Shown here one piece after another: positions 1 to 64,000 of a stretch of 64,000 bases of DNA (the stretch's first letter is position 1; every line of letters begins with the position of its first letter). The position numbers and the translations under genes are program-made. The DNA is from Marivita hallyeonensis. GTDB taxonomy: Bacteria > Pseudomonadota > Alphaproteobacteria > Rhodobacterales > Rhodobacteraceae. The notes beneath the pieces were generated by a model. It did no database searches, was not told where the DNA came from, and saw nothing but the letters and a program-made list of their open reading frames with translations. The stretch is from assembly GCF_900129875.1 (NCBI RefSeq), contig NZ_FQXC01000003.1, positions 310,001 through 374,000 of the forward strand, given 5' to 3'.

Positions 1-96
1 CGGCATCAGTTGAAGATGGTTCACTACGAGTTTCCTCTTTTAAAGGATGCGCTTCAACGTCTCCCACACTTTGAAACAAAAGAGACGCTAGCATAA
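1..96 (+). CDS. C-terminal fragment of an upstream protein (partial)
   Basis: An open frame runs in from the left window edge in frame 1 for 31 codons and stops at TAA (94-96). The visible tail ends HFETKETLA. It is less GC-rich than the genes that follow, and a GC hairpin lies about 50 bases downstream, as expected at the end of a transcription unit. No family can be recognised from so short a piece, and it could be chance. Confidence 0.3.
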   Translation, partial: RHQLKMVHYEFPLLKDALQRLPHFETKETLA

Positions 97-143
97 ACGC
101 TCTTACTACGGATCTGTGCATGAATTATCGATTGACGTCGCGA

Positions 144-177
144 CGCGCCCGACCCGCCCCCCAGGGCGGGCGCGTTC
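144..177 (+). terminator. GC hairpin downstream of the first partial gene
   Basis: CGCGCCCG (144-151), one bulged A, and CCC pair with GGGCGGGCGCG (164-174) across an 8-base loop, followed by TTCCTC. This is an 11-bp stem with a weak T run, so a probable intrinsic terminator for the gene entering from the left. Confidence 0.5.
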
Positions 178-232
178 CTCACCCACCCTCGGGCCGGGCG
201 CATCGCTTTGTTCTGTGTGGTAAGGGTGTCAG

Positions 233-562
233 ATGACTGTCGGGGCCATCATAGCATTGGTCGCTTGGGCGTGCTTGGGGACGCTGTTCGTATGCTGGAG
301 CGTTGCCCGCAGCCTTCCTGTGCCTGACGGCGCGTTGCTATTCACTCGTTTCGTTTTCTGGTGGAGCATCTCTGCCTTTGTCGCTTGGGCGGTGTATCTG
401 GCTGCTTCTCTCGTTCTTGCGCCTGCGGGGTTACTGAACCAACTGATGAACACGTCTCAGGGTTTGTTCGTCTTGGCAGGAGCACTGCCTGTGATCGTAG
501 GCCTCGCATACGGCATCTACCTCCAAGCGTTCGCAGGTCACAGGAGTCGAATGGACCCATGA
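233..562 (+). CDS. small integral membrane protein, unknown function
   Basis: A 109-residue protein with three hydrophobic stretches, about residues 2-25, 36-64 and 76-100, and a short charged tail (HRSRMDP). TAAGGG lies 6 bases before the ATG. Its stop overlaps the next start by four bases (ATGA), so it is probably translated together with the larger protein that follows. No family is recognised. The reading is supported by the coupling and the clean hydrophobic pattern rather than by any motif. Confidence 0.65.
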   Translation: MTVGAIIALVAWACLGTLFVCWSVARSLPVPDGALLFTRFVFWWSISAFVAWAVYLAASLVLAPAGLLNQLMNTSQGLFVLAGALPVIVGLAYGIYLQAFAGHRSRMDP

Positions 563-1893
563 ACCGCCTCATCCAATCCGGCCTGATGTTCGGCAACCTG
601 ATCCATGTCGCCTCGCCGGCGCTGGTGGAGCGGTACAACCGCGCGCTCAAGCATCTGACCGGCAAGACCACGGCCCAGACCGATTTCCACATCGACATTT
701 CCGGCTTCTCGCCCGAGATCGGGGATGAGTTGGACGATCCGCTTTACCTCAACCACAACGGGGTGAACCGGCAGTTCATTCTGCTGACGACGCAGCAGAA
801 GACGGCGCCGCTGCTCGATGCGAAATTCTCGACCTCGCGGGATATTCTGCGGCAGTTCATCGAGGCGAATGAGAGCCAGTTGTTCGCGCTGACCGCCAAG
901 GATGCGGTGGCGGGGGAGTTGGTGAATTCGGTGTTTGACGTGTCGAACCCCGAGCGGTTGTTCGATATCTCGAACATCACCATCGAGGCGGATACGACGC
1001 AAGGCACGCTTCGCGACGCGGACAAGCTGGCGACCCTCGTGGATCGGTTCAAGACGGAAGAGGACGGCTGGCACGATGACGTGTTGATTGCGGACATGAT
1101 CACCTTGGCGAAACGCACGGGCGATGTGGTGCGCAACCCGGTGCGGCTCAGGGTGAACACGTTCAAACAGGAGAACTTCCACACCAGCCATTTCGGCGGA
1201 ATCTATGTGTTTCGCAGCGTCGAACACCCCGCCGCCATTTGTGCGGGTGACGCCGTGCCGGGGATGCCGATTGCCTATACGTTCACATTGCGCGACCGGA
1301 ACAAGGTGGCGAAGTTTCTCGACCTGAACGGGCTTGTGGAACCCATCGTCAAGGCACGCGGCATCGATGCGAGCGCGATCCTGCGGCAGAAGATGGACTT
1401 CATCGTCGTGGACGTGGCGCAGGAGGCGGAGATCGACCTCACCGGTGCCACGCGCCGCGACATTCGCACGCTCGCCCGACGTTTCTCGGACCGCCTGCCT
1501 GCCGAATGGCACGCGCTCAGCCATCAGGTGCGGTGGAGCGAGGGTGAGGCCGACTGGCCGCGGATCGCCAGCGACCATCCGGCATATTTCTACACATTGC
1601 GCGCGAGCGACACGCCGGATGCCGAATTGGTTAACATGCTCTTGTCAGAGCTATCGCCCAAGGACATTCGGCAGCTTTATATCTGCCACAAGGAGGCGTT
1701 CTACGCCGCCTATCGTGGGTGGACGGACACGAAACAGGCATATGTCGTGGATTTCCTGACCCGCGAATACGTGGCCGACAAGGCAGGCGCGCGCGAAGCG
1801 CTGTTCGGCCATGACGCGCCCCTTGAAGAACCAAAGCCAATCCGCGACGATGTGATCGCGCGTGTCGGTCCCTGGGGCGCGGTTCGGAGGTAG
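559..1893 (+). CDS. conserved protein of unknown function (DUF6638-like)
   Basis: A 444-residue soluble protein starting MNRLIQSGLMFGN. The open frame extends further upstream, but the ATG at 559 overlaps the stop of the preceding gene (ATGA) and gives the natural start; the upstream part is Cys/Arg-rich and looks non-coding. By recall it resembles the DUF6638 family of Rhodobacterales; that name is tentative and carries no function. No signal peptide or membrane segment is visible. It is the second gene of a four-gene plus-strand operon with three small membrane proteins, which suggests an envelope-associated role, an inference only. Confidence 0.85.
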   Translation: MNRLIQSGLMFGNLIHVASPALVERYNRALKHLTGKTTAQTDFHIDISGFSPEIGDELDDPLYLNHNGVNRQFILLTTQQKTAPLLDAKFSTSRDILRQFIEANESQLFALTAKDAVAGELVNSVFDVSNPERLFDISNITIEADTTQGTLRDADKLATLVDRFKTEEDGWHDDVLIADMITLAKRTGDVVRNPVRLRVNTFKQENFHTSHFGGIYVFRSVEHPAAICAGDAVPGMPIAYTFTLRDRNKVAKFLDLNGLVEPIVKARGIDASAILRQKMDFIVVDVAQEAEIDLTGATRRDIRTLARRFSDRLPAEWHALSHQVRWSEGEADWPRIASDHPAYFYTLRASDTPDAELVNMLLSELSPKDIRQLYICHKEAFYAAYRGWTDTKQAYVVDFLTREYVADKAGAREALFGHDAPLEEPKPIRDDVIARVGPWGAVRR

Positions 1894-1896
1894 AGT

Positions 1897-2163
1897 ATGT
1901 TTGCACTTGGACGGCTTCTGGTGATCGGCTTTCTGGTCCTCAGCGTGGTCTATATCTGCCTCTCGCTCTATTCCCGCGCGGTGCGGCGCGACAAGCTTGA
2001 GGCGGAATGGGACGAAGAGATCCGGGAGGGTGACCGCGAAGCCTTTGTGCAGGCGGGTCTCAAGGAATACGACGGGTCGTTGCGGCGGAAGCTCATTCTG
2101 GGGGTGTATATCGTGCCCCTTACGCTTATGTCCCTGATCATCTATTTCACAAATTTCCACTAG
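1897..2163 (+). CDS. two-helix membrane protein, unknown function
   Basis: An 88-residue protein with one hydrophobic segment at each end (about residues 4-24 and 66-86) and a charged central section rich in E, D, R and K (about 30-62). Three bases separate it from the DUF6638-like gene and 12 from the next gene. Both ends would sit in the membrane with the charged loop on one side. No family is recognised; it is probably conserved with its neighbours. Confidence 0.75.
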   Translation: MFALGRLLVIGFLVLSVVYICLSLYSRAVRRDKLEAEWDEEIREGDREAFVQAGLKEYDGSLRRKLILGVYIVPLTLMSLIIYFTNFH

Positions 2164-2175
2164 GGGAGCAGGCAC

Positions 2176-2820
2176 ATGGGTTACATCAAGTGGTCAATCA
2201 TCCTGCTTTTCTGGGTCTCGGTTGCGACCGTGTTGCACTACACACTCCCGCAGCATGACATCGCGCGGATCACCGACACCGAGGTACGCCGGATCGATCC
2301 CGGTGAGAACCGCTGGTTCTGGGCGTCGGCGGATGTGGGCAGTGATGGTTCCCTGCCGAACCGGGACGTATTCTTCATCTCTGCGGTCCGCGACAACGGG
2401 CGCGTGATGGTCTATCGCAACGAGGACACAGGCTGGGGCTGGCCGCCCTATTTCAAGTTTGATACCTCGAACCTGCAGGCCGAGGCGGCCGATCTGCGCA
2501 GCACGTCCGCCAATCCGCAATGGGTCGTGATCAAGCATTACGGCTGGCGCAACGAGTTTTTCACCATCTTCCCGAACGCCATTTCCGTGCGGGCGGTCGA
2601 TGGTCCGGATCAGCGCATCATCCCGTGGATCAACATCATCATCCTGACCATCCTGGCCGGGATCTTCTGGGCGATTTTTGTCCGCTGGCGGCGCTTCCGC
2701 CGGGCCCGGATCGACCCGGTACTTGAGGACGTGGAAGAGGGGTTCGATGCCGTGGGTGACGGCATCGCGCGCCGTCGTTCCGGTCTGCGGCGATGGCTCG
2801 ACAGCTGGAAGTCGAAGTAA
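2176..2820 (+). CDS. DUF1523 family membrane protein
   Basis: A 214-residue protein that I recognise as DUF1523-like. An N-terminal membrane helix (about 4-23) leads to an extracytoplasmic domain of some 125 residues, rich in aromatics (RWFWASADVGSDG, GWGWPPYFKF). A second helix follows at about 150-170, and then a basic cytoplasmic tail. GGGAG precedes the ATG. It is the last gene of the four-gene operon, and a strong bidirectional hairpin follows it. The biochemical role of the family is unknown to me. Confidence 0.85.
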   Translation: MGYIKWSIILLFWVSVATVLHYTLPQHDIARITDTEVRRIDPGENRWFWASADVGSDGSLPNRDVFFISAVRDNGRVMVYRNEDTGWGWPPYFKFDTSNLQAEAADLRSTSANPQWVVIKHYGWRNEFFTIFPNAISVRAVDGPDQRIIPWINIIILTILAGIFWAIFVRWRRFRRARIDPVLEDVEEGFDAVGDGIARRRSGLRRWLDSWKSK

Positions 2821-2859
2821 GCGGAACGCGCATCTGACGTTCTTTCAATGGTTTTGAGG

Positions 2860-2893
2860 ACAAAGGCGGTCACGTTCTGCGTGACCGCTTTGT
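2860..2893. terminator. bidirectional intrinsic terminator
   Basis: CGGTCACG (2867-2874) pairs perfectly with CGTGACCG (2880-2887) around loop TTCTG. The stem is extended past one bulged G by ACAAAG (2860-2865) against CTTTGT (2888-2893). It lies between the converging DUF1523 and RidA genes and can serve both. Confidence 0.8.
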
Positions 2894-2901
2894 GCTTCGC
2901 G

Positions 2902-3297
2902 CTAAGCCATCGCCGTGGCTTCGATTTCGAACATCAATCCGGGGATCGCGAGCCTCGTGACACCCAAAAGGGTCATCGGAGGCGCGCTTTGGTGCGGTCC
3001 GAACCGCTGTCCCAGAAGATCGAAGTTCTTCAGCGCTTCATCGACATCGGTCGCGTAAACGCCCAATCGGGTGACGTTGCCAAGATCCATGTCGGCCTTT
3101 GTCAGCACCGCTTCGAGGTTGTCGAGCGCGAGGTCGATTTGGGCGCGCATGTCGCCGGGATGTTGCGGGGCTCCGTCGCCGTCGACGGCAGTTTGACCGG
3201 CGCAAATCAGGTGTCGCCGGGCACCTTCGATGACCTCGGCCTGATTGTAGCCGAACTTCAATGACCAGTCCCAGGGGTTCACAGCAGTGCGTTGCAT
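2902..3297 (-). CDS. RidA/YjgF family protein
   Basis: A 131-residue protein with the RidA (YER057c/UK114) fold signature: a central region spelling out DLALDNLEAVLTKA and a C-terminal VTRLAIPG segment carrying the conserved arginine used by imine and enamine deaminases, followed by FEIEATAMA. RidA-type enzymes hydrolyse reactive 2-aminoacrylate or other imines formed by PLP enzymes and amine oxidases. The gene is transcribed away from the WYL regulator at 3385 and shares its control region, so it is the likely target of that regulator. Which imine it acts on is not visible. Confidence 0.9.
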   Translation of the reverse strand: MQRTAVNPWDWSLKFGYNQAEVIEGARRHLICAGQTAVDGDGAPQHPGDMRAQIDLALDNLEAVLTKADMDLGNVTRLGVYATDVDEALKNFDLLGQRFGPHQSAPPMTLLGVTRLAIPGLMFEIEATAMA

Positions 3298-3345
3298 GGT
3301 TCATTTTTCCTTTGCGGTTGCGATAATCCATGCCTAGAGGAAAAC

Positions 3346-3364
3346 GGTGCCAAATTTTGGCACC
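3346..3364. promoter_or_regulatory. 19-bp perfect palindrome, probable operator
   Basis: GGTGCCAAA (3346-3354), one central T and TTTGGCACC (3356-3364) form a perfect inverted repeat in the 87-bp gap between ridA-like (minus) and the WYL regulator (plus). It ends 20 bases before the regulator start. A symmetric site next to a HTH regulator suggests autoregulation and control of the divergent RidA gene. Confidence 0.6.
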
Positions 3365-3384
3365 TTTGATGGTAGAGTGACGAC

Positions 3385-4113
3385 ATGAAGGTTCGACATC
3401 GACACGACGCCATTGTGCGCAGCCTGCGCCGTAACGGCATGACCACCATCGACGACCTCGCGGATGAGGTCGGCGCATCCCGCAGGACGGTGCTGCGCGA
3501 CATCAGCGCGTTGCGGGATGAAGGCTTCGTGATCCATTCTGATGTGGGACGCGGCGGCGGGCTTCAGCTTGATCCACAGTCGATGCAAACCACTGCCCGC
3601 CTGTCAGTGCCAGAGGTCTTCGCGCTGTTGATCAGCGTGGCGGCAATGCGCGCTGCGGGTAATCTGCCCTTCTCTGACCTTGCCGATGCAGGATTGGCGA
3701 AGATCGAGAAAGGCTTGCCTTCGGACAAGGTCAAAGACCTGCGTGCGTTTCTCGACTGTCTGCACATCGGTCAACTGTCCCCGCTGCAGGACTTGTCGGA
3801 TATGGGACCCATGGACCCGGCCCTCTTGCCGGTGTTCGAGACAGCTTTTCTGCAGCGCACGTGTGTCCGTTTCGACTATCGAGATGCCAAAGGCCGCAGA
3901 TCAAAGCGTGAGGTCGAACCGCAGGCGATGCTCATCCTGCCGCCGCTATGGTACCTCGTCGCTTGGGACCCTACCCGCGACGACTTCCGGCATTTTCGCA
4001 TGGATCGGATCAGCAGACCGGAAACCATCGAGGGTCAGACATTCCGGCGCCGCCACGTTCCGTTTGAGGATGACGTTTGCCCTTACCGGGAATTGTCCCG
4101 GAAGCACCATTGA
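3385..4113 (+). CDS. YafY-type HTH/WYL transcriptional regulator
   Basis: A 242-residue protein. Residues about 5-60 form a winged HTH of the HTH_11 kind (MTTIDDLADEVGASRRTV as recognition region). Residues about 135-220 look like a WYL domain (FDYRDAKGRRSKREVEP and LWYLVAWD). WYL regulators sense small ligands through the C-terminal domain and repress or activate a neighbouring operon. The divergent partner is the RidA-like gene, and a 19-bp palindrome lies between them. The effector is unknown. Confidence 0.9.
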   Translation: MKVRHRHDAIVRSLRRNGMTTIDDLADEVGASRRTVLRDISALRDEGFVIHSDVGRGGGLQLDPQSMQTTARLSVPEVFALLISVAAMRAAGNLPFSDLADAGLAKIEKGLPSDKVKDLRAFLDCLHIGQLSPLQDLSDMGPMDPALLPVFETAFLQRTCVRFDYRDAKGRRSKREVEPQAMLILPPLWYLVAWDPTRDDFRHFRMDRISRPETIEGQTFRRRHVPFEDDVCPYRELSRKHH

Positions 4114-4198
4114 GGTCGCCCGCGCGCCAATGCGTGTCGGGCCTTGCCAAGGCGTATCTCTTCTGTCCACTGTCTTGCAAACGCATGCAGGGGGAGAC

Positions 4199-4723
4199 AT
4201 GGCTGGCGCGCGACCTGAACAGGCGGTTCTGACACGCGACACGGATCTGTCCAAGACGGATGAGACCCGGCGCGTGATTGAAGGCATGGTGGATGGGCTG
4301 AACGATCATCGCATCGCCGATATCGGAGAGTTTTTCGCCGACGGGTTTCGTTGGATGGGCAATACAGGTTGCGGCACGAAGACCGGCCTGCGTGAATTTC
4401 AGGACAACTGGCAGAAACCCTTTCAAGCGGCGTTCTCGGACAAGGTCTGCATCGACGAAGCGCGGCTTTACATGGGCGAATGGGCAGCGGCCTTTGGACG
4501 TCAGGAGGCGTTGCATTCCGGACGCTTCATGGGTGTGGAACCAACCGGAAAACGAGTCGAAATCCGTTACATGGACTTCTGGAAGGTCGTTGATGGGAAG
4601 ATCGTCGACAACTATGTGATGGTCGATTTTCCGCATGTCCTCGCGCAGCTCGGTGTGGACGTTTTCAATGGCGAGGGGTGGGAAGCCTACGATCGCGGGG
4701 AGAAGACCCCGCCTGCACCATGA
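4199..4723 (+). CDS. NTF2/SnoaL-like cyclase-fold protein
   Basis: A 174-residue protein of the nuclear transport factor 2 / SnoaL-like fold, recognised from the N-terminal helix (VIEGMVDGLNDHRIADIGEF), the FRWMGNTGCG strand and the ending strands (MDFWKVVDGKIVDNYVMVD). The ATG at 4199 follows GGGGGAG; the frame is open for 170 codons upstream, but that part overlaps the WYL gene and looks non-coding. Its stop overlaps the LacI start (ATGA), so the two are co-translated. This fold covers many small cyclases, isomerases and non-enzymatic binders; the substrate is unknown. Confidence 0.8.
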   Translation: MAGARPEQAVLTRDTDLSKTDETRRVIEGMVDGLNDHRIADIGEFFADGFRWMGNTGCGTKTGLREFQDNWQKPFQAAFSDKVCIDEARLYMGEWAAAFGRQEALHSGRFMGVEPTGKRVEIRYMDFWKVVDGKIVDNYVMVDFPHVLAQLGVDVFNGEGWEAYDRGEKTPPAP

Positions 4724-5718
4724 CGACACCACGCAAGGTCACCTCGCTCGACGTGGCGAAGCGTGCGGGTGTGAGCCGGTCGGCGGTCAGCCGGGTTTTC
4801 ACCCCGGGCGCATCGGTCAGCGCGCGTACGGCCAACAAGGTGCGCGAGGCAGCCGACGCTTTGGGCTACCGGCCCAATGTCTTGGCCCGGGCCATGCTGA
4901 CGGGCAAAAGCAAGATCATCGGGCTCGTGGTGGCCTATCTCGACAACCACTTCTATCCGACCATGCTGGAGCTTCTGTCCGAAGCGCTGGAGCGGCAGGG
5001 CTATCACGTGCTTGTCTTCATGGCGTCGCACAGCGCGAGCGACATCGAGGATGTGGTGAGCCAGATCCTCGACTATCAGGTCGACGGCCTTGTGCTGGCG
5101 TCCGTGGCCTTGAGCTCTGATCTTGCCGATCGCTGTCGAGCCTCTGGTGTGCCAGTCGTGCTGTTCAACCGGATGTTGGAGACGGACGGCGAATTGGCGG
5201 TGGTGTCGGACAACCGTGCAGGCGGGCGCATGGCGGCCGAACATCTGGTCCAACTTGGACGTACGCGGATCGGTCACATCGCGGGTTGGGAAGGGGCCAG
5301 TACCCAACGGGACCGCGAAGCCGGATTCATGGAGGGGCTGCGCACGGCAAGCCTTGGTCTCTTCGCCCGCGAAGTTGGGGATTTCCGCCTCCCGCGCGCG
5401 CAGGACGCGGCGCGGCGGATGTTCGATACGGACACGCGACCGGATGCGGTGTTTGTCGCCAATGACTACATGGCCTTCGGCGTGATGGACGTGCTTCGCG
5501 CCGAGTTTGGTCTGTCCGTGCCAGAAGACGTCGCCGTGATTGGGTTTGACGATGTGCCAGCTGCGGCATGGCCGGCATACGCGCTGACGACCATTCGGCA
5601 GGACACGCAGGCGATGGTCGCTGCCACTGTCGATGCCCTCATGGCCGAGATCGACGGCGAAACTTTTGCATCGCCCTCGCCGCTACCGGTCACGCTTGTC
5701 AAAAGACGCAGTGCCTAG
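4720..5718 (+). CDS. LacI family transcriptional regulator
   Basis: A 332-residue protein with an N-terminal LacI HTH (VTSLDVAKRAGVSRSAVSRV, about residues 6-26) and hinge, then a type-1 periplasmic binding-like domain to the C-terminus (KIIGLVVAYLDNHFYP, GFDDVPAAAW). The ATG at 4720 overlaps the NTF2-like stop. The effector-binding domain is like those for sugars, but no sugar operon is near. Its plausible targets are its own partner gene and the SnoaL-like gene that converges on it. Confidence 0.92.
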   Translation: MTTPRKVTSLDVAKRAGVSRSAVSRVFTPGASVSARTANKVREAADALGYRPNVLARAMLTGKSKIIGLVVAYLDNHFYPTMLELLSEALERQGYHVLVFMASHSASDIEDVVSQILDYQVDGLVLASVALSSDLADRCRASGVPVVLFNRMLETDGELAVVSDNRAGGRMAAEHLVQLGRTRIGHIAGWEGASTQRDREAGFMEGLRTASLGLFAREVGDFRLPRAQDAARRMFDTDTRPDAVFVANDYMAFGVMDVLRAEFGLSVPEDVAVIGFDDVPAAAWPAYALTTIRQDTQAMVAATVDALMAEIDGETFASPSPLPVTLVKRRSA

Positions 5719-6698
5719 ACGTCTCCGGTCTTGAGCAGGATTTGCTTCCAAATCGCCGTTTCGTCGATCAGCGTCCATTCTCGTCGCAATCCGCGCGGTC
5801 CGAACTCGGCGTGGGTGATGCCCATGATGTAGACCGGGGCCTGCGTCGGTGTACCGAACATCCCCCACCCGCTGTGCACACCGTGCAGCGACCAGCGCAC
5901 CGCAGCGCGCGGCGGTGAGAGCGGTTCGTCCATGCCGATTATGTGGTCGACCGAAAACTCGGCGTTTGGAAACGACGCGTGCAGGGTCATCCAGAACTTG
6001 TCGGCGTCCGTCGGTCCCGCGCCATTTTTGTGGCCCGGATACGCCAACTCCGCTGCCCGGTCATACTGCGCCGGGATCACCGAAAACTCGGCTGATGCGA
6101 TCCGCGTCAGGATATCGGCAAGCGTGTGTCCCCAAGCGTCATCGTTGCCCTGCCCAGTATACGGACCGGGCAAGTCGGTCTCGGGCGTCATCGGTTTGAC
6201 GCAATGCTCCGGGCCGCCTTCTCGGGCGATGAGCGCGCGGGTCCAGTCGACCACGTCTCCGCCCATCTGACGGACGATCGCGCCTTGATCGCGGACCAAC
6301 CATTCATCCAGCACGCCATTCTCGCGGCACCAGCAGTCGGCGAGGATGCGATAGGCCAGCGTGCGCCCGGTCGGCGCGCCGTACATCCCAGACCCCTCAT
6401 GCGTCGCGGTGCAATATAGCCTGTGCGATGACAGGAAACTGTCTTCGCCCGTCGCACACCAGATGACGTCTTCACCCAGCAATTGCCTGTCCGGAAACTC
6501 GGCCAACGTCGCCTCAGTGGCGGCGATAATCCCCGCGTTGCCCCTGATTACCGAAGCGGGGGAACGAACCACAAGGTCCGGGCCGTAATAGTCGTGTAGC
6601 GTCTGGATGCCACGATCTTCCCAGATGTCCTTGGTGATCCCAAGGATGAAGTCCGGCACGTCCGCCCAGCGGCCGTCGAAACCTGGCATAAACGCCAT
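5715..6698 (-). CDS. two-domain SnoaL-like (ester cyclase fold) protein
   Basis: A 327-residue protein that reads as two consecutive SnoaL-like domains, about residues 1-150 and 170-325. Each has the helix, DYYGPD or LHASFPNAEF strand and late GITHAEFG-type strands of the fold. It starts 3 bases after the SoeC-like stop and so belongs to the sulfite dehydrogenase operon. Its stop codon shares the CTAG palindrome with the converging LacI gene. A polyketide cyclase-like fold is unexpected beside a sulfite oxidoreductase; the role is unknown. Confidence 0.8.
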   Translation of the reverse strand: MAFMPGFDGRWADVPDFILGITKDIWEDRGIQTLHDYYGPDLVVRSPASVIRGNAGIIAATEATLAEFPDRQLLGEDVIWCATGEDSFLSSHRLYCTATHEGSGMYGAPTGRTLAYRILADCWCRENGVLDEWLVRDQGAIVRQMGGDVVDWTRALIAREGGPEHCVKPMTPETDLPGPYTGQGNDDAWGHTLADILTRIASAEFSVIPAQYDRAAELAYPGHKNGAGPTDADKFWMTLHASFPNAEFSVDHIIGMDEPLSPPRAAVRWSLHGVHSGWGMFGTPTQAPVYIMGITHAEFGPRGLRREWTLIDETAIWKQILLKTGDV

Positions 6699-6701
6699 GT
6701 G

Positions 6702-7574
6702 TCAGCGCAGTCCGTAATAGAGGCCCACGACGTGCTCGGCTTCGGCGAAGAAGAGCCAGCGCGAAACAAGGACCCCGGCCACATGGCTGACCAAAGCCAG
6801 AACGCCAAAGACATGGGGAAATGGCAATAGCAGCAGGATGACCGGAAGGACCAGCATCAGAACAAAGGCGATCAGGCGCAGTTTCTCGGCATGCCGACGA
6901 CCGACGGTATAGACCATTTCATCGAGCAGGTAATTGGTGCCGGTATGCGGCGGTTCGAACGCGCGGACGTCGCCAATTGACCCAAGTCCGGTGGCGGTCT
7001 TCATATCCGTCCCGCTGTCCGCAAAACGCTTATCCCCCAGCTTCCACCACAAGAATTGCATCCCGCCAGCAAGGAGGAGCAGGATCAGCGCGATGGTCAC
7101 GCGACCCGACAAGAGTGCGCCGCCTGCGATGGAGAGCGACAGGAAGAGCCACGAGGTCAGCGCCGTGTTCCAGCGCGGCACGGTCTTGAGTTGCGCGTAG
7201 ATCATCGAGGTTGTGTAGACTGTCATCAGACAGAAGAATGCGCCGAACCAGCCGAGGATCGGCAACTGGCGACCGAAGAAGACAAGGAAGAACGCGTAGA
7301 GCCCCATCGTGACCAGCGCGACGACGGCACACCACGCTTCGCGGCTCAGCCAGCTTGTCTGCCACTGAGTGAACGCCTTGAGCGCACGCTCCGGCCGACC
7401 CAAGTGAAAAGTCGAGGACACCAAACCACCGACGGCCAAAACATAGGCGATCCCGAAGAACGCAAATCCGACCCACCCGGTCGGCGGGGTGTTGTCGACC
7501 CCCAGCCAGAACAGAAGACCCAGGCCAAGACCGGAAAACGTGCTGAAGGCGATGATAGACGGGGCTGGATGCAT
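6702..7574 (-). CDS. soeC: membrane anchor of sulfite dehydrogenase, DmsC/NrfD-like
   Basis: A 290-residue hydrophobic protein with about eight membrane helices, of the DmsC family (TFSGLGLGLLFWLG near the N-terminus, SSTFHLGRPERALKAF between helices 2 and 3). It anchors the molybdoenzyme-ferredoxin pair and passes electrons to the quinone pool. Its ATG overlaps the SoeB stop by one base. DmsC of DMSO reductase is a close relative; SoeC is preferred because the catalytic subunit lacks a Tat signal and xsc is nearby. Confidence 0.8.
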   Translation of the reverse strand: MHPAPSIIAFSTFSGLGLGLLFWLGVDNTPPTGWVGFAFFGIAYVLAVGGLVSSTFHLGRPERALKAFTQWQTSWLSREAWCAVVALVTMGLYAFFLVFFGRQLPILGWFGAFFCLMTVYTTSMIYAQLKTVPRWNTALTSWLFLSLSIAGGALLSGRVTIALILLLLAGGMQFLWWKLGDKRFADSGTDMKTATGLGSIGDVRAFEPPHTGTNYLLDEMVYTVGRRHAEKLRLIAFVLMLVLPVILLLLPFPHVFGVLALVSHVAGVLVSRWLFFAEAEHVVGLYYGLR

Positions 7575-8335
7575 CAGAGTTTCTCCAGCGTCTTATCGAG
7601 CCAGCCAAGAAAGCCTTTCGGCTCTTCCACAACGGGTGCAAGCAGCGGCGCGAGGATGTCGATCTCTTCACGGGGGCCATCGTTGAGCATGTCTTTCGGG
7701 CGCGGCGGAAGGTACTTGTTGACGGGTTTGGTGTCCTGTTCCGGCATCAGGTCCATACCACCACGTTCGGCGACCAGTTGGCTGACCTCACTGTCGGGAT
7801 CGCCCAGATCACCGAAGTGCCGGGCATTCGACGGGCAGGTCCGAACGCAGGCGGGCACTCGGTCTTCTTCGGGAAGGTTCTCGTTATAGATACGGTCGAC
7901 GCAAAGGGTGCATTTTTTCATCACCCCTTCAGCCCGGTCCAGTTCCCGCGCGCCGTAGGGACAGGCCCATGCACACAGCCCGCACCCGATACAGTCACTT
8001 TCATTGACCAGAACGATTCCATCTTCGACCCGCTTGTAGCTCGCGCCGGTCGGGCAAACGGTCACGCACGGTGCATCTTCGCAATGCAGGCAGGATTTCG
8101 GAAAATGGATCAACTGCGCCGGGCCGCTCTCTGGCTGGACCTCGTAGGAATGGATACGGTTGAGAAACGTCCCCGACGGGTTCGAACCGTAGGGGTCCTG
8201 ATCGGACAACGGCGCGCCGTAATTCTCGGTGTTCCAACCTTTGCACGACACGACGCAGGCGTGACACCCGACACAGGTGTCGAGGTCGATCACCAGTCCC
8301 ATCTTGCGCTCGGTGGTCTTGGGCAGTTGGGTCAT
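7574..8335 (-). CDS. soeB: 4Fe-4S ferredoxin-type subunit of sulfite dehydrogenase
   Basis: A 253-residue protein with four cysteine clusters typical of DmsB/SoeB electron-transfer subunits: CVGCHACVVSC, CLHCEDAPCVTVC, CIGCGLCAWAC and a CTLC ... ACVRTC pair, enough for four [4Fe-4S] clusters. It relays electrons from the molybdenum subunit to the membrane anchor. The ATG at 8335 was chosen because it overlaps the preceding small gene (ATGA) and follows GGAGG; the open frame upstream is low-quality sequence. The C-terminal 30 residues reach towards the anchor. Confidence 0.88.
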   Translation of the reverse strand: MTQLPKTTERKMGLVIDLDTCVGCHACVVSCKGWNTENYGAPLSDQDPYGSNPSGTFLNRIHSYEVQPESGPAQLIHFPKSCLHCEDAPCVTVCPTGASYKRVEDGIVLVNESDCIGCGLCAWACPYGARELDRAEGVMKKCTLCVDRIYNENLPEEDRVPACVRTCPSNARHFGDLGDPDSEVSQLVAERGGMDLMPEQDTKPVNKYLPPRPKDMLNDGPREEIDILAPLLAPVVEEPKGFLGWLDKTLEKL

Positions 8336-8481
8336 GCGTGCACCTCCTCCACGACCGGAGCGCGGACGACGGGTTCCTCCGCCTCTTTGTCCCACGTGCT
8401 CACGAACCAGATGAAGGATGCGGTCATGCCGCCCAGAACCAGAACGATGGCAAGAAGGGTGACCTTGATGGCTGTATTCAT
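8332..8481 (-). CDS. 49-residue single-helix membrane protein inside the soe operon
   Basis: Between the soeA and soeB genes a 49-codon frame starts at ATG 8481 and ends with TGA at 8332-8334. It overlaps the stop of soeA (ATGA) and the start of soeB (ATGA). Residues about 4-28 are hydrophobic (KVTLLAIVLVLGG begins the segment), and the tail is acidic (EAEEPVVRAPVVEEVHA). Double translational coupling argues that it is real. It could be an assembly or stability subunit of the membrane complex; no family is recognised. It is easily missed because of its size. Confidence 0.7.
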   Translation of the reverse strand: MNTAIKVTLLAIVLVLGGMTASFIWFVSTWDKEAEEPVVRAPVVEEVHA

Positions 8482-11306
8482 GTCTCCACCTTCCAACGCA
8501 GTTCATCCGGGCCTTGGCCGACCGGCGACTTGATCGGCGGTGCCGAGGGTTTGGTCTCGTCAGGTGCGTCGACCTTTTCGATCTTCACCCGGAGGTCGAA
8601 CCATGCCGCCTGACCGGTCACGGGATCGGAATTCGCCCAGCGCAAGCCGTCTCCCTTTGGCGGCAAAAGCTCGTGGATCAGATGGTTGAGCAGAAAGCCC
8701 TTCGTCGCCTCGGGCGCGTCCTTGTCCAAAGCCCACGCACCCTTGCGTTTGCCGATGGCGTTCCACGTCCAGATGGTATTTTCATTGAGCGCTGCCATAT
8801 GCGCGACGGGAACAATGATCGCTCCGTGGGCCGAAGTGACCTTGGCCCAATCGCCCGTCTTGAACCCATGCGCTTCCCAGAGCTTGGTGGGCACATACAT
8901 CGGGTTGCGCCCATGGATCTGCCGCAGCCACGCGTTCTGCGTGCCCCAGCTATGGTACATCGCCATGGGGCGCTGCGTGAGTGCATGGATCGAGAATTCC
9001 TCGGTGTCCACGCGGTCATCCTCGAACGGCGCATACCAGATCGGCAGTGGATCGAGCGTGGCCTTGATCCGGTCGCGCAGGTGATCCGGCGGCTGACGGT
9101 CACCATGGCCTTCGGCGGCAAGTTGGAACTTGCGCATCGGCTCGACGTACAGCTGGAAGATATAAGGTGCAGGCGCGTCGTAGAGGCCGATCTTCACCGC
9201 CCAGTCCTGATAGGCCTTGTTCCACGGTTTATAGTAAAGCCCTTCGTCCGGCACATGGCTCGTCCAGAATCCACCATTGGCGATATAGCTGTCCAACTGG
9301 CCCTCGTTCACATCGCCACGGCCTTCGGTCAGTCCGTTCTCTCCCATGCGCCAACCGGCAAGGGGCCCGACACCGGGGCGGCGCTGGTGGTTGGTGATGT
9401 AATCGGCGTAATCCGCATATTTCTGGCTACCGTCTTCGTTCACGAACCCCGGCAGGTTGAGCTTGGCCCCAAGTTCGCACAGCACAGACTGGAACCCGCG
9501 CACATCGCGGTCGGGTTCGACCACCGGCCATCGGATCGCATCCGCCGCCGCATCCGCCTCGCAGATCGGCCGGTCGAGAAGCGAGATACAGTCGTGCCGT
9601 TCAAGGTACGTCGTGTCTGGCAGGATCAGGTCGGCATAGGCCACCATCTCGGACGAATAGGCGTCGGAATAGATGATGCGCGGGATTACATAGTCGCCGT
9701 TCTCGTCGGTGTCCGTCAGCATCTTCATCACGCCCGACGTGTTCATCGATGAATTCCACGACATGTTCGCCATGTACATGAACAGCGTGTCGATCTTGTA
9801 AGGATCACCCGCATACGCGTTCGAGATGACCATGTGCATCAACCCGTGCGATGACATGGGGTTTTCCCAAGTATACGCCTTGTCGATCCGCGCAGGGCTG
9901 CCGTCGTCTTTGAGGCACAGGTCCTCCGGGCCATGCGTGAACCCCAGATGCGGGCCATCAAGCGGCGCGCCGGGCGTGACCTTGCAATGCGGTTTGGGAT
10001 GCGCGGTGGCAGGTTTCGGGTAAGGCGGTTTGAAGCGGAAACCGCCGGGGACCTCAACCGCCCCCAAAAGGATTTGCAACACGTGCAGCGCGCGACAGGT
10101 CTGGAAGCCGTTGGAATGCGCGCTGATCCCGCGCATCGCGTGGAAGCTGACGGGGCGGCCGACCATCTTCGCATGGGTTTCGCCTCGGAAGTCGGTCCAT
10201 TCCTGATCGATCTCGATGGCCTCATCAAACGCCACGCGTGCGATTTCGGCGGCGATGCGTTTGATCCGCTGTGCCGACACACCGCAGGACTTGCCCAGGT
10301 TTTCCGGCGCGTATTGCGCGTCTAGGTATCGCTCGGCCAAGAGGTGCATGACCGGGCGATGCGTGATCCCTGCGTGGCGGTGGCTGGCAGCCAGATCGGG
10401 TTTGACGCCCGGCTTGTCAAACGGCGTCAGCTTGCCCGTCACCCGGTCGATGACCAGCGGTTTGCCGTCGTCGTCCCGCAGAAACAGACCATGCTCTGGC
10501 GACTTCGGATCACCATTCACCAGAACCGGCGCGTTTGTAAAACGGGCGAGGTAGTCGAGGTCGATCTTCCCGGCTTTCAGAAGTTCATGAACGATGGCGA
10601 GAATGAACAGACCATCCGTACCCGGCGTAATCCCGACCCAATCGTCCGCCACGGCATTGTACCCGGTGCGGATCGGATTGACGCCGATGATCTTGACACC
10701 CCGCGCTTTGATCTTGCCAATGCCCATCTTGATCGGGTTGCTGTCATGATCCTCGGCCACACCGAACAGCATGAACAGCTTTGTATGGTCCCAATCGGGC
10801 TGACCGAATTCCCAAAACGCGCCACCCATCGTGTAGATGCCAGCAGCGGCCATGTTCACAGAACAGAACCCGCCATGTGCCGCGTAGTTCGGAGTGCCAA
10901 AGTTCTGCGCCCAGAAGGACGTGAAAGATTGCGACTGATCTCGGCCAGTGAAGAACGCCAGCTTCTCGGGGTTGGTGTCACGGATCGGCTTTAACCAGCC
11001 CGTCGCGATTTCCAGTGCCTCGTCCCAGGAGATTTCTTCGAACTCACCAGACCCGCGAGGTCCGACCCGCTTTAGTGGCGCCCGCAGTCGGGATGGCGCG
11101 TTGTGCTGCATGATCCCGGCGCTGCCCTTGGCACAGAGCACGCCCTGGTTCACCGGATGGTCGCGGTTGCCCTCGATATAGGCCACCTTGCCACCCTTCA
11201 TATGCACGTTGATCCCACACCGGCAGGCGCACATGTAGCAGGTCGTCTTGCGCACTTCGTCCGACACTTTCGGCGACAGATTAAGCTCTGGCTGGACGTG
11301 ACCCAT
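8478..11306 (-). CDS. soeA: molybdopterin catalytic subunit, SoeA-type cytoplasmic sulfite dehydrogenase
   Basis: A 942-residue molybdopterin oxidoreductase of the DMSO reductase family. The N-terminal [4Fe-4S] site is C23-x2-C26-x3-C30-x27-C58. Molybdopterin domains and a C-terminal MGD-binding domain (HSWGTQNAWLRQIHG region) follow. There is no twin-arginine signal peptide, so the enzyme should be cytoplasmic, as SoeA is; DmsA and PhsA types are exported. Known SoeABC oxidises sulfite to sulfate on the cytoplasmic side with quinone as acceptor. Xsc, encoded 3 kb away, produces sulfite. GGGAGA precedes the start. Thiosulfate or polysulfide reductase is the main alternative. Confidence 0.82.
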   Translation of the reverse strand: MGHVQPELNLSPKVSDEVRKTTCYMCACRCGINVHMKGGKVAYIEGNRDHPVNQGVLCAKGSAGIMQHNAPSRLRAPLKRVGPRGSGEFEEISWDEALEIATGWLKPIRDTNPEKLAFFTGRDQSQSFTSFWAQNFGTPNYAAHGGFCSVNMAAAGIYTMGGAFWEFGQPDWDHTKLFMLFGVAEDHDSNPIKMGIGKIKARGVKIIGVNPIRTGYNAVADDWVGITPGTDGLFILAIVHELLKAGKIDLDYLARFTNAPVLVNGDPKSPEHGLFLRDDDGKPLVIDRVTGKLTPFDKPGVKPDLAASHRHAGITHRPVMHLLAERYLDAQYAPENLGKSCGVSAQRIKRIAAEIARVAFDEAIEIDQEWTDFRGETHAKMVGRPVSFHAMRGISAHSNGFQTCRALHVLQILLGAVEVPGGFRFKPPYPKPATAHPKPHCKVTPGAPLDGPHLGFTHGPEDLCLKDDGSPARIDKAYTWENPMSSHGLMHMVISNAYAGDPYKIDTLFMYMANMSWNSSMNTSGVMKMLTDTDENGDYVIPRIIYSDAYSSEMVAYADLILPDTTYLERHDCISLLDRPICEADAAADAIRWPVVEPDRDVRGFQSVLCELGAKLNLPGFVNEDGSQKYADYADYITNHQRRPGVGPLAGWRMGENGLTEGRGDVNEGQLDSYIANGGFWTSHVPDEGLYYKPWNKAYQDWAVKIGLYDAPAPYIFQLYVEPMRKFQLAAEGHGDRQPPDHLRDRIKATLDPLPIWYAPFEDDRVDTEEFSIHALTQRPMAMYHSWGTQNAWLRQIHGRNPMYVPTKLWEAHGFKTGDWAKVTSAHGAIIVPVAHMAALNENTIWTWNAIGKRKGAWALDKDAPEATKGFLLNHLIHELLPPKGDGLRWANSDPVTGQAAWFDLRVKIEKVDAPDETKPSAPPIKSPVGQGPDELRWKVET

Positions 11307-11415
11307 GTGATGTCTCCCTATCCTGCCGGGTGTGTCCCCGGTCAGACCTGACGGCAGTCTTTACGTTTCTTCCCTAATGGTAAAGCCGCAATATGCAAGC
11401 GCTTACATTCCGAGG

Positions 11416-12549
11416 CTATCGGTCCTCGATCGGCACCCAGTCCCTTGGTTCCGGTCCGTTATAAAGCGTCAGCGGTCGGATCAGGATGTTGCCGCGCTGC
11501 TGTTCGAGGCACTGGATTACCCAGCCCGGCATGCGGCCAATCGCAAAGATCGGCACGTAAAGGTCCATCGGGATGCCATGCAGCTGGTAAATCACGCCGG
11601 AATAGAAATCGACATTCACGTTCAGCCCATGCCGGCTATAGGGTTTCATCGCCTCCACAACCGCCTGCAGGATCTCGTACCACTCGGGTGCGCCCATCTC
11701 TTCACCGAGCTTTCGCACGCCTTCGCGCATGTGCCGTGCGCGGGGGTCTTCGGCCCGGTAGACGCGATGACCGAATCCCGTGACAGCCTCGCGATTCTTT
11801 CGCTTGGCTTTCACGTAATCGGCAGCCTTGTCCGGCGTGCCGATTTCCTTGACCATCTTCATGACGTCTTCTGCCGCGCCGCCATGAGCCGGACCCGCAA
11901 GCGTGCTTAGCGCAGTGACGATTGCACCATGCAGGTTAGCTTCGGTCCCAACCGTGACCCGCGCGGCAAAGCTCGACGCGTTGGCACCGTGTTCGGCATG
12001 CAGCACGAAATCCACATCTGCCAGACGCGCCGCATCCTCTGACGGCTTTTCTCCCTTGAGCATCCAGAGCCAATTGGCCGCGTGGCTCAGGCTGTTATCG
12101 GGCGTGACCGGTTCGCGACCATTTCGGATCGCCTCATGCGCAGCGATCAGTGTCGGCACCTGCGCGGTCAGCTTCAGACCGTTGCGCTGAAATGCCTCTT
12201 CGCCGACCTGCTGGCTCCCGGGATCAAGCGCCGCCAGTGCCGAAACACAGGTGCGCAACACATCCATGGGGTGCCCGTCTTTGCAGGTGCGGATGATCTC
12301 AAGCACCGCATCCGGCACCGCGCGATGGCTGCGCATCTCGGTATCGAACGCATCCAGTTCCGCCGCCGTGGGCAATTCGCCCCGCATCAACAGATGGCAG
12401 ACCTCTTCGAATGTCGCGTGGGTTGCCAGGTCGTGGATCGAATAGCCCCGGTACTGCAGCGTTCCTGCTGCACCGTCGATGTCGCTCACGCCCGATCGTT
12501 CGAAATAGATCCCCTTCAGGCCCCTGTTGATCTTGACGGCTTCTGTCAT
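11416..12549 (-). CDS. citrate synthase / 2-methylcitrate synthase family enzyme
   Basis: A 377-residue citrate synthase-fold protein with the catalytic histidines in AGPAHGGAAE and GFGHRVYRAEDP and the aspartate in VNVDFYSG. Length and spacing fit the short CitZ/PrpC group. It would condense oxaloacetate with acetyl-CoA (or propionyl-CoA). AAAGGAG lies just before the ATG at 12549. Placed between pta/xsc and soeABC, it could draw acetyl-CoA from sulfonate breakdown into the TCA cycle. Citrate cannot be told from methylcitrate synthase by eye, and no prpB or prpD is nearby. Confidence 0.85.
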   Translation of the reverse strand: MTEAVKINRGLKGIYFERSGVSDIDGAAGTLQYRGYSIHDLATHATFEEVCHLLMRGELPTAAELDAFDTEMRSHRAVPDAVLEIIRTCKDGHPMDVLRTCVSALAALDPGSQQVGEEAFQRNGLKLTAQVPTLIAAHEAIRNGREPVTPDNSLSHAANWLWMLKGEKPSEDAARLADVDFVLHAEHGANASSFAARVTVGTEANLHGAIVTALSTLAGPAHGGAAEDVMKMVKEIGTPDKAADYVKAKRKNREAVTGFGHRVYRAEDPRARHMREGVRKLGEEMGAPEWYEILQAVVEAMKPYSRHGLNVNVDFYSGVIYQLHGIPMDLYVPIFAIGRMPGWVIQCLEQQRGNILIRPLTLYNGPEPRDWVPIEDR

Positions 12550-12585
12550 TGCAGGCTCCTTTGCGGCGTAGGTCTGGAGGTGGGT
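12550..12585. promoter_or_regulatory. 36-bp divergent spacer holding two opposed ribosome sites
   Basis: Only 36 bases separate the start codons of the citrate synthase-like gene (minus) and pta (plus). They contain AAAGGAG reading leftward and GGAGG (12576-12580) reading rightward. There is no room for two full promoters, so at least one must lie inside the opposite coding region. Confidence 0.6.
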
Positions 12586-13449
12586 ATGGGCGTATTGGAC
12601 GCTGCGCGCGCGGTGGCGCAAAAGGCACAGGCGCGGGTGGTCTTCCCCGAACTGTCTGACCCTCGCGTGGCGGAGGCGGCGCGGCGCTTGAACGCCGAGG
12701 GGCTATGCGTACCTGTGCCGGTCAGTGACAGCGTGACCGACGCGCAGGTTACAGCCCTTGTCGCAGCACGCGGCACCAAGGAAGCGCTCGCGCGACGATT
12801 GCTGCAGAAACCGCTGTACCGGGCCGCGGCAATGGTTGCGGCAGGAGAGGCCGATGCGATGATTGCTGGCGCTGACAGCCCGACGCGTCGCGTGATCGAA
12901 GCCGCCGGGATGGCGATAGGTCTTGCCGACGGGGTCGCGGTGCCGTCGTCGTACTTTTTGATGGTGTTCCCCGATGGGCGCGAATTTATCTTCGCGGATT
13001 GTGCGGTCAATGTCGCGCCGGACGCAACTGTCTTGGAGGCCATTGCACGTGCTTCGTCGGACACGGCGAAGGCCTTGCTTGGCTCGGCGAACGTGGCGCT
13101 CCTGTCCTTCTCGACCGGAACAAGCGGCGCCGGGGACAGCGTCGACACCGTGCGCTCCGTCGCCGAAGCAACCGGATTCACCGGACCGGTGCAGGCCGAC
13201 GCTGCGCTCAACGCGGAGATTGCAACGAAAAAGGGGCTGGGTTCAGGCGATGCAAACGTGCTGATCTTCCCGTCGCTCGACGCAGGCAATATCGCATACA
13301 AGCTCTGCCAGGAACTGGCAGGCGCGCAGGCCATCGGGCCTTTCCTGCAAGGCTTTGCCAAGCCGGTTTGTGACCTCAGCCGCGGGGCCACGGTTGAGGA
13401 CATCATCGCGTCAACGCTCGTCACTATTTCACTTGCGAAGGCGGAGTAA
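12586..13449 (+). CDS. pta: phosphate acetyltransferase
   Basis: A 287-residue PTA/PTB family enzyme starting MGVLDAARAVAQKAQARVV, the usual start of xsc-linked phosphotransacetylases. Family segments include AGADSPTRR, a TGTSGAG segment and the C-terminal GPFLQGFAKPVCDLSRG. It converts acetyl phosphate from Xsc to acetyl-CoA. It lacks the N-terminal DRTGG extension of enterobacterial Pta. It faces away from the citrate synthase-like gene and ends one base before the converging ackA stop, an unusual orientation because pta usually follows xsc on the same strand. Confidence 0.9.
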   Translation: MGVLDAARAVAQKAQARVVFPELSDPRVAEAARRLNAEGLCVPVPVSDSVTDAQVTALVAARGTKEALARRLLQKPLYRAAAMVAAGEADAMIAGADSPTRRVIEAAGMAIGLADGVAVPSSYFLMVFPDGREFIFADCAVNVAPDATVLEAIARASSDTAKALLGSANVALLSFSTGTSGAGDSVDTVRSVAEATGFTGPVQADAALNAEIATKKGLGSGDANVLIFPSLDAGNIAYKLCQELAGAQAIGPFLQGFAKPVCDLSRGATVEDIIASTLVTISLAKAE

Positions 13450-13450
13450 G

Positions 13451-14611
13451 TCATGCCGCATCCAGAAGCGCGGCAGCATCCATCGCGATCATGCGCTCTT
13501 CTTCCGCCGGGATAACCCACACGGAAACCTTGGAGCTGTCCGCATGCAGGCGCGGTCCGTTGCGGTGATTGAAATCCGGGTTGATCCGGACACCCAACCA
13601 TTCCAACCCGCGCAGGATGCGCGCCCGAACGCCAAGCGCGTTCTCTCCGATGCCGCCGGTAAAGGCGATGGCGTCAAGTCCCTCCAACGAGGCAATCAGT
13701 GACCCGGCATGGCGCAGCGTCCAGTAGCAGAAATGCTCGACCGCAAAGGCGCTTTCGGCGGATGGGTCAAGCATCAGGTTGCGCATATCGGATTTACCAC
13801 CTGACAAGCCCAAGAGACCGCTCTCGTGGTTCAGAATGGCCTTCGTGCGCGCCAGTCCGTTTTCCTCGACCAGTCGCAGGACGGCATTGGCGTCGATCCC
13901 ACCGGATCGGGTTCCCATTGTGAGACCATCGAGCGGCGAATAGCCCATCGTGGTGGCGATGGATTGGCCGTTGTGAATGGCACAGAGCGACGCACCGTTG
14001 CCGAGATGAAACGCCAAAAGGCGTGACGGCAGGTTTTCTCCCGACACCTCGGGCAGACGCCGCACGAGAGACGCGTAACTCAGCCCGTGGAAGCCGTACC
14101 GGCGAATGCCCTTCGTCTCCATCATCTTCGGGATCGCATATCGCGTGGCGACATCCGGATTTGTCGCGTGGAACGATGTATCGAAACTGGCGAATTGCGG
14201 CACATCCGGCGCGATCTTGGCAAGCGCCTCCATCGGGGCAAGGTTGTGCGGATTGTGCAGGGGGGCCAAAGGCGTGCAGTTGGCAATCTCGGCGCGCACC
14301 TCGGGTGTGACGCGCATCGGCCCAGTCAGCTTGCGCCCGCCATGCACCACGCGATGGGCCACCGCGCGCAGCGATTTGACGCTCACCCCCCGCGCGTCAA
14401 GCGCTTTCAGGATGGCCTGCAATGCGGATTGATGATCGAACAGGGTCGAATCGACGATTTCGTCCCCGATCCGCAGCTTGGACGCCCCACCAATAGCCTC
14501 CGCCATGCCCGATAACGTCTCGGACATGGCATCATCAAAAAGCGCAAACTTGATCGAGGATGACCCCGCGTTCAACACAAGGATTGATGTTGAAGGCGCG
14601 GGGTCGGACAT
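13451..14611 (-). CDS. ackA: acetate kinase
   Basis: A 386-residue ASKHA-fold kinase with the phosphate 1 segment VLNAGSSSIKFALFD, the HLGNGASLCAI motif, an FDTSFHATNP segment and the C-terminal TGGIGENA adenosine segment. It interconverts acetyl phosphate and acetate with ATP formation. The start at 14611 lies two bases after the xsc stop, so the pair forms a xsc-ackA operon. Together with pta it lets the cell split acetyl phosphate between ATP/acetate and acetyl-CoA. Confidence 0.93.
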   Translation of the reverse strand: MSDPAPSTSILVLNAGSSSIKFALFDDAMSETLSGMAEAIGGASKLRIGDEIVDSTLFDHQSALQAILKALDARGVSVKSLRAVAHRVVHGGRKLTGPMRVTPEVRAEIANCTPLAPLHNPHNLAPMEALAKIAPDVPQFASFDTSFHATNPDVATRYAIPKMMETKGIRRYGFHGLSYASLVRRLPEVSGENLPSRLLAFHLGNGASLCAIHNGQSIATTMGYSPLDGLTMGTRSGGIDANAVLRLVEENGLARTKAILNHESGLLGLSGGKSDMRNLMLDPSAESAFAVEHFCYWTLRHAGSLIASLEGLDAIAFTGGIGENALGVRARILRGLEWLGVRINPDFNHRNGPRLHADSSKVSVWVIPAEEERMIAMDAAALLDAA

Positions 14612-14613
14612 GA

Positions 14614-16392
14614 TCAGGCGACCTTTTGCGGACGCATGTCGGCGGGGTCGATCCCGGCCACCGCCACGGGGGCCTTCATCGCGTCGCGGCGGAACGGCTC
14701 GCCAAGCTCCTGATTGATCATCGCTTCGATCAGGGTGGTTTTGCCGTTTTCCATCTGATCCTTGATGGCGGTATTCAGCGCATCGGTCAGCTCTTCCATC
14801 GTCCGCGCCTGTACACCTTTGAGGCCACATGCCTTGGCAATCCCGGCATAGCTGACGCCCTCGTCCAATTCGGTGCCGACAAAGTTGTCCTCGTACCAAA
14901 GGGTCGAGTTCCGCTTTTCGGCGCCCCACTGGTAGTTGCGGAAGACAATCATCGTGATCGCGGGCCATTCGGGGCGACCGATCGCAGTTAGTTCGGTCAC
15001 CGCGATACCGAAGGCGCCGTCACCTGCAAACCCAACAACCGGCACATCCGGACACCCGATCTTGGCACCGACGATAGATGGCAGACCGTATCCGCACGGC
15101 CCGAACAGACCAGGCGCGAGGTATTTGCGGCCTTCCTCGAAGGATGGATACGCGTTTCCGATGGCGCAGTTGTTGCCGATGTCGGACGAGATGATCGCCT
15201 CTTTCGGCAACGCGCTCTGGATCGCACGCCACGCCATGCGGGGGCTCATCCAGTCCGGCTTGGCTGCGCGTGCGCGTTCGTTCCACGTGGTGCCGGGATC
15301 GTCGTCTTCGTGATCCATGCTGGACAGCTGCTGCGCCCAGGTGGATTTGGTCTTGGCGATCGTCGCTTTACGCTCTTCACGGCCCTCATCACCGGCAGTG
15401 TCGGACAGGCGCTCCAGGATGCCCTGCGCCACTTTCTTTGCGTCACCAACGATGCCGACGCTGACCTTCTTGGTCAGACCGATGCGATCAGGGTTGATGT
15501 CGACCTGAATGATCTTCGCATCCTTGGGCCAGTAGTCGATGCCATAGCCCGGCAGGGTCGAGAACGGGTTGAGACGCGTGCCAAGGCACAGCACGACATC
15601 CGCTTTGGAGATCAGCTCCATCCCCGCCTTGGACCCGTTGTAGCCCAGCGGTCCTGCAAAAAGCGGGTGCGAGCCTGGGAAGGCATCGTTGTGCTGGTAG
15701 CCCACACACACTGGTGCGGTCAGACGTTCAGCCAGTTCCATCGACGCCGGAATTGCCCCAGCAAGAACAACACCGGCACCGTTCAGGATCACGGGGTTCT
15801 TGGCATTGGACAGCAGATCGGCCGCCTGCTGGATCGCGCTATCGCCGCCCGACGGGCGCTCGAATTCGACGACCTCGGGCAGGTCGATGTCGACGACTTG
15901 CGTCCAGAAGTCACGCGGCATGTTGATTTGCGCTGGCGCCGACGCGCGCTTGGCATTGAGGATCACGCGGTTCAGGACTTCGGCCACACGGGTCGGGTCA
16001 CGCACTTCTTCCTGATAGGCAACCATGTCTTCGAACAGTTTCATCTGTTCGACTTCCTGGAAACCACCCATCCCAATGGTCTTGTTCGCGGCCTGTGGGG
16101 TGACCAGCAGAAGCGGTGTGTGGTTCCAATAGGCCGTCTTCACTGCCGTGACAAAGTTCGTGATGCCCGGACCGTTCTGCGCGATCATCATCGACATCTT
16201 ACCAGAGGCGCGGGTGTATCCGTCCGCCATCATCCCGCCCGAGCCTTCATGCGCGCAGTCCCAGAACGTGATGCCAGCCTTGGGGAAAATGTCGGAAATC
16301 GGCATGAAGGCCGACCCGATGATGCCGAACGCATGTTCGATGCCGTGCATCTGAAGGACTTTGACAAAGGCTTCTTCGGTCGTCATTTTCAT
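14614..16392 (-). CDS. xsc: sulfoacetaldehyde acetyltransferase
   Basis: A 592-residue thiamine diphosphate enzyme. The N-terminal Pyr domain carries the catalytic-type glutamate in AHEGSGGMMADGYTRA. The C-terminal PP domain has the GDGAFG ... N metal motif. Text segments such as FWDCAHEGSGG and GYQHNDAFPGSHPLFAGPLG fit Xsc rather than acetolactate synthase. The reaction is sulfoacetaldehyde plus phosphate to acetyl phosphate and sulfite. Start MKMTTEEAF is preceded by GGGAGAG. Upstream taurine or isethionate enzymes that make sulfoacetaldehyde are not in the window. Confidence 0.93.
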   Translation of the reverse strand: MKMTTEEAFVKVLQMHGIEHAFGIIGSAFMPISDIFPKAGITFWDCAHEGSGGMMADGYTRASGKMSMMIAQNGPGITNFVTAVKTAYWNHTPLLLVTPQAANKTIGMGGFQEVEQMKLFEDMVAYQEEVRDPTRVAEVLNRVILNAKRASAPAQINMPRDFWTQVVDIDLPEVVEFERPSGGDSAIQQAADLLSNAKNPVILNGAGVVLAGAIPASMELAERLTAPVCVGYQHNDAFPGSHPLFAGPLGYNGSKAGMELISKADVVLCLGTRLNPFSTLPGYGIDYWPKDAKIIQVDINPDRIGLTKKVSVGIVGDAKKVAQGILERLSDTAGDEGREERKATIAKTKSTWAQQLSSMDHEDDDPGTTWNERARAAKPDWMSPRMAWRAIQSALPKEAIISSDIGNNCAIGNAYPSFEEGRKYLAPGLFGPCGYGLPSIVGAKIGCPDVPVVGFAGDGAFGIAVTELTAIGRPEWPAITMIVFRNYQWGAEKRNSTLWYEDNFVGTELDEGVSYAGIAKACGLKGVQARTMEELTDALNTAIKDQMENGKTTLIEAMINQELGEPFRRDAMKAPVAVAGIDPADMRPQKVA

Positions 16393-16646
16393 GGTGGCTC
16401 TCCCAAACACAGGCGCCGACCTTGGGGCCGGCGCGATTGTTGCGGACAGTAGCGGTCCCGAGGAGTCGTCAGTAGGTCCAATTGGAACTGCGAATTATGT
16501 CCAGTTCACCTGTCTCACCAGCGCTACTCCCGGTCCAGACGCCGCGGCACAATCATGTATTTGCTGCATTCCCGCACCATTTGTGCCGAATTTTAGCTGC
16601 AGTATGATAGAAAGAGCATTACGGTACTACCGTATAGATTGAGTCG
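16393..16646. promoter_or_regulatory. divergent control region of xsc and the polysaccharide genes
   Basis: This 254-bp gap separates the xsc start from the polymerase-like gene. It is AT-richer in its right half. A perfect inverted repeat TACGGT-ACT-ACCGTA (16620-16634) sits 12 bases before the ATG of the polymerase-like gene, where a repressor or activator could control it. No convincing -35/-10 pair was picked out. Confidence 0.4.
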
Positions 16647-18104
16647 ATGGGCATCGTCACCCCTTTCGGGTGGCGCTTCATCACCGGACAGGACAAGGCA
16701 ACGGCCAATATGCCCAATGCATTGGCAACATTGAGTTTGGCCATCTGGCCGTTGGTCACGGTGCTTTTGTTCCTCAAGCTGCCGACAGGTCGAGCCGTGA
16801 TTGCCACGCTCTTGATCGGCTATCTGTTCTTGCCCGAACCGCCCGCCGAATTCGACTTTCCCCTTGTTCCTCCGCTGACAAAACACACCATCCCGGCGCT
16901 GAGCGCGCTCGCGATGTGCATTCTTTTGAAAGGGCACGAGGGCAACTTTTTGCCGCGATCCACAGGCACGAACGTACTTTTCGCGATCTTCATCTTCAGC
17001 CCAATGCTGACAACGATCCTGAATTCAGAGTTGGTCCAGTGGGGGGAGTTCATCATTCCGGGCATGACGCTCAAGGATGGTCTGGCGCTTGTCATCCAGC
17101 AGGTGCTCCTGGTCATCCCGTTCATCCTTGCCCGCAAATTCCTCGCCACATCCGAGGACCAACGCGATTTGCTGTTCGCCTTCATGATCGGCGGGTTGAT
17201 CTATTCGGTCCTGATGCTGATCGAGGTGCGCCTGTCGCCGCAGTTGAACCTTTGGATCTACGGCTACTACCAGCACGACTTCAGCCAGACGATCCGCTTC
17301 GGCGGCTTCCGCCCGATGGTGTTCCTCTACCACGGTCTTTGGGCCGCCTTCTTCATGCTGATGGCGGCCTTGTCAGCCTTCGCGCTGTGGCGGACAAAGC
17401 AAATCCAGGCGAACTGGAAGCTGTTTTTGTTCGCGCTTTACCTGACTGGCGTTCTCATTCTCGCCAAGTCGCTCGGGGCATGGCTGTACGCGATGGTCCT
17501 GATCCCGGCGGTGGTTCTATTAGGACCTCGGTGGCAGATGCGCCTTGCCGTCGTGATCGCAGTGTTTGCGGTGGCATATCCCGCCCTCAAAGGGATCAAC
17601 GTCTTGCCACAGGATCGCATACTCGACGCCGCGGCAGCCATTGACGCGGAACGAGCAGAATCGCTCGAATTCCGCTTTGGCAACGAGAACATCCTCCTTG
17701 ATCGCGCCCGGGAAAAGCCGCTCTTCGGATGGGGCAGCTTCAATCGTAACCAGATCATCGACCCAGCCACCGGTGAGGCAACCACGATTACGGATGGCCG
17801 CTGGGTGATCCTGATCGGTCAGTTCGGCTGGATGGGGTTCATCGCTGAATTCGGACTGCTGATCCTGCCGGTGCTCTTCCTCTGGCGCGAAACCCGCTAT
17901 CGAAAACCGGGGGCGTATTCCCCATTGATCGTGCCTTTGTCACTGATCCTCGCCGTGAACGTCTTCGACATGTTGCCCAATGCAACGCTCACACCGCTCA
18001 CATGGCTGATGGCAGGCGCGCTGACAGGCTATGCCGAGTCCCTGAGACACACCCGGGACACTTACCTGTCCTCCGAGCGCCTTCAGTGGCGACCCGTTTT
18101 ATGA
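16647..18104 (+). CDS. O-antigen ligase/polymerase-like membrane protein
   Basis: A 485-residue polytopic protein with roughly 11-12 membrane helices, of the Wzy/WaaL (O-antigen ligase) type. A large loop near residues 330-380 contains RAREKPLFGWGSFNRN, which matches the RxxxxxPLFGWG signature of the ligase domain. Such proteins polymerise or ligate lipid-linked polysaccharide at the periplasmic face. Its stop overlaps the glycosyltransferase start (ATGA). Whether it acts on exopolysaccharide, capsule or lipopolysaccharide cannot be told. MPNALATLS at residue 22 is a possible alternative start. Confidence 0.85.
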   Translation: MGIVTPFGWRFITGQDKATANMPNALATLSLAIWPLVTVLLFLKLPTGRAVIATLLIGYLFLPEPPAEFDFPLVPPLTKHTIPALSALAMCILLKGHEGNFLPRSTGTNVLFAIFIFSPMLTTILNSELVQWGEFIIPGMTLKDGLALVIQQVLLVIPFILARKFLATSEDQRDLLFAFMIGGLIYSVLMLIEVRLSPQLNLWIYGYYQHDFSQTIRFGGFRPMVFLYHGLWAAFFMLMAALSAFALWRTKQIQANWKLFLFALYLTGVLILAKSLGAWLYAMVLIPAVVLLGPRWQMRLAVVIAVFAVAYPALKGINVLPQDRILDAAAAIDAERAESLEFRFGNENILLDRAREKPLFGWGSFNRNQIIDPATGEATTITDGRWVILIGQFGWMGFIAEFGLLILPVLFLWRETRYRKPGAYSPLIVPLSLILAVNVFDMLPNATLTPLTWLMAGALTGYAESLRHTRDTYLSSERLQWRPVL

Positions 18105-19450
18105 GTTTCGAGGGTACGATGACCAAAGCTGTCGCGATGCGGCCCCGGGTGCTTGCCATCGCCGAGGCCGCCAATCCCGAGTGGGTGAGCGTGCCGCTGG
18201 TCGGCTGGTCCCTTTCGCAAGCGCTGAGGGAACAGGCCGATGTGCATCTTGTGACCCAGATCCGCAACCGAGATGCGATCTTGCGGGCAGGTTTGGTCGA
18301 AGGTCAGGATTTCACCGCAATCGATTCCGAAGCCATCGCGCGACCGCTCTGGGCGATGGCCGAGAGGCTGCGCATGGGCGAAGGCAAAGGCTGGACTACG
18401 CTGCAAGCGTTCAACGCACTGATCTACCCATGGTTTGAACATCTCGTCTGGAAGACCTTCGGCGCGGACATCAAAGCGGGCCGCTACGATATCGTGCATC
18501 GGATCACGCCGCTAAGCCCGACAATCGCATCCCCTCTCGCCCGCAAGGTCAGCGCCGCAGGAGTTCCCTTCGTGCTTGGCCCCCTGAACGGCGGCGTGCC
18601 GTGGCCCAAGCATTTCGACACCGAACGCCGGGCCGAAAAAGAATGGCTGAGCTACTTCCGAAGCGCGTACAAACTGCTGCCGGGACGGGACAGTACCGTC
18701 AAACACGCCGCGGCGATCATCGTGGGATCGCGGCATACGCAAAGCGAAATCCCCGCTCAATACGCGGGGAAAACCGTCTTCATTCCTGAAAACGGAATTG
18801 ACCCGGCGCGGTTCAATCAGACGGCCAATCCAAAGGATGACATGCTCAGAGCCTGTTTCGTGGGTCGGCTCGTGCCCTACAAGGGCGCTGACATGCTGAT
18901 TACAGCCGCGGCAGACCTACTGCGGTCACGCCGGATGACGCTCGACATCATTGGTGACGGTCCGATGTTGGGGGAATTGACCAACCTTGCAGGATCACTC
19001 GGCTGCGAGGAAGGTCTGACGTTTCACAAATGGTTGCCGCACCACGAGGTTCAGTCGGTCCTGGGCCGATCCCATATCCTGAGCTTCCCTTCGATCCGGG
19101 AATTCGGCGGCGGTGTGGTGCTTGAGGCGATGGCACTTGGCGTTGTTCCGGTGGTGGTGGACTATGCGGGTCCGGGAGAGCTTGTGACCGAGGAAACCGG
19201 TCTCAAAGTGCCGTGCGGACCACGGTCCGAAATTGTTGACGGTTTGAATAAAATCCTGACGGAACTTGCCACAGATCCGGCACAATTGCGCCCTTTGGCA
19301 AAAAGGGCACAGGCGCGGGTTCAGAGCCATTATCTCTGGTCGCGAAAGGCCGAACAAATACGCCAGATTTATGATTGGATTCAAGGTGATAGCGGATCTT
19401 CGATACCAAGCGCATTTTCGCCGACACTTGAGCAAACTTCCGCTAGGTAA
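18101..19450 (+). CDS. glycosyltransferase, GT4 family
   Basis: A 449-residue GT-B glycosyltransferase. The C-terminal half holds FVGRLVPYKGADMLI, DIIGDGPMLGEL and the EX7E-like stretch FGGGVVLEAMALGVVPVVV with nucleotide-sugar contacts. It transfers a sugar from a nucleotide donor onto a lipid-linked or cytoplasmic acceptor. The ATG at 18101 overlaps the previous stop; ATG at 18119 after AGGG is an alternative. It is grouped with a polymerase-like protein and an acyltransferase-like protein, so polysaccharide assembly is likely. Donor and acceptor are unknown. Confidence 0.88.
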   Translation: MSFEGTMTKAVAMRPRVLAIAEAANPEWVSVPLVGWSLSQALREQADVHLVTQIRNRDAILRAGLVEGQDFTAIDSEAIARPLWAMAERLRMGEGKGWTTLQAFNALIYPWFEHLVWKTFGADIKAGRYDIVHRITPLSPTIASPLARKVSAAGVPFVLGPLNGGVPWPKHFDTERRAEKEWLSYFRSAYKLLPGRDSTVKHAAAIIVGSRHTQSEIPAQYAGKTVFIPENGIDPARFNQTANPKDDMLRACFVGRLVPYKGADMLITAAADLLRSRRMTLDIIGDGPMLGELTNLAGSLGCEEGLTFHKWLPHHEVQSVLGRSHILSFPSIREFGGGVVLEAMALGVVPVVVDYAGPGELVTEETGLKVPCGPRSEIVDGLNKILTELATDPAQLRPLAKRAQARVQSHYLWSRKAEQIRQIYDWIQGDSGSSIPSAFSPTLEQTSAR

Positions 19451-19471
19451 CCTTAACAAACTGTTTCCACT

Positions 19472-21565
19472 ATGAGCGTTGTGAAAAAAGTCGCATCTCG
19501 CGTACAACAAAGCATCGGTGTGGGGCCGTATGAACGAAGTGTACCAGTGCTTAACGATCGCGAAGATCCCGCAGAGTCCGCTGTCCTGAACGTGTCCAAC
19601 ACGGACGTGACCCGATCAGAAGTCAGGCAGTTCCTTGTTGCGCTCTACTCTATGGCCTTCATCCTGGCGACGCTGGGACTGCGCGACAGCGGTCCGATGG
19701 CATTCGCGGCTGACACGGTTCTGGTGCTGTGCGGTGGCTGGTGCGCAAATCAACTGATCCGCGGCCATGACATCATGAAGACGCAGATGATCTGCGTGCT
19801 TCAGGCGTATTTCACCGGTTTGCTGTGTTGCTCTGTCGTCCTGTTCGCGGTGGGGTGGATGGTCTTCCTGCCCAGCGAATTTCTTCATCTCGGACACTCT
19901 CTCCTGTTCGCAGCGACGTTCGCGACCAACCTTGATGTTGCGCTTCTGCCGTCGAATACCTCGCTGCGCTTTGACGGTTTGCTCGACCACCTGTGGGTGC
20001 CGGCCCTCGTCGCACAATGCTGCGGCATCCTGATCGTGCTCTACACTCTCATGCATCAGAACCTGGTGCGCCTCCTCCTCGCATTGGCCATGATCGGGTT
20101 TGCCTCTCTGCTCGCGTCCATGATCGAAAGCCCGATCGTGCAGATGCTTCCGATTGGTGGCCTGTGGGCGTTTCTGTGCGGCGCGATCCCGTTTATTGCG
20201 GCCAACCGCTACCCGATCCTGCGCTATGCGCTGATCCTTGGCATTCTCAACCTGATCACAGCCCTCGTCGCCGTCATCACCAGCGGCGATACGATGTTTG
20301 CCCGCGTCTTCTTCGCCATTGGTATCTCGCTGATGTATCTCGGCAGCCGTCAGCGCGTGTCCCAAAGCTTTGAAACGAAGCGCCGCCGTCGCTGGTTTGG
20401 CATGGCGTTGCATGTCTTTCTGTGGTCGATCCCTCTCGCACAACTCTCCGCATCATTGGACATCGTGGATCCGAAAACACCGGACTATGCCGGGCTCATC
20501 GTCCCTTGCCTGTTCCTTGCCCTGATTTCCTGGTCGATCTGGCAGAAGGTCGAAAACCGTGTGCAGCTCAGCCGGATCACCCCAACAGGCGTGATTGCGG
20601 CATTGCTGTTCGCCAACGGTATCACCACCCTGTCGAGCCAGGGCGGCCATTTCCGGTACTCGCAAAACGCCAATGCCTACCTGCACGCGATTGAAACCGC
20701 GCAGACCGATCTGAATTGCCCGGTCCGCACCGAAGGGACCTTGGCCGGGTTGGAGGTGTGCGCATTCGGGCCCGTCGGCGAACCCGCCGTATTGATCTGG
20801 GGCGATCATCAGCTCATCGCCATGAAAGCCGGCTTTGCCGAGGCCGCGCGACGCGCCGAAGTGCCCACCATCGTGATCGCGCATCCGAATTGCGTGCCGC
20901 TCGATGGACTGCAGACGCGGTTCTCCGAGACCAATCAAGGTTCCGGCCGCAACTGCGATCAACTGTCTGCCCAAGTGCTGCAGGCCTTGCCCCATATGAA
21001 CAGCATCCGGCAGGTCACGCTCGTGGCGGATTGGCTTTATTACACCGGCAACACCGCGTCTGAATTTGTCCACCGCGCGCCGGTTCGGCTTGCGCCGACC
21101 GACGGCACGCCCATCAATGTTGCCCAGCAGGCGATGTATGTCAGCGACGCCGCCGACAGAACGACGAAACTTCTGACAGAGCGTGGGATCCGCGTCTCGG
21201 TCCTTCGTCAGGTGCCCTCTCTGCCCAACTTCGATGCCGAAATCGCCGCACGCAGCGAAGCGCCGGGAAGCTGGTTGTACCTGAACATGCCGGAACTAAG
21301 CAATTCGGTAACGCTGGAAGACGTGACCGCGCGGCACGCAGAGGTGGACAGCATTTTCGTGAACCTGTCTGCGCTCGGGCGCATCAGCTACGTCAATACG
21401 TGGTCCGCGTTCTGCACCTTTGTGCGCTGCAACGCGCGTGGCGGCCTGTCGAGCGACTATGTCACCTCAACGCGCTTGACGCCATCCGGCGCGCTCACAC
21501 TCACACCTGTGCTGGAGGATGAATTGCTGCGGGCCATGACCCACAGCTCTGTCCGTCGGTCCTGA
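19472..21565 (+). CDS. OafA-like acyltransferase-3/SGNH protein with degenerate active sites
   Basis: A 697-residue protein with about ten membrane helices (residues 50-390) and a periplasmic domain (about 410-697), the layout of OafA-type O-acetylases. The key residues look lost. The membrane domain has LLDHLWVPALVAQ where active enzymes carry HTWSLSVEEQF, so the glutamate is missing. The SGNH block I reads VLIWGDHQ rather than WGDSH, and the last block reads STRLTPSGA, where the usual DxxHLSxxGA histidine is replaced by arginine. It may be a structural or regulatory pseudo-enzyme, or a divergent branch. It is downstream of a glycosyltransferase. Confidence 0.75.
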   Translation: MSVVKKVASRVQQSIGVGPYERSVPVLNDREDPAESAVLNVSNTDVTRSEVRQFLVALYSMAFILATLGLRDSGPMAFAADTVLVLCGGWCANQLIRGHDIMKTQMICVLQAYFTGLLCCSVVLFAVGWMVFLPSEFLHLGHSLLFAATFATNLDVALLPSNTSLRFDGLLDHLWVPALVAQCCGILIVLYTLMHQNLVRLLLALAMIGFASLLASMIESPIVQMLPIGGLWAFLCGAIPFIAANRYPILRYALILGILNLITALVAVITSGDTMFARVFFAIGISLMYLGSRQRVSQSFETKRRRRWFGMALHVFLWSIPLAQLSASLDIVDPKTPDYAGLIVPCLFLALISWSIWQKVENRVQLSRITPTGVIAALLFANGITTLSSQGGHFRYSQNANAYLHAIETAQTDLNCPVRTEGTLAGLEVCAFGPVGEPAVLIWGDHQLIAMKAGFAEAARRAEVPTIVIAHPNCVPLDGLQTRFSETNQGSGRNCDQLSAQVLQALPHMNSIRQVTLVADWLYYTGNTASEFVHRAPVRLAPTDGTPINVAQQAMYVSDAADRTTKLLTERGIRVSVLRQVPSLPNFDAEIAARSEAPGSWLYLNMPELSNSVTLEDVTARHAEVDSIFVNLSALGRISYVNTWSAFCTFVRCNARGGLSSDYVTSTRLTPSGALTLTPVLEDELLRAMTHSSVRRS

Positions 21566-21570
21566 AACGG

Positions 21571-22569
21571 CTAGGCCGCCGCCGGGGCAAGAAGCTCTTT
21601 CCACCTGTGGCACGCCACGTCATGGCCGCCGTCGGATTCCAGTTCCGGCTCGACCTGCTTGCAATGGTCAACGGCAAACGGACAACGCGTGTGAAACTTG
21701 CATCCTGACGGCTGGTTGGTCGGTGACGGAATTTCTCCCACCAGCTTTTGTGCCGTCCCGCGGTCGTCGGGGTCAAGCGACGGGATCGCGGAAAACAGGG
21801 CTTTCGTATAAGGGTGCCTGGGTGCGGCAAAGAGTTTGCGCGTGGGCGCGGTTTCCACAAGCCGACCCAGATACATCACCGCGACATGGTCACAGGTATG
21901 CGCCACCACCGACAGGTCGTGACTGATGAACATGAAGGTCAGACCCATGTCCGACTGGATCTGCTTGAGCAGATTCAGCACATCTGCCTGAATCGACACG
22001 TCCAGCGCCGCAACGCTTTCGTCCGCAACGATGAACTTCGGCGACGACACCAGCGCCCGCGCAATGGAAATGCGCTGACGCTGCCCACCCGAAAACGCGT
22101 GTGGGAAGCGGCGCAGGTGTTCGAGGTTCAACCGGCACTTCGCCGCGATCTCGCGCACACGGGCGTCCGTTTCCTCACGCGATCTGGTGATCTTCATCAC
22201 CTCAAGCGGCTCGGCAATGATATCGCGCACGGTCATGCGTGGGCTGAGCGCGGCATACGGATCCTGAAAGATCAGCTGCGCGCGTTTGCGGTAATCGCGA
22301 AGCTGGTCCTTGGTGATGTTCTCAAGGTCGTAATCGACCTCGCCATCGCTATAATGCGCGCCGCCAGCGGTAATCGGCGCGGCCTTGAGAAGCGCCCGCC
22401 CCAAGGTCGTCTTGCCTGAGCCACTCTCGCCGACAAGGCCAAAGAAAGAGCCCTTCTCGATATCAAGCGAAACGTTGTCGACCGCCTTCAGAACCTGCTT
22501 GTTGAACAGGCCGCTGCCGATGGGGAACCCGACGGACAACCCTTTGGCGCGGATCAGCACGTCACTCAT
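21571..22569 (-). CDS. peptide/organophosphonate-type ABC transporter ATPase (OppF/DppF-like)
   Basis: A 332-residue ABC ATPase with Walker A GESGSGKTTLGR, signature FSGGQRQRISIARAL, Walker B KFIVADESVAALD and a C-terminal oligopeptide-type extension with the cysteine motif CKFHTRCPF. The start at 22569 overlaps the stop of the partner ATPase (ATGA). It is the last gene of a five-gene transporter operon that runs leftward from the solute-binding protein. The substrate class is inferred from the phosphonate genes upstream. Confidence 0.92.
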   Translation of the reverse strand: MSDVLIRAKGLSVGFPIGSGLFNKQVLKAVDNVSLDIEKGSFFGLVGESGSGKTTLGRALLKAAPITAGGAHYSDGEVDYDLENITKDQLRDYRKRAQLIFQDPYAALSPRMTVRDIIAEPLEVMKITRSREETDARVREIAAKCRLNLEHLRRFPHAFSGGQRQRISIARALVSSPKFIVADESVAALDVSIQADVLNLLKQIQSDMGLTFMFISHDLSVVAHTCDHVAVMYLGRLVETAPTRKLFAAPRHPYTKALFSAIPSLDPDDRGTAQKLVGEIPSPTNQPSGCKFHTRCPFAVDHCKQVEPELESDGGHDVACHRWKELLAPAAA

Positions 22570-23561
22570 GCGGGAACCTCGGAATAGATATGGCAAGCCA
22601 CCGAATGGGTCGGATCGATCGAACGGTTTTCGGGTACCGTCTGGCGGCACTCATCACCGACGATCTTGCTGCAACGGGTGTGGAAGACGCAGCCGGACGG
22701 CCGTTCGAGAGGTGACGGGATATCGCCAGGCACAGGGGTCAGAACCGCGTCAAGGTCGTCGAGCTTTGGCAAAGCGGCGAGAAGGCCCTGCGTATACGGA
22801 TGCTTCGGATTTCGGATCACCTCGCGTACCGGGCCTTCTTCAATCATCCGGCCCAGATACATTACGTTCACCTTGTCCGCTGTCTGCGCCACAACGCCTA
22901 GGTCATGCGTGATGAACACGATCCCCATGTGAAATTCATCCACGAGGTCTTTCATCAGGTCGATCACCTGCGCCTGGATCGTCACATCCAAGGCGGTTGT
23001 GGGCTCGTCCGCAATCAGCAACTTCGGTTGCGTCGACAGCGCCATTGCGATCATCGCCCGCTGCCGCATCCCGCCGGAAAGCTCGAACGCATACTGATCG
23101 AACCGTTTCGCCGCATCCGAAATACCCACTCGGTCCAGCATTTCGACCGAGATGTTCTTCGCCTGCTGCTTGGAGTAGTCGCCGTGCAATTGCAACTGTT
23201 CGACCATCTGCTTCCCAATGGTGATCGCAGGCGCGAAACTGGCCATCGGTTCCTGAAAGATCATCGACACTGCGCCACCCCGCACGATGTTCAAATCGCG
23301 CGGCGTCTTCAGTGACAGCACATCGACCGGCCCGCTATCAGTGTGCAACGTGATGCGGCTCTCGAGGCTATACACAGCATTCCGCGCATTGAGATGCATC
23401 AAGGCTTTGGCCGTGACCGATTTGCCCGACCCGGACTCGCCCACAAGCCCCATCACCTCACCCTTGTTGAGGGAGAAGCTCACGTTATCCACTGCCGTGA
23501 TCAGCCCCTCATCGGTCCGGAATTGCAGCGTCAGGTTTTCAACCTCGATCAGTGCCGTCAT
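22566..23561 (-). CDS. peptide-type ABC transporter ATPase (OppD/DppD-like)
   Basis: A 331-residue ATPase with Walker [15 protein letters not shown], signature [16 protein letters not shown], Walker [14 protein letters not shown] and the C-terminal CVFHTRC motif of OppD-type proteins. It forms a heterodimer with the following OppF-like ATPase. The ATG at 23561 overlaps the permease stop; the frame continues upstream only as overlap with the permease gene. Substrate as inferred for the whole system: a monoester or conjugate of a phosphonate, or a peptide. Confidence 0.92.
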
Positions 23562-24757
23562 TTGTTCGCATCCGAATACGGGTCCGCCGCGTCCCGCAGG
23601 CCGTCGCCCACGAACACAAATGCCATCACCAGAGCAATGAAGAAGATCACCGGGATGAAATACCATTGATAGTTGAGAAGCACGTCGGCACTGGTCACGT
23701 TCTGCAACATCACACCAAGGCTATTCACCGGATCCTTCAGGCCCAGACCGATGAACGACAAGGCGGTTTCGGACAGGACCATGTAAGGGAACGAGATGAC
23801 AAGATCGACGATGATATAGCTTGTGAAAGAGGGCAACAGGTGCCGCCGGATCACGTGGCCCGAGGACGCCCCGCACAGCTGCGCCGCAAGAACGTATTCC
23901 TGGTTCCGCTCGGTCAGAAGATGCGTCCGCACCCGCCGTGCCAGCGTGGGCCAACCGATCAAGCCAAGGATCAGAGAGATGTAGAAGAACCGCTGTTCTG
24001 CCGTCATCTCGGGTGGCATGAACGCCGCCACCGCCATGAAGAGCGGAATCGCCGGCACCGTTCGCACCGCGTCGGTGATCATCTGCAAGACAGAGTCGAT
24101 CCAGCCGCCGTAATACCCCGACACGCCGCCGATCACCAAGGCCAGCACGAAGGCGATGAAGACGCCGATCGTTCCCACCTGAAGCGAGGTCCATATGGCG
24201 TGGAAGGTTCGGGAAAAGATGTCCTTGCCACTGGCATCCGTGCCGAAGACATGGACAAACCCCTCTTGGGTCCCGAACAGATGGGTGTCCATCGGGATGA
24301 AACCGAACAGCTTGTACTCCCACCCTTCGACAAAGAAGTAGACGTAGTTGCGCTCGTCCTCGTTGATGGTCGTCACCCATCGGAAATTCGTGGCAAGCGA
24401 CCGTTCCCGCTCTACCCCATGTACGAAGGGTCGCAGCGAACAGCCATTGCTGTCGCAGAACATCGGGATTTGCGGTGCGCCGTTCAGGTAGTCGTCATTC
24501 TTGCCCGCAATCGTCGGATCATAGGGTGACAGGAACGGCGCAAAGATGCCCGACAGGATCAGGAACGCCAAAACGCACGCCGCGATCATCGCCGAGCGCT
24601 GCTTCTTGAATCGTGCCCAGATAAGCTGTCCCTGCGAGGCGGTGAAATACGCCTCTTTCGACCGGCGTTCCACGGCGGCCTCGGTTTCGACAACCTGGAC
24701 ATGCGGGCCGGTCGTCTCTGCCAGATTGGGCTTCAGGGGATCAGGTGTCGTCGTCAT
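23558..24757 (-). CDS. ABC transporter permease, OppC/DppC-like
   Basis: A 399-residue inner membrane protein. A cytoplasmic N-terminus of about 60 residues and the first helix (about 54-76) are followed by a long periplasmic loop (about 80-175) that is larger than usual for DppC. Five further helices follow, with the EAA-type loop near LIGWPTLARRVRTHLL. Its stop overlaps the ATPase gene. The long loop may contact the unusually large binding protein of this system. Confidence 0.88.
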   Translation of the reverse strand: MTTTPDPLKPNLAETTGPHVQVVETEAAVERRSKEAYFTASQGQLIWARFKKQRSAMIAACVLAFLILSGIFAPFLSPYDPTIAGKNDDYLNGAPQIPMFCDSNGCSLRPFVHGVERERSLATNFRWVTTINEDERNYVYFFVEGWEYKLFGFIPMDTHLFGTQEGFVHVFGTDASGKDIFSRTFHAIWTSLQVGTIGVFIAFVLALVIGGVSGYYGGWIDSVLQMITDAVRTVPAIPLFMAVAAFMPPEMTAEQRFFYISLILGLIGWPTLARRVRTHLLTERNQEYVLAAQLCGASSGHVIRRHLLPSFTSYIIVDLVISFPYMVLSETALSFIGLGLKDPVNSLGVMLQNVTSADVLLNYQWYFIPVIFFIALVMAFVFVGDGLRDAADPYSDANK

Positions 24758-24761
24758 GGCG

Positions 24762-25766
24762 TCACCTCACAATGCTCTTGCGGACGCGCGGATCAAGCAC
24801 CGCCAGCATCACGTCCGTCAGGAAATTCAGCGTCACGATAGACGCGGTCAGAAGGAAGATGATCGCGCCCGCCAGCTGCTGGTCATTTGACCGCGCCAGC
24901 GCTTCGATCAACAGCGCGCCCGCTTCGGTGAGCGTCAGGATCAGCGCAACAATGGGCAACTCGTTGAAGATGCGGTTGAGATCGAAGCCAAGGCTGTTCA
25001 CAATCGGCCCCAGCGCATGCCGTGCCGGATAATTCCAAAGCAGTTTGCGCCCATGCACTCCGCGCGCCTCGGCCGCAGTGACATAAAGCTTGCCGATCTC
25101 GTCCGACATCAGCGCGCGTACAGTCTGCAAGGCAAACGCCGTGGCCGACCAGCCAAGGATGAAGATCGGCAGCCATGCGTTGCTCAACAGATCCATCACC
25201 CGCGCCCAACTCCAGTCGGCATCGCGGAATTCAGCGGAAAACAGCCCCGTAAGCGTGTCCCCGAAATACACGGTCGAGAACAGCATGATCATCAGCGCCA
25301 GCAGAAAGTTCGGCATGGCAAGGCCAAGATAGCTGAACAGGCGCAAAGAATTGTTCAGCACCGCATTATGCGAGGCCGCCGCGATGATGCCCACGGGAAC
25401 CGCGATGGCATAGGCCAACATCAGCGAGGCAAGGCAAAGCCCAAGCGAAATCCAGAACTTGTCGCCCAGCAACTGCGCAATGTTCACACGCAGGATGCAG
25501 CTGTCACCAAATTCGCCCTGGAACGCCCCGACGATCCATTTGCCCCAGCGCTCCAGAAACGGGCGATCCAGGCCAAGACGGACCCGTTCGTTCTCGATAT
25601 CGGCAACCGAGATTCCAGACCCTTGGGTGTTCTTGAACGCGAGATAGCGCTCTGCACAATCGCCGGGCACCAGCTCCATCAGCGAAAACACCACGAGCGA
25701 TACGATGATCAGGGTGATCATCGCCAGCACCGCTCGGGTTAGCACGAAACGTGCAAAGTTCAGCAT
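24762..25766 (-). CDS. ABC transporter permease, OppB/DppB-like
   Basis: A 334-residue permease with six predicted helices: an N-terminal helix (FVLTRAVLAMITLIIVSLVV), then a periplasmic loop with DCAERYLAFKNTQG, and the C-terminal block of five helices. It pairs with the OppC-like permease 4 bases downstream. A 10-bp hairpin in the gap after the binding-protein gene probably lowers its expression relative to that gene. Confidence 0.9.
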   Translation of the reverse strand: MLNFARFVLTRAVLAMITLIIVSLVVFSLMELVPGDCAERYLAFKNTQGSGISVADIENERVRLGLDRPFLERWGKWIVGAFQGEFGDSCILRVNIAQLLGDKFWISLGLCLASLMLAYAIAVPVGIIAAASHNAVLNNSLRLFSYLGLAMPNFLLALMIMLFSTVYFGDTLTGLFSAEFRDADWSWARVMDLLSNAWLPIFILGWSATAFALQTVRALMSDEIGKLYVTAAEARGVHGRKLLWNYPARHALGPIVNSLGFDLNRIFNELPIVALILTLTEAGALLIEALARSNDQQLAGAIIFLLTASIVTLNFLTDVMLAVLDPRVRKSIVR

Positions 25767-25841
25767 TAAGGATGCCCCTGCATTGCGTCTGGCCCCTCGG
25801 TTGATCCGAAGCGTGTTTCAGACGGCGGTCGTTCCCAAAAC

Positions 25842-25869
25842 GGTCACGGGCAGCACGCCGCCCGTGACC
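25842..25869 (-). promoter_or_regulatory. intra-operon hairpin between binding protein and permease genes
   Basis: GGTCACGGGC (25842-25851) and GCCCGTGACC (25860-25869) form a perfect 10-bp stem around an 8-base loop, just after the stop of the binding-protein gene. There is no T run on the minus strand. Such hairpins commonly stabilise the upstream message, so that the binding protein is made in excess over the permeases. Confidence 0.6.
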
Positions 25870-25882
25870 ACATTACATGGAC

Positions 25883-27922
25883 TTACTCGTCCAGCCACCA
25901 CTGCGAGGCGCGGTACGGATAGGTCCGGTAGTACTCGTAGGAGTGCGTTTTGAAGTCCGCGAAGTTCTTCAGCTTGTTCTGCTGATAGATCGGCGCGGGC
26001 GCATTCACGGTACCGATGAAGAGCATGTTCTCCACCATGGCCGTCACCAGCTCGTTGCCAAGCTGTTCGAACTCGGGTGTGCCTTGCGCAGCCGACTGAA
26101 GGGCGTTGATGTCATCGATCATGTCCTTCGCCCACTGCGGTGGTTCCACACCGGCGGATCCACCGGAATCGATCCACTCAGCCCAGAGCATTGCGTTGCG
26201 CACACCGAAGTAGTTCTCGTAGGGCGGCACCCAAAGCTCGTTGTTGCCTAGGACAATCGCGAGCGGTTGCGACTTGCGCCACATGGCGACGTCCAACTGG
26301 TTCGAAGACTGCGCAGAGCGGTACTCGTCCGGGGTGACTTCCTTGACGACCGACTGGATGCCGACATCGGCCCAGTTCTGCGCCACGAGTTCCACGGTCT
26401 GACCAGCAATGCCCTGAGTCGAGAAGTTCAGGTTGAGCACAAGCTTGTCGCCATTCGGCAGCTCGCGGAACCCGTCACCATCCGTATCGACCATGCCGAT
26501 TCCGTCCAGCGCCGCTTTGGCAGCATCGGGATCGTACTCGGTCTTGTATTGGAGCCAGCTCTGATCCACGAATTCCGGCAGCGGCGAGAAGCCGACATAT
26601 TGCTGCGGTGTACCCTGACCGAAGAAGCCAATCTCGTTCAGCTCTTCGCGGTTGATCGCAATGGACATCGCTTCGCGGAAGGCCAGGTTGTTGAAGACCT
26701 CGCGCTTTGCCTCGTCAGGATGCGTGACGTTGAAGCCGAACACACCCATCGTGATTTCAGGCCGCAGGTGGATCGTGTAATCCCCGCTTTCCTGGTTCTC
26801 GAGAAGGATCGGCGCCGACGCCAACTGCAGCGATTGGGACTTGTAGTCCACCTCACCGTTCACGAGCTTGAGGATCCGCACTTCGTTGTCGTTGATGTAC
26901 AGTTCATCCTGCGTCGAGATGTAGGGAAGCTGCTGCCCAGTCGGGTCAACCTGGAAGAAGTATGGGTTCGCAACCAGCTTACGGCCTTCGGTCGTGTCGC
27001 TGATATAGATGTGGCTTTCGAGCGTGGGGTAGGTCGACTTCGGCAGACCATCCGCAATCGCAGCGCGCGACAGCATCGGCGTCGGTGTGTCTGTCCAGTC
27101 CGAGTTGCCGTAATAGGCAAGGATCGCATCATAGCCGTTCTCGAACCCAAGGCTCTGTGCATAGCTGTCCGCGTCCGGGTTGATGTCCGGGTGGAACTGG
27201 CCAAGGAAATGCTTGGGCATGAACGGCTGCGAATAGTGCGTCGCAAAGTGCGCGATCAGGCCGGGCTTCGGCGCTGGCAGGCGGAAGACCAGTGTGGTCT
27301 CATCCGGCGTCTCGAGCGTCATCGGCTCACCCGCAACGGTGATGTAGTCCTTCGGTGTCTCGAAGATGTTCGTGTCGAGCATCAGGTTGTCGTGCCAGAA
27401 CGCCACGTCCGCCGAGGTGAAAGGCGCGCCGTCGGACCACTTGTGCCCCTCGCGCAGCTTCATCGTCAGGACAGTGAAATCATCGTTCCATTCCCACGAC
27501 TTCGCTACGTTCGGAACGATGGTCTGAAGGTCGTCGGAATAGCGCACGAAACTCACATGGCGCACGGACAGGAAGTCCGACGTACCGGCCTCGGTCGCGT
27601 TCGACAGCACGTTCAGCTCACCGCCATAAGTGCCAACGCTGTCATAGGGGACAACGACAAGCGGCTCGGACGGAATGCGCTCGGCCAAGGGCGGCAGATC
27701 GCCGTTGCCCTTGATCTGCGCGTTCAACGCGTCGATCTCCGGGTTTGCCGAGAATTCCATCGTACAGCCAGCGGCTTCCTGGAATTCGCTTAGATCATAT
27801 TGCTGCGGGAATGCGCCGGGCGCGACGCCCTGCGGATCCGCAACGGTGATGGCCGGGCAATTCGCATACGCCGCTGCGGGCAATGCGATGAGGGCCACGC
27901 CTGATAGCAGTAGTCGTTTCAT
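25883..27922 (-). CDS. solute-binding protein of a peptide/nickel-type ABC transporter
   Basis: A 679-residue SBP_bac_5 (cluster C) protein, larger than the usual 500-600. A cleavable signal peptide spans residues 1-20 and ends in AYA. The mature protein has the family segments HKWSDGAPFTSADVAF and ATKAALDGIGM-like repeats. AGGAGAG precedes the ATG at 27922. The ligand is not readable from the sequence; the adjacent phosphonate monoester hydrolase and the phnWAY genes 3-4 kb away suggest a phosphonate ester or conjugate. A peptide or glycoside ligand is the alternative. Confidence 0.88.
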   Translation of the reverse strand: MKRLLLSGVALIALPAAAYANCPAITVADPQGVAPGAFPQQYDLSEFQEAAGCTMEFSANPEIDALNAQIKGNGDLPPLAERIPSEPLVVVPYDSVGTYGGELNVLSNATEAGTSDFLSVRHVSFVRYSDDLQTIVPNVAKSWEWNDDFTVLTMKLREGHKWSDGAPFTSADVAFWHDNLMLDTNIFETPKDYITVAGEPMTLETPDETTLVFRLPAPKPGLIAHFATHYSQPFMPKHFLGQFHPDINPDADSYAQSLGFENGYDAILAYYGNSDWTDTPTPMLSRAAIADGLPKSTYPTLESHIYISDTTEGRKLVANPYFFQVDPTGQQLPYISTQDELYINDNEVRILKLVNGEVDYKSQSLQLASAPILLENQESGDYTIHLRPEITMGVFGFNVTHPDEAKREVFNNLAFREAMSIAINREELNEIGFFGQGTPQQYVGFSPLPEFVDQSWLQYKTEYDPDAAKAALDGIGMVDTDGDGFRELPNGDKLVLNLNFSTQGIAGQTVELVAQNWADVGIQSVVKEVTPDEYRSAQSSNQLDVAMWRKSQPLAIVLGNNELWVPPYENYFGVRNAMLWAEWIDSGGSAGVEPPQWAKDMIDDINALQSAAQGTPEFEQLGNELVTAMVENMLFIGTVNAPAPIYQQNKLKNFADFKTHSYEYYRTYPYRASQWWLDE

Positions 27923-27967
27923 TGTCTCTCCTGTTGGTTCCAAGTGATCCTGGGGGCTGTTCCCCCC

Positions 27968-28150
27968 TTATTGGTTATCCCGCCTGGCGGCGGGGACGGT
28001 CGGTGCGGCAACCTTCGCGAACGCTTTCAGATACAGGTCTGCGCGCGACGGGCCTTTCTTCGGCAACGCATCTCCTTCTGTCTGCGGGCCGGGCGTGGAA
28101 CAGCCGGGCCGTGTATCTCTGGCAACCGTGACAGGCTTGTGACAAGGCAC
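27968..28150 (-). CDS. possible 60-codon leader-like frame, uncertain
   Basis: Between the hydrolase stop (28155) and the binding-protein gene there are 232 bases. A GTG-started frame of 60 codons fills much of this gap and ends TAA at 27968-27970, directly before a GGGGGG/CCCCC hairpin (27952-27967). The second half (KKGPSRADLYLKAFAKVAA) has a protein-like look, but there is no ribosome site or family match. The gap may simply be untranslated leader of the transporter operon. Confidence 0.2.
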   Translation of the reverse strand: MPCHKPVTVARDTRPGCSTPGPQTEGDALPKKGPSRADLYLKAFAKVAAPTVPAARRDNQ

Positions 28151-28154
28151 CCCG

Positions 28155-29681
28155 TCATGAGGCCACCTTCACCCCGTCCCCTGTCACCAGTGTACGAGAG
28201 AAAGTGCCATCGGTGTTAACCATTCGATGGCAAAGCATATTTTGCATCAAATCAAGTACTCTGTGCATTTGGTCCGGTTTTTTCGCAAGATTTTCGGATT
28301 CATTGCCATCTGAGACATCCATGAGGATCGGAGGCATCCCGCCCGCGAACTGCACGAATCGCTCATTCCCCTGGCGCAGCACCGCCAGATTCGCGGCATC
28401 CAGCGGCAGGTTCATTTGGCGCTGCCATGGCGAGGGGCTAAGTGGATCGCCGAAATCAAGCTCAGAATAACTGAAGTTTCGCCAGTCCTCTGGCGCATTG
28501 CCAGACAGGAACGGCAAGAGGGATCGGCCATCCATCGAATGCGGCACATCCACGCCCAGCGCATCAAGGATCGTCGGCGCCAGATCGACCGACTCCGTAG
28601 GCTCGGCCACCTCCACATTACGCAAAGGCATGCCCGGATGACGGACAATCAGCGGCACATGAAACGCGGCATCATGAAAGCTCTTTTTCCCCCAAAGCCC
28701 GTAGTCACCCAGCATCTCTCCATGATCCGCCGTCAGCACGATCAGCGTGTGGTCGTATTGCGCACTGTCTTTCAGCCATGCGATCACCCGGCCAATGTGG
28801 TGATCGACCTCCGTCGCCAAACCGAAATAGAGGGCGCGCAACATGCCCGTCGTCTCGTCCGATGCATCAAGATCGGGAAACCCGACCACGGTCGACGCAA
28901 CATTTGCCGCATGAACCGCAACATCGACAAAGGGATGCCACGCGGGATCGTCAGTCTGACGCGGCGCTGGCATGTCCTCCGCACGGTACATCGTGTTGTA
29001 CGGTGCAGGTGCGACGAAGGGAGGATGGGGGCGGATGTACGTGACCAGCCCAAACCATCCGCGCGGACGCTGTGCGAGGGCATCCAGGGTCCGGTCGGTG
29101 AGATAGGCCGTATCGCTGTGCTCGGCCGCGTAAAATGCGGGTGAGGCCGGGCTGGTCCCACTGGGCCGATAGAGGTCGGGGTAGGCTGGTACCTCATACC
29201 CGCGATCGCGGAGATAGGCCTCCCATTCCGTTGTGTCGCCCTCCAGCCGCATCCGCACAACCTCGGTAAATCCCGGGGCGAGTTCCTCATATGAGAACAA
29301 CCTTGGATCATCCGGGTCCAGAAATCTCGGATCGTGCGAGGTGTCGGTGTAGCCGAACAGCAATGGCTCAAAGCCCGAGGCACGCGCCGCCGTCGCCAGA
29401 TTTGGCGTATCACGCTTCAGCGGCGTGCCATTCCGCGTTGCACCGTGGTTCGAGCTATATTGCCCCGTGAGCAGCGACACCCGCGACGGCCCGCACGGCG
29501 ACGTCACTGAATAGTGGTTGCGAAACCGCACTGCGTCCTTCGCCAAACCGCGCATATTCGGCAGGTCAACATGCGGCGCAAGCGCACCAAATACGCAATC
29601 CGCCCGCAGTTGGTCGATCACAATGAAAAGGGTATTCAGTCTGTCTTCCGGCACAACGCATCCCAGCTTCGCATCGATCAT
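28155..29681 (-). CDS. alkaline phosphatase-superfamily sulfatase, phosphonate monoester hydrolase-like
   Basis: A 508-residue enzyme of the formylglycine sulfatase / phosphonate monoester hydrolase group. The nucleophile motif is C63-G-P-S-R in a SPCGPSRVSLLTGQY context, which strongly recalls rhizobial and Burkholderia PMHs. Metal ligands are in FIVIDQLRAD and LTADHGEMLGDYG. The cysteine would be matured to formylglycine by a separate enzyme not in the window. It has no signal peptide, so it should be cytoplasmic, acting after uptake by the ABC system. Aryl or choline sulfatase is the alternative; the adjacent phn genes favour phosphonate monoesters. Confidence 0.75.
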   Translation of the reverse strand: MIDAKLGCVVPEDRLNTLFIVIDQLRADCVFGALAPHVDLPNMRGLAKDAVRFRNHYSVTSPCGPSRVSLLTGQYSSNHGATRNGTPLKRDTPNLATAARASGFEPLLFGYTDTSHDPRFLDPDDPRLFSYEELAPGFTEVVRMRLEGDTTEWEAYLRDRGYEVPAYPDLYRPSGTSPASPAFYAAEHSDTAYLTDRTLDALAQRPRGWFGLVTYIRPHPPFVAPAPYNTMYRAEDMPAPRQTDDPAWHPFVDVAVHAANVASTVVGFPDLDASDETTGMLRALYFGLATEVDHHIGRVIAWLKDSAQYDHTLIVLTADHGEMLGDYGLWGKKSFHDAAFHVPLIVRHPGMPLRNVEVAEPTESVDLAPTILDALGVDVPHSMDGRSLLPFLSGNAPEDWRNFSYSELDFGDPLSPSPWQRQMNLPLDAANLAVLRQGNERFVQFAGGMPPILMDVSDGNESENLAKKPDQMHRVLDLMQNMLCHRMVNTDGTFSRTLVTGDGVKVAS

Positions 29682-29737
29682 GGCGAGCGACAGCTATCTG
29701 TAAAGACAGGTCGAAATTATATATCCATAGGCTCAGT

Positions 29738-30616
29738 CTATGCTTTTGTCGCAGAGAGGGATTTCTTCACAGCCCTCAGAAACCCCCGGATGAGCGGCAC
29801 ATCGCGCCTTGTCGACAGCGTCACGAGGGACTCGGACATACCCAGATCAACATCTTCAAATGGCACCGCTCTGAGCCGCCGGTCGTGGCCGACCTCGGCT
29901 TCACTGACAAACCCGACGCCCGCCCCCGATGCCACCACTTCCCGCATCGCCTCCCGGCCCTCGACTTCAATCGACGGCGAAAGGTCAAGCTTCAAACGCG
30001 CCGCATGTTCTTCGACCTGTGCCCGCGTCCGCGATCCGGTTTCGCGGTAGATCAACGGAAATTGTGACAGGTCCGCAAATCGCAGCGCGTGAGTGCCCTT
30101 CGGAAGGTAATTCTTTGCCACCAACCCAAGGATCGGCGTGCGCCCAAGGTCGACGCTGTCCAGATCCGGCGCCGAAATCGTGTTTGCGACCACACCGATC
30201 TCGGCCTCGTAGTTTCGCAACCGGCGCAAAAGCGTTTCCGTGTTGCCGGTCTGGATAGATATGAACACGTTCGGGTTTGCCTCCCGAAACCGGCGCACCG
30301 CATCAGTGATATGCATGGCCGAGTCCGCCACGACGCGAAGATGGCCCTTCAGGGTGGTCCGGCTTTCATCCAGAAGCGCCGCAATGCGGTCTTCGACCTC
30401 GAACATTTCACTCGTCAAACGGAACAGCGCTTCGCCCGCATCCGTCATCCGCACCTGTCGCGCCTCGCGGTGAAACAAGAGAACATCGTACCCCTGCTCA
30501 AGCTGGCGCACCTGATCCGATACCGACGGTTGAGAGATGTTGAGCACCCGCGCCGCGCGCGAAAACCCGCCGTGCATGGCAACATGATGAAAGGCGCGCA
30601 ACTGGCTATAGCGCAT
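29738..30616 (-). CDS. LysR family transcriptional regulator of the phosphonate genes
   Basis: A 292-residue LysR regulator: N-terminal wHTH (GFSRAARVLNISQPSVSDQV, about residues 17-36) and a two-lobe effector domain from about residue 90. It is divergent from phnW with about 115 bp between starts, the standard position for a LysR activator. It lies between the hydrolase gene and the phnWAY operon, so it may control both sides. The probable ligand is 2-aminoethylphosphonate or a breakdown product; this is inference. Confidence 0.9.
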   Translation of the reverse strand: MRYSQLRAFHHVAMHGGFSRAARVLNISQPSVSDQVRQLEQGYDVLLFHREARQVRMTDAGEALFRLTSEMFEVEDRIAALLDESRTTLKGHLRVVADSAMHITDAVRRFREANPNVFISIQTGNTETLLRRLRNYEAEIGVVANTISAPDLDSVDLGRTPILGLVAKNYLPKGTHALRFADLSQFPLIYRETGSRTRAQVEEHAARLKLDLSPSIEVEGREAMREVVASGAGVGFVSEAEVGHDRRLRAVPFEDVDLGMSESLVTLSTRRDVPLIRGFLRAVKKSLSATKA

Positions 30617-30648
30617 CCATGACCTCCTTGTTTTGTCATAGCTGTAAC

Positions 30649-30662
30649 CTATCGATGAATAG
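30649..30662. promoter_or_regulatory. candidate LysR binding dyad in the phnW control region
   Basis: CTAT (30649-30652), six bases, ATAG (30659-30662) form a short dyad in the lysR-phnW gap. This fits the loose T-N11-A pattern of LysR sites, and the flanks are AT-rich (GAACAAAGATTTTACATAT). Short dyads are common by chance, so this is a candidate only. Confidence 0.3.
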
Positions 30663-30731
30663 AGAACAAAGATTTTACATATGCCCGGTCAGACCGCATA
30701 TCTTTCGTCAGCAACCAAACGGAACGCTGCC

Positions 30732-31913
30732 ATGACCGTCCCACCCCTGCCCGCGCCCGAGTTTGGCGAACCCTACCTTCTGACGCCCGGTCCGCTCACG
30801 ACCGCGTACTCGGTGAAACAGGCCATGCTCAGGGACTGGGGCAGTTGGGACGACGACTTTCGCGCCATGACCCGAGCTTTGCGCAACCGCCTGCTGGCCA
30901 TGATCGGCGATGGCGCACCTGACTACGATTGCGTGCCAATCCAGGGCTCAGGAAGCTATTGCGTGGAAGCGATGCTTGGCAGCTTCGTTCCCCGCGACGG
31001 AAAAGTCCTCGTGTTGGCAAACGGTGCCTACGGCCTTCGCGCGGCACAAACTCTGGACTATCTCGGACGCGCCTACGAACTGCTCAACAAGGGCGACTAC
31101 CTGCCGCCACGCGGGGACGAAGTCGCACGCATTCTGGCAAATGACCCGGCAATCACCCATGTTCTCGCGATCCACTGCGAAACCTCCAGCGGCATCCTGA
31201 ACCCCGTAGAAGAGATCGCGGGGGCGACACAAAACGCCGGACGCAAACTGCTGATCGACAGCATGTCGGCCTTCGGCGCACTGCCGCTCGACCCGGTCGC
31301 ACTGAATTGCGCCGCGTTCGTTTCTTCGGCCAACAAATGCATCGAAGGCGTCCCCGGTTTCGGCTTCGTCATCGCCCGAAAGGACGAAATTGCAAACGCG
31401 AAAGGCAACTCGCACTCGCTTGCCCTCGATGTCCACGCGCAATGGGCAACGATGGAGAAAACCGGCCAATGGCGTTTCACCCCACCGACCCACACCGTCG
31501 CCGCTTTTCTACACGCCTTGGACCTGCACGAAGCCGAAGGTGGTGTTCCCGCCCGCGGCGCGCGCTATACCCACAACCGGGACGTGATGGTCCAGGGCAT
31601 GCGCGACCTCGGGTTCGAAACCCTGCTCGCCGACCGCTGGCTCAGCCCGATCATCGTGACCTTCTTCTGCCCCGCCGACCCGAACTTCACGTTTCAGGGC
31701 TTCTACGACGCCATGAAGGGCCGCGGCTTCATCATCTACCCCGGCAAGCTGACCGTGGTAGACAGTTTCCGCATCGGCTGTATCGGCCAGATGGATGAAC
31801 ACGTGATGCGCCGGGTGGTGGACGCCGCCCGCGAAGCACTGCAAGACATGAACGTAAGCAGCGCGGCACCGCCCGCCGCCGCTTTGGAAGAACGCAAGAA
31901 ACTCGCTGCCTGA
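30732..31913 (+). CDS. phnW: 2-aminoethylphosphonate-pyruvate transaminase
   Basis: A 393-residue class V aminotransferase with the PLP lysine K202 in [15 protein letters not shown] and the PhnW-like start [18 protein letters not shown]. It moves the amino group of 2-aminoethylphosphonate to pyruvate, giving phosphonoacetaldehyde and alanine. The start at 30732 gives family-typical length; ATG at 30681 would add 17 residues, and neither has a clear ribosome site. It is followed by phnA and phnY, so the phosphonoacetate route is used rather than phosphonatase (PhnX), which is absent here. Confidence 0.92.
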
Positions 31914-31923
31914 AGGACCAGAC

Positions 31924-33183
31924 ATGCCCATTTCGAATCCAGTGGTCGCCAACGACCGCACCTACGCCATCCCGAAAACCTGCGCGATTGCGATCTGTCT
32001 GGACGGCTGCGAACCCGAATACCTTGAGGTCGCAATTGCTGAAGGCCTGATGCCGACCTTGAAGCGCATCCGCGAAACCGGGACAGACCGTCTTGCGCAT
32101 TCCGTGATCCCGTCTTTCACCAACCCCAACAACATGAGCATCGCAACTGGCCGCCCACCCAGCGTGCACGGCATCTGTGGCAACTTCCTCTACGATCCGG
32201 ACACGGGCGAAGAAGTGATGATGAACGACGTCCGCTTCCTGCGCGCGCCGACTGTGTTTTCCAAGTTCTACGAGGCAGGCGCGCGCGTGGCTGTTGTGAC
32301 TGCCAAGGACAAACTGCGTGCTCTCTTGGGAGCAGGTCTCAAATTCGACGAAGACCGCGCCATTGCATTTTCGTCCGAGCGATCTGGTGACACGACCAAA
32401 GCCGAGCACGGGATCGACAAGGCCTCCGACTGGCTGGGTAGGCCGGTGCCGGAAGTCTACTCGGCGGACCTGTCCGAATTCGTCTTCGCCGCCGGAGTGA
32501 AGCTTTTGAAAGAGTGGAAGCCGGACGTGATGTACCTGTCGACGACAGACTACATCCAGCACAAATTCGCCCCGAATGAACAGGGCGCGAAAGACTTCTA
32601 CGCGATGTTCGACAAATACCTCGCTGAACTCGAAGCGATGGGCGCGGCGATCGTTGTCACCGCCGACCACGGCATGAAGCCCAAGCATGACGCCGATGGC
32701 GACCCGGCGGTGATCTATGTTCAGGACGTGCTCGACGACTGGCTCGGCAAAGCCGCCGCGCGCGTGATCCTGCCGATCACCGACCCTTACGTCGTCCACC
32801 ACGGCGCGCTCGGCTCGTTCGCCACAGCCTACCTGCCAGACGGAGCAGATCAGGCCGAAATCATCGCGCGCCTGTCCGCGTTGCCCGAAATGCTCGAAGT
32901 CGTCGACAAGGCCACCGCCGTTCAGAAATACGACCTCCCGCCAGATCGCATCGGTGACATCGTCATGATCTCGACCGAGAACATGACCATCGGCACCTCC
33001 GCAGACCGCCACGACCTTGCAGCCCTGAAAGAACCGCTGCGAAGCCACGGTGGCCTGACCGAACAGGAAGTCCCGTTCATCGTGAACCGCAAGATCGACC
33101 TGCCAAACGCACCTACCTTGCGCAACTTTGACGCTTTCTTCTACGCCTGCACCGCCGCCGCGCTGGAAGAGGTGGACGCATGA
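31924..33183 (+). CDS. phnA: phosphonoacetate hydrolase
   Basis: A 419-residue alkaline phosphatase-superfamily metalloenzyme. Zinc ligand D27 is in [10 protein letters not shown], the nucleophile threonine T66 in PSFTNPNN, and further ligands in [10 protein letters not shown] (about residue 247) and VVHHGALG. These match the residues known in rhizobial PhnA. It hydrolyses phosphonoacetate to acetate and phosphate, a C-P bond cleavage that needs no oxidative lyase. It sits 10 bases after phnW and overlaps phnY. Confidence 0.92.
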
Positions 33184-34619
33184 CCGACATTCGTCACGAC
33201 CAGATGCGTATCGGCGGCGAAAAGGTCGATACCAAAGAGCGCCTCGAAGTCCAGTACCCGTACACCGACGAGGTGATCGGCACCGTGCCCATGGGCACTG
33301 CCGAACACGCGCGCAAAGCGTTCGAGATTGCGGCGAACTATCAGCCGAAACTCACCCGGTACGAGCGCAGCCAAATCCTGCAACGCACCGGAGAGATCAT
33401 CGGCGAACGCCGCGATTACCTTGCCAAATGGCTGACGCTGGAACTGGGAATCTGCCACCAGCACAGCATCTACGAGACCAAGCGCGCACAGGACGTCTAC
33501 CAATTCGCCGCTGCCGAGGCGCTCAAGGACGATGGCGAGATCTTCTCCTGCGACCTCACCCACAACGGCAAGGCGCGCAAGATCTTCACCATGCGCGAAC
33601 CCGTCCGTGCGATCAGCGCGATCACCCCGTTCAACCACCCGCTCAACATGGTGAGCCACAAGATCGCCCCGTCGATTGCGACCAACAATTGCATGGTGTG
33701 CAAACCGACGGAACTGACGCCGCTGACCGCTTTGACGCTGGCCGACATCCTCTACGAAGCGGGCCTCCCGCCCGAAATGTTCCAGGTCGTCACCGGCATG
33801 CCCGCCGATATCGGCGACGAGATGGTGACCAACGAAAACATCGACATCATCACCTTCACCGGCGGTGTCCCGGTCGGCAAACTCATCGCGTCCAAGGCGG
33901 GCTACAAGCGCACCGCGCTGGAACTCGGCGGCAACGATCCCCTCATCGTCTGCAATGACCTGTCCGACGCGGACCTCGATAAGGCTGCGACAATTGCCGT
34001 CGCCGGGGCCACCGGCAATTCCGGCCAGCGCTGCACCGCGATCAAGCGTATCCTCGTGCAGGAAAGCGTCGCCGACAAATTCGTCCCGCTGGTGGTCGAG
34101 AAAGCCAAGAAGATCAAATTCGGCGACCCGCAGGATCCCGAAACAGAACTCGGCTGCGTGATCCACGCCCAAGCCGCCGAACTCTTCGAAAAACGTGTTC
34201 TCATGGCCGCCGAAGACGGTGCAACCATCCTCTACCACCCCGAACGCCAAGGCGCGCTCCTGCCACCCATCGTGGTCGATCACGTCCCGCATGATAGCGA
34301 ACTGGTGATGGAGGAAACATTCGGCCCGATCATCCCCATCGTCCGCGTACCCGACGACGACGCCGAAGTGATGCGCATCTCCAACAGCACCGATTTCGGC
34401 CTCAGCTCCGGTGTCTGCACGAACGACCTGAACCGCGCCATCGCCTATATCAACGGTCTCAACGTCGGCACCTGCAACATCTGGGAACAGCCGGGGTACC
34501 GGATCGAAATGTCGCCCTTCGGCGGCATCAAGGACAGCGGCAACGGCGTAAAGGAAGGCGTCATCGAAGCGATGAAGTTCTTCACCAACGTCAAAACCTA
34601 CAGCCTGCCCTGGCCATAA
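33180..34619 (+). CDS. phnY: phosphonoacetaldehyde dehydrogenase
   Basis: A 479-residue NAD-dependent aldehyde dehydrogenase with catalytic C285 in [10 protein letters not shown] and general-base E248 in ALELGGND. It oxidises phosphonoacetaldehyde to phosphonoacetate, the substrate of PhnA. Its ATG overlaps the phnA stop (ATGA). The order phnW-phnA-phnY is the known phosphonoacetate pathway order. Without that context it would be called only an aldehyde dehydrogenase; with it the assignment is strong. Confidence 0.9.
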
Positions 34620-34624
34620 GCCAG

Positions 34625-35452
34625 GTGACGCTTCCGGTCCTCGGCATCGTTCTCTGCGCGGCGTTTCTGCATGCGTTCTGGAACGCGCTGGTCAAGGCGT
34701 CCGCCGACCGAACGGTCACGCTCGGCCTCGTGGCGCTGGGGCATTGCGCTCCCGCGCTGCTGCTGATCCCGTTCGTGCCGATACCAAATCCGGAAGCCTT
34801 CGCCTTCATCATCGCGTCGACGGTGATCCATTGGGGCTATTACTACTTCCTGAACATCTCGTACCGCTTCGCCGACCTGTCGCTCGCCTATCCAATTGCC
34901 CGGGGGATGGCCCCCGTCATGGTGGCGCTCGGTGCGATGATCTGGGCCGACGAATACCTCAGCCCTCTGGCCTGGACGGGCATCTTCGTCGTCTCTGCCG
35001 GTATCATGATCCTCGCCGCAATCCGCCACGCCGACAAGCGCGGCATCGGGGCGGCGCTTCTCACATCGGCGATCATCGCCGCCTATTCCATCGTCGACGG
35101 TATCGGCATTCGCGCATCCGGCACACCCTTGGGCTATGTCGTCTGGCTCTTTGCGGCAGAGATCTGCGTCGCTGCCTTCGTCCTGACCACGCGGATCAGC
35201 CGCTTCCGTATGACCGCCCTGAAACCCAAACTCATCGGCTTCTCCGGCGGCGTCATCTCCGGCATCGCCTATGCGCTGGCCCTCTATGCCAAAACACTCG
35301 CCCCGATCGGCATCGTGTCGGCCATCCGCGAAACATCCGTGATCTTCGCCGCCCTGATCGGTGTGATCTGGATGGGCGAAGGCCCCGCCACACGACGTCT
35401 GATCGCCGCGACCGTCGTTGCCCTCGGCGTCGTCATCCTCGCCCTGACCTGA
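34625..35452 (+). CDS. EamA/DMT family transporter
   Basis: A 275-residue protein with about ten helices arranged as two EamA repeats, the fold of drug/metabolite exporters (HAFWNALVKAS near the start; ISGIAYALALYAKTLAPIG in the second repeat). A GTG start lies 5 bases after the phnY stop; no good ATG exists nearby. Its position at the end of the phn operon suggests export or exchange of a pathway metabolite such as alanine or acetate, or a second uptake route. The substrate is unknown. Confidence 0.85.
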   Translation: MTLPVLGIVLCAAFLHAFWNALVKASADRTVTLGLVALGHCAPALLLIPFVPIPNPEAFAFIIASTVIHWGYYYFLNISYRFADLSLAYPIARGMAPVMVALGAMIWADEYLSPLAWTGIFVVSAGIMILAAIRHADKRGIGAALLTSAIIAAYSIVDGIGIRASGTPLGYVVWLFAAEICVAAFVLTTRISRFRMTALKPKLIGFSGGVISGIAYALALYAKTLAPIGIVSAIRETSVIFAALIGVIWMGEGPATRRLIAATVVALGVVILALT

Positions 35453-35454
35453 TC

Positions 35455-35558
35455 TTCTCTGTTTCGAAAATACCTCGGGGAGCGCGAGGGGCAGAGCCCC
35501 TCGCATGCTTGCGTTTGTTGGGCAAACGCAAGCGCGTCGGATTGGCGCAGCCAATTCG
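35455..35558. repeat. composite 3' terminator repeat, copy A
   Basis: On the plus strand a leader TTCTCTGTTTCGAAAATA (35455-35472) and a G-rich stretch are followed by three hairpins: GCGAGGGGC/GCCCCTCGC (35484-35504), GCTTGCGTTTG/CAAACGCAAGC (35507-35533) and CGGATTGGC/GCCAATTCG (35538-35558, loop GCA). The last hairpin ends 9 bases before the stop of the minus-strand RpiR gene. Copy B at 53889-53967 has the same plan. It also terminates the converging phn operon. Confidence 0.75.
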
Positions 35559-35566
35559 AAACCTTG

Positions 35567-36433
35567 TCAGGACTTCCGAAAGATCCGTGTCGCACGAAAC
35601 ATCTCTTCCAGCGCCTCGATCCGCCCCTGCGCACTCTCCGACACCCGAGACTGAACCTCGGCAATCAGGGCTTCGATCACCAGATTGATCGCCAGTGTTG
35701 AATCCCAGCTCGACGGCACCTCGATCATCGCATTCACCACATGATCCGCCACACGCGAGATCGGCGACCCCCACTGGTCGGTGAACAGAACAAGCGCCGC
35801 GCCCCGCTCCTTCGAAAGCTCCGCCAATCTTTCGAGATCGCTCTCATACCGGCGGATATCAAACACGATCAGCACGGATCGGGCATTCATATCGAGAATG
35901 TATTGCGGCCAGACGTTCGGCGACGTGCTGAGCAGCGTCACATCCGGCCGAATGATCTGCAGATGGTTGTAGAAGTAATCGGCATTCGACCGGGTGATCC
36001 GTCCACCCGACAAAAACAAACCGCGCGCGCGGTCCGACAACAGCCCGGCAATCGCCTCGAAAGTGGACGGCTCCAGCCGGTCAATCGTGCGGCTCAGATT
36101 GTCGAACACCGCCTCGGCGAACGCCTTGAAGGCCAGCGGCCCGTCGTCGGGCCGGTCCCAGATATCCCGCTTGCCGATTGGCGTCTTGAACTGCGCCGAC
36201 GCCTCTGCGCGCATCGCGCTTTGCAACTCCGGAAATCCGTCGAACCCAAGCTTGCGGGCAAGTCGGATCACGGTCGGGGTGGACACGCCTGCGGCCTCCG
36301 CGATCTTGGTGATCGATTGCAAACCACCGACGGGATAGTCGCGCATCAGCACACCGGTCAGTTGCCGTTCGGCAGGCGTCAAAGCCGCGGCCTGGTCGTG
36401 CAGACGCTCTTTCACGGATAGCGGCTTGGCCAT
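35567..36433 (-). CDS. MurR/RpiR family transcriptional regulator
   Basis: A 288-residue protein: HTH_6 domain at about residues 5-80 (ITKIAEAAGVSTPTVIRLAR) and a C-terminal SIS domain at about 125-255 (GLFLSGGRITRSNADYF) that normally binds a phosphosugar or similar ligand. The ATG at 36433 follows AAAGGGGG. It is divergent from the amidohydrolase-TRAP-ligase gene cluster, so it is the probable regulator of that cluster. RpiR proteins near TRAP/amino-acid clusters do not always sense sugars. Confidence 0.9.
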   Translation of the reverse strand: MAKPLSVKERLHDQAAALTPAERQLTGVLMRDYPVGGLQSITKIAEAAGVSTPTVIRLARKLGFDGFPELQSAMRAEASAQFKTPIGKRDIWDRPDDGPLAFKAFAEAVFDNLSRTIDRLEPSTFEAIAGLLSDRARGLFLSGGRITRSNADYFYNHLQIIRPDVTLLSTSPNVWPQYILDMNARSVLIVFDIRRYESDLERLAELSKERGAALVLFTDQWGSPISRVADHVVNAMIEVPSSWDSTLAINLVIEALIAEVQSRVSESAQGRIEALEEMFRATRIFRKS

Positions 36434-36500
36434 GGTCTGCCCCCTTTGTAGCAATCGTTACAGCCTGCGATTTATGAGTACAAAAATCAACCAACTCGGG

Positions 36501-36530
36501 TTGACAGCTTCCAGTCCCGCGCAGCTAATG
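36501..36530 (+). promoter_or_regulatory. candidate sigma70-type promoter
   Basis: TTGACA (36501-36506) is followed after 18 bases by CTAATG, a weak -10. It lies in the gap between the RpiR gene and the amidohydrolase gene. If real, transcription would start close to the ATG at 36528, which creates some tension with that start codon. Low certainty. Confidence 0.25.
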
Positions 36531-37304
36531 GATCAGGTGAATGCCAAGGATCATACGATTCTAACCCGGTCCGAAGGACCCGCTGCCGAGGTGATCAATC
36601 CCGGCGGCACGGCACCAATCTGCCTTGTCTGCGAACACGCCAGTTCCTTCATCCCGGCGTCGTTGCAGCATCTGGGTCTTTCACCTGAACACCGCAAAAG
36701 TCATGCCGCATGGGACATCGGCGCGATGGATCTCGCGGTGGAGCTGTCGGTTGCGCTCAATGCGCCGCTCGTCGCGTCCCGCGTGTCGCGGCTTGTCTAT
36801 GACTGCAACCGCCCGCCCAGCGCGCAAGACGCCATTCCGGCAAAATCCGAAGTGATCGAGGTGCCGGGAAACGCGGGCCTGAGCGAAAACCAACGCGCGG
36901 CCCGCGTGGCCGAAATCTATGACCCCTTCCGCCAAACGCTGGTGTCCACGCTCGACACTTTCGCGACACCTCCGGCTGTGGTCACGATCCATTCCTTCAC
37001 GCCAGTGTGGCATGGCAAACGGCGGGAGGTCGAACTCGGGTTTTTGCACGACGCAGACGACCGCCTTGCCACGCTCATGCTCGCGCACGCACCCAGGGAT
37101 GTCGATGCGCGCCTGAACGCACCATATTCGGCCGATGATGGCGTCACGCATACGCTGCGCGAACACGCCATCCCGCGCCGTCTTCAGAATGTCATGATCG
37201 AAGTCCGCAATGACATGATCTCGGATGCCAGCGGTGTCGCACGCTTCAGCCACATACTAGGTGAACTTCTCACAACCGCCCTGATGCCGCAGGAGGCGAC
37301 ATGA
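36528..37304 (+). CDS. N-formylglutamate amidohydrolase family protein
   Basis: A 258-residue protein of the N-formylglutamate amidohydrolase (FGase) family: PICLVCEHASSFIP, AAWDIGAMDLAVELS and TIHSFTPVWHGKRREVE hold the expected metal and substrate residues. The family cleaves N-formyl-glutamate to glutamate and formate; relatives may act on other glutamyl or formyl amides. The start at 36528 fits family length; ATG at 36474 would add 18 residues. Its stop overlaps the TRAP small permease. In this cluster it could release glutamate from a gamma-glutamyl intermediate (inference). Confidence 0.82.
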   Translation: MDQVNAKDHTILTRSEGPAAEVINPGGTAPICLVCEHASSFIPASLQHLGLSPEHRKSHAAWDIGAMDLAVELSVALNAPLVASRVSRLVYDCNRPPSAQDAIPAKSEVIEVPGNAGLSENQRAARVAEIYDPFRQTLVSTLDTFATPPAVVTIHSFTPVWHGKRREVELGFLHDADDRLATLMLAHAPRDVDARLNAPYSADDGVTHTLREHAIPRRLQNVMIEVRNDMISDASGVARFSHILGELLTTALMPQEAT

Positions 37305-37882
37305 CAGGGCTGCTCCAACGCTATGTCGCGCTTGTTGATCCGTTCAACCGGATGATCGGACGGATCGTCATGTACGGCATCTTCGTGATGATGGGCATCC
37401 TACTCTGGTCGTCGATCTCAAAGGCGTTCTTCGTCCCGTCGCTCTGGACGCTGGAAATGGCCCAATACGCGATGGTCGCCTACTACATCCTCGGTGGGCC
37501 CTACGCGATCCAGATGGGGTCCAACGTGCGCATGGACCTCATCTACGGCGAAATCAGCGACCGTCGCAAAGCCGCCATCGACGCGATCACAGTACTTTTC
37601 CTGCTGACCTATCTCGGCTTCCTCTTCTACGGCGGCGTCGCCTCGACGGCCTACTCGCTGGGCTATTTCGGATCGGAACCGTTCAGCTTCTTCACCGGCC
37701 TGCTGACCGGCGCGGAAGAGCTCGGCTTCCTCGAACGCAGCCCGACCGCCTGGCGCCCCTACCTCTGGCCGATCAAGACAATCATGGTGATCGGCATCCT
37801 TTTGATGCTGCTGCAGGTGCTCTGCGAACTGGCGAAGGACATCCTGCGCCTCAAGGGTCACGACATGGGTGCCAAGGTCTGA
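37301..37882 (+). CDS. TRAP transporter small permease (DctQ)
   Basis: A 193-residue membrane protein with four predicted helices (about 18-40, 50-68, 98-120, 158-180), the DctQ layout. A loop between helices 3 and 4 holds LGYFGSEPFSFFTGL. It overlaps the amidohydrolase gene by 4 bases and the DctM gene by one. TRAP systems import carboxylates and related solutes with a sodium gradient. Confidence 0.9.
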   Translation: MTGLLQRYVALVDPFNRMIGRIVMYGIFVMMGILLWSSISKAFFVPSLWTLEMAQYAMVAYYILGGPYAIQMGSNVRMDLIYGEISDRRKAAIDAITVLFLLTYLGFLFYGGVASTAYSLGYFGSEPFSFFTGLLTGAEELGFLERSPTAWRPYLWPIKTIMVIGILLMLLQVLCELAKDILRLKGHDMGAKV

Positions 37883-39201
37883 TGCCCTACGAACTGATCG
37901 CGATCCTCATGTTCTCGACCATGATGCTGATGCTGCTGACCGGGCAGCGCGTCTTTGGCGCAATCGGGTTCGTCGCAGTGATCGCCGCTTTTTTCCTGTG
38001 GGGCGACCGTGGCGGCTATGACCTCGGGTTTTCCGCGGGCATTCGCCTGATGCGCTGGTACCCGCTCCTGACCCTGCCGATGTTCATCTTCATGGGCTAC
38101 GTCCTGTCGGAAAGCCGCATCGCCGACGACCTTTATCGCATGTTCCATGTCTGGTTCGGCGGCCTGTCCGGCGGGTTGGCCATCGGCACGATCGGATTGA
38201 TGGTGCTCATTTCTGCGATGAACGGTCTCAGCGTTGCGGGAATGGCCATCGGCGCGACCATCGCCCTGCCGGAACTCCTCAGGCGCGGCTACGACAAACG
38301 CATGGTCACCGGGGTGATACAGGCCGGATCGTCCCTCGGCATTCTCGTCCCACCCTCCGTTGTGCTTGTCCTCTACGCCATGATCGCACGCCAGCCGGTG
38401 GGACAGCTTTGGCTGGCAGGCGTTCTGCCGGGTCTCATGATGGCGGCGATGTTCGTCATCTACATTGCCATCCGCTGCAAACTGAATCCCGCCCTCGGTC
38501 CCGTCCTGCCCGCGGAAGAGCGCGACATCCCGAAGCGCGAGAAATACCGCCTGCTCGGCGCGGGGCTGCTGCCCTTCGGCATCTTCTTCGTAATGATGGT
38601 GCCCTTTGTGAACGGATGGACGTCGCTCGTCGAAAGTTCCGCCATCGGCGCGCTCGCCGCGATGCTGGCCGCAATCCTCAAAGGCCGCATGACGAAAGAG
38701 GTTTTTGAGAACTCGGTCCGCAAGACCCTCGGCATCACCTGCATGTTCATGTGGATCATCCTTGCTGCACTCGCTTTCGGGGCTGTCTTCGACGGGCTCG
38801 GCGCCGTCAAAGCCATCGAGAGCCTCTTCACCGAACAGCTTGGCCTGAACCCGTGGGTGATCCTGATCCTGATGCAGCTCAGCTTCATCATTATGGGCAC
38901 GTTCCTTGATGACACCGCCATGCTGGTCATCGTCGCGCCGCTTTACGTGCCTCTGGTGGGTGCTTTGGGGTTCGACCTGATCTGGTATGGTGTCCTCTAT
39001 ACGATCACCACGCAGATCGCCTACATGACCCCGCCCTTCGGCTATAACCTCTTTCTGATGCGCGCCATGGCCCCTCCCGAGATCGGCCTGCGCGACATCT
39101 ACACTTCGATCATCCCCTTCGTTCTGGTGATGGTCTGCGCGTTGGCCATCGTCATGGCGTTCCCCGAAATCGCGCTTTGGCTGCCCGGATACATCTATTG
39201 A
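37882..39201 (+). CDS. TRAP transporter large permease (DctM)
   Basis: A 439-residue protein with about 12-13 helices of the DctM/TRAP-T type. Telling segments are LTLPMFIFMGYVLSES, AGSSLGILVPPSVVLVLYAM and GTFLDDTAMLVIVAP. It forms the translocation channel with DctQ. The start shares one base with the DctQ stop (TGATG). A short hairpin CCCCG/CGGGG (39218-39231) lies before the next gene. Confidence 0.93.
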   Translation: MPYELIAILMFSTMMLMLLTGQRVFGAIGFVAVIAAFFLWGDRGGYDLGFSAGIRLMRWYPLLTLPMFIFMGYVLSESRIADDLYRMFHVWFGGLSGGLAIGTIGLMVLISAMNGLSVAGMAIGATIALPELLRRGYDKRMVTGVIQAGSSLGILVPPSVVLVLYAMIARQPVGQLWLAGVLPGLMMAAMFVIYIAIRCKLNPALGPVLPAEERDIPKREKYRLLGAGLLPFGIFFVMMVPFVNGWTSLVESSAIGALAAMLAAILKGRMTKEVFENSVRKTLGITCMFMWIILAALAFGAVFDGLGAVKAIESLFTEQLGLNPWVILILMQLSFIIMGTFLDDTAMLVIVAPLYVPLVGALGFDLIWYGVLYTITTQIAYMTPPFGYNLFLMRAMAPPEIGLRDIYTSIIPFVLVMVCALAIVMAFPEIALWLPGYIY

Positions 39202-39217
39202 AATTAACCCCAGAAGA

Positions 39218-39231
39218 CCCCGCCAACGGGG
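39218..39231 (+). promoter_or_regulatory. small hairpin between TRAP permease and binding-protein genes
   Basis: CCCCG (39218-39222), loop CCAA, CGGGG (39227-39231). It lacks a T run. It probably acts in message processing or stability between dctM and dctP rather than as a full terminator. Confidence 0.35.
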
Positions 39232-39267
39232 CGTTCATTGAACAGAGCAAAACAGAGAGGAAATGAC

Positions 39268-40302
39268 ATGACCACCAGACGCAAGTTCCTGAAAACCGCC
39301 GGTGTCGGCGCTGTTGCGGCACCGCTCGCCGCCCCGGCTCTCGCGCAATCGACAATCACCTGGCGGATGCAGACCTATGCCGGTGCCGCCCTGGCCGAGC
39401 ACGTGGTGCAAGGCATGGTCGACAACTTCAATAAGATCGCGGGCGACCGCATGCAGATCGAACTGTTCTACGCCGATCAGCTTGTCCCGACAGGCGAGCT
39501 TTTCCAGGCGATGCAGCGCGGCACAATCGACGCGGTGCAGTCCGATGACGACTCGATGGCCTCGCCGACCGAAGTCACGGTTTTCGGCGGCTACTTCCCC
39601 TTCGCGTCGCGCTATTCCCTCGACGTGCCGGTGCTCTTCAACCAGTACGGCCTGAAGGAAATCTGGGAAGAGGAATACGCCAAGGTCGGCGTGAAACACA
39701 TCAGTGCGGGCGCGTGGGACCCGTGCCACTTCGCCACGAAAGAGCCGATCAACAGCCTCGCCGACCTCGAAGGTAAGCGCGTCTTCACCTTCCCGACCGC
39801 CGGCCGCTTCATGGCGCAGTTCGGCGTGGTGCCGGTATCGGTGCCGTGGGAAGACGTGGAAGTCGCTCTGCAGACCGGTGAACTGGACGGCATCGCGTGG
39901 TCCGGCATCACAGAGGACTACACGGTCGGCTGGGCCGATGTGACGAACTACTTCCTGACAAACAACATCTCGGGCGCATGGGCCGGGTCGTTCTACGCGA
40001 ATATGGAGCGTTGGAATGAGTTGCCGGAGGATCTGCAGACTCTCTTCATGACCTGCTGTGATCAGTCGCACTACTACCGCCAGTGGTGGTATTGGGGCGG
40101 CGAAGCCTCCCTGCGCGTGAACGGAGACAAGCTGCAACTGACCTCGATCCCGGACGCGGAATGGGCCACCGTCGAAGCCGCCGCTCGCGAATTCTGGGAC
40201 GAGATCGCGGCCGAGTCCGAAACCAAGGCGCGCGTTGTCGAGATCATCAAGCAGTACAACGCCGACATGGAAAAAGCCGGGCGCCCGTACCGCTACGGCT
40301 GA
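39268..40302 (+). CDS. TRAP transporter solute-binding protein (DctP, 2-oxo acid-type)
   Basis: A 344-residue protein with a twin-arginine-like signal (TTRRKFLKTAG, cleavage after ALA-Q near residue 26) and a DctP fold. Segments DLEGKRVFTFPTAGRFMAQFG and GELDGIAWSGITEDY place it in the subgroup of TakP/mannitol-chloroaromatic type binding proteins. AGAGGAAA precedes the ATG. Tat export suggests folding before export. The ligand is unknown; the co-encoded ligase and dehydrogenases suggest an amine- or hydroxyl-bearing organic compound. Confidence 0.9.
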   Translation: MTTRRKFLKTAGVGAVAAPLAAPALAQSTITWRMQTYAGAALAEHVVQGMVDNFNKIAGDRMQIELFYADQLVPTGELFQAMQRGTIDAVQSDDDSMASPTEVTVFGGYFPFASRYSLDVPVLFNQYGLKEIWEEEYAKVGVKHISAGAWDPCHFATKEPINSLADLEGKRVFTFPTAGRFMAQFGVVPVSVPWEDVEVALQTGELDGIAWSGITEDYTVGWADVTNYFLTNNISGAWAGSFYANMERWNELPEDLQTLFMTCCDQSHYYRQWWYWGGEASLRVNGDKLQLTSIPDAEWATVEAAAREFWDEIAAESETKARVVEIIKQYNADMEKAGRPYRYG

Positions 40303-40312
40303 TCCGTCTCTT

Positions 40313-40379
40313 CGGCCCCTTGCATTTCGGGGGCCGATTTCGTTCCTACAAAATCGCCAGCTCCGTCCAAGGAGCTGGC
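40313..40379 (+). terminator. two successive hairpins after the TRAP binding-protein gene
   Basis: First hairpin CGGCCCC (40313-40319) with GGGGCCG (40330-40336). Second hairpin GCCAGCTCC (40356-40364), loop GTCCAA, GGAGCTGGC (40371-40379). The second ends 11 bases before the ribosome site of the ligase gene. They may attenuate readthrough or stabilise the upstream message. Confidence 0.55.
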
Positions 40380-40402
40380 CCCTGACCATCCGGAGGCCCT
40401 CC

Positions 40403-41755
40403 ATGACACTCGATGACCTGCAAGCCCAGTATGAAATAGGCGAGATCGACACCGTCCTCGTCTGCATGGTCGACATGCAAGGCCGCCTGATGGGCAAACG
40501 ATTCCATGCCTCGAACTTCCTCGAAAGCGCGTGGAAAGAGACGCACTGCTGCAACTACCTTCTCGCCACCGACCTCGAAATGGCAACGCCCGATGGCTAC
40601 AAATCCACAAGTTGGGCGGCGGGCTATGGCGACTACGTGATGAAACCCGACATCAGCACGCTGCGCCCGGTGCCCTGGCTCGAAGGTACGGCGATGGTGC
40701 TTTGCGATATCATCGACCATCACACGCACGAGCCCGTGCCACACTCCCCGCGCCAGATGCTGAAAGCCCAAATCGCGCGGCTCGACGATATGGGTCTCAC
40801 CCCCATGATGGCGACCGAACTGGAGTTTTTCCTGTTCGAGAAATCCTTCGACGAAATCCGCAAATCCAGCTTCCGCGACCTGGCCCCCATCAGCGGCTAC
40901 AACGAGGATTACAACATCCTCCAGACCACCCGGGAAGAACATGTGATGCGCCCGATCCGCAACCATCTGGTGGCCGCTGGCGTGCCGGTGGAGAACTCGA
41001 AGGGCGAGGCCGAAACTGGTCAGGAAGAACTCAACATCCGCTATGCTGATGCACTCGCCTGCGCCGACAACCACACCATCGCCAAGCACGCGGTCAAGGA
41101 AATCGCGCAGATGAACGGGCACGCCGCGACTTTCCTGCCCAAATGGCGCGCCGACAAGGTCGGCAGCGCCGCGCACGTGCATCAGTCCCTGTTCAAGGGC
41201 GACACGAATGTGTTCCACGACGCCGATGCAAAACTCACTATGTCGGACACGATGAAGTCCTATGTCGCGGGCCTCATCAAATATGCCCCGGACATGACCG
41301 TCTTCATGGCGCCTTACGTGAACAGCTACAAACGCTTCCTGCCCGGCACCTTCGCGCCCACCAAGATCGCGTGGTCCGTCGACAACCGCACCGCGGGCTA
41401 CCGCCTTGTCGGCGACGGCACCAAGGGCGTCCGGATCGAGTGCCGCATTCCCGGTTCCGATATCAACCCCTACCTGGCCTGTGCTGCACAACTCGCCGCT
41501 GGTATCGCCGGGATGGAGGAGGGTCTGTCCCTCGAAGACCCGGTGACCGGCGATGTATACGGTATGGAGAACATCCCCGAAATCCCGCACACCCTACGTG
41601 ACGCGACCGAGACATTGCGTGGCTCAGATATGCTCCGCAAGGCGATGGGCGACGACGTGATCGACCACTACACGCGCTGCGCCGAAGTGGAACAGGAAGC
41701 CTTTGACTCTGCTGTCACCGACTGGGAACTCCAGCGCGGATTTGAACGCGCATGA
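40403..41755 (+). CDS. glutamine synthetase-like gamma-glutamyl-amine ligase
   Basis: A 450-residue glutamine synthetase-fold ligase (type related to PuuA/GlnA4/IpuC). Visible parts are the beta-grasp start (VDMQGRLMGKRF), the catalytic-domain glutamates in TELEFFLFEK and GQEELNIRYADAL, the ATP/metal strand HVHQSLFKGD and the late SVDNRTAGYR arginine region. Such ligases attach glutamate to an amine with ATP. CGGAGG precedes the ATG at 40403. Context of aldehyde and alcohol dehydrogenases suggests glutamylation of an amine or amino alcohol rather than ammonia assimilation. The exact substrate is unknown. Confidence 0.85.
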   Translation: MTLDDLQAQYEIGEIDTVLVCMVDMQGRLMGKRFHASNFLESAWKETHCCNYLLATDLEMATPDGYKSTSWAAGYGDYVMKPDISTLRPVPWLEGTAMVLCDIIDHHTHEPVPHSPRQMLKAQIARLDDMGLTPMMATELEFFLFEKSFDEIRKSSFRDLAPISGYNEDYNILQTTREEHVMRPIRNHLVAAGVPVENSKGEAETGQEELNIRYADALACADNHTIAKHAVKEIAQMNGHAATFLPKWRADKVGSAAHVHQSLFKGDTNVFHDADAKLTMSDTMKSYVAGLIKYAPDMTVFMAPYVNSYKRFLPGTFAPTKIAWSVDNRTAGYRLVGDGTKGVRIECRIPGSDINPYLACAAQLAAGIAGMEEGLSLEDPVTGDVYGMENIPEIPHTLRDATETLRGSDMLRKAMGDDVIDHYTRCAEVEQEAFDSAVTDWELQRGFERA

Positions 41756-42129
41756 CGGTTCGCACGCTTGCTCCAATGTTGCCGGTTGCGGACATCGATG
41801 CCGCACGTGACTTCCTGCGCGATTGTTTGGGGTTCGAGGAAACATACCGAGATGACAACCACTCCTACTGCGAACGCGACAACGGTGTCATTCGACTGAT
41901 CAATGCCCCGCCAGATGCCGACATGGATGATCCCGCCCGACAATTGGTCATCTACATGGATGTCGATGACGCGGACGACATCTATGCCAAACACAAAAAC
42001 GCGCTCGAAGCGCTTCCCGATCGCCATTTTCGTGCGCCGTTTGATCGCCCATACGGCCAACGCGAATTCCACGCCATCCATGGCCCCTTCCTGTTCATGG
42101 TTGGCCACAAAATCAAAGGCGCCCAATGA
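41752..42129 (+). CDS. VOC (glyoxalase/bleomycin-resistance fold) protein
   Basis: A 125-residue single-module VOC protein: start LAPMLPVADIDAARDFLRD, middle IRLINAPPDADMDD, end GPFLFMVGHKIKGAQ. The fold binds metals and acts as dioxygenase, isomerase, lyase or binding protein. It overlaps its neighbours on both sides by 4 bases, so it is part of the ligase-dehydrogenase pathway, perhaps acting on a reactive intermediate. No specific activity can be assigned. Confidence 0.8.
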   Translation: MTVRTLAPMLPVADIDAARDFLRDCLGFEETYRDDNHSYCERDNGVIRLINAPPDADMDDPARQLVIYMDVDDADDIYAKHKNALEALPDRHFRAPFDRPYGQREFHAIHGPFLFMVGHKIKGAQ

Positions 42130-43502
42130 CCAAAACTGTTGACCTGATCTCGCCGATTGATGGATCGGTGTATCTCACGCGCAAGGTGCTGGCCCGCGAC
42201 GCCGCCTTCGCCGCTGCGAAGCGCGCCAAAGCGGCTCAAGCCGACTGGGCCGCGCGCCCAGTCGCAGAACGCATCGCGCTGGTGCGCAAGGCGAACGAGA
42301 TCATCGGCCAGCAAACGACCCGCATGGCCGAGGAACTTGCCCACCAGATGGGCCGCCCGATCCGCTACGGCGGCGAATATGGCGGCTTCAGCGAACGGGT
42401 GACCTACATGGCCGACGTCGCCGAAGACAGCCTCGCACCGATGGAGATCGAAGACAGCGCCACGTTCCGCCGCCTGATCAAGCGGGTGCCGTGGGGCACC
42501 GTCATGGTTATCGCGCCGTGGAACTACCCTTACATGACCGCGATCAACACCATCGCGCCCGCCCTTATCGCGGGTAACACCGTGATCCTGAAACACGCGG
42601 GCCAGACCCTCGCCGTGGGCGACCACCTTGCCGAAGCGTTCCATGCCGCCGGTGTGCCCGAGGATGTGTTCCAGAACCTCGTCCTTGACCACGACACGAC
42701 CTCCGCCATGCTTGCCGAGCGCGCGGTGGACTTTGTCAATTTCACCGGCTCCGTCGGTGGCGGACAAGCCATCGAACGCGCGGCGGCGGGCACCTTCATC
42801 CCCGTCTCGACCGAACTTGGCGGCAAGGACCCCGGCTACGTCCGAGCAGATGCCGATCTTGACGCTGCGGTCGACACGTTGATGGATGGCGCGATGTTCA
42901 ACTCCGGCCAATGCTGCTGCGGGATCGAACGCATCTACGTGCACGAAAGCCTCTACGACCAGTTCGTCGAAAAGGCCGTCGCATGGGTCAACGCTCAGAC
43001 GCTCGGCAACCCGCTTGACGCGGACACAACGATGGGTCCGATGGCGCATAAACGCTTCGCCGATGAGGTCCGCGCGCAGATCGAAGAGGCGCTCGCAGAC
43101 GGCGCAAAAGCACATATAGACACGATGCCAGCCGACGACCGCAGCGCGTACCTGACGCCACAAATCCTGACCAACGTCACCCACGATATGCGCGTCATGC
43201 GCGACGAAAGCTTCGGCCCCGTCGTCGGCATCATGCCGGTCAAGGACGACGAGGAAGCCATCGCCCTGATGAACGACTGCAGGTTCGGCCTGACCGCGTC
43301 CATCTGGTCGAAGGACACCGCCACGGCAGAGGCCATCGGCGACCGAATCGAAACCGGCACCGTCTTCCTCAACCGTTGCGACTACCTCGACCCGGCGCTC
43401 TGCTGGACCGGATGCAAGGACACCGGACGCGGGCAGGGCCTGTCGAAACTGGCGTATCAGGCTCTGACACGCCCGAAATCCTACCACCTCAAGAAGGCAT
43501 GA
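42126..43502 (+). CDS. NAD(P)-dependent aldehyde dehydrogenase
   Basis: A 458-residue aldehyde dehydrogenase with the catalytic cysteine in the unusual triple-cysteine run NSGQCCCGIER (Cys-264 by motif position) and the general base in ELGGKDPGYV. The N-terminal NAD region has VPWGTVMVIAPWNYP. It should oxidise an aldehyde to the acid, probably a gamma-glutamyl-aminoaldehyde if the cluster works as proposed. Coupled by ATGA to both neighbours. Confidence 0.92.
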   Translation: MTKTVDLISPIDGSVYLTRKVLARDAAFAAAKRAKAAQADWAARPVAERIALVRKANEIIGQQTTRMAEELAHQMGRPIRYGGEYGGFSERVTYMADVAEDSLAPMEIEDSATFRRLIKRVPWGTVMVIAPWNYPYMTAINTIAPALIAGNTVILKHAGQTLAVGDHLAEAFHAAGVPEDVFQNLVLDHDTTSAMLAERAVDFVNFTGSVGGGQAIERAAAGTFIPVSTELGGKDPGYVRADADLDAAVDTLMDGAMFNSGQCCCGIERIYVHESLYDQFVEKAVAWVNAQTLGNPLDADTTMGPMAHKRFADEVRAQIEEALADGAKAHIDTMPADDRSAYLTPQILTNVTHDMRVMRDESFGPVVGIMPVKDDEEAIALMNDCRFGLTASIWSKDTATAEAIGDRIETGTVFLNRCDYLDPALCWTGCKDTGRGQGLSKLAYQALTRPKSYHLKKA

Positions 43503-44653
43503 CGAAAATGTCCCTCACTGGAAACTGGTCCTACCCCACCGGCATCCGCTTCGGCGCAGGCCGCATCTCGGAAATCGCCGAGGCCTGCATCGCCGCAGGC
43601 ATTACCAAGCCGCTTCTGGTCACCGACCGCGGATTGGCCGAGATGGAGATCACCACCAAAACGCTCGACCTGATCGAAGGCGCGGGACTGGGCCGCGCGC
43701 TCTTTGCCGATGTGGACCCCAACCCGACCGACAAGAACGTCGAAGAGGGCCTTAAGGTCTACCGCGAGGGCGATTACGACGGCGTGGTGGCCTTCGGCGG
43801 CGGCTCCGGCCTCGATTTGGCGAAGACACTGGCCTTCATGGCAGGCCAATCCCGTCCGCTCTGGGATTTTGAAGACATCGGAGACTGGTGGACCCGCGCC
43901 GACCCCGACGGCATCCACCCGATTGTCGCCGTGCCGACCACAGCAGGAACCGGGTCCGAAGTCGGCCGTGCCAGCGTCATCACCAACTCCGAGACGCACG
44001 AGAAGAAGATCATCTTCCACCCCAAAATGCTCCCCGCCGTGGTGATCTGCGACCCCGAGCTGACCGTGGGCATGCCAAAATTCATCACAGCTGGAACCGG
44101 GCTCGACGCCTTCGCCCACTGCGTCGAAGCCTATTCCAGCCCGCATTATCATCCGATGAGCCAAGGGATCGCCTTGGAGGGCATGAAGCTGGTCATCGAC
44201 AACCTGCCGACCGCCTACAACGATCCCGGAAACATCGACGCCCGCGCCAACATGATGAGCGCCGCCGCGATGGGCGCCGTCGCCTTCCAGAAAGGCCTTG
44301 GCGCGATCCATGCCCTGAGCCACCCCATCGGCGCGCATCACCACACGCACCACGGCACCACCAACGCGGTCTGCATGCCAGCGGTACTGAAATTCAACGC
44401 CGACGCCATCCGCGACCGGTTTAACCGCGCGGCAGGCTATCTGGGCATAGACGGCGGCTTCGAGGGCTTCTGCGCTTTCGTGGATGAATTCAACGCCAGC
44501 TTCGCGATCCCGAAGAAGCTGACAGACCTCGGCGTGAAAGACCCCGATCTCGCCACCCTCGTTCGCGACGCGCTCAACGACCCGTCCACAGGCGGCAACC
44601 CGGTCGAGATGACCGAGGCAAACACCCGCGCTCTGTTCGAGGCAATTCTCTAA
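43499..44653 (+). CDS. iron-containing alcohol dehydrogenase
   Basis: A 384-residue group III (iron-dependent) alcohol dehydrogenase: GGGSGLDLAKTLAF binds NAD, and metal histidines are in FAHCVEAYSSPHYHP and ALSHPIGAHHHTHHGTTN. VPTTAGTGSE is the family signature. The start at 43499 overlaps the aldehyde dehydrogenase stop; ATG at 43508 is an alternative. Together with that gene it would take an alcohol to an acid in two steps. It is the last gene of the plus-strand cluster before two hairpins. Confidence 0.92.
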   Translation: MTKMSLTGNWSYPTGIRFGAGRISEIAEACIAAGITKPLLVTDRGLAEMEITTKTLDLIEGAGLGRALFADVDPNPTDKNVEEGLKVYREGDYDGVVAFGGGSGLDLAKTLAFMAGQSRPLWDFEDIGDWWTRADPDGIHPIVAVPTTAGTGSEVGRASVITNSETHEKKIIFHPKMLPAVVICDPELTVGMPKFITAGTGLDAFAHCVEAYSSPHYHPMSQGIALEGMKLVIDNLPTAYNDPGNIDARANMMSAAAMGAVAFQKGLGAIHALSHPIGAHHHTHHGTTNAVCMPAVLKFNADAIRDRFNRAAGYLGIDGGFEGFCAFVDEFNASFAIPKKLTDLGVKDPDLATLVRDALNDPSTGGNPVEMTEANTRALFEAIL

Positions 44654-44760
44654 GCCGCGTATCGGCGGGCCTCGGACTGGCGACCCGACCGTCGAATGGC
44701 TTGATTTATGTCGCCACATCCGAAGATGATTAGACCAGCGCGCTGACGCACCCAAATCGC

Positions 44761-44802
44761 CGGGCCGTGGGGAGGCCCGTCGATGCGCGGCGGCTTTGCC
44801 GC
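44761..44802. terminator. hairpins between converging adh and puuD genes
   Basis: CGGGCC (44761-44766) pairs with GGCCCG (44774-44779), and GCGGC (44787-44791) with GCCGC (44798-44802). They lie in the 162-bp gap between the converging alcohol dehydrogenase and PuuD genes, so they probably end transcription for one or both. T runs are weak. Confidence 0.45.
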
Positions 44803-44815
44803 TATTCGCGCAGGG

Positions 44816-46042
44816 TCACTCCACCGCGCGATACCACGCCACGATCTGCCGCCGTGCTTCCTCGTCCATCTGAATGGCATTCGGTGGCGGCATCGCATGA
44901 GACCGCCCGGCCTGTAGATAAACCTGATGCGCATGCCGCGCGACATCGCCTTCGGTCTCCAGATACACACCCTTCGGCGCCCAGCGGATGCCATCCCAAA
45001 CCGGCTCCCGCGCGTGGCACATCGAACAGTTCCCAACCACCGCGTAATACGCGTCTTCGAACCCGTCAGCCGATGCAAAGCGCTCTTCGAACGCCGTCAA
45101 AGGCCGCTCCGACGCCTCGTCATAGCTGGCTGTCGTGCTGAAGGTCGACAGCCACGCGATCGCGATAAAGATCACCGCCGTCGCCGCCCAGGTCCAGTTC
45201 GGGCGCCCTTTGCCCGCGTGCATCGAGTTGAAGTAGTGCCGGATCGTCACCCCCATCAGAAACACGAGCGACGCGATCAGCCATGCGTACTCCGTGCCGA
45301 AAGACAGCGGATAGTGGTTCGACAGCATCAGGAAGATCACCGGTAGCGTCAGATAGTTGTTATGCGTCGACCGCAGCTTGGCGATCTTGCCGTATTTCGG
45401 ATCCGGCGTCCGCCCGGCCTTGAGATCCGCCACGACGATCCGCTGGTTCGGCATGATGATGAAGAACACGTTCGCCGTCATGATCGTCGCGGTGAACGCC
45501 CCCAGATGCAGCAACGCCGCGCGCCCGGTGAACACCTGGTCATAGCCCCACGCCATGACGACGAGCATCACAAACAAGAGCAGCATCAACGCAGTCGGCT
45601 GCTCCCCCAATGGCGACTTGCAGAGAAAGTCGTAGATCAGCCACCCAATCGTCAGCGACAAAGCCGAGATGACAATCCCCTGCCACAGCGCCAGATCGGC
45701 TTTGGTCGGGTCGAGCAGGTACAGCTCTCCCCCGACCCAATAGACGATCATCAACAGCGCCGCGCCCGACAGCCAGGTCGTGTAGCTTTGCCATTTATGC
45801 CAGGTCAGATGCTCGGGCAGGCGATCCGGCGCGACCGTGTATTTGACCGTATGGTAAAATCCGCCGCCATGCACCTCCCACTCCTCGCCGTAAGCGCCTT
45901 TGGGCAGGTCTGGGGCGGATTTCACCATCAGATCAAGCGCAATGAAATAGAACGACGCCCCGATCCACGCCATCGCCGTGATCACATGCAGCCAGCGCAC
46001 CGCGAAAGCGATCCAGTCCCAGAGGATGGCGAAATCATACAT
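44816..46042 (-). CDS. puuD: membrane urate oxidase with cytochrome c domain
   Basis: A 408-residue PuuD protein. About eight helices form the DUF989-type membrane domain (WLHVITAMAWIGASFYF; IMPNQRIVVADLKAG; histidines for cofactor binding). The C-terminal domain has the heme c motif CSMCH (residues 339-343) and a methionine ligand in HAMPPPN. It oxidises urate to 5-hydroxyisourate and passes electrons to the respiratory chain instead of making peroxide. The ATG at 46042 was chosen over an upstream extension rich in arginine. Divergent to a LysR gene. Confidence 0.92.
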   Translation of the reverse strand: MYDFAILWDWIAFAVRWLHVITAMAWIGASFYFIALDLMVKSAPDLPKGAYGEEWEVHGGGFYHTVKYTVAPDRLPEHLTWHKWQSYTTWLSGAALLMIVYWVGGELYLLDPTKADLALWQGIVISALSLTIGWLIYDFLCKSPLGEQPTALMLLLFVMLVVMAWGYDQVFTGRAALLHLGAFTATIMTANVFFIIMPNQRIVVADLKAGRTPDPKYGKIAKLRSTHNNYLTLPVIFLMLSNHYPLSFGTEYAWLIASLVFLMGVTIRHYFNSMHAGKGRPNWTWAATAVIFIAIAWLSTFSTTASYDEASERPLTAFEERFASADGFEDAYYAVVGNCSMCHAREPVWDGIRWAPKGVYLETEGDVARHAHQVYLQAGRSHAMPPPNAIQMDEEARRQIVAWYRAVE

Positions 46043-46140
46043 GGCGTCGGCTCCCGTTCTGCGTCTGCGCCAGACTAGCGACAGGGCTATTCTTCTGCTA
46101 TTCCGATGAAACTCCAAGCTGTATCAAAAATCTGCGAAGA

Positions 46141-47049
46141 ATGAGCTATCTCGACAACATCCGCACCTTCGTGCGTGTCTACGAATTGGGCAGCATGTCT
46201 GCCGCCGGTCGCGATTTGCGCATTTCTCCGGCGGTCACCTCAACCCGGATTGCCCAGCTTGAGGAACATCTCTCCGTCCGGCTCTTCCAGCGCACCACCC
46301 GCAACCTGACGCCCACGGAACAGGGCCGCCTGTTCTATCCCGGCGCGGTGGAGGTGCTCGAAACCGTCGAAGCCGCCGAAGCGCAGGTCACCGATATCAC
46401 CGAAAAGCCGCGCGGCTCGATCTATGTCGCCGCGCCCCTTGGTGTTGGCCGTCGCCTCATCGCGCCGCTGGTGCCGGATTTCATTGCGCAATACCCCGAG
46501 GTCAGCGTTCGGTTACGCCTGACGGATCGTAAGGTCGACCTCACCACCGAAGGCCTCGACCTCGCGGTGTTTCTCGGAGAGCCTGAAGACAGCACCCTGC
46601 GCATCCGCAAGATTGCCGATGTCGACCGCGTCCTCTGCGCGGCGCCGTCCTATATCAAGGCCCATGGAATGCCCGCTTCCGGCGACGACCTGATCGCGCA
46701 GAACCACGAATGCCTGAACCTGCGCTTCCCCGGAGCCACTGAATTCCAATGGCGTTTGCGAACACCCGACGGCCCGAAACGCTTCAAGGTCACGGGCCGC
46801 TTTGAGTCAGACGACGGAGACGTCCTCACCGACTGGGCGCTCGCGGGCCACGGTATCGCCCTGAAGCCCGTTTTCGAAGTCGCCGACCACCTCAGAGACG
46901 GCCGCCTCGCCATCGTCGCCAAACAAACCCCACCCGTCCCAATCCAAATGGCCTGCCTCTTCACCCACCGCCGCAGACAAGACCCGAAAACCCGCCTCTT
47001 CATGGATTTCGTCATCGGCCGCATCGGCAAAAAGGTGAAGAACGCCTGA
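46141..47049 (+). CDS. LysR family transcriptional regulator
   Basis: A 302-residue LysR protein: wHTH with LGSMSAAGRDLRISPAVTST (about residues 16-35), linker helix, and effector domain. The N-terminal style MSYLDNIRTFVRV and late HRRRQDPKTRLFMDF resemble the CrgA/DsdC-like subgroup. It is divergent from puuD with 98 bp between starts, so it is the likely regulator of the urate genes. The effector could be urate or a ureide; inference. Confidence 0.9.
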   Translation: MSYLDNIRTFVRVYELGSMSAAGRDLRISPAVTSTRIAQLEEHLSVRLFQRTTRNLTPTEQGRLFYPGAVEVLETVEAAEAQVTDITEKPRGSIYVAAPLGVGRRLIAPLVPDFIAQYPEVSVRLRLTDRKVDLTTEGLDLAVFLGEPEDSTLRIRKIADVDRVLCAAPSYIKAHGMPASGDDLIAQNHECLNLRFPGATEFQWRLRTPDGPKRFKVTGRFESDDGDVLTDWALAGHGIALKPVFEVADHLRDGRLAIVAKQTPPVPIQMACLFTHRRRQDPKTRLFMDFVIGRIGKKVKNA

Positions 47050-47147
47050 GACCCGGCAAAGCGCCATGCCGTCAGTTCGCGGAGATCGGCAGAACGGTTG
47101 ATGTCTGCTATGCGGGACGAAGCGGTTCTTGCGAAAATGTCGACTAG

Positions 47148-47750
47148 CTAAGTCACAGGTGTATTGAGATCATAGAAGTCAAACAGCTCAGCGGCACGGT
47201 TCAAGGCATCGTTGCTCTCGGAATAGAAGAAAACGTTTCCTTCCCAAAACTCGACGTAATCCGTCGATCCACTTGTGAGCAATTTCGCATCCCAACCGCT
47301 AACACTGAGCAATGTGCAAAGCGCGATCAACGCTTCAGCTTCCGCATTCTGTTCATGCGTTCCAGCCAATTGATCCAACAGGTCATCGGAAAGTGGCGCA
47401 AGAAGTATCGCGGGGTTTTCAACCAGATAGTCGGACGCAAAGCCTTGGCCTAAGATATTGAGAAAATGGCGGTTCTGGGACGGGAAACCATCCGAAAAAT
47501 GATCAATCCATAGTAACCGCTGTGAAGTTTTCGGAAGCCAGTCCGCCATCGACAGAATTACGTTGGAAAGTTGAAAAGGACTTGGATCAAAGAACCGCCC
47601 TATTCGTTCAGAGTCCTCTGCTCCGTCTCCAACTCGGTAAAGGAGTCGCCGGTACCATACGTTCTCCAAGGAAACCGCGAACTTATCTTCGCCTAAGTAC
47701 TTTATCGCCTCAGTGATATTTAGTGATTTCACCGCTTCCTGCTTAGTCAA
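47148..47750 (-). CDS. hypothetical protein, possibly acquired
   Basis: A 200-residue soluble acidic protein with no recognised family (segments WYRRLLYRVGDGAED, DHFSDGFPSQNRHFL, FWEGNVFFYSESNDAL). Its base composition is visibly more AT-rich and its codon use less GC-biased than its neighbours, and it interrupts the urate genes between the LysR gene and uraH. These are signs of recent insertion. It may be an immunity-like or orphan protein, but nothing in the sequence proves it. Confidence 0.6.
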   Translation of the reverse strand: MTKQEAVKSLNITEAIKYLGEDKFAVSLENVWYRRLLYRVGDGAEDSERIGRFFDPSPFQLSNVILSMADWLPKTSQRLLWIDHFSDGFPSQNRHFLNILGQGFASDYLVENPAILLAPLSDDLLDQLAGTHEQNAEAEALIALCTLLSVSGWDAKLLTSGSTDYVEFWEGNVFFYSESNDALNRAAELFDFYDLNTPVT

Positions 47751-47830
47751 TCTGAACGTGACGTGACGATAGGTTCGGTTGGAAAGCTAGTCAATCTGGG
47801 CTCACATCCGACCTAAGCCGCACCTAAACC

Positions 47831-48187
47831 TTAACTCCCCCGATAGGTCGAATACCCGTACGGCGACAGCAAGAGCGGCACGTGGTAGTGCGCCTTTGCG
47901 TCCGACATGCCGAACCGGATTGGCACCTCGTCCAGAAACAGCGGATCGTCTTGTGTCTGTCCGGTGGCGCGCAGGTAGTCGCCTGCGAAGAAGACCAATT
48001 CATACGTCCCGGTCTCAAAGTCATCTACCGGAAGGATCGGGGTGTCGGTTCGACCGTCTTCGTTGGTGACGGCTTCTGCGATCTTCTCGGATGTTGTGCC
48101 GGACAGCCGGGACAGCGCGATCTTCAATCCCGCAGCCGGACAGCCGCGCGCGGTGTCCAGAACATGCGTTGTAAGGTATCCAGCCAT
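47831..48187 (-). CDS. uraH: 5-hydroxyisourate hydrolase
   Basis: A 118-residue transthyretin-like protein with the diagnostic C-terminal tetrapeptide YRGS, the N-terminal catalytic H8 in [11 protein letters not shown] and the DGRTD segment. It hydrolyses 5-hydroxyisourate from PuuD to OHCU. No signal peptide, so it is cytoplasmic. It is transcribed divergently from the puuE-uraD fusion with about 150 bases between starts. Confidence 0.93.
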
Positions 48188-48335
48188 CGCGCCCTCCTGT
48201 GAAGATGTGCCTCTTTATGAAGCCATCGGCGCGAAATGCGCAAACAGGAAGCGGTTTGAGACAGCTTTCGGGATTTCTTGAAAAACGATTTCGATTATTC
48301 GGAATATAGAGATGACCAATCAAAGGGGGCCTTCC
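48188..48335. promoter_or_regulatory. uraH / puuE-uraD divergent control region
   Basis: This 148-bp region holds the promoters for both directions. Its right part is AT-rich (TTGAAAAACGATTTCGATTA) and contains the palindrome TATTC-G-GAATA (48296-48306), 29 bases before the preferred start codon of puuE-uraD. It is a reasonable operator candidate for a purine regulator. Confidence 0.4.
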
Positions 48336-49748
48336 GTGCAAAGATACCCGCGCGACATGACAGGATACGGTGCCACCCCGTCCAAGGCCAACTGGCCAGG
48401 CGGTGCAAAGATCGCCGTGCAGATCGTTCTCAACTACGAAGAGGGTGGCGAGAACAACATCCTTCACGGTGATGCCGCATCAGAGGCGTTTTTGTCCGAG
48501 ATCACCGGCGCGCAACCCTGGCCGGGGCAGCGGCACTGGAACATGGAGTCGATCTACGAATACGGGAGCCGCGCCGGGTTCTGGCGGCTACGCCGGATGA
48601 TGAAAGACTTGCCCGTCACCGTCTACGGCGTCGCCACCGCCCTCGCCCGCGCGCCCGAGCAGGTCGCGGCGATGAAAGACGCAGGCTGGGAGATTGCCTC
48701 GCACGGCCTGAAATGGGTCGAACACAAGGACATGCCCGAAGACGAAGAGCGCGCGCAGATCGTCGAAGCGATCCGCCTGCACACCGAGGTCACGGGCGCC
48801 CCCCCGAAGGGTTGGTACACGGGCCGCTGCTCCAACAACACCGTGCGGCTCGTCGCAGAACAGGGCGGGTTCGACTACGTCGCCGACAGCTATGCCGACG
48901 ATCTGCCCTACTGGATGACGTTTGGCGACAGGCATCAATTGGTCGTGCCCTACACGCTCGACTGCAATGACATGCGCTTCGGCATTCAGGCCGGGTTCAC
49001 CAATGGCGACCAGTTCGAGAGCTACCTCAAGGACAGCTTCGACACGCTATATACGGAAGGCGCTCAGGGCAGCCCCAAGATGCTTTCCATCGGTCTGCAC
49101 TGCCGGCTGATCGGTCGCCCTGGACGCGCTGCCGCGCTGAAACGGGTGCTGGATTACATGGCCGGGCACGACGGCGTCTGGTTCGCCACACGCCAGCAGA
49201 TCGCACAGCACTGGGCGAATGAACATCCCGCACCGTCGGCACGTCGCCCCTCCGAGATGTCCACGGACCAGTTCATCGCCGAATTCGGCGGCATCTTCGA
49301 ACACTCGCCGTGGATCGCGGAACGCGCCTGCGCCTATGAGACCGGCCCAACCCACGACACTGCTCGCGGCGTGCATAGCTTGCTCTGCCGCGCGTTCCGC
49401 AGCGCGTCCGACGAAGAAAGGCTCGGTGTACTCAATGCCCACCCCGACCTTGCTGGAAAGCTCGCCGCCGCTGGCCGCCTCACTGCCGAGTCGACCGCCG
49501 AACAGGCCGGCGCGGGCCTCGACATGCTCACCGATGACGAACGCACCACTTTCCAAAGACTCAACGCCGACTATGTCGCGCGCCACGGCTTTCCGTTCAT
49601 CATCGCGGTGAAGGACAACACCAAAGCCAGCATCCTCGACGCCTTCCGCCGTCGCATCGACAACGACCGCGACACCGAATTTGCGGAAGCTTGCCGTCAG
49701 GTTGAACGCATCGCCGAACTCCGCTTGATCGAGAAGCTTGGCGCATGA
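48336..49748 (+). CDS. puuE-uraD: fusion of PuuE allantoinase and UraD OHCU decarboxylase
   Basis: A 470-residue protein joining two pathway enzymes. Residues about 1-295 are a PuuE-type allantoinase of the polysaccharide deacetylase fold (MQRYPRDMTGYGATPSKANW start; WPGGAKIAVQIVLNYEEGGE). Residues about 310-470 are UraD (LNAHPDLAGKLA and HGFPFIIAVK). UraD decarboxylates OHCU to (S)-allantoin, which PuuE opens to allantoate. The GTG at 48336 follows AAAGGGGG at ideal spacing and gives the family N-terminus; ATG at 48312 has no ribosome site. The decarboxylase product feeds the other domain directly. Confidence 0.9.
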   Translation: MQRYPRDMTGYGATPSKANWPGGAKIAVQIVLNYEEGGENNILHGDAASEAFLSEITGAQPWPGQRHWNMESIYEYGSRAGFWRLRRMMKDLPVTVYGVATALARAPEQVAAMKDAGWEIASHGLKWVEHKDMPEDEERAQIVEAIRLHTEVTGAPPKGWYTGRCSNNTVRLVAEQGGFDYVADSYADDLPYWMTFGDRHQLVVPYTLDCNDMRFGIQAGFTNGDQFESYLKDSFDTLYTEGAQGSPKMLSIGLHCRLIGRPGRAAALKRVLDYMAGHDGVWFATRQQIAQHWANEHPAPSARRPSEMSTDQFIAEFGGIFEHSPWIAERACAYETGPTHDTARGVHSLLCRAFRSASDEERLGVLNAHPDLAGKLAAAGRLTAESTAEQAGAGLDMLTDDERTTFQRLNADYVARHGFPFIIAVKDNTKASILDAFRRRIDNDRDTEFAEACRQVERIAELRLIEKLGA

Positions 49749-50230
49749 GACAGATCACCATCCAGCCGATCACTAAAGACGCCTTCGCCCCGTTTGGTGA
49801 CATCATCGACAGCACAGGCGATCCTGACAAGATCATCAACCAGGGCAAATGCGGCCGCTACCACGACCGCGCCACGCTCGATTTCAGCGATGGCCGCGCC
49901 GGGCTCAGCCTCTTCAAGGCAGAACTGCGCAGCTTACCCCTCACTCTCGACATGATGGAACGGCATCCCGAAGGCAGCCAATGCTTTGTGCCGATGAGCG
50001 ACACGCCCTTTCTCGTGATCGTCGCGCCTGACGCGGACGGTCAACCCGGAACTCCGCTCGCCTTCCGCACCGAACCGGGACAGGCGGTCAATTTTCACCG
50101 CAACACCTGGCACGGCGTCCTGACCCCGATCGCGGGCACCGGCCTCTTCGCCGTCATCGACCGGATCGGCGACGGGCCGAACCTGCAGGAATACTGGTTC
50201 GACACACCTTACGAGGTCATCGACCCCTAA
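49745..50230 (+). CDS. allA: ureidoglycolate lyase
   Basis: A 161-residue AllA protein: ITIQPITKDAFAPFGDIID start, the HPEGSQCFVPMSDTPF core and the NFHRNTWHGVLTPI segment with the expected histidines. It splits (S)-ureidoglycolate to glyoxylate and urea, the step that links purine breakdown to the downstream bhc genes. It overlaps the puuE-uraD stop by 4 bases. Confidence 0.93.
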   Translation: MRQITIQPITKDAFAPFGDIIDSTGDPDKIINQGKCGRYHDRATLDFSDGRAGLSLFKAELRSLPLTLDMMERHPEGSQCFVPMSDTPFLVIVAPDADGQPGTPLAFRTEPGQAVNFHRNTWHGVLTPIAGTGLFAVIDRIGDGPNLQEYWFDTPYEVIDP

Positions 50231-50283
50231 AAAAAAACAACGCCCGGCAAGAGGCGCGCCACACATAAAAGAGGGACACAAAT

Positions 50284-51720
50284 ATGTCAGCCACATCCAT
50301 CGGCACGCCGGAGCAACTCCGCGATCCGAACTATACACCGCCTATCGCCAAGGCCGTGCCTTTGGGCATCCAGCACGTTCTGGCGATGTTCGTCTCCAAC
50401 GTCACACCCGCGATCATCGTCTGCGGCGCAGCGGGCTTCGGGTTTGGGTCGAACAGCCCGGACTTCCCGCAGATGATCTACATGATCCAGATGTCGATGT
50501 TCTTTGCGGGCATCGCCACGCTGTTCCAGACCATCGGAGTGGGTCCGGTCGGCGCGCGGCTTCCTATCGTACAAGGCACCAGCTTTGCGTTTATCCCGAT
50601 CATGATCCCATTGGTTGCGGGCAAGGGCGTGGACGCCATCGCGGTGCTGATGGGCGGCATCGTCGTGGGTGGCTTGTTCCACGCGTTCCTTGGCCTCTTC
50701 ATCGGCAAACTACGCTTTGCCTTGCCACCACTTGTCACCGGCCTTGTCGTCACCATGATCGGCCTCGCACTGGTCAAAGTCGGCATCCAATATGCAGCAG
50801 GCGGTGTCCCGGCGATGAGCCAGCCTGAATACGGCTCGCTCCTCAACTGGACGATGGCGGGCACCGTGATCCTCGTGACACTTGGTCTCAAGTTCTTCAC
50901 CAAAGGCATGTTGTCCGTCTCTGCCGTCCTCATCGGCTTGCTGGTCGGCTACGGCGTGGCGTTCATGCTGGGCGAAGTGAACCTCGGCAACGTGGGTCGC
51001 GCAGCGCCCTTCGCCCTGCCCAACCCACTCCACTTCGGCATTGAGTTCTCGGTCGCCGCGATCATCGGTTTCTGCCTGATGTCCTTTGTCTCAGCCGTCG
51101 AAACCGTCGGCGACGTAAGCGGCATTACCAAGGGCGGCGCGGGACGCGAAGCGACAGACAAAGAGATCGAAGGCGCAACCTACGCAGACGGGATCGGCAC
51201 GGCCATTTCCGGATTCTTCGGCGCACTCCCCAACACGTCGTTCAGCCAGAACGTCGGCCTCATCGCCATGACAGGCGTCATGTCGCGCGGCGTCGTCACA
51301 ATCGGCGCGCTATTCCTGATCCTCTGCGGCCTGATCCCCAAGGTCGGCGCAGTGATCTCGTCGGTTCCCATCGAAGTCCTCGGCGGCGGCGTGATCGTCA
51401 TGTTCGGCATGGTCGTCGCAGCGGGCATCTCGATGCTGTCGGACGTCGACTGGAACCGCCGCAACATGGTGATCTTCGCGATTGCGCTGTCTCTGGGCCT
51501 TGGCTTGCAGCTCGAACCAAACGCGCTCCAGTACCTGCCCCAAACGCTGAAAGTGCTGGCCACATCAGGCATCCTGCCAGCCGCCCTGATCGCCATTGTG
51601 CTGAACCTGATCCTGCCACAAGAGCTGTCGGGTGAGGCGACTGAAGAAGTCTCTGGCGGCATGTCCGGCCACGGCACAGGTCTGAAAGGTAAGGAAGAGG
51701 CCAGCGCCGCAAACGTGTAA
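50284..51720 (+). CDS. NCS2 family purine/urate permease
   Basis: A 478-residue nucleobase-ascorbate transporter with about 14 helices. The family signature QNxGxxxxTG appears as QNVGLIAMTG (about residues 322-331), with the upstream ALPNTSFS segment. It imports xanthine or urate with protons or sodium. AGAGGG precedes the ATG. Placed directly after allA and followed by a good terminator, it is the last gene of the uptake and breakdown operon. Urate or xanthine is likelier than uracil from context. Confidence 0.9.
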   Translation: MSATSIGTPEQLRDPNYTPPIAKAVPLGIQHVLAMFVSNVTPAIIVCGAAGFGFGSNSPDFPQMIYMIQMSMFFAGIATLFQTIGVGPVGARLPIVQGTSFAFIPIMIPLVAGKGVDAIAVLMGGIVVGGLFHAFLGLFIGKLRFALPPLVTGLVVTMIGLALVKVGIQYAAGGVPAMSQPEYGSLLNWTMAGTVILVTLGLKFFTKGMLSVSAVLIGLLVGYGVAFMLGEVNLGNVGRAAPFALPNPLHFGIEFSVAAIIGFCLMSFVSAVETVGDVSGITKGGAGREATDKEIEGATYADGIGTAISGFFGALPNTSFSQNVGLIAMTGVMSRGVVTIGALFLILCGLIPKVGAVISSVPIEVLGGGVIVMFGMVVAAGISMLSDVDWNRRNMVIFAIALSLGLGLQLEPNALQYLPQTLKVLATSGILPAALIAIVLNLILPQELSGEATEEVSGGMSGHGTGLKGKEEASAANV

Positions 51721-51748
51721 CGCGCAAGGTCCTTACAAAAACTTAGAA

Positions 51749-51777
51749 GCGTCCGGCCCTCCCGCCGGGCGCTTTTT
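51749..51777 (+). terminator. intrinsic terminator of the puuE-allA-permease operon
   Basis: GCGTCCGGC (51749-51757) and GCCGGGCGC (51764-51772) form a 9-bp stem with one G-T pair around loop CCTCCC, followed by TTTTT (51773-51777). Confidence 0.85.
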
Positions 51778-51884
51778 CGTGTGGGGCGTGCAGTTCCCGG
51801 CAGCCAACAAACACGTGATGACAATTCCCGCCGGATGGGCCCAACCGCGTGGTAGACTGGCTCATCCAACACGGAGAATCGTCA

Positions 51885-52799
51885 ATGAACGACCTTACGC
51901 CACAACGGCGCCTGACCGCCAAAGACTTCGATCAGGAGCTTCTCGACCTCTACGACTACTACGCGCACGGCAAAATCTCGAAGCGCGAATTTCTGGACCA
52001 AGCTGGCAAATGGGCCGTCGGTGGCCTGACCGCAGCCGCGATCCTTGGCACGCTGTCGCCCAACTATGCGCTGGCCCAGCAAGTCGCCGACGATGACCCC
52101 GATATCATGGGCGAAGACATTGTCTACCCAAGCCCGGACGGCACCGGCGATATCACGGCTTATCTGGTCCGTCCGACCAACATCGACCCGGACCGCCCAC
52201 CCGCCGCCGTTCTGGTGGTTCACGAAAATCGTGGTCTGAACCCCTATATCCGCGACGTCGTGCGCCGCCTTGCCAAAGCGGGCTTCATCGCGATGGGTCC
52301 CGATGGGCTGTCATCGCTTGGCGGCTACCCGGGAACCGATGACGAGGGTCGCGAGATGCAGCGCACACTGGATCGCGACGCGCTTCTGAACGACTTCTTC
52401 GCCGGGTTCGAATACCTGCAGGCGCTGGACGGAACCAACGGCAAAGTCGGCGCAACCGGCTTCTGCTATGGCGGCGGCGTTGTGAACAAGCTTGCCGTGG
52501 CCTACCCGGAAATGGCTGCAGGTGTGCCGTTCTACGGAGCCTCGGTCGATGCCGATCAGGTCGCCCAGATCGAAGCGCCGCTGATGATCCAGATGGCCGC
52601 CTTGGATCAACGTATCAACGCCATGTGGCCTGAATTCCACAAGGCGCTTGAGGAGAACGACAAGCGCTATCAGGCACACATCTATCCGGGTGTGAACCAC
52701 GGATTTCACAACGACACCACACCGCGCTACGACGAAGAAGCTGCGATGCTGGCTGAGGAACGCATGGTGGCGTGGTTCCGGACCTATATGGCGGGTTAA
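51885..52799 (+). CDS. exported dienelactone hydrolase family protein (YghX-like)
   Basis: A 304-residue alpha/beta hydrolase of the dienelactone hydrolase family. It has a long N-terminus with a Tat-like stretch (SKREFLDQAGKWAVGG, about residues 38-53) and a hydrophobic segment ending in ALAQQ. The nucleophile is cysteine in ATGFCYGGGVV, with the aspartate and histidine in ALDQR and PGVNHGFHN. ACGGAGAA precedes the ATG. The substrate is unknown; it is followed by a bidirectional terminator and is probably unconnected with the purine genes. Confidence 0.85.
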   Translation: MNDLTPQRRLTAKDFDQELLDLYDYYAHGKISKREFLDQAGKWAVGGLTAAAILGTLSPNYALAQQVADDDPDIMGEDIVYPSPDGTGDITAYLVRPTNIDPDRPPAAVLVVHENRGLNPYIRDVVRRLAKAGFIAMGPDGLSSLGGYPGTDDEGREMQRTLDRDALLNDFFAGFEYLQALDGTNGKVGATGFCYGGGVVNKLAVAYPEMAAGVPFYGASVDADQVAQIEAPLMIQMAALDQRINAMWPEFHKALEENDKRYQAHIYPGVNHGFHNDTTPRYDEEAAMLAEERMVAWFRTYMAG

Positions 52800-52821
52800 G
52801 CGCCTACCTGATCGACGCACG

Positions 52822-52849
52822 AAAACGGGGCCACGCAGCCCCCGTTTTT
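52822..52849. terminator. bidirectional terminator between the hydrolase and bhcD
   Basis: AAAACGGGG (52822-52830) pairs with CCCCGTTTT (52840-52848), 9-bp perfect stem with A and T runs on both sides, so it can work on both strands. Confidence 0.85.
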
Positions 52850-52870
52850 GTCTCATTTGCAACGCGTGTC

Positions 52871-53836
52871 TTAGAAGTCGACCTCAATCGCGACACCGCG
52901 CTCAATCGCCAGTTCAACCACCTTGGACGCAACGGCCAAATCCTGAAGTCCAACACCGGTGCCATCAAACAACGTGATATCGCTATCCGACGTCCGCCCC
53001 GGATGCGCGCCATTGATCACGGCACCAATCTCGATCACATCGCTCTCCGCGATCAGACCCGACCCAACCGCGTGCTGCGCCTCACCGATGCTGATAGATT
53101 GCGCGACCTCGTCGGTGAACACCTTAGCCTTCGCCAACAGCGCCGCCTCAACCTCCTGCTTGCCTTTGGTATCGGTGCCCATGCAGGCGATATGCGTGCC
53201 CTCGCTCACGTGATCTGCCATGAGCGACGGCGAAAACGCCGACGTGATCGAGATGATCACATCCGCCTCTCGCATCCCCTCAAGCTCCACCGCTTCGAAC
53301 GGCAAACCGGCCTCCTGAGCGACCTTCTCGATATTGGGCAGCATCTCGGGGTGGTAATTCCAGCCAATCACCTTCTCGAACGACCGCTGCTCCAGCGCCG
53401 CGCGCAGCTGGAACGTCGCCTGATGCCCCGCTCCGATCATTCCCATGACCTTCGCATCCTCGCGCGCCAGATGCTTGATCGATACCGAAGACGCCGCCGC
53501 CGTCCGCAGCGCGGTCAAGAGGTTGCCCCCCACCATCGCATGCACCCGGCCCGTGTCGGGATCGAACAGGAACACCGTCGACTGGTGATTGATCAGCCCG
53601 CGCTTCTCAAGGTTGTGCGGCCAGTACCCGCCCGCCTTCAGGCCCAAAGACCCGCCGACCCGGTCAAACCCGCCTTTGAAGCCATACAAAGCGTCCTCGT
53701 GCCCGATCGCTTCCCGCACGACAGGAAAGTTGTAGGCATCCTTTGACGCCATCGCAGCAAACACCTGCTCCACCGCTTCAAACGATGCCTCGCGCGACAC
53801 GAGATCGGCGATCTTGGCTTCAGGAACGATATACAT
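52871..53836 (-). CDS. bhcD: iminosuccinate reductase of the beta-hydroxyaspartate cycle
   Basis: A 321-residue ornithine cyclodeaminase/mu-crystallin-family reductase with NAD-binding GMIGAGHQATFQL and the GGNLLTALRTAAASS segment. In the BHAC, BhcD reduces iminosuccinate to aspartate and so regenerates the amino donor. It is the last gene of the bhcABCD order on the minus strand, after a 139-bp gap that contains a composite terminator repeat. Outside this context it would be called only ornithine cyclodeaminase-like. Confidence 0.9.
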   Translation of the reverse strand: MYIVPEAKIADLVSREASFEAVEQVFAAMASKDAYNFPVVREAIGHEDALYGFKGGFDRVGGSLGLKAGGYWPHNLEKRGLINHQSTVFLFDPDTGRVHAMVGGNLLTALRTAAASSVSIKHLAREDAKVMGMIGAGHQATFQLRAALEQRSFEKVIGWNYHPEMLPNIEKVAQEAGLPFEAVELEGMREADVIISITSAFSPSLMADHVSEGTHIACMGTDTKGKQEVEAALLAKAKVFTDEVAQSISIGEAQHAVGSGLIAESDVIEIGAVINGAHPGRTSDSDITLFDGTGVGLQDLAVASKVVELAIERGVAIEVDF

Positions 53837-53888
53837 GGGCCACCCCTTCGCAAAAACGGCGCGCCACCCCCGATGCGCGCCGTCCTGT

Positions 53889-53967
53889 TCTTCTCTGGTT
53901 CAAAAATATCCCGGGGGGTTTGGGGGGCTGGCCCCCCAATCGGTCGGATCGGGCGCAGCCCGATCCG
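53889..53967 (-). repeat. composite 3' terminator repeat, copy B
   Basis: On the plus strand a leader TTCTCTGGTTCAAAAATA (53891-53908) and G-rich run precede TTGGGGGGC/GCCCCCCAA (53920-53939) and CGGATCGGGC/GCCCGATCCG (53945-53967, loop GCA). The last hairpin ends 9 bases from the bhcC stop, exactly as in copy A beside the RpiR gene. Read on the minus strand it is a tandem-hairpin terminator after bhcC. Confidence 0.75.
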
Positions 53968-53975
53968 AACCCAAA

Positions 53976-55139
53976 TCAATACGCGCGACCGCGGGCCGAC
54001 ACCGGCCATACGGTTTCAACGACACCGTTGCGCACGCCGACATACCAGTCATGCACGTTGCAGGTCGGATCACAGTGGCCCGGCACCAGCTTCAGCTTGT
54101 CATTGACCTTCAGTACACCCTGCGGGTCCATGACCACACCATGCTCGTCCGAGCACTTCACATATTCCACGTCATCGCGCCCGTAGATCACCGGCAGACC
54201 GCTGTCGACCGACTGCGCCTTCAGGCCTGCATCGACAATCGCCTTGTCGGCCTTCGCGTGGCTCATGACGGAGGTCAGGATGAACAGCGCGTTCTCCCAC
54301 TCGCCCTGATCGATCCGCTTGCCGTCCTTGTCGAGGATGCGCCCGTAATCGGCGTCCATGAACGCGTAAGATCCGCACTGCAATTCGTTGTACACGCCCG
54401 AGTTCGACTCGAAGTAATAGGACCCGGTGCCGCCACCGCCGACGATGTCACACTCGATGCCTTCCGCCGCCAGCGTATCCACGGCGTCCTTCACCTGGGC
54501 CACAGCGATGTCGATCTTCGCCTTGCGCTCGTCATACGAATCCATGTGCTGCATCGCACCCTGATAGGCCTGGATACCGGCAAACTTCAGGCCATCGGCG
54601 GCATCAATCGCCTTGGCGATCTCGACCACCTCAGGCGTCGTCGTCACACCGCACCGCCCAGCGCCGCAGTCGATCTCGACGAGGCACTCGATCTGCGTGC
54701 CATGCTTCACAGCGGCCGCCGACAGATCCGCCACGTTGGCCAGATCGTCCACACAGCAGATCGTGCGCGCACCCAGTTTGGGCATGCGTGCCAGACGGTC
54801 GATCTTGGCGGGTTCACGCACCTGATTGGACACCAACACATCCTTGATGCCACCGCGGGCAAAGACCTCGGCCTCGCTCACCTTCTGGCAGCACACACCA
54901 CAGGCACCGCCCAGTTCGACCTGCAGCAGCGCGACATCGACCGACTTGTGCATCTTGCCGTGCACCCGGTGCCGCATGCCATGCGCCTTGGCGTAGTCAC
55001 CCATCTTCTTAATGTTGCGCTCCAGCGCGTCGAGGTCGAGCACCAGAGCCGGTGTCTGCACCTCGTCTTCAAGCATGCCCGGCTTTGCCGGGATATCGAA
55101 GCCAACTTCGTAATCGTCGAAAAAGCTCATGTCTTTCAT
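53976..55139 (-). CDS. bhcC: beta-hydroxyaspartate aldolase
   Basis: A 387-residue D-threonine aldolase/alanine racemase-fold PLP enzyme. The PLP lysine is K62 in RHRVHGKMHKS, and C-terminal metal ligands lie in VPGHCDPTCNVHDWYVG. BhcC condenses glyoxylate and glycine to erythro-beta-hydroxyaspartate. The start at 55139 (MKDMSFFDDY) is preceded by GGAGAG; the frame upstream is arginine-rich and unlikely. It is separated from bhcB by 118 bases with two hairpins. Confidence 0.92.
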   Translation of the reverse strand: MKDMSFFDDYEVGFDIPAKPGMLEDEVQTPALVLDLDALERNIKKMGDYAKAHGMRHRVHGKMHKSVDVALLQVELGGACGVCCQKVSEAEVFARGGIKDVLVSNQVREPAKIDRLARMPKLGARTICCVDDLANVADLSAAAVKHGTQIECLVEIDCGAGRCGVTTTPEVVEIAKAIDAADGLKFAGIQAYQGAMQHMDSYDERKAKIDIAVAQVKDAVDTLAAEGIECDIVGGGGTGSYYFESNSGVYNELQCGSYAFMDADYGRILDKDGKRIDQGEWENALFILTSVMSHAKADKAIVDAGLKAQSVDSGLPVIYGRDDVEYVKCSDEHGVVMDPQGVLKVNDKLKLVPGHCDPTCNVHDWYVGVRNGVVETVWPVSARGRAY

Positions 55140-55172
55140 TGGATCTCTCCGTGTTTTGGGGCGGTGCCGTAG

Positions 55173-55238
55173 GGTGCGTGATGCACGCACCGCACGGGAT
55201 CATATTTCGTTTGTTATGCGAAGTTTCCTATCGGAAAC
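55173..55238 (-). repeat. hairpins between bhcB and bhcC
   Basis: GGTGCGTG (55173-55180) pairs with CACGCACC (55184-55191) over a 3-base loop, and GTTTCC (55223-55228) with GGAAAC (55233-55238). The first, in the context GTAGGGTGCGTG, looks like a dispersed intergenic hairpin repeat seen in many proteobacteria. It may tune the relative amounts of BhcB and BhcC. Confidence 0.55.
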
Positions 55239-55257
55239 AGGCGGTCTTGAAAAGGGC

Positions 55258-56226
55258 TTAGCGCATCATCCATGGCAATTTGTCGAGGTCGACATTGCCG
55301 CCGGTGACGATCACGCCAACCCGCTTGCCCGCAAAGGCGTCTTTGTTCTTGAGGATGATCGCCAGCGGAACGGCACATGACGGCTCCATCACGATGCGCA
55401 GGTACTTCCACGTGATCTTCATAGCGTCGATGATCTCGTCCTCGGTCGCCGTCATGATGTCGCTGACATGGTTCGACACGAAGTGCCAGGTCAGATCCTT
55501 CAGCGGCACTTTGAGACCGTCGGCAATCGTCTCTGGCGCGTCATCGGCGATGATGTGTCCCGCTTTGAAGCTGCGGTAGGCGTCATCCGCCTGCTCGGGC
55601 TCCGCCGCGATGATTTTCACCTCCGGCGCCAGTGTGGACAACGTCAGGCACGTGCCCGAGATCATCCCGCCACCGCCGATCGGCGCGACCATCATGTCAA
55701 GACCGTCGGTCTGCTCCATGAACTCCTTGGAGCAGGTTCCCTGACCGGCGATCACGCGCGGGTCGTTGTACGGATGCACGAATTCCCCACCCGTCTTGGC
55801 TTGCACTTCCGCGAACACGGCTTCGCGCGACGAGGTAGACGGCTCACATTCCGTGATCGTCCCGCCGTACCGCTTGACCGCATCTTTCTTCGCCTGCGGC
55901 GCCGTGCGCGGCATGACCACGTTACACGGGATGCCCCGGCGACCGGCGGCGTAAGACAGGCACAAGGCGTGGTTGCCGGACGAATGCGTGCAGACGCCCT
56001 TTTCGGCCATCTCATCACTCAGACCAAACACCGCGTTCGATCCGCCGCGCACCTTGAAGGCACCCGGTTCCTGAAAGTTCTCGCATTTGAAAAACAGCTC
56101 TGCACCTGTCAGCTCATTCAGATACTGGGACTGCAGAACCGGCGTGCGGTTGATATGCGGCTTGATGCGCTCATGCGCCTCCAGCATGTCATCATAGGTC
56201 GGGATTGTCAGCGCCATGTCTTTCAT
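55258..56226 (-). CDS. bhcB: beta-hydroxyaspartate dehydratase
   Basis: A 322-residue fold-type II PLP enzyme of the serine/threonine dehydratase family. The PLP lysine is K58 in EPGAFKVRGGSN, with the phosphate loop GGGGMISG. BhcB eliminates water from beta-hydroxyaspartate to give iminosuccinate, which BhcD reduces. Its start overlaps the bhcA stop by four bases (ATGA). Confidence 0.92.
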   Translation of the reverse strand: MKDMALTIPTYDDMLEAHERIKPHINRTPVLQSQYLNELTGAELFFKCENFQEPGAFKVRGGSNAVFGLSDEMAEKGVCTHSSGNHALCLSYAAGRRGIPCNVVMPRTAPQAKKDAVKRYGGTITECEPSTSSREAVFAEVQAKTGGEFVHPYNDPRVIAGQGTCSKEFMEQTDGLDMMVAPIGGGGMISGTCLTLSTLAPEVKIIAAEPEQADDAYRSFKAGHIIADDAPETIADGLKVPLKDLTWHFVSNHVSDIMTATEDEIIDAMKITWKYLRIVMEPSCAVPLAIILKNKDAFAGKRVGVIVTGGNVDLDKLPWMMR

Positions 56227-57416
56227 TGTGCAGCCACCTTCTGTTCGATCTCCGAACCATAACGATAGTATTCCTGCGCCGCCGCGACACCCGAGCCCAG
56301 CTTGATATCAAGCCCGAGGTCCACCATGCACATCTCGGCGGTGGCAATCCCGGACAGCGTCATCACTTCGGTCAGGCTACCAAGATGGCCGATGCGGAAC
56401 ACCTTGCCAGCCACATCGCCAAGACCCACACCGAAGGCCACGCCATAGGTGCTGGCCGCGTGTGTCACGATGTCGGTCGCGTTGAAGCCGTTCGGCGTGC
56501 GCACCGCGCTGATCGTGTCGGAATAGACGTCCGGGCTCTCTGCGCAAAGCTCAAGGCCCCACGCCCAAACCGCGCGACGAACACCCTCTGCGATGCGGTG
56601 GTGACGGGCGAACACGGTCTCCAGCCCCTCATCCATCAGCATCCGGCAGGCCTCGTTCAGACCGTTCATCAAACCAACGGCGGGCGTATACGGGTACGCG
56701 CTGTTCGCGTAGCCTTTCATCATGTCGTGCACATCAAAGAACGTCCGATGCAGCCCGGCCGTCTTCGTCGCATCCATGGCCTTTTCGCTGAACCCGACAA
56801 TCGCCAGACCGGGCGGCAGCATGAAACCCTTCTGCGATCCGGTCACAGCCACGTCCACGCCCCACGCGTCAAAGCGGAAATCCATCGACGCGATGGAGCT
56901 GACCCCGTCCACCATGAGCATCGCCGGATGGCCCGCCGCGTCCATCGCATGGCGAATTGCACCGATATCGGACACGACGCCCGTGGCCGTTTCGTTATGC
57001 GTGGCCAGAACCGCTTTGATGCGGTGTGCCGTGTCGCCCGTGAGGATCTCCTCGAACCGATCCGCCGGGATGCCCTGACCCCAGGCCACATCTACGATGA
57101 TCAGTTCCAGCCCGTGCCGTTCGCACATGTCGATCCAGCGGTGCGAGAACATGCCGTTGCGCGCCACGAGTACCGTATCACCCTCACTCAGAGTGTTGGT
57201 GATGGCGGTTTCCCATCCGCCCGTGCCGGTCGACGGAAAAATGAAGACCTCGGCACTGGTGCTTTTCAGGATCGCCTGAACCGCCTTACGCGCCGGATGC
57301 AGGATGGTGCCGAACAACGGCGACCGGTGATCGATCGTCGGCATATCGCATGCTTTGCGCAGCGATTCCGGGATGTTTGTGGGTCCAGGAATGAAAACTG
57401 GGTTCTGAAAGCTCAT
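56223..57416 (-). CDS. bhcA: aspartate-glyoxylate aminotransferase
   Basis: A 397-residue class V aminotransferase like alanine-glyoxylate/serine-pyruvate aminotransferases. The PLP lysine is K196 in TGSQKGFMLPPG, and the start is NPVFIPGPTNIPESLRKA. BhcA aminates glyoxylate to glycine with aspartate as donor, yielding oxaloacetate, the net product of the cycle. First gene of bhcABCD, downstream of a distinctly AT-rich control region. The usual regulator gene bhcR (IclR family) is not in the window. Confidence 0.93.
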   Translation of the reverse strand: MSFQNPVFIPGPTNIPESLRKACDMPTIDHRSPLFGTILHPARKAVQAILKSTSAEVFIFPSTGTGGWETAITNTLSEGDTVLVARNGMFSHRWIDMCERHGLELIIVDVAWGQGIPADRFEEILTGDTAHRIKAVLATHNETATGVVSDIGAIRHAMDAAGHPAMLMVDGVSSIASMDFRFDAWGVDVAVTGSQKGFMLPPGLAIVGFSEKAMDATKTAGLHRTFFDVHDMMKGYANSAYPYTPAVGLMNGLNEACRMLMDEGLETVFARHHRIAEGVRRAVWAWGLELCAESPDVYSDTISAVRTPNGFNATDIVTHAASTYGVAFGVGLGDVAGKVFRIGHLGSLTEVMTLSGIATAEMCMVDLGLDIKLGSGVAAAQEYYRYGSEIEQKVAAQ

Positions 57417-57602
57417 GTGCGGGTCCTCCCATTTGCAGACAACCTAAAGCTTTCGAGAGCAGCGCTCAATTTTTTCGAAATTATTTTTCATTTTCCAGAG
57501 ACAGAAAATATTTATTTATTTCAAAGAGTTTATTTTTTCACTATATGAAAGATTTTTTTGAATACCCGCGTATACGATAATTTTGGCCCGAATCCCTGCG
57601 GT
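57417..57602 (-). promoter_or_regulatory. AT-rich bhc control region
   Basis: These 186 bases before bhcA are far more AT-rich than their surroundings and run in long A/T tracts. They hold the inverted repeat ATTTTC-N8-GAAAAT (57490-57509) and a further TTTTTCGAAATTATTTTTC tract at 57470-57488. This is the probable promoter/operator of bhcABCD, where a BhcR-like IclR regulator would bind. Confidence 0.5.
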
Positions 57603-58427
57603 TCAACGGCCCAAGGTCAGCGGCATATGGCGGTTCACATCCTTGTACAGAAGATACCGAAATTTGCCCGGCCCGCCCGCGTAACACGCTTGCGGGCAGA
57701 ACGCGCGCAGCCACATGTAATCGCCCGCCTCCACCTCGACCCAATCCTGGTTCAACCGGTATGCCGCCTTGCCTTCAAGCACGTATAGTCCGTGCTCCAT
57801 CACATGCGTCTCAAGAAACGGGATCACCGCACCGGGCTCAAACGTGACAACCGTCACATGCATGTCATGACGCAGGTCGCTCGGATCCACAAAACGCGTC
57901 GTCGCCCATTTGCCATCCGTCCCCGGCATCGGCGTCGGCGCAACGTCTGCGTCGCTTGAGACGATCACGTCGGGCTGATCCAGCCCGTCCACCGCCTGAT
58001 AAGCCTTCCTGATCCAATGAAATCGCGCCGCATCCGATCCCCGATTGCGCAAGGTCCAACCGGATTGCGGCGGCAGATAGGCATAGCCTCCGGCTGTCAT
58101 CTCATGCGTTTGACCATCAACCGTAAGGCTCACCTTCCCCTCGACGACAAACAGCACCCCCTCAGCGGTCGGATCCGTTTCGGCGCGGTCCGACCCGCCA
58201 TCCGTCGCGACCTCCATGATGTAATGCGAAAACGTCTCGGCAAAACCGGTCATCGGTCGCGCAATGACCCACAAGCGCGTCCCTTCCCAGAACGGCAGAA
58301 AGCTCGTGGTGATGTCCCGCATCGTGCCTTTGGGGATCACGGCATAAGCCTCGGTGAACATCGCCCGATCCGTCAGCAACTGCTCCTGCCCCGGATGGCC
58401 GCCCTTGGGCGCGTAATAAGACGTCAT
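57603..58427 (-). CDS. allE: (S)-ureidoglycine aminohydrolase
   Basis: A 274-residue bicupin (cupin segments at about residues 75-125 and 190-250) of the UGlyAH/AllE family; metal-binding residues lie near HVMEHGLYVLEGKAAYRL. It converts (S)-ureidoglycine to (S)-ureidoglycolate with release of ammonia, which AllA then splits. It normally partners with allantoate amidohydrolase (AllC), which is not in the window. It lies upstream of bhcA on the same strand. Confidence 0.9.
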   Translation of the reverse strand: MTSYYAPKGGHPGQEQLLTDRAMFTEAYAVIPKGTMRDITTSFLPFWEGTRLWVIARPMTGFAETFSHYIMEVATDGGSDRAETDPTAEGVLFVVEGKVSLTVDGQTHEMTAGGYAYLPPQSGWTLRNRGSDAARFHWIRKAYQAVDGLDQPDVIVSSDADVAPTPMPGTDGKWATTRFVDPSDLRHDMHVTVVTFEPGAVIPFLETHVMEHGLYVLEGKAAYRLNQDWVEVEAGDYMWLRAFCPQACYAGGPGKFRYLLYKDVNRHMPLTLGR

Positions 58428-58559
58428 TCCGTGTTACCTTCTGTCGGCGTTGCCCCAGTATCGTCCCGAAACGGGCGCTGGACCATGCCGAAGCCCAATC
58501 AAGACTATTCGGCTTTCTTTGAAAATCCGGCCGGATTGCCGCAAAACCGCAATCAATCG

Positions 58560-59564
58560 TCAGACGTCGTAGTACTCCCGATACCACTCCACAAAGCGCT
58601 TCACGCCAGTCCGCACATCCGTCTCGGGCGCGTACCCGGTCAAATTCCGCAACAGCGACGCATCGGCCCAGGTCGCGACCACATCGCCCTTCTGCATCTC
58701 CATGTAATTGCGCTTGGCCCCGATGCCGATCTCCGCCTCGATTGCCTCAACGAAATCCAGCAACCGCACCTTGTCAGAATTCCCGATATTCACGACCCGA
58801 TACGGCGCCGCAGGGCTCAACGTATCGCCCTCGACTGCCGTCTCCGGTCCATCCGGCACGGCGTCCATCAAAAGCCGAATACCCCGCACCAGATCGTCCA
58901 CATAGGTGAAGTCGCGATACATCTCGCCGTGGTTGTAAATATCGATGGGCGTGCCATCGAAGATGCCTTTTGTGAATTTGAACAGTGCCATATCGGGCCG
59001 GCCCCAAGGGCCGTAGACCGTGAAGAACCGGAACATCGTTGTGGGGATCTGCCAGAGATGCGCATAGGAATGCGCCATCGCCTCATTCGCCTTTTTCGTT
59101 GCAGCGTAAAACGTCAGCGGCGTATCGGCCTTATCCGTTTCCTTGAACGGCATCTCTTCATTCGCCCCATAGACCGAGGACGTCGACGCCATCAGCAAAT
59201 GCTGCACCTTCAGCTGCCGCGCGGCCTCCATCACGTTGAATGTTCCGACGAGATTGCTGTCCAGATACGCCCGCGGATTCTCCAGCGAATAGCGCACACC
59301 CGCCTGTCCGGCGAGATGCACAATGATGTCCGGCGCAAAATCCCCCGCGATCCTCTCGAACGTCTCGGGTTCTTCCAGCGTGGCGTGGGTAAAACTATAG
59401 GCGGCGGATTGCAGAAGTCGCTGGTTGCGGCGTTCCTTCAGCGTCACGTCGTAGTAGTCGGTCAACGCGTCATACCCGTGGACGACAAACCCGTCACGCA
59501 GCAACAGCCGCGCCAGGTGAAAACCGATAAATCCGGCAGTGCCGGTGATGAGGACACGGGTCAT
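58560..59564 (-). CDS. NAD-dependent nucleotide-sugar epimerase, UDP-glucuronate 4-epimerase-like
   Basis: A 334-residue extended SDR with GTAGFIGFHLARLLL (NAD motif) and the catalytic SSVYG ... FYAATKKANE (YxxxK). Body segments such as RFFTVYGPWGRPDMALFKF, TKGIFDGTPIDIYNHGEM and KGDVVATWADASLL match UDP-glucuronate 4-epimerases that make UDP-galacturonate. It supplies acidic sugars for surface polysaccharide and may serve the glycosyltransferase genes 40 kb away. Other UDP-sugar epimerases remain possible. Confidence 0.88.
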   Translation of the reverse strand: MTRVLITGTAGFIGFHLARLLLRDGFVVHGYDALTDYYDVTLKERRNQRLLQSAAYSFTHATLEEPETFERIAGDFAPDIIVHLAGQAGVRYSLENPRAYLDSNLVGTFNVMEAARQLKVQHLLMASTSSVYGANEEMPFKETDKADTPLTFYAATKKANEAMAHSYAHLWQIPTTMFRFFTVYGPWGRPDMALFKFTKGIFDGTPIDIYNHGEMYRDFTYVDDLVRGIRLLMDAVPDGPETAVEGDTLSPAAPYRVVNIGNSDKVRLLDFVEAIEAEIGIGAKRNYMEMQKGDVVATWADASLLRNLTGYAPETDVRTGVKRFVEWYREYYDV

Positions 59565-59729
59565 GCAAAACCACTTTGATTGGTCAGGTCACACCTCATG
59601 CGCCTAACACGAAGCCAGAGTCTGAACCATATCCAGTGATCTGCGGCCACACGGCTTGTGACAATGGTCTCAAGACATTCCCCTGTTGTTCCGCGTAAAT
59701 AAGTGGCACTGCGCCTCTGTGATACCTAG

Positions 59730-60476
59730 ATGTGCGTTATGAAGCTGACTTCTTTCTTCGGGAAATCGAAAAAGCCTGACCCACAGCCTGAGATCGGCCC
59801 GGTGAGATCCGACGCCACCTTTTGTGCGATCGGCGATGTACACGGTCGGTTCGACCTCCTCGAACGGTTGGTCGATGCGCTTCCGCAGGATGTGAGCCTG
59901 ATCTGCGTCGGCGACCTCGTGGATCGCGGCGATCAGAGCGCGGACGTGCTGCGCTTTGCGCAGCAGCATCCGAACATGACATCACTCATGGGCAACCACG
60001 AAGCAATGATGCTCGATTTCCTGAGGGATCCCGAAAAGAACGGTCGAAGATGGTTGCGCAACGGCGGGCTTCAGACATTGGCCAGCTTCGGCGTGGCCGG
60101 AGCGACGGAAACCTCCGGCGGCGAAACGCTCCTGCGCACACGGGATGCCTTGTACGAGTCCATGGGCGAGGACCTCGTGCGCTGGCTCTCGGGCCTGGAA
60201 TGCGTCGCCTGGTCCGGGAATGTCGCCGTCGTGCATGCCGGGGCGGACCCCAACACCCCAATGGAAGACCACGAGGCTCAAACATTTATCTGGGGGCATC
60301 CCGACTTTCGCAAGAAACCGCGAACCGACGGATTCTGGGTCGTGCATGGCCACACGATCGTCGATGAACCCATGATGAAAGATGGCCGCATCTCGATCGA
60401 CACCGGTGCTTACGCCACCGGACAACTCACCGCAGCTCTGTTCACGAAAGACGGTGTCGAGTTCATCACCACCTGA
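59730..60476 (+). CDS. metallophosphoesterase / serine-threonine protein phosphatase-like
   Basis: A 248-residue PPP-family phosphoesterase with the three metal motifs GDVHGRFDLLERL (GDxHG), VGDLVDRGDQS (GDxxDRG) and MGNHEAMML (GNHE), and a late VVHGHT histidine. It dephosphorylates a protein or a dinucleotide-type substrate. ATG at 59739 (MKLTSFFG) would give a protein three residues shorter; neither start has a clear ribosome site. It stands alone between the epimerase and icd genes. Confidence 0.9.
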   Translation: MCVMKLTSFFGKSKKPDPQPEIGPVRSDATFCAIGDVHGRFDLLERLVDALPQDVSLICVGDLVDRGDQSADVLRFAQQHPNMTSLMGNHEAMMLDFLRDPEKNGRRWLRNGGLQTLASFGVAGATETSGGETLLRTRDALYESMGEDLVRWLSGLECVAWSGNVAVVHAGADPNTPMEDHEAQTFIWGHPDFRKKPRTDGFWVVHGHTIVDEPMMKDGRISIDTGAYATGQLTAALFTKDGVEFITT

Positions 60477-60578
60477 GGCATCACGCCAACCGCTTGCGGC
60501 AATGTATACCACTGTATGCGGTTTACGACTCGCCTGCTTTCGCCTATGGCAGAGGCAAATCTTCGAAAGGCGAGACTC

Positions 60579-62786
60579 ATGGCTGACAGCAACACTCCCG
60601 ACATCATTTACACCAAGGTAGACGAAGCGCCCGAACTCGCATCGGCCTCCTTCCTGCCGATCATTCAGAAATTCGCCAGCGCCGCAGGCGTCAGCGTCGG
60701 CACAAAGGACATCTCACTCGCCGGGCGCATCATCGCGACCTTCCCGGAGTTCCTGACCGAAGACCAGCGCCAGTCCGACGACCTCGCCGAACTCGGCCAG
60801 TTGGTGAAAACACCCGAAGCAAACGTCATCAAGCTTCCCAACATCTCTGCGTCCGTCCCGCAGCTTGTCGCGGCGATCAAGGAATTGCAAAGCCAGGGCT
60901 ACGCGCTCCCGGACTATCCCGAAGCGCCATCGACCGAAGAAGAAAAACACATCCGCGCCAAATACGACACGATCAAGGGTTCGGCCGTGAATCCGGTCCT
61001 GCGCGAAGGCAACTCCGACCGCCGCGCGGCAAAGGCGGTGAAAGCCTATGCCCAGAACAACCCGCACCGCATGGGGGACTGGTCCGCTGACAGTAAAACG
61101 CGCGTCGCCTCGATGTCGGGCGGCGATTTCCGGTCGAACGAGACCTCCGCGACATTGGCGGAAGAGAGCACCGCAAAGATCGTGCTCGTCGGAAAAGACG
61201 GCTCGGAGACAGTCTTGAAAGACGGCCTGAGCTATCCCGCAGGCACAGTCGTCGACGCAACCTTCATGTCGGCCAAGGCGCTTGATGCGTTTCTTGAAGA
61301 GGAAATCGCCAAAACCAAGGACGAGGGCACCCTGTTCTCGCTGCACATGAAAGCCACGATGATGAAGGTCTCGGACCCGATCATTTTCGGCCACGCGGTC
61401 AAGGCGTTCCTGAAGCCGGTCTTCGACAAGTACGGTAACGAAATGGCGGCGCTCGGTGTGAATCCGAACTCGGGCCTCGGCGATCTACTGGCCCGCGTCG
61501 ATGGCAATGCAGAAATCAAGGCCGAGATCGAAAAAGTCATGGCCGACCGCCCGCCGATGTACATGGTCGACAGCGACCGCGGCATCACCAACCTGCACGT
61601 GCCGTCGGACGTCATCATCGACGCCTCAATGCCGGCGCTGATCCGCGCGGGAGGCAAAGGCTGGGGGCCTGACGGCAAGGAAGCGGACGCGAACTGCGTA
61701 ATCCCCGACAACTCCTACGCGCCAGTCTATGACGAGACGATCAATTACTTCAAAGAGACGGGCAAGCTCGACCCGGCGACGGCAGGCACCGTTCAGAACA
61801 TCGGCCTGATGGCGCAGAAGGCCGAGGAATACGGCTCGCACCCGACCACGTTCGAGATCCCGCAGGACGGCACGGTGAAGATGGTTCTGGGCGACGGCAC
61901 AGTCCTTCACGAACACGCCGTCGAAGCCGGTGACATCTGGCGCTCTGCGTCCGCCCGCAAGGCCCCGATCGAGGACTGGGTCCAACTCGCCATCGACCGT
62001 CAGAAGGCCGAAGGCTGCGAGGCGATCTTCTGGCTCGACGAAACCCGCGCGCATGATGCGGAATTGATCAAATACGTCACGCCGATCCTCGAGGCCAAAG
62101 GCGTGGCCGACAAGTTCAAGATCATGGCTCCGCGCGAGGCGACCCGCGCATCGCTTGAAACGATCCGGTCTGGCAAGAATTCGATTGCGATCACCGGCAA
62201 CGTGCTGCGTGACTATCTGACCGACCTCTTCCCGATCCTCGAACTCGCCACCTCGGCCAAGATGCTGTCCATCGTGAAGCTGATGAACGGCGGTGGTCTG
62301 TTCGAAACCGGTGCGGGCGGGTCGGCCCCGAAGCACGTGCAACAGCTGCAACAGGAAAACCACCTGCGCTGGGACTCGCTGGGAGAATTCTGCGCGCTGG
62401 GCGAAAGCCTGCAGTTCCTCGCGGACGCCCGCAACAACGAGAAAGCCCGCGTGCTGGGCCAGGCTGTTGATGCCGCCACGCAGGGCATCCTCGACAACAA
62501 CCGATCGCCTTCGCGCAAGGTGGGTGAGCCCGACAACCGCGACAGCCACTATTGGTTCGCGCGCTACTGGGCCGCGGCGCTGGCCGCGCAGTCCGACGAC
62601 GCGGATCTCGCCGCGCATTTCGCGCCGATTGCGAAGGAGCTTGCCGAGAATGAAGAGGCCGTCGTGTCCGAGCTCGCCGCAGCTCAGGGCAGCCCGGCGG
62701 ATCTGGGTGGCTACTACCACACCGATCCGGCCAAGACGGCGGCAGTCATGCGCCCCTCTGCGACGCTGAACGCCATCATCGGGTGA
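60579..62786 (+). CDS. icd: NADP-dependent isocitrate dehydrogenase, monomeric type
   Basis: A 735-residue protein of the monomeric IDH family (usual length near 740). Telling segments are [20 protein letters not shown] at the start, [29 protein letters not shown] and [12 protein letters not shown]. It decarboxylates isocitrate to 2-oxoglutarate, making NADPH. The ATG at 60579 follows AAAGGCGAG. The two catalytic domains are contained in one chain, unlike the dimeric Icd of enterobacteria. Confidence 0.95.
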
Positions 62787-62795
62787 CACCGGAAA

Positions 62796-62821
62796 GGCAC
62801 GTCCGGCTGACCGGGCGTGCC
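62796..62821 (+). terminator. terminator after icd
   Basis: GGCACGTCCGG (62796-62806) pairs with CCGGGCGTGCC (62811-62821) with one G-T pair around loop CTGA, ten bases after the icd stop. A short T run (ATTT) follows at 62827-62830. Confidence 0.75.
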
Positions 62822-63759
62822 GCTACATTTGGCCTCTAAGGCCTCACGCACCGTTCGGTACGTTTTGGCGCCGTTAACGACCAAGGCGGCATACCCCCGC
62901 CCACAAAGCGCTTTGCGCGGGGCGGGCTCTGCCCCTTCCGCAACACCAGAACTGACACTTCTCTCACCAGCCGGAAGGCGAACCATGAGAGACCGGTCTG
63001 AACAGGCTTCGGTAACCCCGGAGTACAGGTCCCGCGTTAAATCGCGGAGTCGAGAGAACCGTCAGGCCCAAAAGGGCGGCGCCGCTTCTTTCCATAAACG
63101 TCATCCTTGGGAACAGACCCGAGGAGCTCGGAACAAACACATCCTCGGGCGAGCGCGAGGATGACATCCCCAATGCGCGTAGGCCGGACAGACATGTCCG
63201 ACCAATTATCGTCCGTTGGCCAATCATGTCCGCTGAGCAGTTCCAGCGACAATGTCGGGCCGTAGCCGGGCCTCCGCTTTGGGGGCGGACGGCCGAATAC
63301 AGTGCAACCACGGTCCTCTGCCGCAAGCGGGACCACACGTTTCCACCCCTCTCAACCCTGTCACATCTCTCACGCCGTCGGGCACGGCGGCTCGCGTCTG
63401 CGTGCGGCGGGTGAAACGAAGCGACCCGCAGTGGCAAACACGTTTTGTTGATATGTCGCAGGACACTTGACGCCGCGTGAGCCGCGTCACGCCGCGGTGT
63501 CAATTCCAACCGTCCGACACACCCCGCAACACCCTGCATTTCCTGACCCGCACCATGGCTGTGCACCCCCGCGCAGCTCCTGATCGCGACCCCCTCCCGT
63601 CAAGTCCACATTTGCGAGAGCCACTGTGCACGAGCTGTGAGTTCAAAGGCCCCGGTCCCGCCCCTAGCTTGGAGGGTGTCGGACAGACAGTTCGGCACGA
63701 CACACACACTTCACCGCGTCACAGGACGCAGCACAGAGACAACTGAAAGGACCAAACCC
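62822..63759. other. about 940 bp without a convincing gene
   Basis: Several frames are open on both strands, but all look like GC-rich shadows without a ribosome site or family match, and their compositions are odd (many Cys and Arg). The region has several dyads: CATCCTCG/CGAGGATG (63140-63163), CGGACA/TGTCCG (63185-63200) and GCGTGA/TCACGC (63475-63492, inside a longer imperfect palindrome). It may hold a decayed gene, an RNA or a dispersed repeat. I cannot name it. Confidence 0.5.
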
Positions 63760-63966
63760 ATGAAGACCCTCATCGCAACAACCGCTCTCGCCCTCACGGC
63801 CTTCGCCGCAACCGCAGCCGTCGACACGTCCGAAATCGGCACCTACGCACCGGGCGTCGACGTCTCGACCCTGACCGACGCAGAGGTCAACACCATCCTG
63901 TCGATCATCCATTCCGGCGACAGCGAAGGCGAAAAGCGCGCCCTCGTCCAGGCTCTCGTCAAGTAA
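63760..63966 (+). CDS. small exported protein, unknown function
   Basis: A 68-residue protein with a clear signal peptide (MKTLIATTALALTAFAATA, about 1-19) and a mature part of about 49 residues that is acidic and ends GEKRALVQALVK. GAAAGGACC lies 6 bases before the ATG at 63760; the open frame upstream lacks such a site. The same GAAAGGACC appears at the very end of the window, which suggests a similar gene follows. Confidence 0.75.
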   Translation: MKTLIATTALALTAFAATAAVDTSEIGTYAPGVDVSTLTDAEVNTILSIIHSGDSEGEKRALVQALVK

Positions 63967-63991
63967 CCCCCTCCCCAATCACACATATCCC

Positions 63992-64000
63992 GAAAGGACC
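63992..64000 (+). promoter_or_regulatory. ribosome site of a further gene beyond the window
   Basis: GAAAGGACC at 63992-64000 is identical to the ribosome site at 63745-63753 of the small exported protein. If spacing is kept, a start codon would fall at about 64007, just outside the window. Confidence 0.5.

What the first reader, a model, noticed from the sequence alone, without database searches (positions are those of the whole stretch)
44816..58427. Urate breakdown genes are fused in one locus with the complete beta-hydroxyaspartate cycle
Seen: puuD, LysR, uraH, puuE-uraD, allA and an NCS2 permease, then bhcD-C-B-A, then allE, all within 13.6 kb. Known: AllA releases glyoxylate and urea; BhcABCD turns two glyoxylate units into oxaloacetate without losing CO2. 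Inference: purine ureides may be a main source of glyoxylate for the cycle in this organism, giving a carbon-efficient route from urate to oxaloacetate. The cycle is usually discussed with glycolate, so a purine link would be a distinct physiological role.
Basis: partly seen in the sequence, partly recalled or inferred. Interest (0 to 1): 0.75.

Follow-up and report, generated by a model that had tools for sequence, protein, structure and literature searches.

The report
Urate-breakdown genes beside glyoxylate-assimilation cycle
In this marine bacterium the genes that break urate down to glyoxylate sit beside the four genes that turn glyoxylate into cell material without losing carbon, and about half of the related genera checked keep the two sets together, which suggests that purines feed this cycle.

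Summary
puuD, LysR, uraH, a true puuE-uraD fusion, allA, an NCS2 permease, bhcD-C-B-A and allE lie in 44816-58427; all but the LysR protein pass a curated NCBIfam or Pfam cut-off. The genome looks like Marivita (Rhodobacteraceae). The pairing recurs: with one locus per genus, 32 of 66 genera carry ureide genes within about 9.4 kb of bhcC (26 carry three or more), in several arrangements; with 7 more genera, 36 of 73. GlcD and GlcE, the glycolate oxidase proteins tested, have no match there in 66 of 66. The label changes at least 18 times on the Bhc tree; 3 of 15 bhc loci outside the family show it. No glyoxylate carboligase was found here or in 60 sampled relatives. In Marivita bhcR has left the locus, but predicted BhcR sites remain before bhcA, and one lies in the uraH/puuE promoter (suggestive only). 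Against "main source": the AllA family occurs in 382 of 390 genomes but BhcC in 225; malate synthase is another sink; glycolate oxidase genes exist elsewhere; only 2 of urate's 5 carbons reach glyoxylate. Both pathways are known; I did not find the pairing in the papers I could search. No expression or growth data exist here.

The parts
44816..46117 (-). puuD, membrane urate oxidase (likely start at codon 26, inferred)
   Evidence: PF06181 444 bits
46141..47049 (+). LysR-type regulator, divergent from puuD
   Evidence: family level only; a LysR gene of at least 45% identity in 17 of 66 genus loci
47831..48187 (-). uraH, 5-hydroxyisourate hydrolase
   Evidence: TIGR02962 134 bits over 87
48275..48297 (.). 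predicted BhcR-like operator in the uraH/puuE divergent promoter (suggestive)
   Evidence: PWM score 26.9; one of 3 hits in 64 kb at the permissive cut, 0.4 expected; 7 of 9 Marivita-type rows at or above 18.5
48312..49748 (+). puuE-uraD fusion (allantoinase + OHCU decarboxylase)
   Evidence: TIGR03212 512 bits, TIGR03164 207 bits
49745..50230 (+). allA, ureidoglycolate lyase (4-bp overlap with puuE-uraD)
   Evidence: NF002952 281 bits over 260; PDB 2bdr
50284..51720 (+). NCS2 xanthine/urate-type permease
   Evidence: TIGR03173 428 bits over 414
51849..52799 (+). YghX-family hydrolase, role here unknown
   Evidence: NF041440 487 bits over 460
52871..53836 (-). bhcD, iminosuccinate reductase
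   Evidence: NF045643 592 bits over 500; PDB 6rqa, E 7e-137
53976..55190 (-). bhcC, D-3-hydroxyaspartate aldolase (likely start at codon 18, inferred)
   Evidence: NF045642 757 bits over 690; PDB 6qkb, E 1e-208
55258..56226 (-). bhcB, beta-hydroxyaspartate dehydratase
   Evidence: NF045641 587 bits over 550
56223..57416 (-). bhcA, L-aspartate--glyoxylate aminotransferase (4-bp overlap with bhcB)
   Evidence: NF045640 733 bits over 650
57472..57494 (.). predicted BhcR-like operator upstream of bhcA
   Evidence: PWM score 30.5; a matching site in 8 Marivita-type loci
57542..57564 (.). second predicted BhcR-like operator, 70 bp further upstream
   Evidence: PWM score 25.3; same 70-bp spacing in 7 of the 8 Marivita-type loci that showed a bhcA-upstream site
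57603..58427 (-). allE, (S)-ureidoglycine aminohydrolase; also passes the bifunctional allantoicase model
   Evidence: NF008376 528 bits over 338, NF040771 504 over 350; PDB 1sq4, titled glyoxylate-induced protein

Best explanation
The locus is one catabolic unit in which purine-derived glyoxylate is handed to the beta-hydroxyaspartate cycle. NCS2 permease: uptake of xanthine or urate (inferred). PuuD, UraH and UraD: urate to allantoin, with loss of one CO2. PuuE: allantoate. An allantoate amidohydrolase encoded elsewhere, or AllE itself if bifunctional, and AllE: ureidoglycolate. AllA: glyoxylate plus urea. BhcA-BhcC-BhcB-BhcD: two glyoxylate and one NADH to oxaloacetate. The cycle thus removes a reactive by-product of nitrogen scavenging and returns its two carbons to the TCA cycle, the place that Gcl takes beside the E. 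coli allantoin genes (recalled). Shown here: gene content, family membership, recurrent linkage, no Gcl found. Inferred: the flux, and co-regulation by the displaced BhcR in Marivita.
For: Enzyme identities over curated cut-offs and PDB relatives. Linkage in 32 of 66 genera, 26 with at least three ureide genes, in several arrangements; 36 of 73 with 7 added genera. At least 18 label changes on a tree of 79 concatenated BhcABCD rows, 15 forced by starred branches. 3 of 15 bhc loci outside the family are linked. glcD and glcE beside bhc in 0 of 66. Gcl over cut-off in 0 of 60 relatives and not in this genome. In 39 purine loci chosen as lying away from bhc (3 proved to carry bhc after all) the commonest neighbours are the purine genes themselves; of the few other recurrent clusters (10 loci or fewer) only a GAPDH-family one was annotated. 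BhcR-like sites before bhcA and one in the uraH/puuE promoter. In P. denitrificans glyoxylate raises bhc promoter activity through BhcR (PMC11323563, passages).
Against: 34 of 66 genera are unlinked (4 of these have flanks cut short by contig ends). The AllA family is present in 382 of 390 genomes while BhcC is over cut-off in 225, so purine breakdown runs without the cycle in many. Malate synthase G is another sink. GlcD/GlcE-like genes exist about 80 kb away, and glcD/glcE do stand near bhc genes in 2 of 19 loci outside the family (L185, L202). The purine-promoter site passes 18.5 in only 2 of 27 rows with bhc beside the purine genes, 1 of 14 unlinked and 0 of 15 BHC-lacking rows (regrouped), is weak in 2 of 9 Marivita-type rows, and one half resembles a sequence also present in BHC-lacking genomes, possibly a -35 box. 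No expression or growth data.
Confidence: 0.7

Rival explanations
1. Mere neighbourhood: the purine unit is near-universal in the family and sits beside bhc by shared ancestry, while bhc serves glycolate in practice.
For: AllA family in 382 of 390 genomes; GlcD/GlcE-like genes in this genome; published BHAC work seen here is on glycolate (PMC11323563, passages); the linked label is clustered on the tree (1 of 500 shuffles as low).
Against: Linkage is spread over the tree and survives rearrangement: upstream, downstream and inverted forms; it recurs outside the family; the tested glycolate oxidase genes are linked in 0 of 66 loci.
Confidence: 0.2
2. Nitrogen first: the purine genes serve mainly as a nitrogen supply and the cycle is only a detoxifying outlet for glyoxylate, with little carbon gain.
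For: Urate carries 4 N and yields only 2 C as glyoxylate (textbook stoichiometry); malate synthase could also drain glyoxylate.
Against: The cycle ends in an anabolic C4 acid. This reading differs from the best explanation in emphasis, not mechanism.
Confidence: 0.4
3. The predicted BhcR site in the uraH/puuE promoter is a chance extension of a promoter element; the purine genes answer only to their own LysR regulator.
For: The half-site is also seen in BHC-lacking genomes; strict hits at this promoter are rare outside Marivita.
Against: Of 3 strict hits outside bhcA promoters in 66 loci, 2 fall in this short promoter; 7 of 9 Marivita-type rows score 18.5 or more.
Confidence: 0.5

Closest known systems
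Beta-hydroxyaspartate cycle gene set bhcABCD with bhcR, Paracoccus denitrificans
   Same: All four enzymes over NCBIfam equivalog cut-offs; a BhcR ortholog over cut-off is in the genome.
   Different: bhcR is not beside bhcA but on another contig; purine genes flank the set; the published work seen here ties it to glycolate and glyoxylate. Whether P. denitrificans itself has purine genes beside bhc was not checked.
E. coli allantoin-glyoxylate genes (allA, gcl and neighbours; repressor AllR)
   Same: Ureide breakdown and a glyoxylate-assimilation route under one glyoxylate-sensing IclR-type regulator; [quoted passage not shown]
   Different: The glyoxylate sink is the beta-hydroxyaspartate cycle, not Gcl and the glycerate pathway; urate genes (puuD, uraH, uraD) are included. 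E. coli gene order is recalled.
Bacterial PuuD-UraH-UraD-PuuE-AllE-AllA urate pathway
   Same: Same enzymes, with membrane urate oxidase PuuD and the PuuE-UraD fusion; in SAR11 a purine route with glyoxylate as carbon product is described (PMC11698098, passages).
   Different: The locus also carries the glyoxylate-assimilation cycle; the candidate allantoate amidohydrolase is elsewhere.

Membership tests
Beta-hydroxyaspartate cycle | All four enzymes BhcA, BhcB, BhcC and BhcD encoded together | tested here: met
   All over curated equivalog cut-offs, contiguous on one strand; 6qkb and 6rqa are the best PDB matches of BhcC and BhcD; BhcA and BhcB have only more distant PDB relatives
Beta-hydroxyaspartate cycle | IclR-type BhcR divergent from bhcA | tested here: not met
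   No bhcR in the locus; ortholog on C9 beside metF; bhcR found at bhcA in 62 of 66 genera, not in L096, L099, L109, L131
Beta-hydroxyaspartate cycle | Enzyme activity and glyoxylate-induced expression | not testable with these tools
   none
Urate to glyoxylate pathway | Urate oxidase, HIU hydrolase, OHCU decarboxylase, allantoinase, ureidoglycine aminohydrolase, ureidoglycolate lyase | tested here: met
Urate to glyoxylate pathway | Allantoate amidohydrolase or allantoicase | tested here: inconclusive
   Candidate at C13:717473 (695 bits over 452) outside the locus; AllE also passes the bifunctional allantoicase model NF040771
E. coli type gcl-allantoin regulon | Glyoxylate carboligase | tested here: not met
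   Best match 347 bits against a 711 cut-off is an acetolactate synthase; 0 of 60 relatives
Single BhcR regulon covering purine and bhc genes | BhcR binding at both promoters | tested here: inconclusive
   Sequence sites only

The most novel reading that the evidence does not exclude
In a large clade of Rhodobacteraceae the beta-hydroxyaspartate cycle is kept chiefly as the carbon outlet of purine breakdown rather than of glycolate, and in Marivita BhcR has become a regulator outside the locus that drives both the bhc operon and the uraH/puuE-uraD-allA-permease operons from one palindromic operator.
Probability: 0.3. Interest if true: 0.72.

Novelty: new variant of a known kind. Interest (0 to 1): 0.55.

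Why it matters
The beta-hydroxyaspartate cycle is described as a way for marine bacteria to use algal glycolate. If about half of the genera that carry it keep it beside urate and allantoin breakdown, dissolved purines become a second natural feed for it, linking nitrogen scavenging to carbon-conserving growth. It also gives a simple test: does bhc expression or growth on urate depend on the other gene set?

Tried and rejected
Gcl as the glyoxylate sink: rejected for this genome; the best hit is an acetolactate synthase. BHAC as the only sink: rejected, malate synthase G is present. Linkage as an oddity of one genome: rejected. Genomes with two bhc copies as purine/glycolate specialists: tried on 60 genomes that had two or more matches or looked likely. 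6 of 60 had two matches at E <= 1e-150. G002: both copies beside allE, one with the whole purine set. G061: one linked full set (L147) and one set without bhcA. G122 and G207: an unlinked full set and a set without bhcA. G097: an unlinked full set and a lone bhcC. G167: both cut short. Outside the family G527 has one linked and one unlinked set. No clean split. A conserved BhcR site at the purine promoter across the family: not supported beyond Marivita and a few others.

Faults of my own: one search misassigned about a dozen hits through an orientation fault in my script; one search corrects it. The same fault means that some of the 81 training regions were the wrong stretch; only the 63 sites scoring 9 or more of 12 went into the matrix. 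Most of the 66 loci scanned also supplied training regions, so the 79 hits before bhcA are partly circular; the window and L131 did not. undercounts some families (ORF overlap); one search replaces it. On checking 3 of the 19 loci fetched as unlinked (L241, L251, L255) carry bhc genes; counts are regrouped accordingly and still includes them. Coordinates for the 66 genera are the first place per genus among the roughly 155 places that one search listed (111 genera had any match), so the lowest-scoring BhcC are under-represented. Four outside loci with only bhcC or bhcC-bhcD (L190, L191, L194, L202) were left out of the 15; three of the 15 are one genus and two are one genome; L192 has an NCS2 gene (47%) but no allA, allE or puuE and counts as unlinked. 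The 80 named loci (15 of them under 15 kb) overlap in species with the unnamed ones and were not pooled; 36 of 80 show at least one ureide gene.

Literature: hydroxyaspartate+ureidoglycolate 0 papers; six-term search with two terms needed, 5 of 16,993 listed; BHAC+glyoxylate+allantoin 2; hydroxyaspartate+allantoin 5, of which PMC11323563 and PMC11166783 were seen in passages and three as listing only; Ruegeria pomeroyi+xanthine+purine 7, PMC9038784 and PMC9870897 seen in passages; ureidoglycolate+Rhodobacter+gene cluster 6 (listing only); iminodiacetate+hydroxyaspartate 1. PMC11698098 was seen in passages, PMC4016543 as abstract and outline. The 53 papers naming the cycle (40 listed) were not read beyond these. 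The Nature 2019 BHAC paper and Cunliffe 2016 on Ruegeria purine transcriptomics are not held, so either could already describe part of this.
Full report
Observation. The ORFs of 44816-58427 were listed and scanned against NCBIfam and Pfam. bhcA and bhcB overlap by 4 bp, as do puuE-uraD and allA, which suggests operons bhcABCD (minus strand) and puuE-uraD/allA/permease (plus strand). uraH and puuE are divergent, as are puuD and lysR. allE lies 186 bp upstream of bhcA on the same strand. A YghX-type hydrolase gene stands between the permease and bhcD. BhcC and BhcD match solved structures titled D-3-hydroxyaspartate aldolase (6qkb) and iminosuccinate reductase (6rqa); AllE best matches 1sq4, titled glyoxylate-induced protein; BhcA and BhcB have only more distant PDB relatives.

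Organism. The nearest BhcC in named genomes is 94-95% identical and mostly in records titled Marivita (records of the window's own genome may be left out there); the assembly has 4.19 Mb in 20 contigs. I take it for Marivita or a near relative. "Marivita-type" below means the window, same-genus genomes, and named loci of 86% or more over the locus, some of which carry only a family name.

Conservation. From 390 genomes of the order, 225 carry BhcC over cut-off. I took the first listed place for each of 66 genera, fetched about 9.4 kb either side (6 loci are cut short by contig ends) and annotated them by tblastn with the window's proteins. At least one of puuD, uraH, puuE-uraD, allA, ncs2 or allE lies there in 32 of 66 genera, two or more in 28, three or more in 26; allE in 29, allA in 26, puuE-uraD in 25. 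Seven further genera with lower-scoring BhcC gave 4 more linked, two of them by allE alone: 36 of 73. The arrangements differ: allE convergent with bhcR upstream and the rest downstream; the whole unit downstream behind a GAPDH-family gene; upstream; inverted. Own GlcD and GlcE as queries find nothing in these 66 loci at 30% identity (GlcF was not tested). Outside the family, 3 of 15 loci with a bhc set are linked (L186, L198, L201), and glcD/glcE stand near bhc in L185 and near bhcC-bhcD in L202.

Tree. On a concatenated BhcABCD tree of 79 rows (36 linked, 43 not) the label needs at least 18 changes, 15 forced by starred branches, against a mean of 26 for shuffled labels (1 or 2 of 500 shuffles as low), so it is inherited to some degree and yet made or lost many times; counts of changes cannot tell gain from loss, and the root is a midpoint. 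One clade of 12 rows is wholly unlinked; in the clade of 31 with the window 24 are linked.

Limits of the metabolic inference. AllA-family proteins (PF04115) occur in 382 of 390 genomes of the same sample, so ureide breakdown is probably nearly universal and does not require the cycle. Glyoxylate carboligase over cut-off was found in 0 of 60 relatives, of which 30 had no or only a weak BhcC match and 30 a strong one, and not in this genome. Malate synthase G is present. GlcD/GlcE-like genes lie at C13:282-284 kb, about 80 kb from bhc; they are below the NCBIfam equivalog cut-offs. Of 39 purine loci chosen as lying away from bhc (20 from genomes absent's list of matches, 19 from others) 3 of the 19 proved to carry bhc genes. 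In the 39 the commonest neighbours are the purine genes themselves; a few other clusters recur in 10 loci or fewer and were not annotated, apart from a GAPDH-family gene in 5.

Stoichiometry (textbook knowledge). Urate has 5 carbons; one is lost as CO2 at OHCU decarboxylation, one as CO2 at the amidohydrolase step and one as urea, so 2 reach glyoxylate. Two urates thus give one oxaloacetate. The cycle saves carbon relative to the glycerate route but does not make urate a carbon-rich feed.

Regulation. bhcR is found at bhcA in 62 of 66 genera; it is missing in L096, L099, L109 and the same-genus L131, in the window, in same-genus L155 and in 8 of 8 Marivita-type named loci searched, some of them short. 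The window's genome keeps a BhcR ortholog (401 bits against 350) beside metF on contig C9, 55-68% identical to its nearest bhc-adjacent BhcRs. A palindrome TTTTTGAAAAnnnTTTTCAAAAA found in bhcR-bhcA intergenic regions of other genomes gives exactly three hits in the 64-kb window at a permissive cut-off, with 0.4 expected: two before bhcA, with the same 70-bp spacing in 7 of the 8 Marivita-type loci that showed a bhcA-upstream site, and one in the uraH/puuE promoter. In the 66 loci 79 of 82 strict hits lie upstream of bhcA, in 58 loci (partly circular, as most of these loci supplied training sites), and 2 of the other 3 in the uraH/puuE promoter; one Markov control of the 66 loci gave 1 hit. 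At that promoter (regrouped) scores of 18.5 or more occur in 7 of 9 Marivita-type rows, 2 of 27 rows with bhc beside the purine genes (one of them, L131, is also among the 9), 1 of 14 unlinked and 0 of 15 BHC-lacking rows, and in none for the one outside row; shuffle p below 0.05 in 7 of 9, 12 of 27, 3 of 14 and 1 of 15. A half-site resembling a -35 box is also present in BHC-lacking genomes, so this is suggestive only.

Known and new. That purines and allantoin yield glyoxylate is stated in the BHAC literature (PMC11323563 introduction, passage), a purine route with glyoxylate as carbon product is described for SAR11 (PMC11698098, passages), and E. coli controls allantoin genes and gcl by one regulator (PMC11323563, passage). 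No paper that I saw describes the bhc-purine pairing, but most hits were seen as listings or passages, and the key 2019 paper and the Ruegeria purine transcriptome paper could not be read (the latter seen only as a reference). I rate the finding a new variant of a known kind.

Noticed in passing
L206:7127-13031, L210:7009-12950 and L213:7014-12260: A second bhc-type locus without bhcA: FAD D-amino-acid-dehydrogenase-like gene (in L213 only its C-terminal half lies in one ORF), bhcB, bhcC, bhcD, a cycloisomerase-family gene, then benABCD-type benzoate genes (named in L206; homologs in the other two). It suggests a linear route in which glycine and glyoxylate come from another source, so that the aminotransferase is not needed.
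   Followed up: partly
L099:1159-8683: bhcBCD with no bhcA found, preceded by an ABC transporter ATPase gene and a solute-binding-protein gene.
   Followed up: no
16 of the 66 genus loci, for example L098:7247-8230: A glyceraldehyde-3-phosphate-dehydrogenase-family gene, mostly next to bhcD (342.6 bits, under the 367.2 cut-off of GAPDH-I); a similar gene lies near purine clusters in 5 of 39 loci.
   Followed up: partly
L180:9355-11294: The displaced bhcR overlaps the convergent metF (methylenetetrahydrofolate reductase) by 4 bp at its 3' end, with a weak BhcR-like site (17.9) near its likely start.
   Followed up: partly
window 47148-47750, minus strand: A 200-aa ORF between lysR and uraH with no NCBIfam or Pfam match.
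   Followed up: no
L131:7126-7148 and L131:16308-16330: In the same-genus genome G299 the bhcA and puuE promoters both carry strong BhcR-like sites (35.4 and 26.9).
   Followed up: yes
L109:6.2-7.2 kb (oriented), genome G052, another genus: allE directly upstream of bhcA without bhcR, as in Marivita.
   Followed up: no
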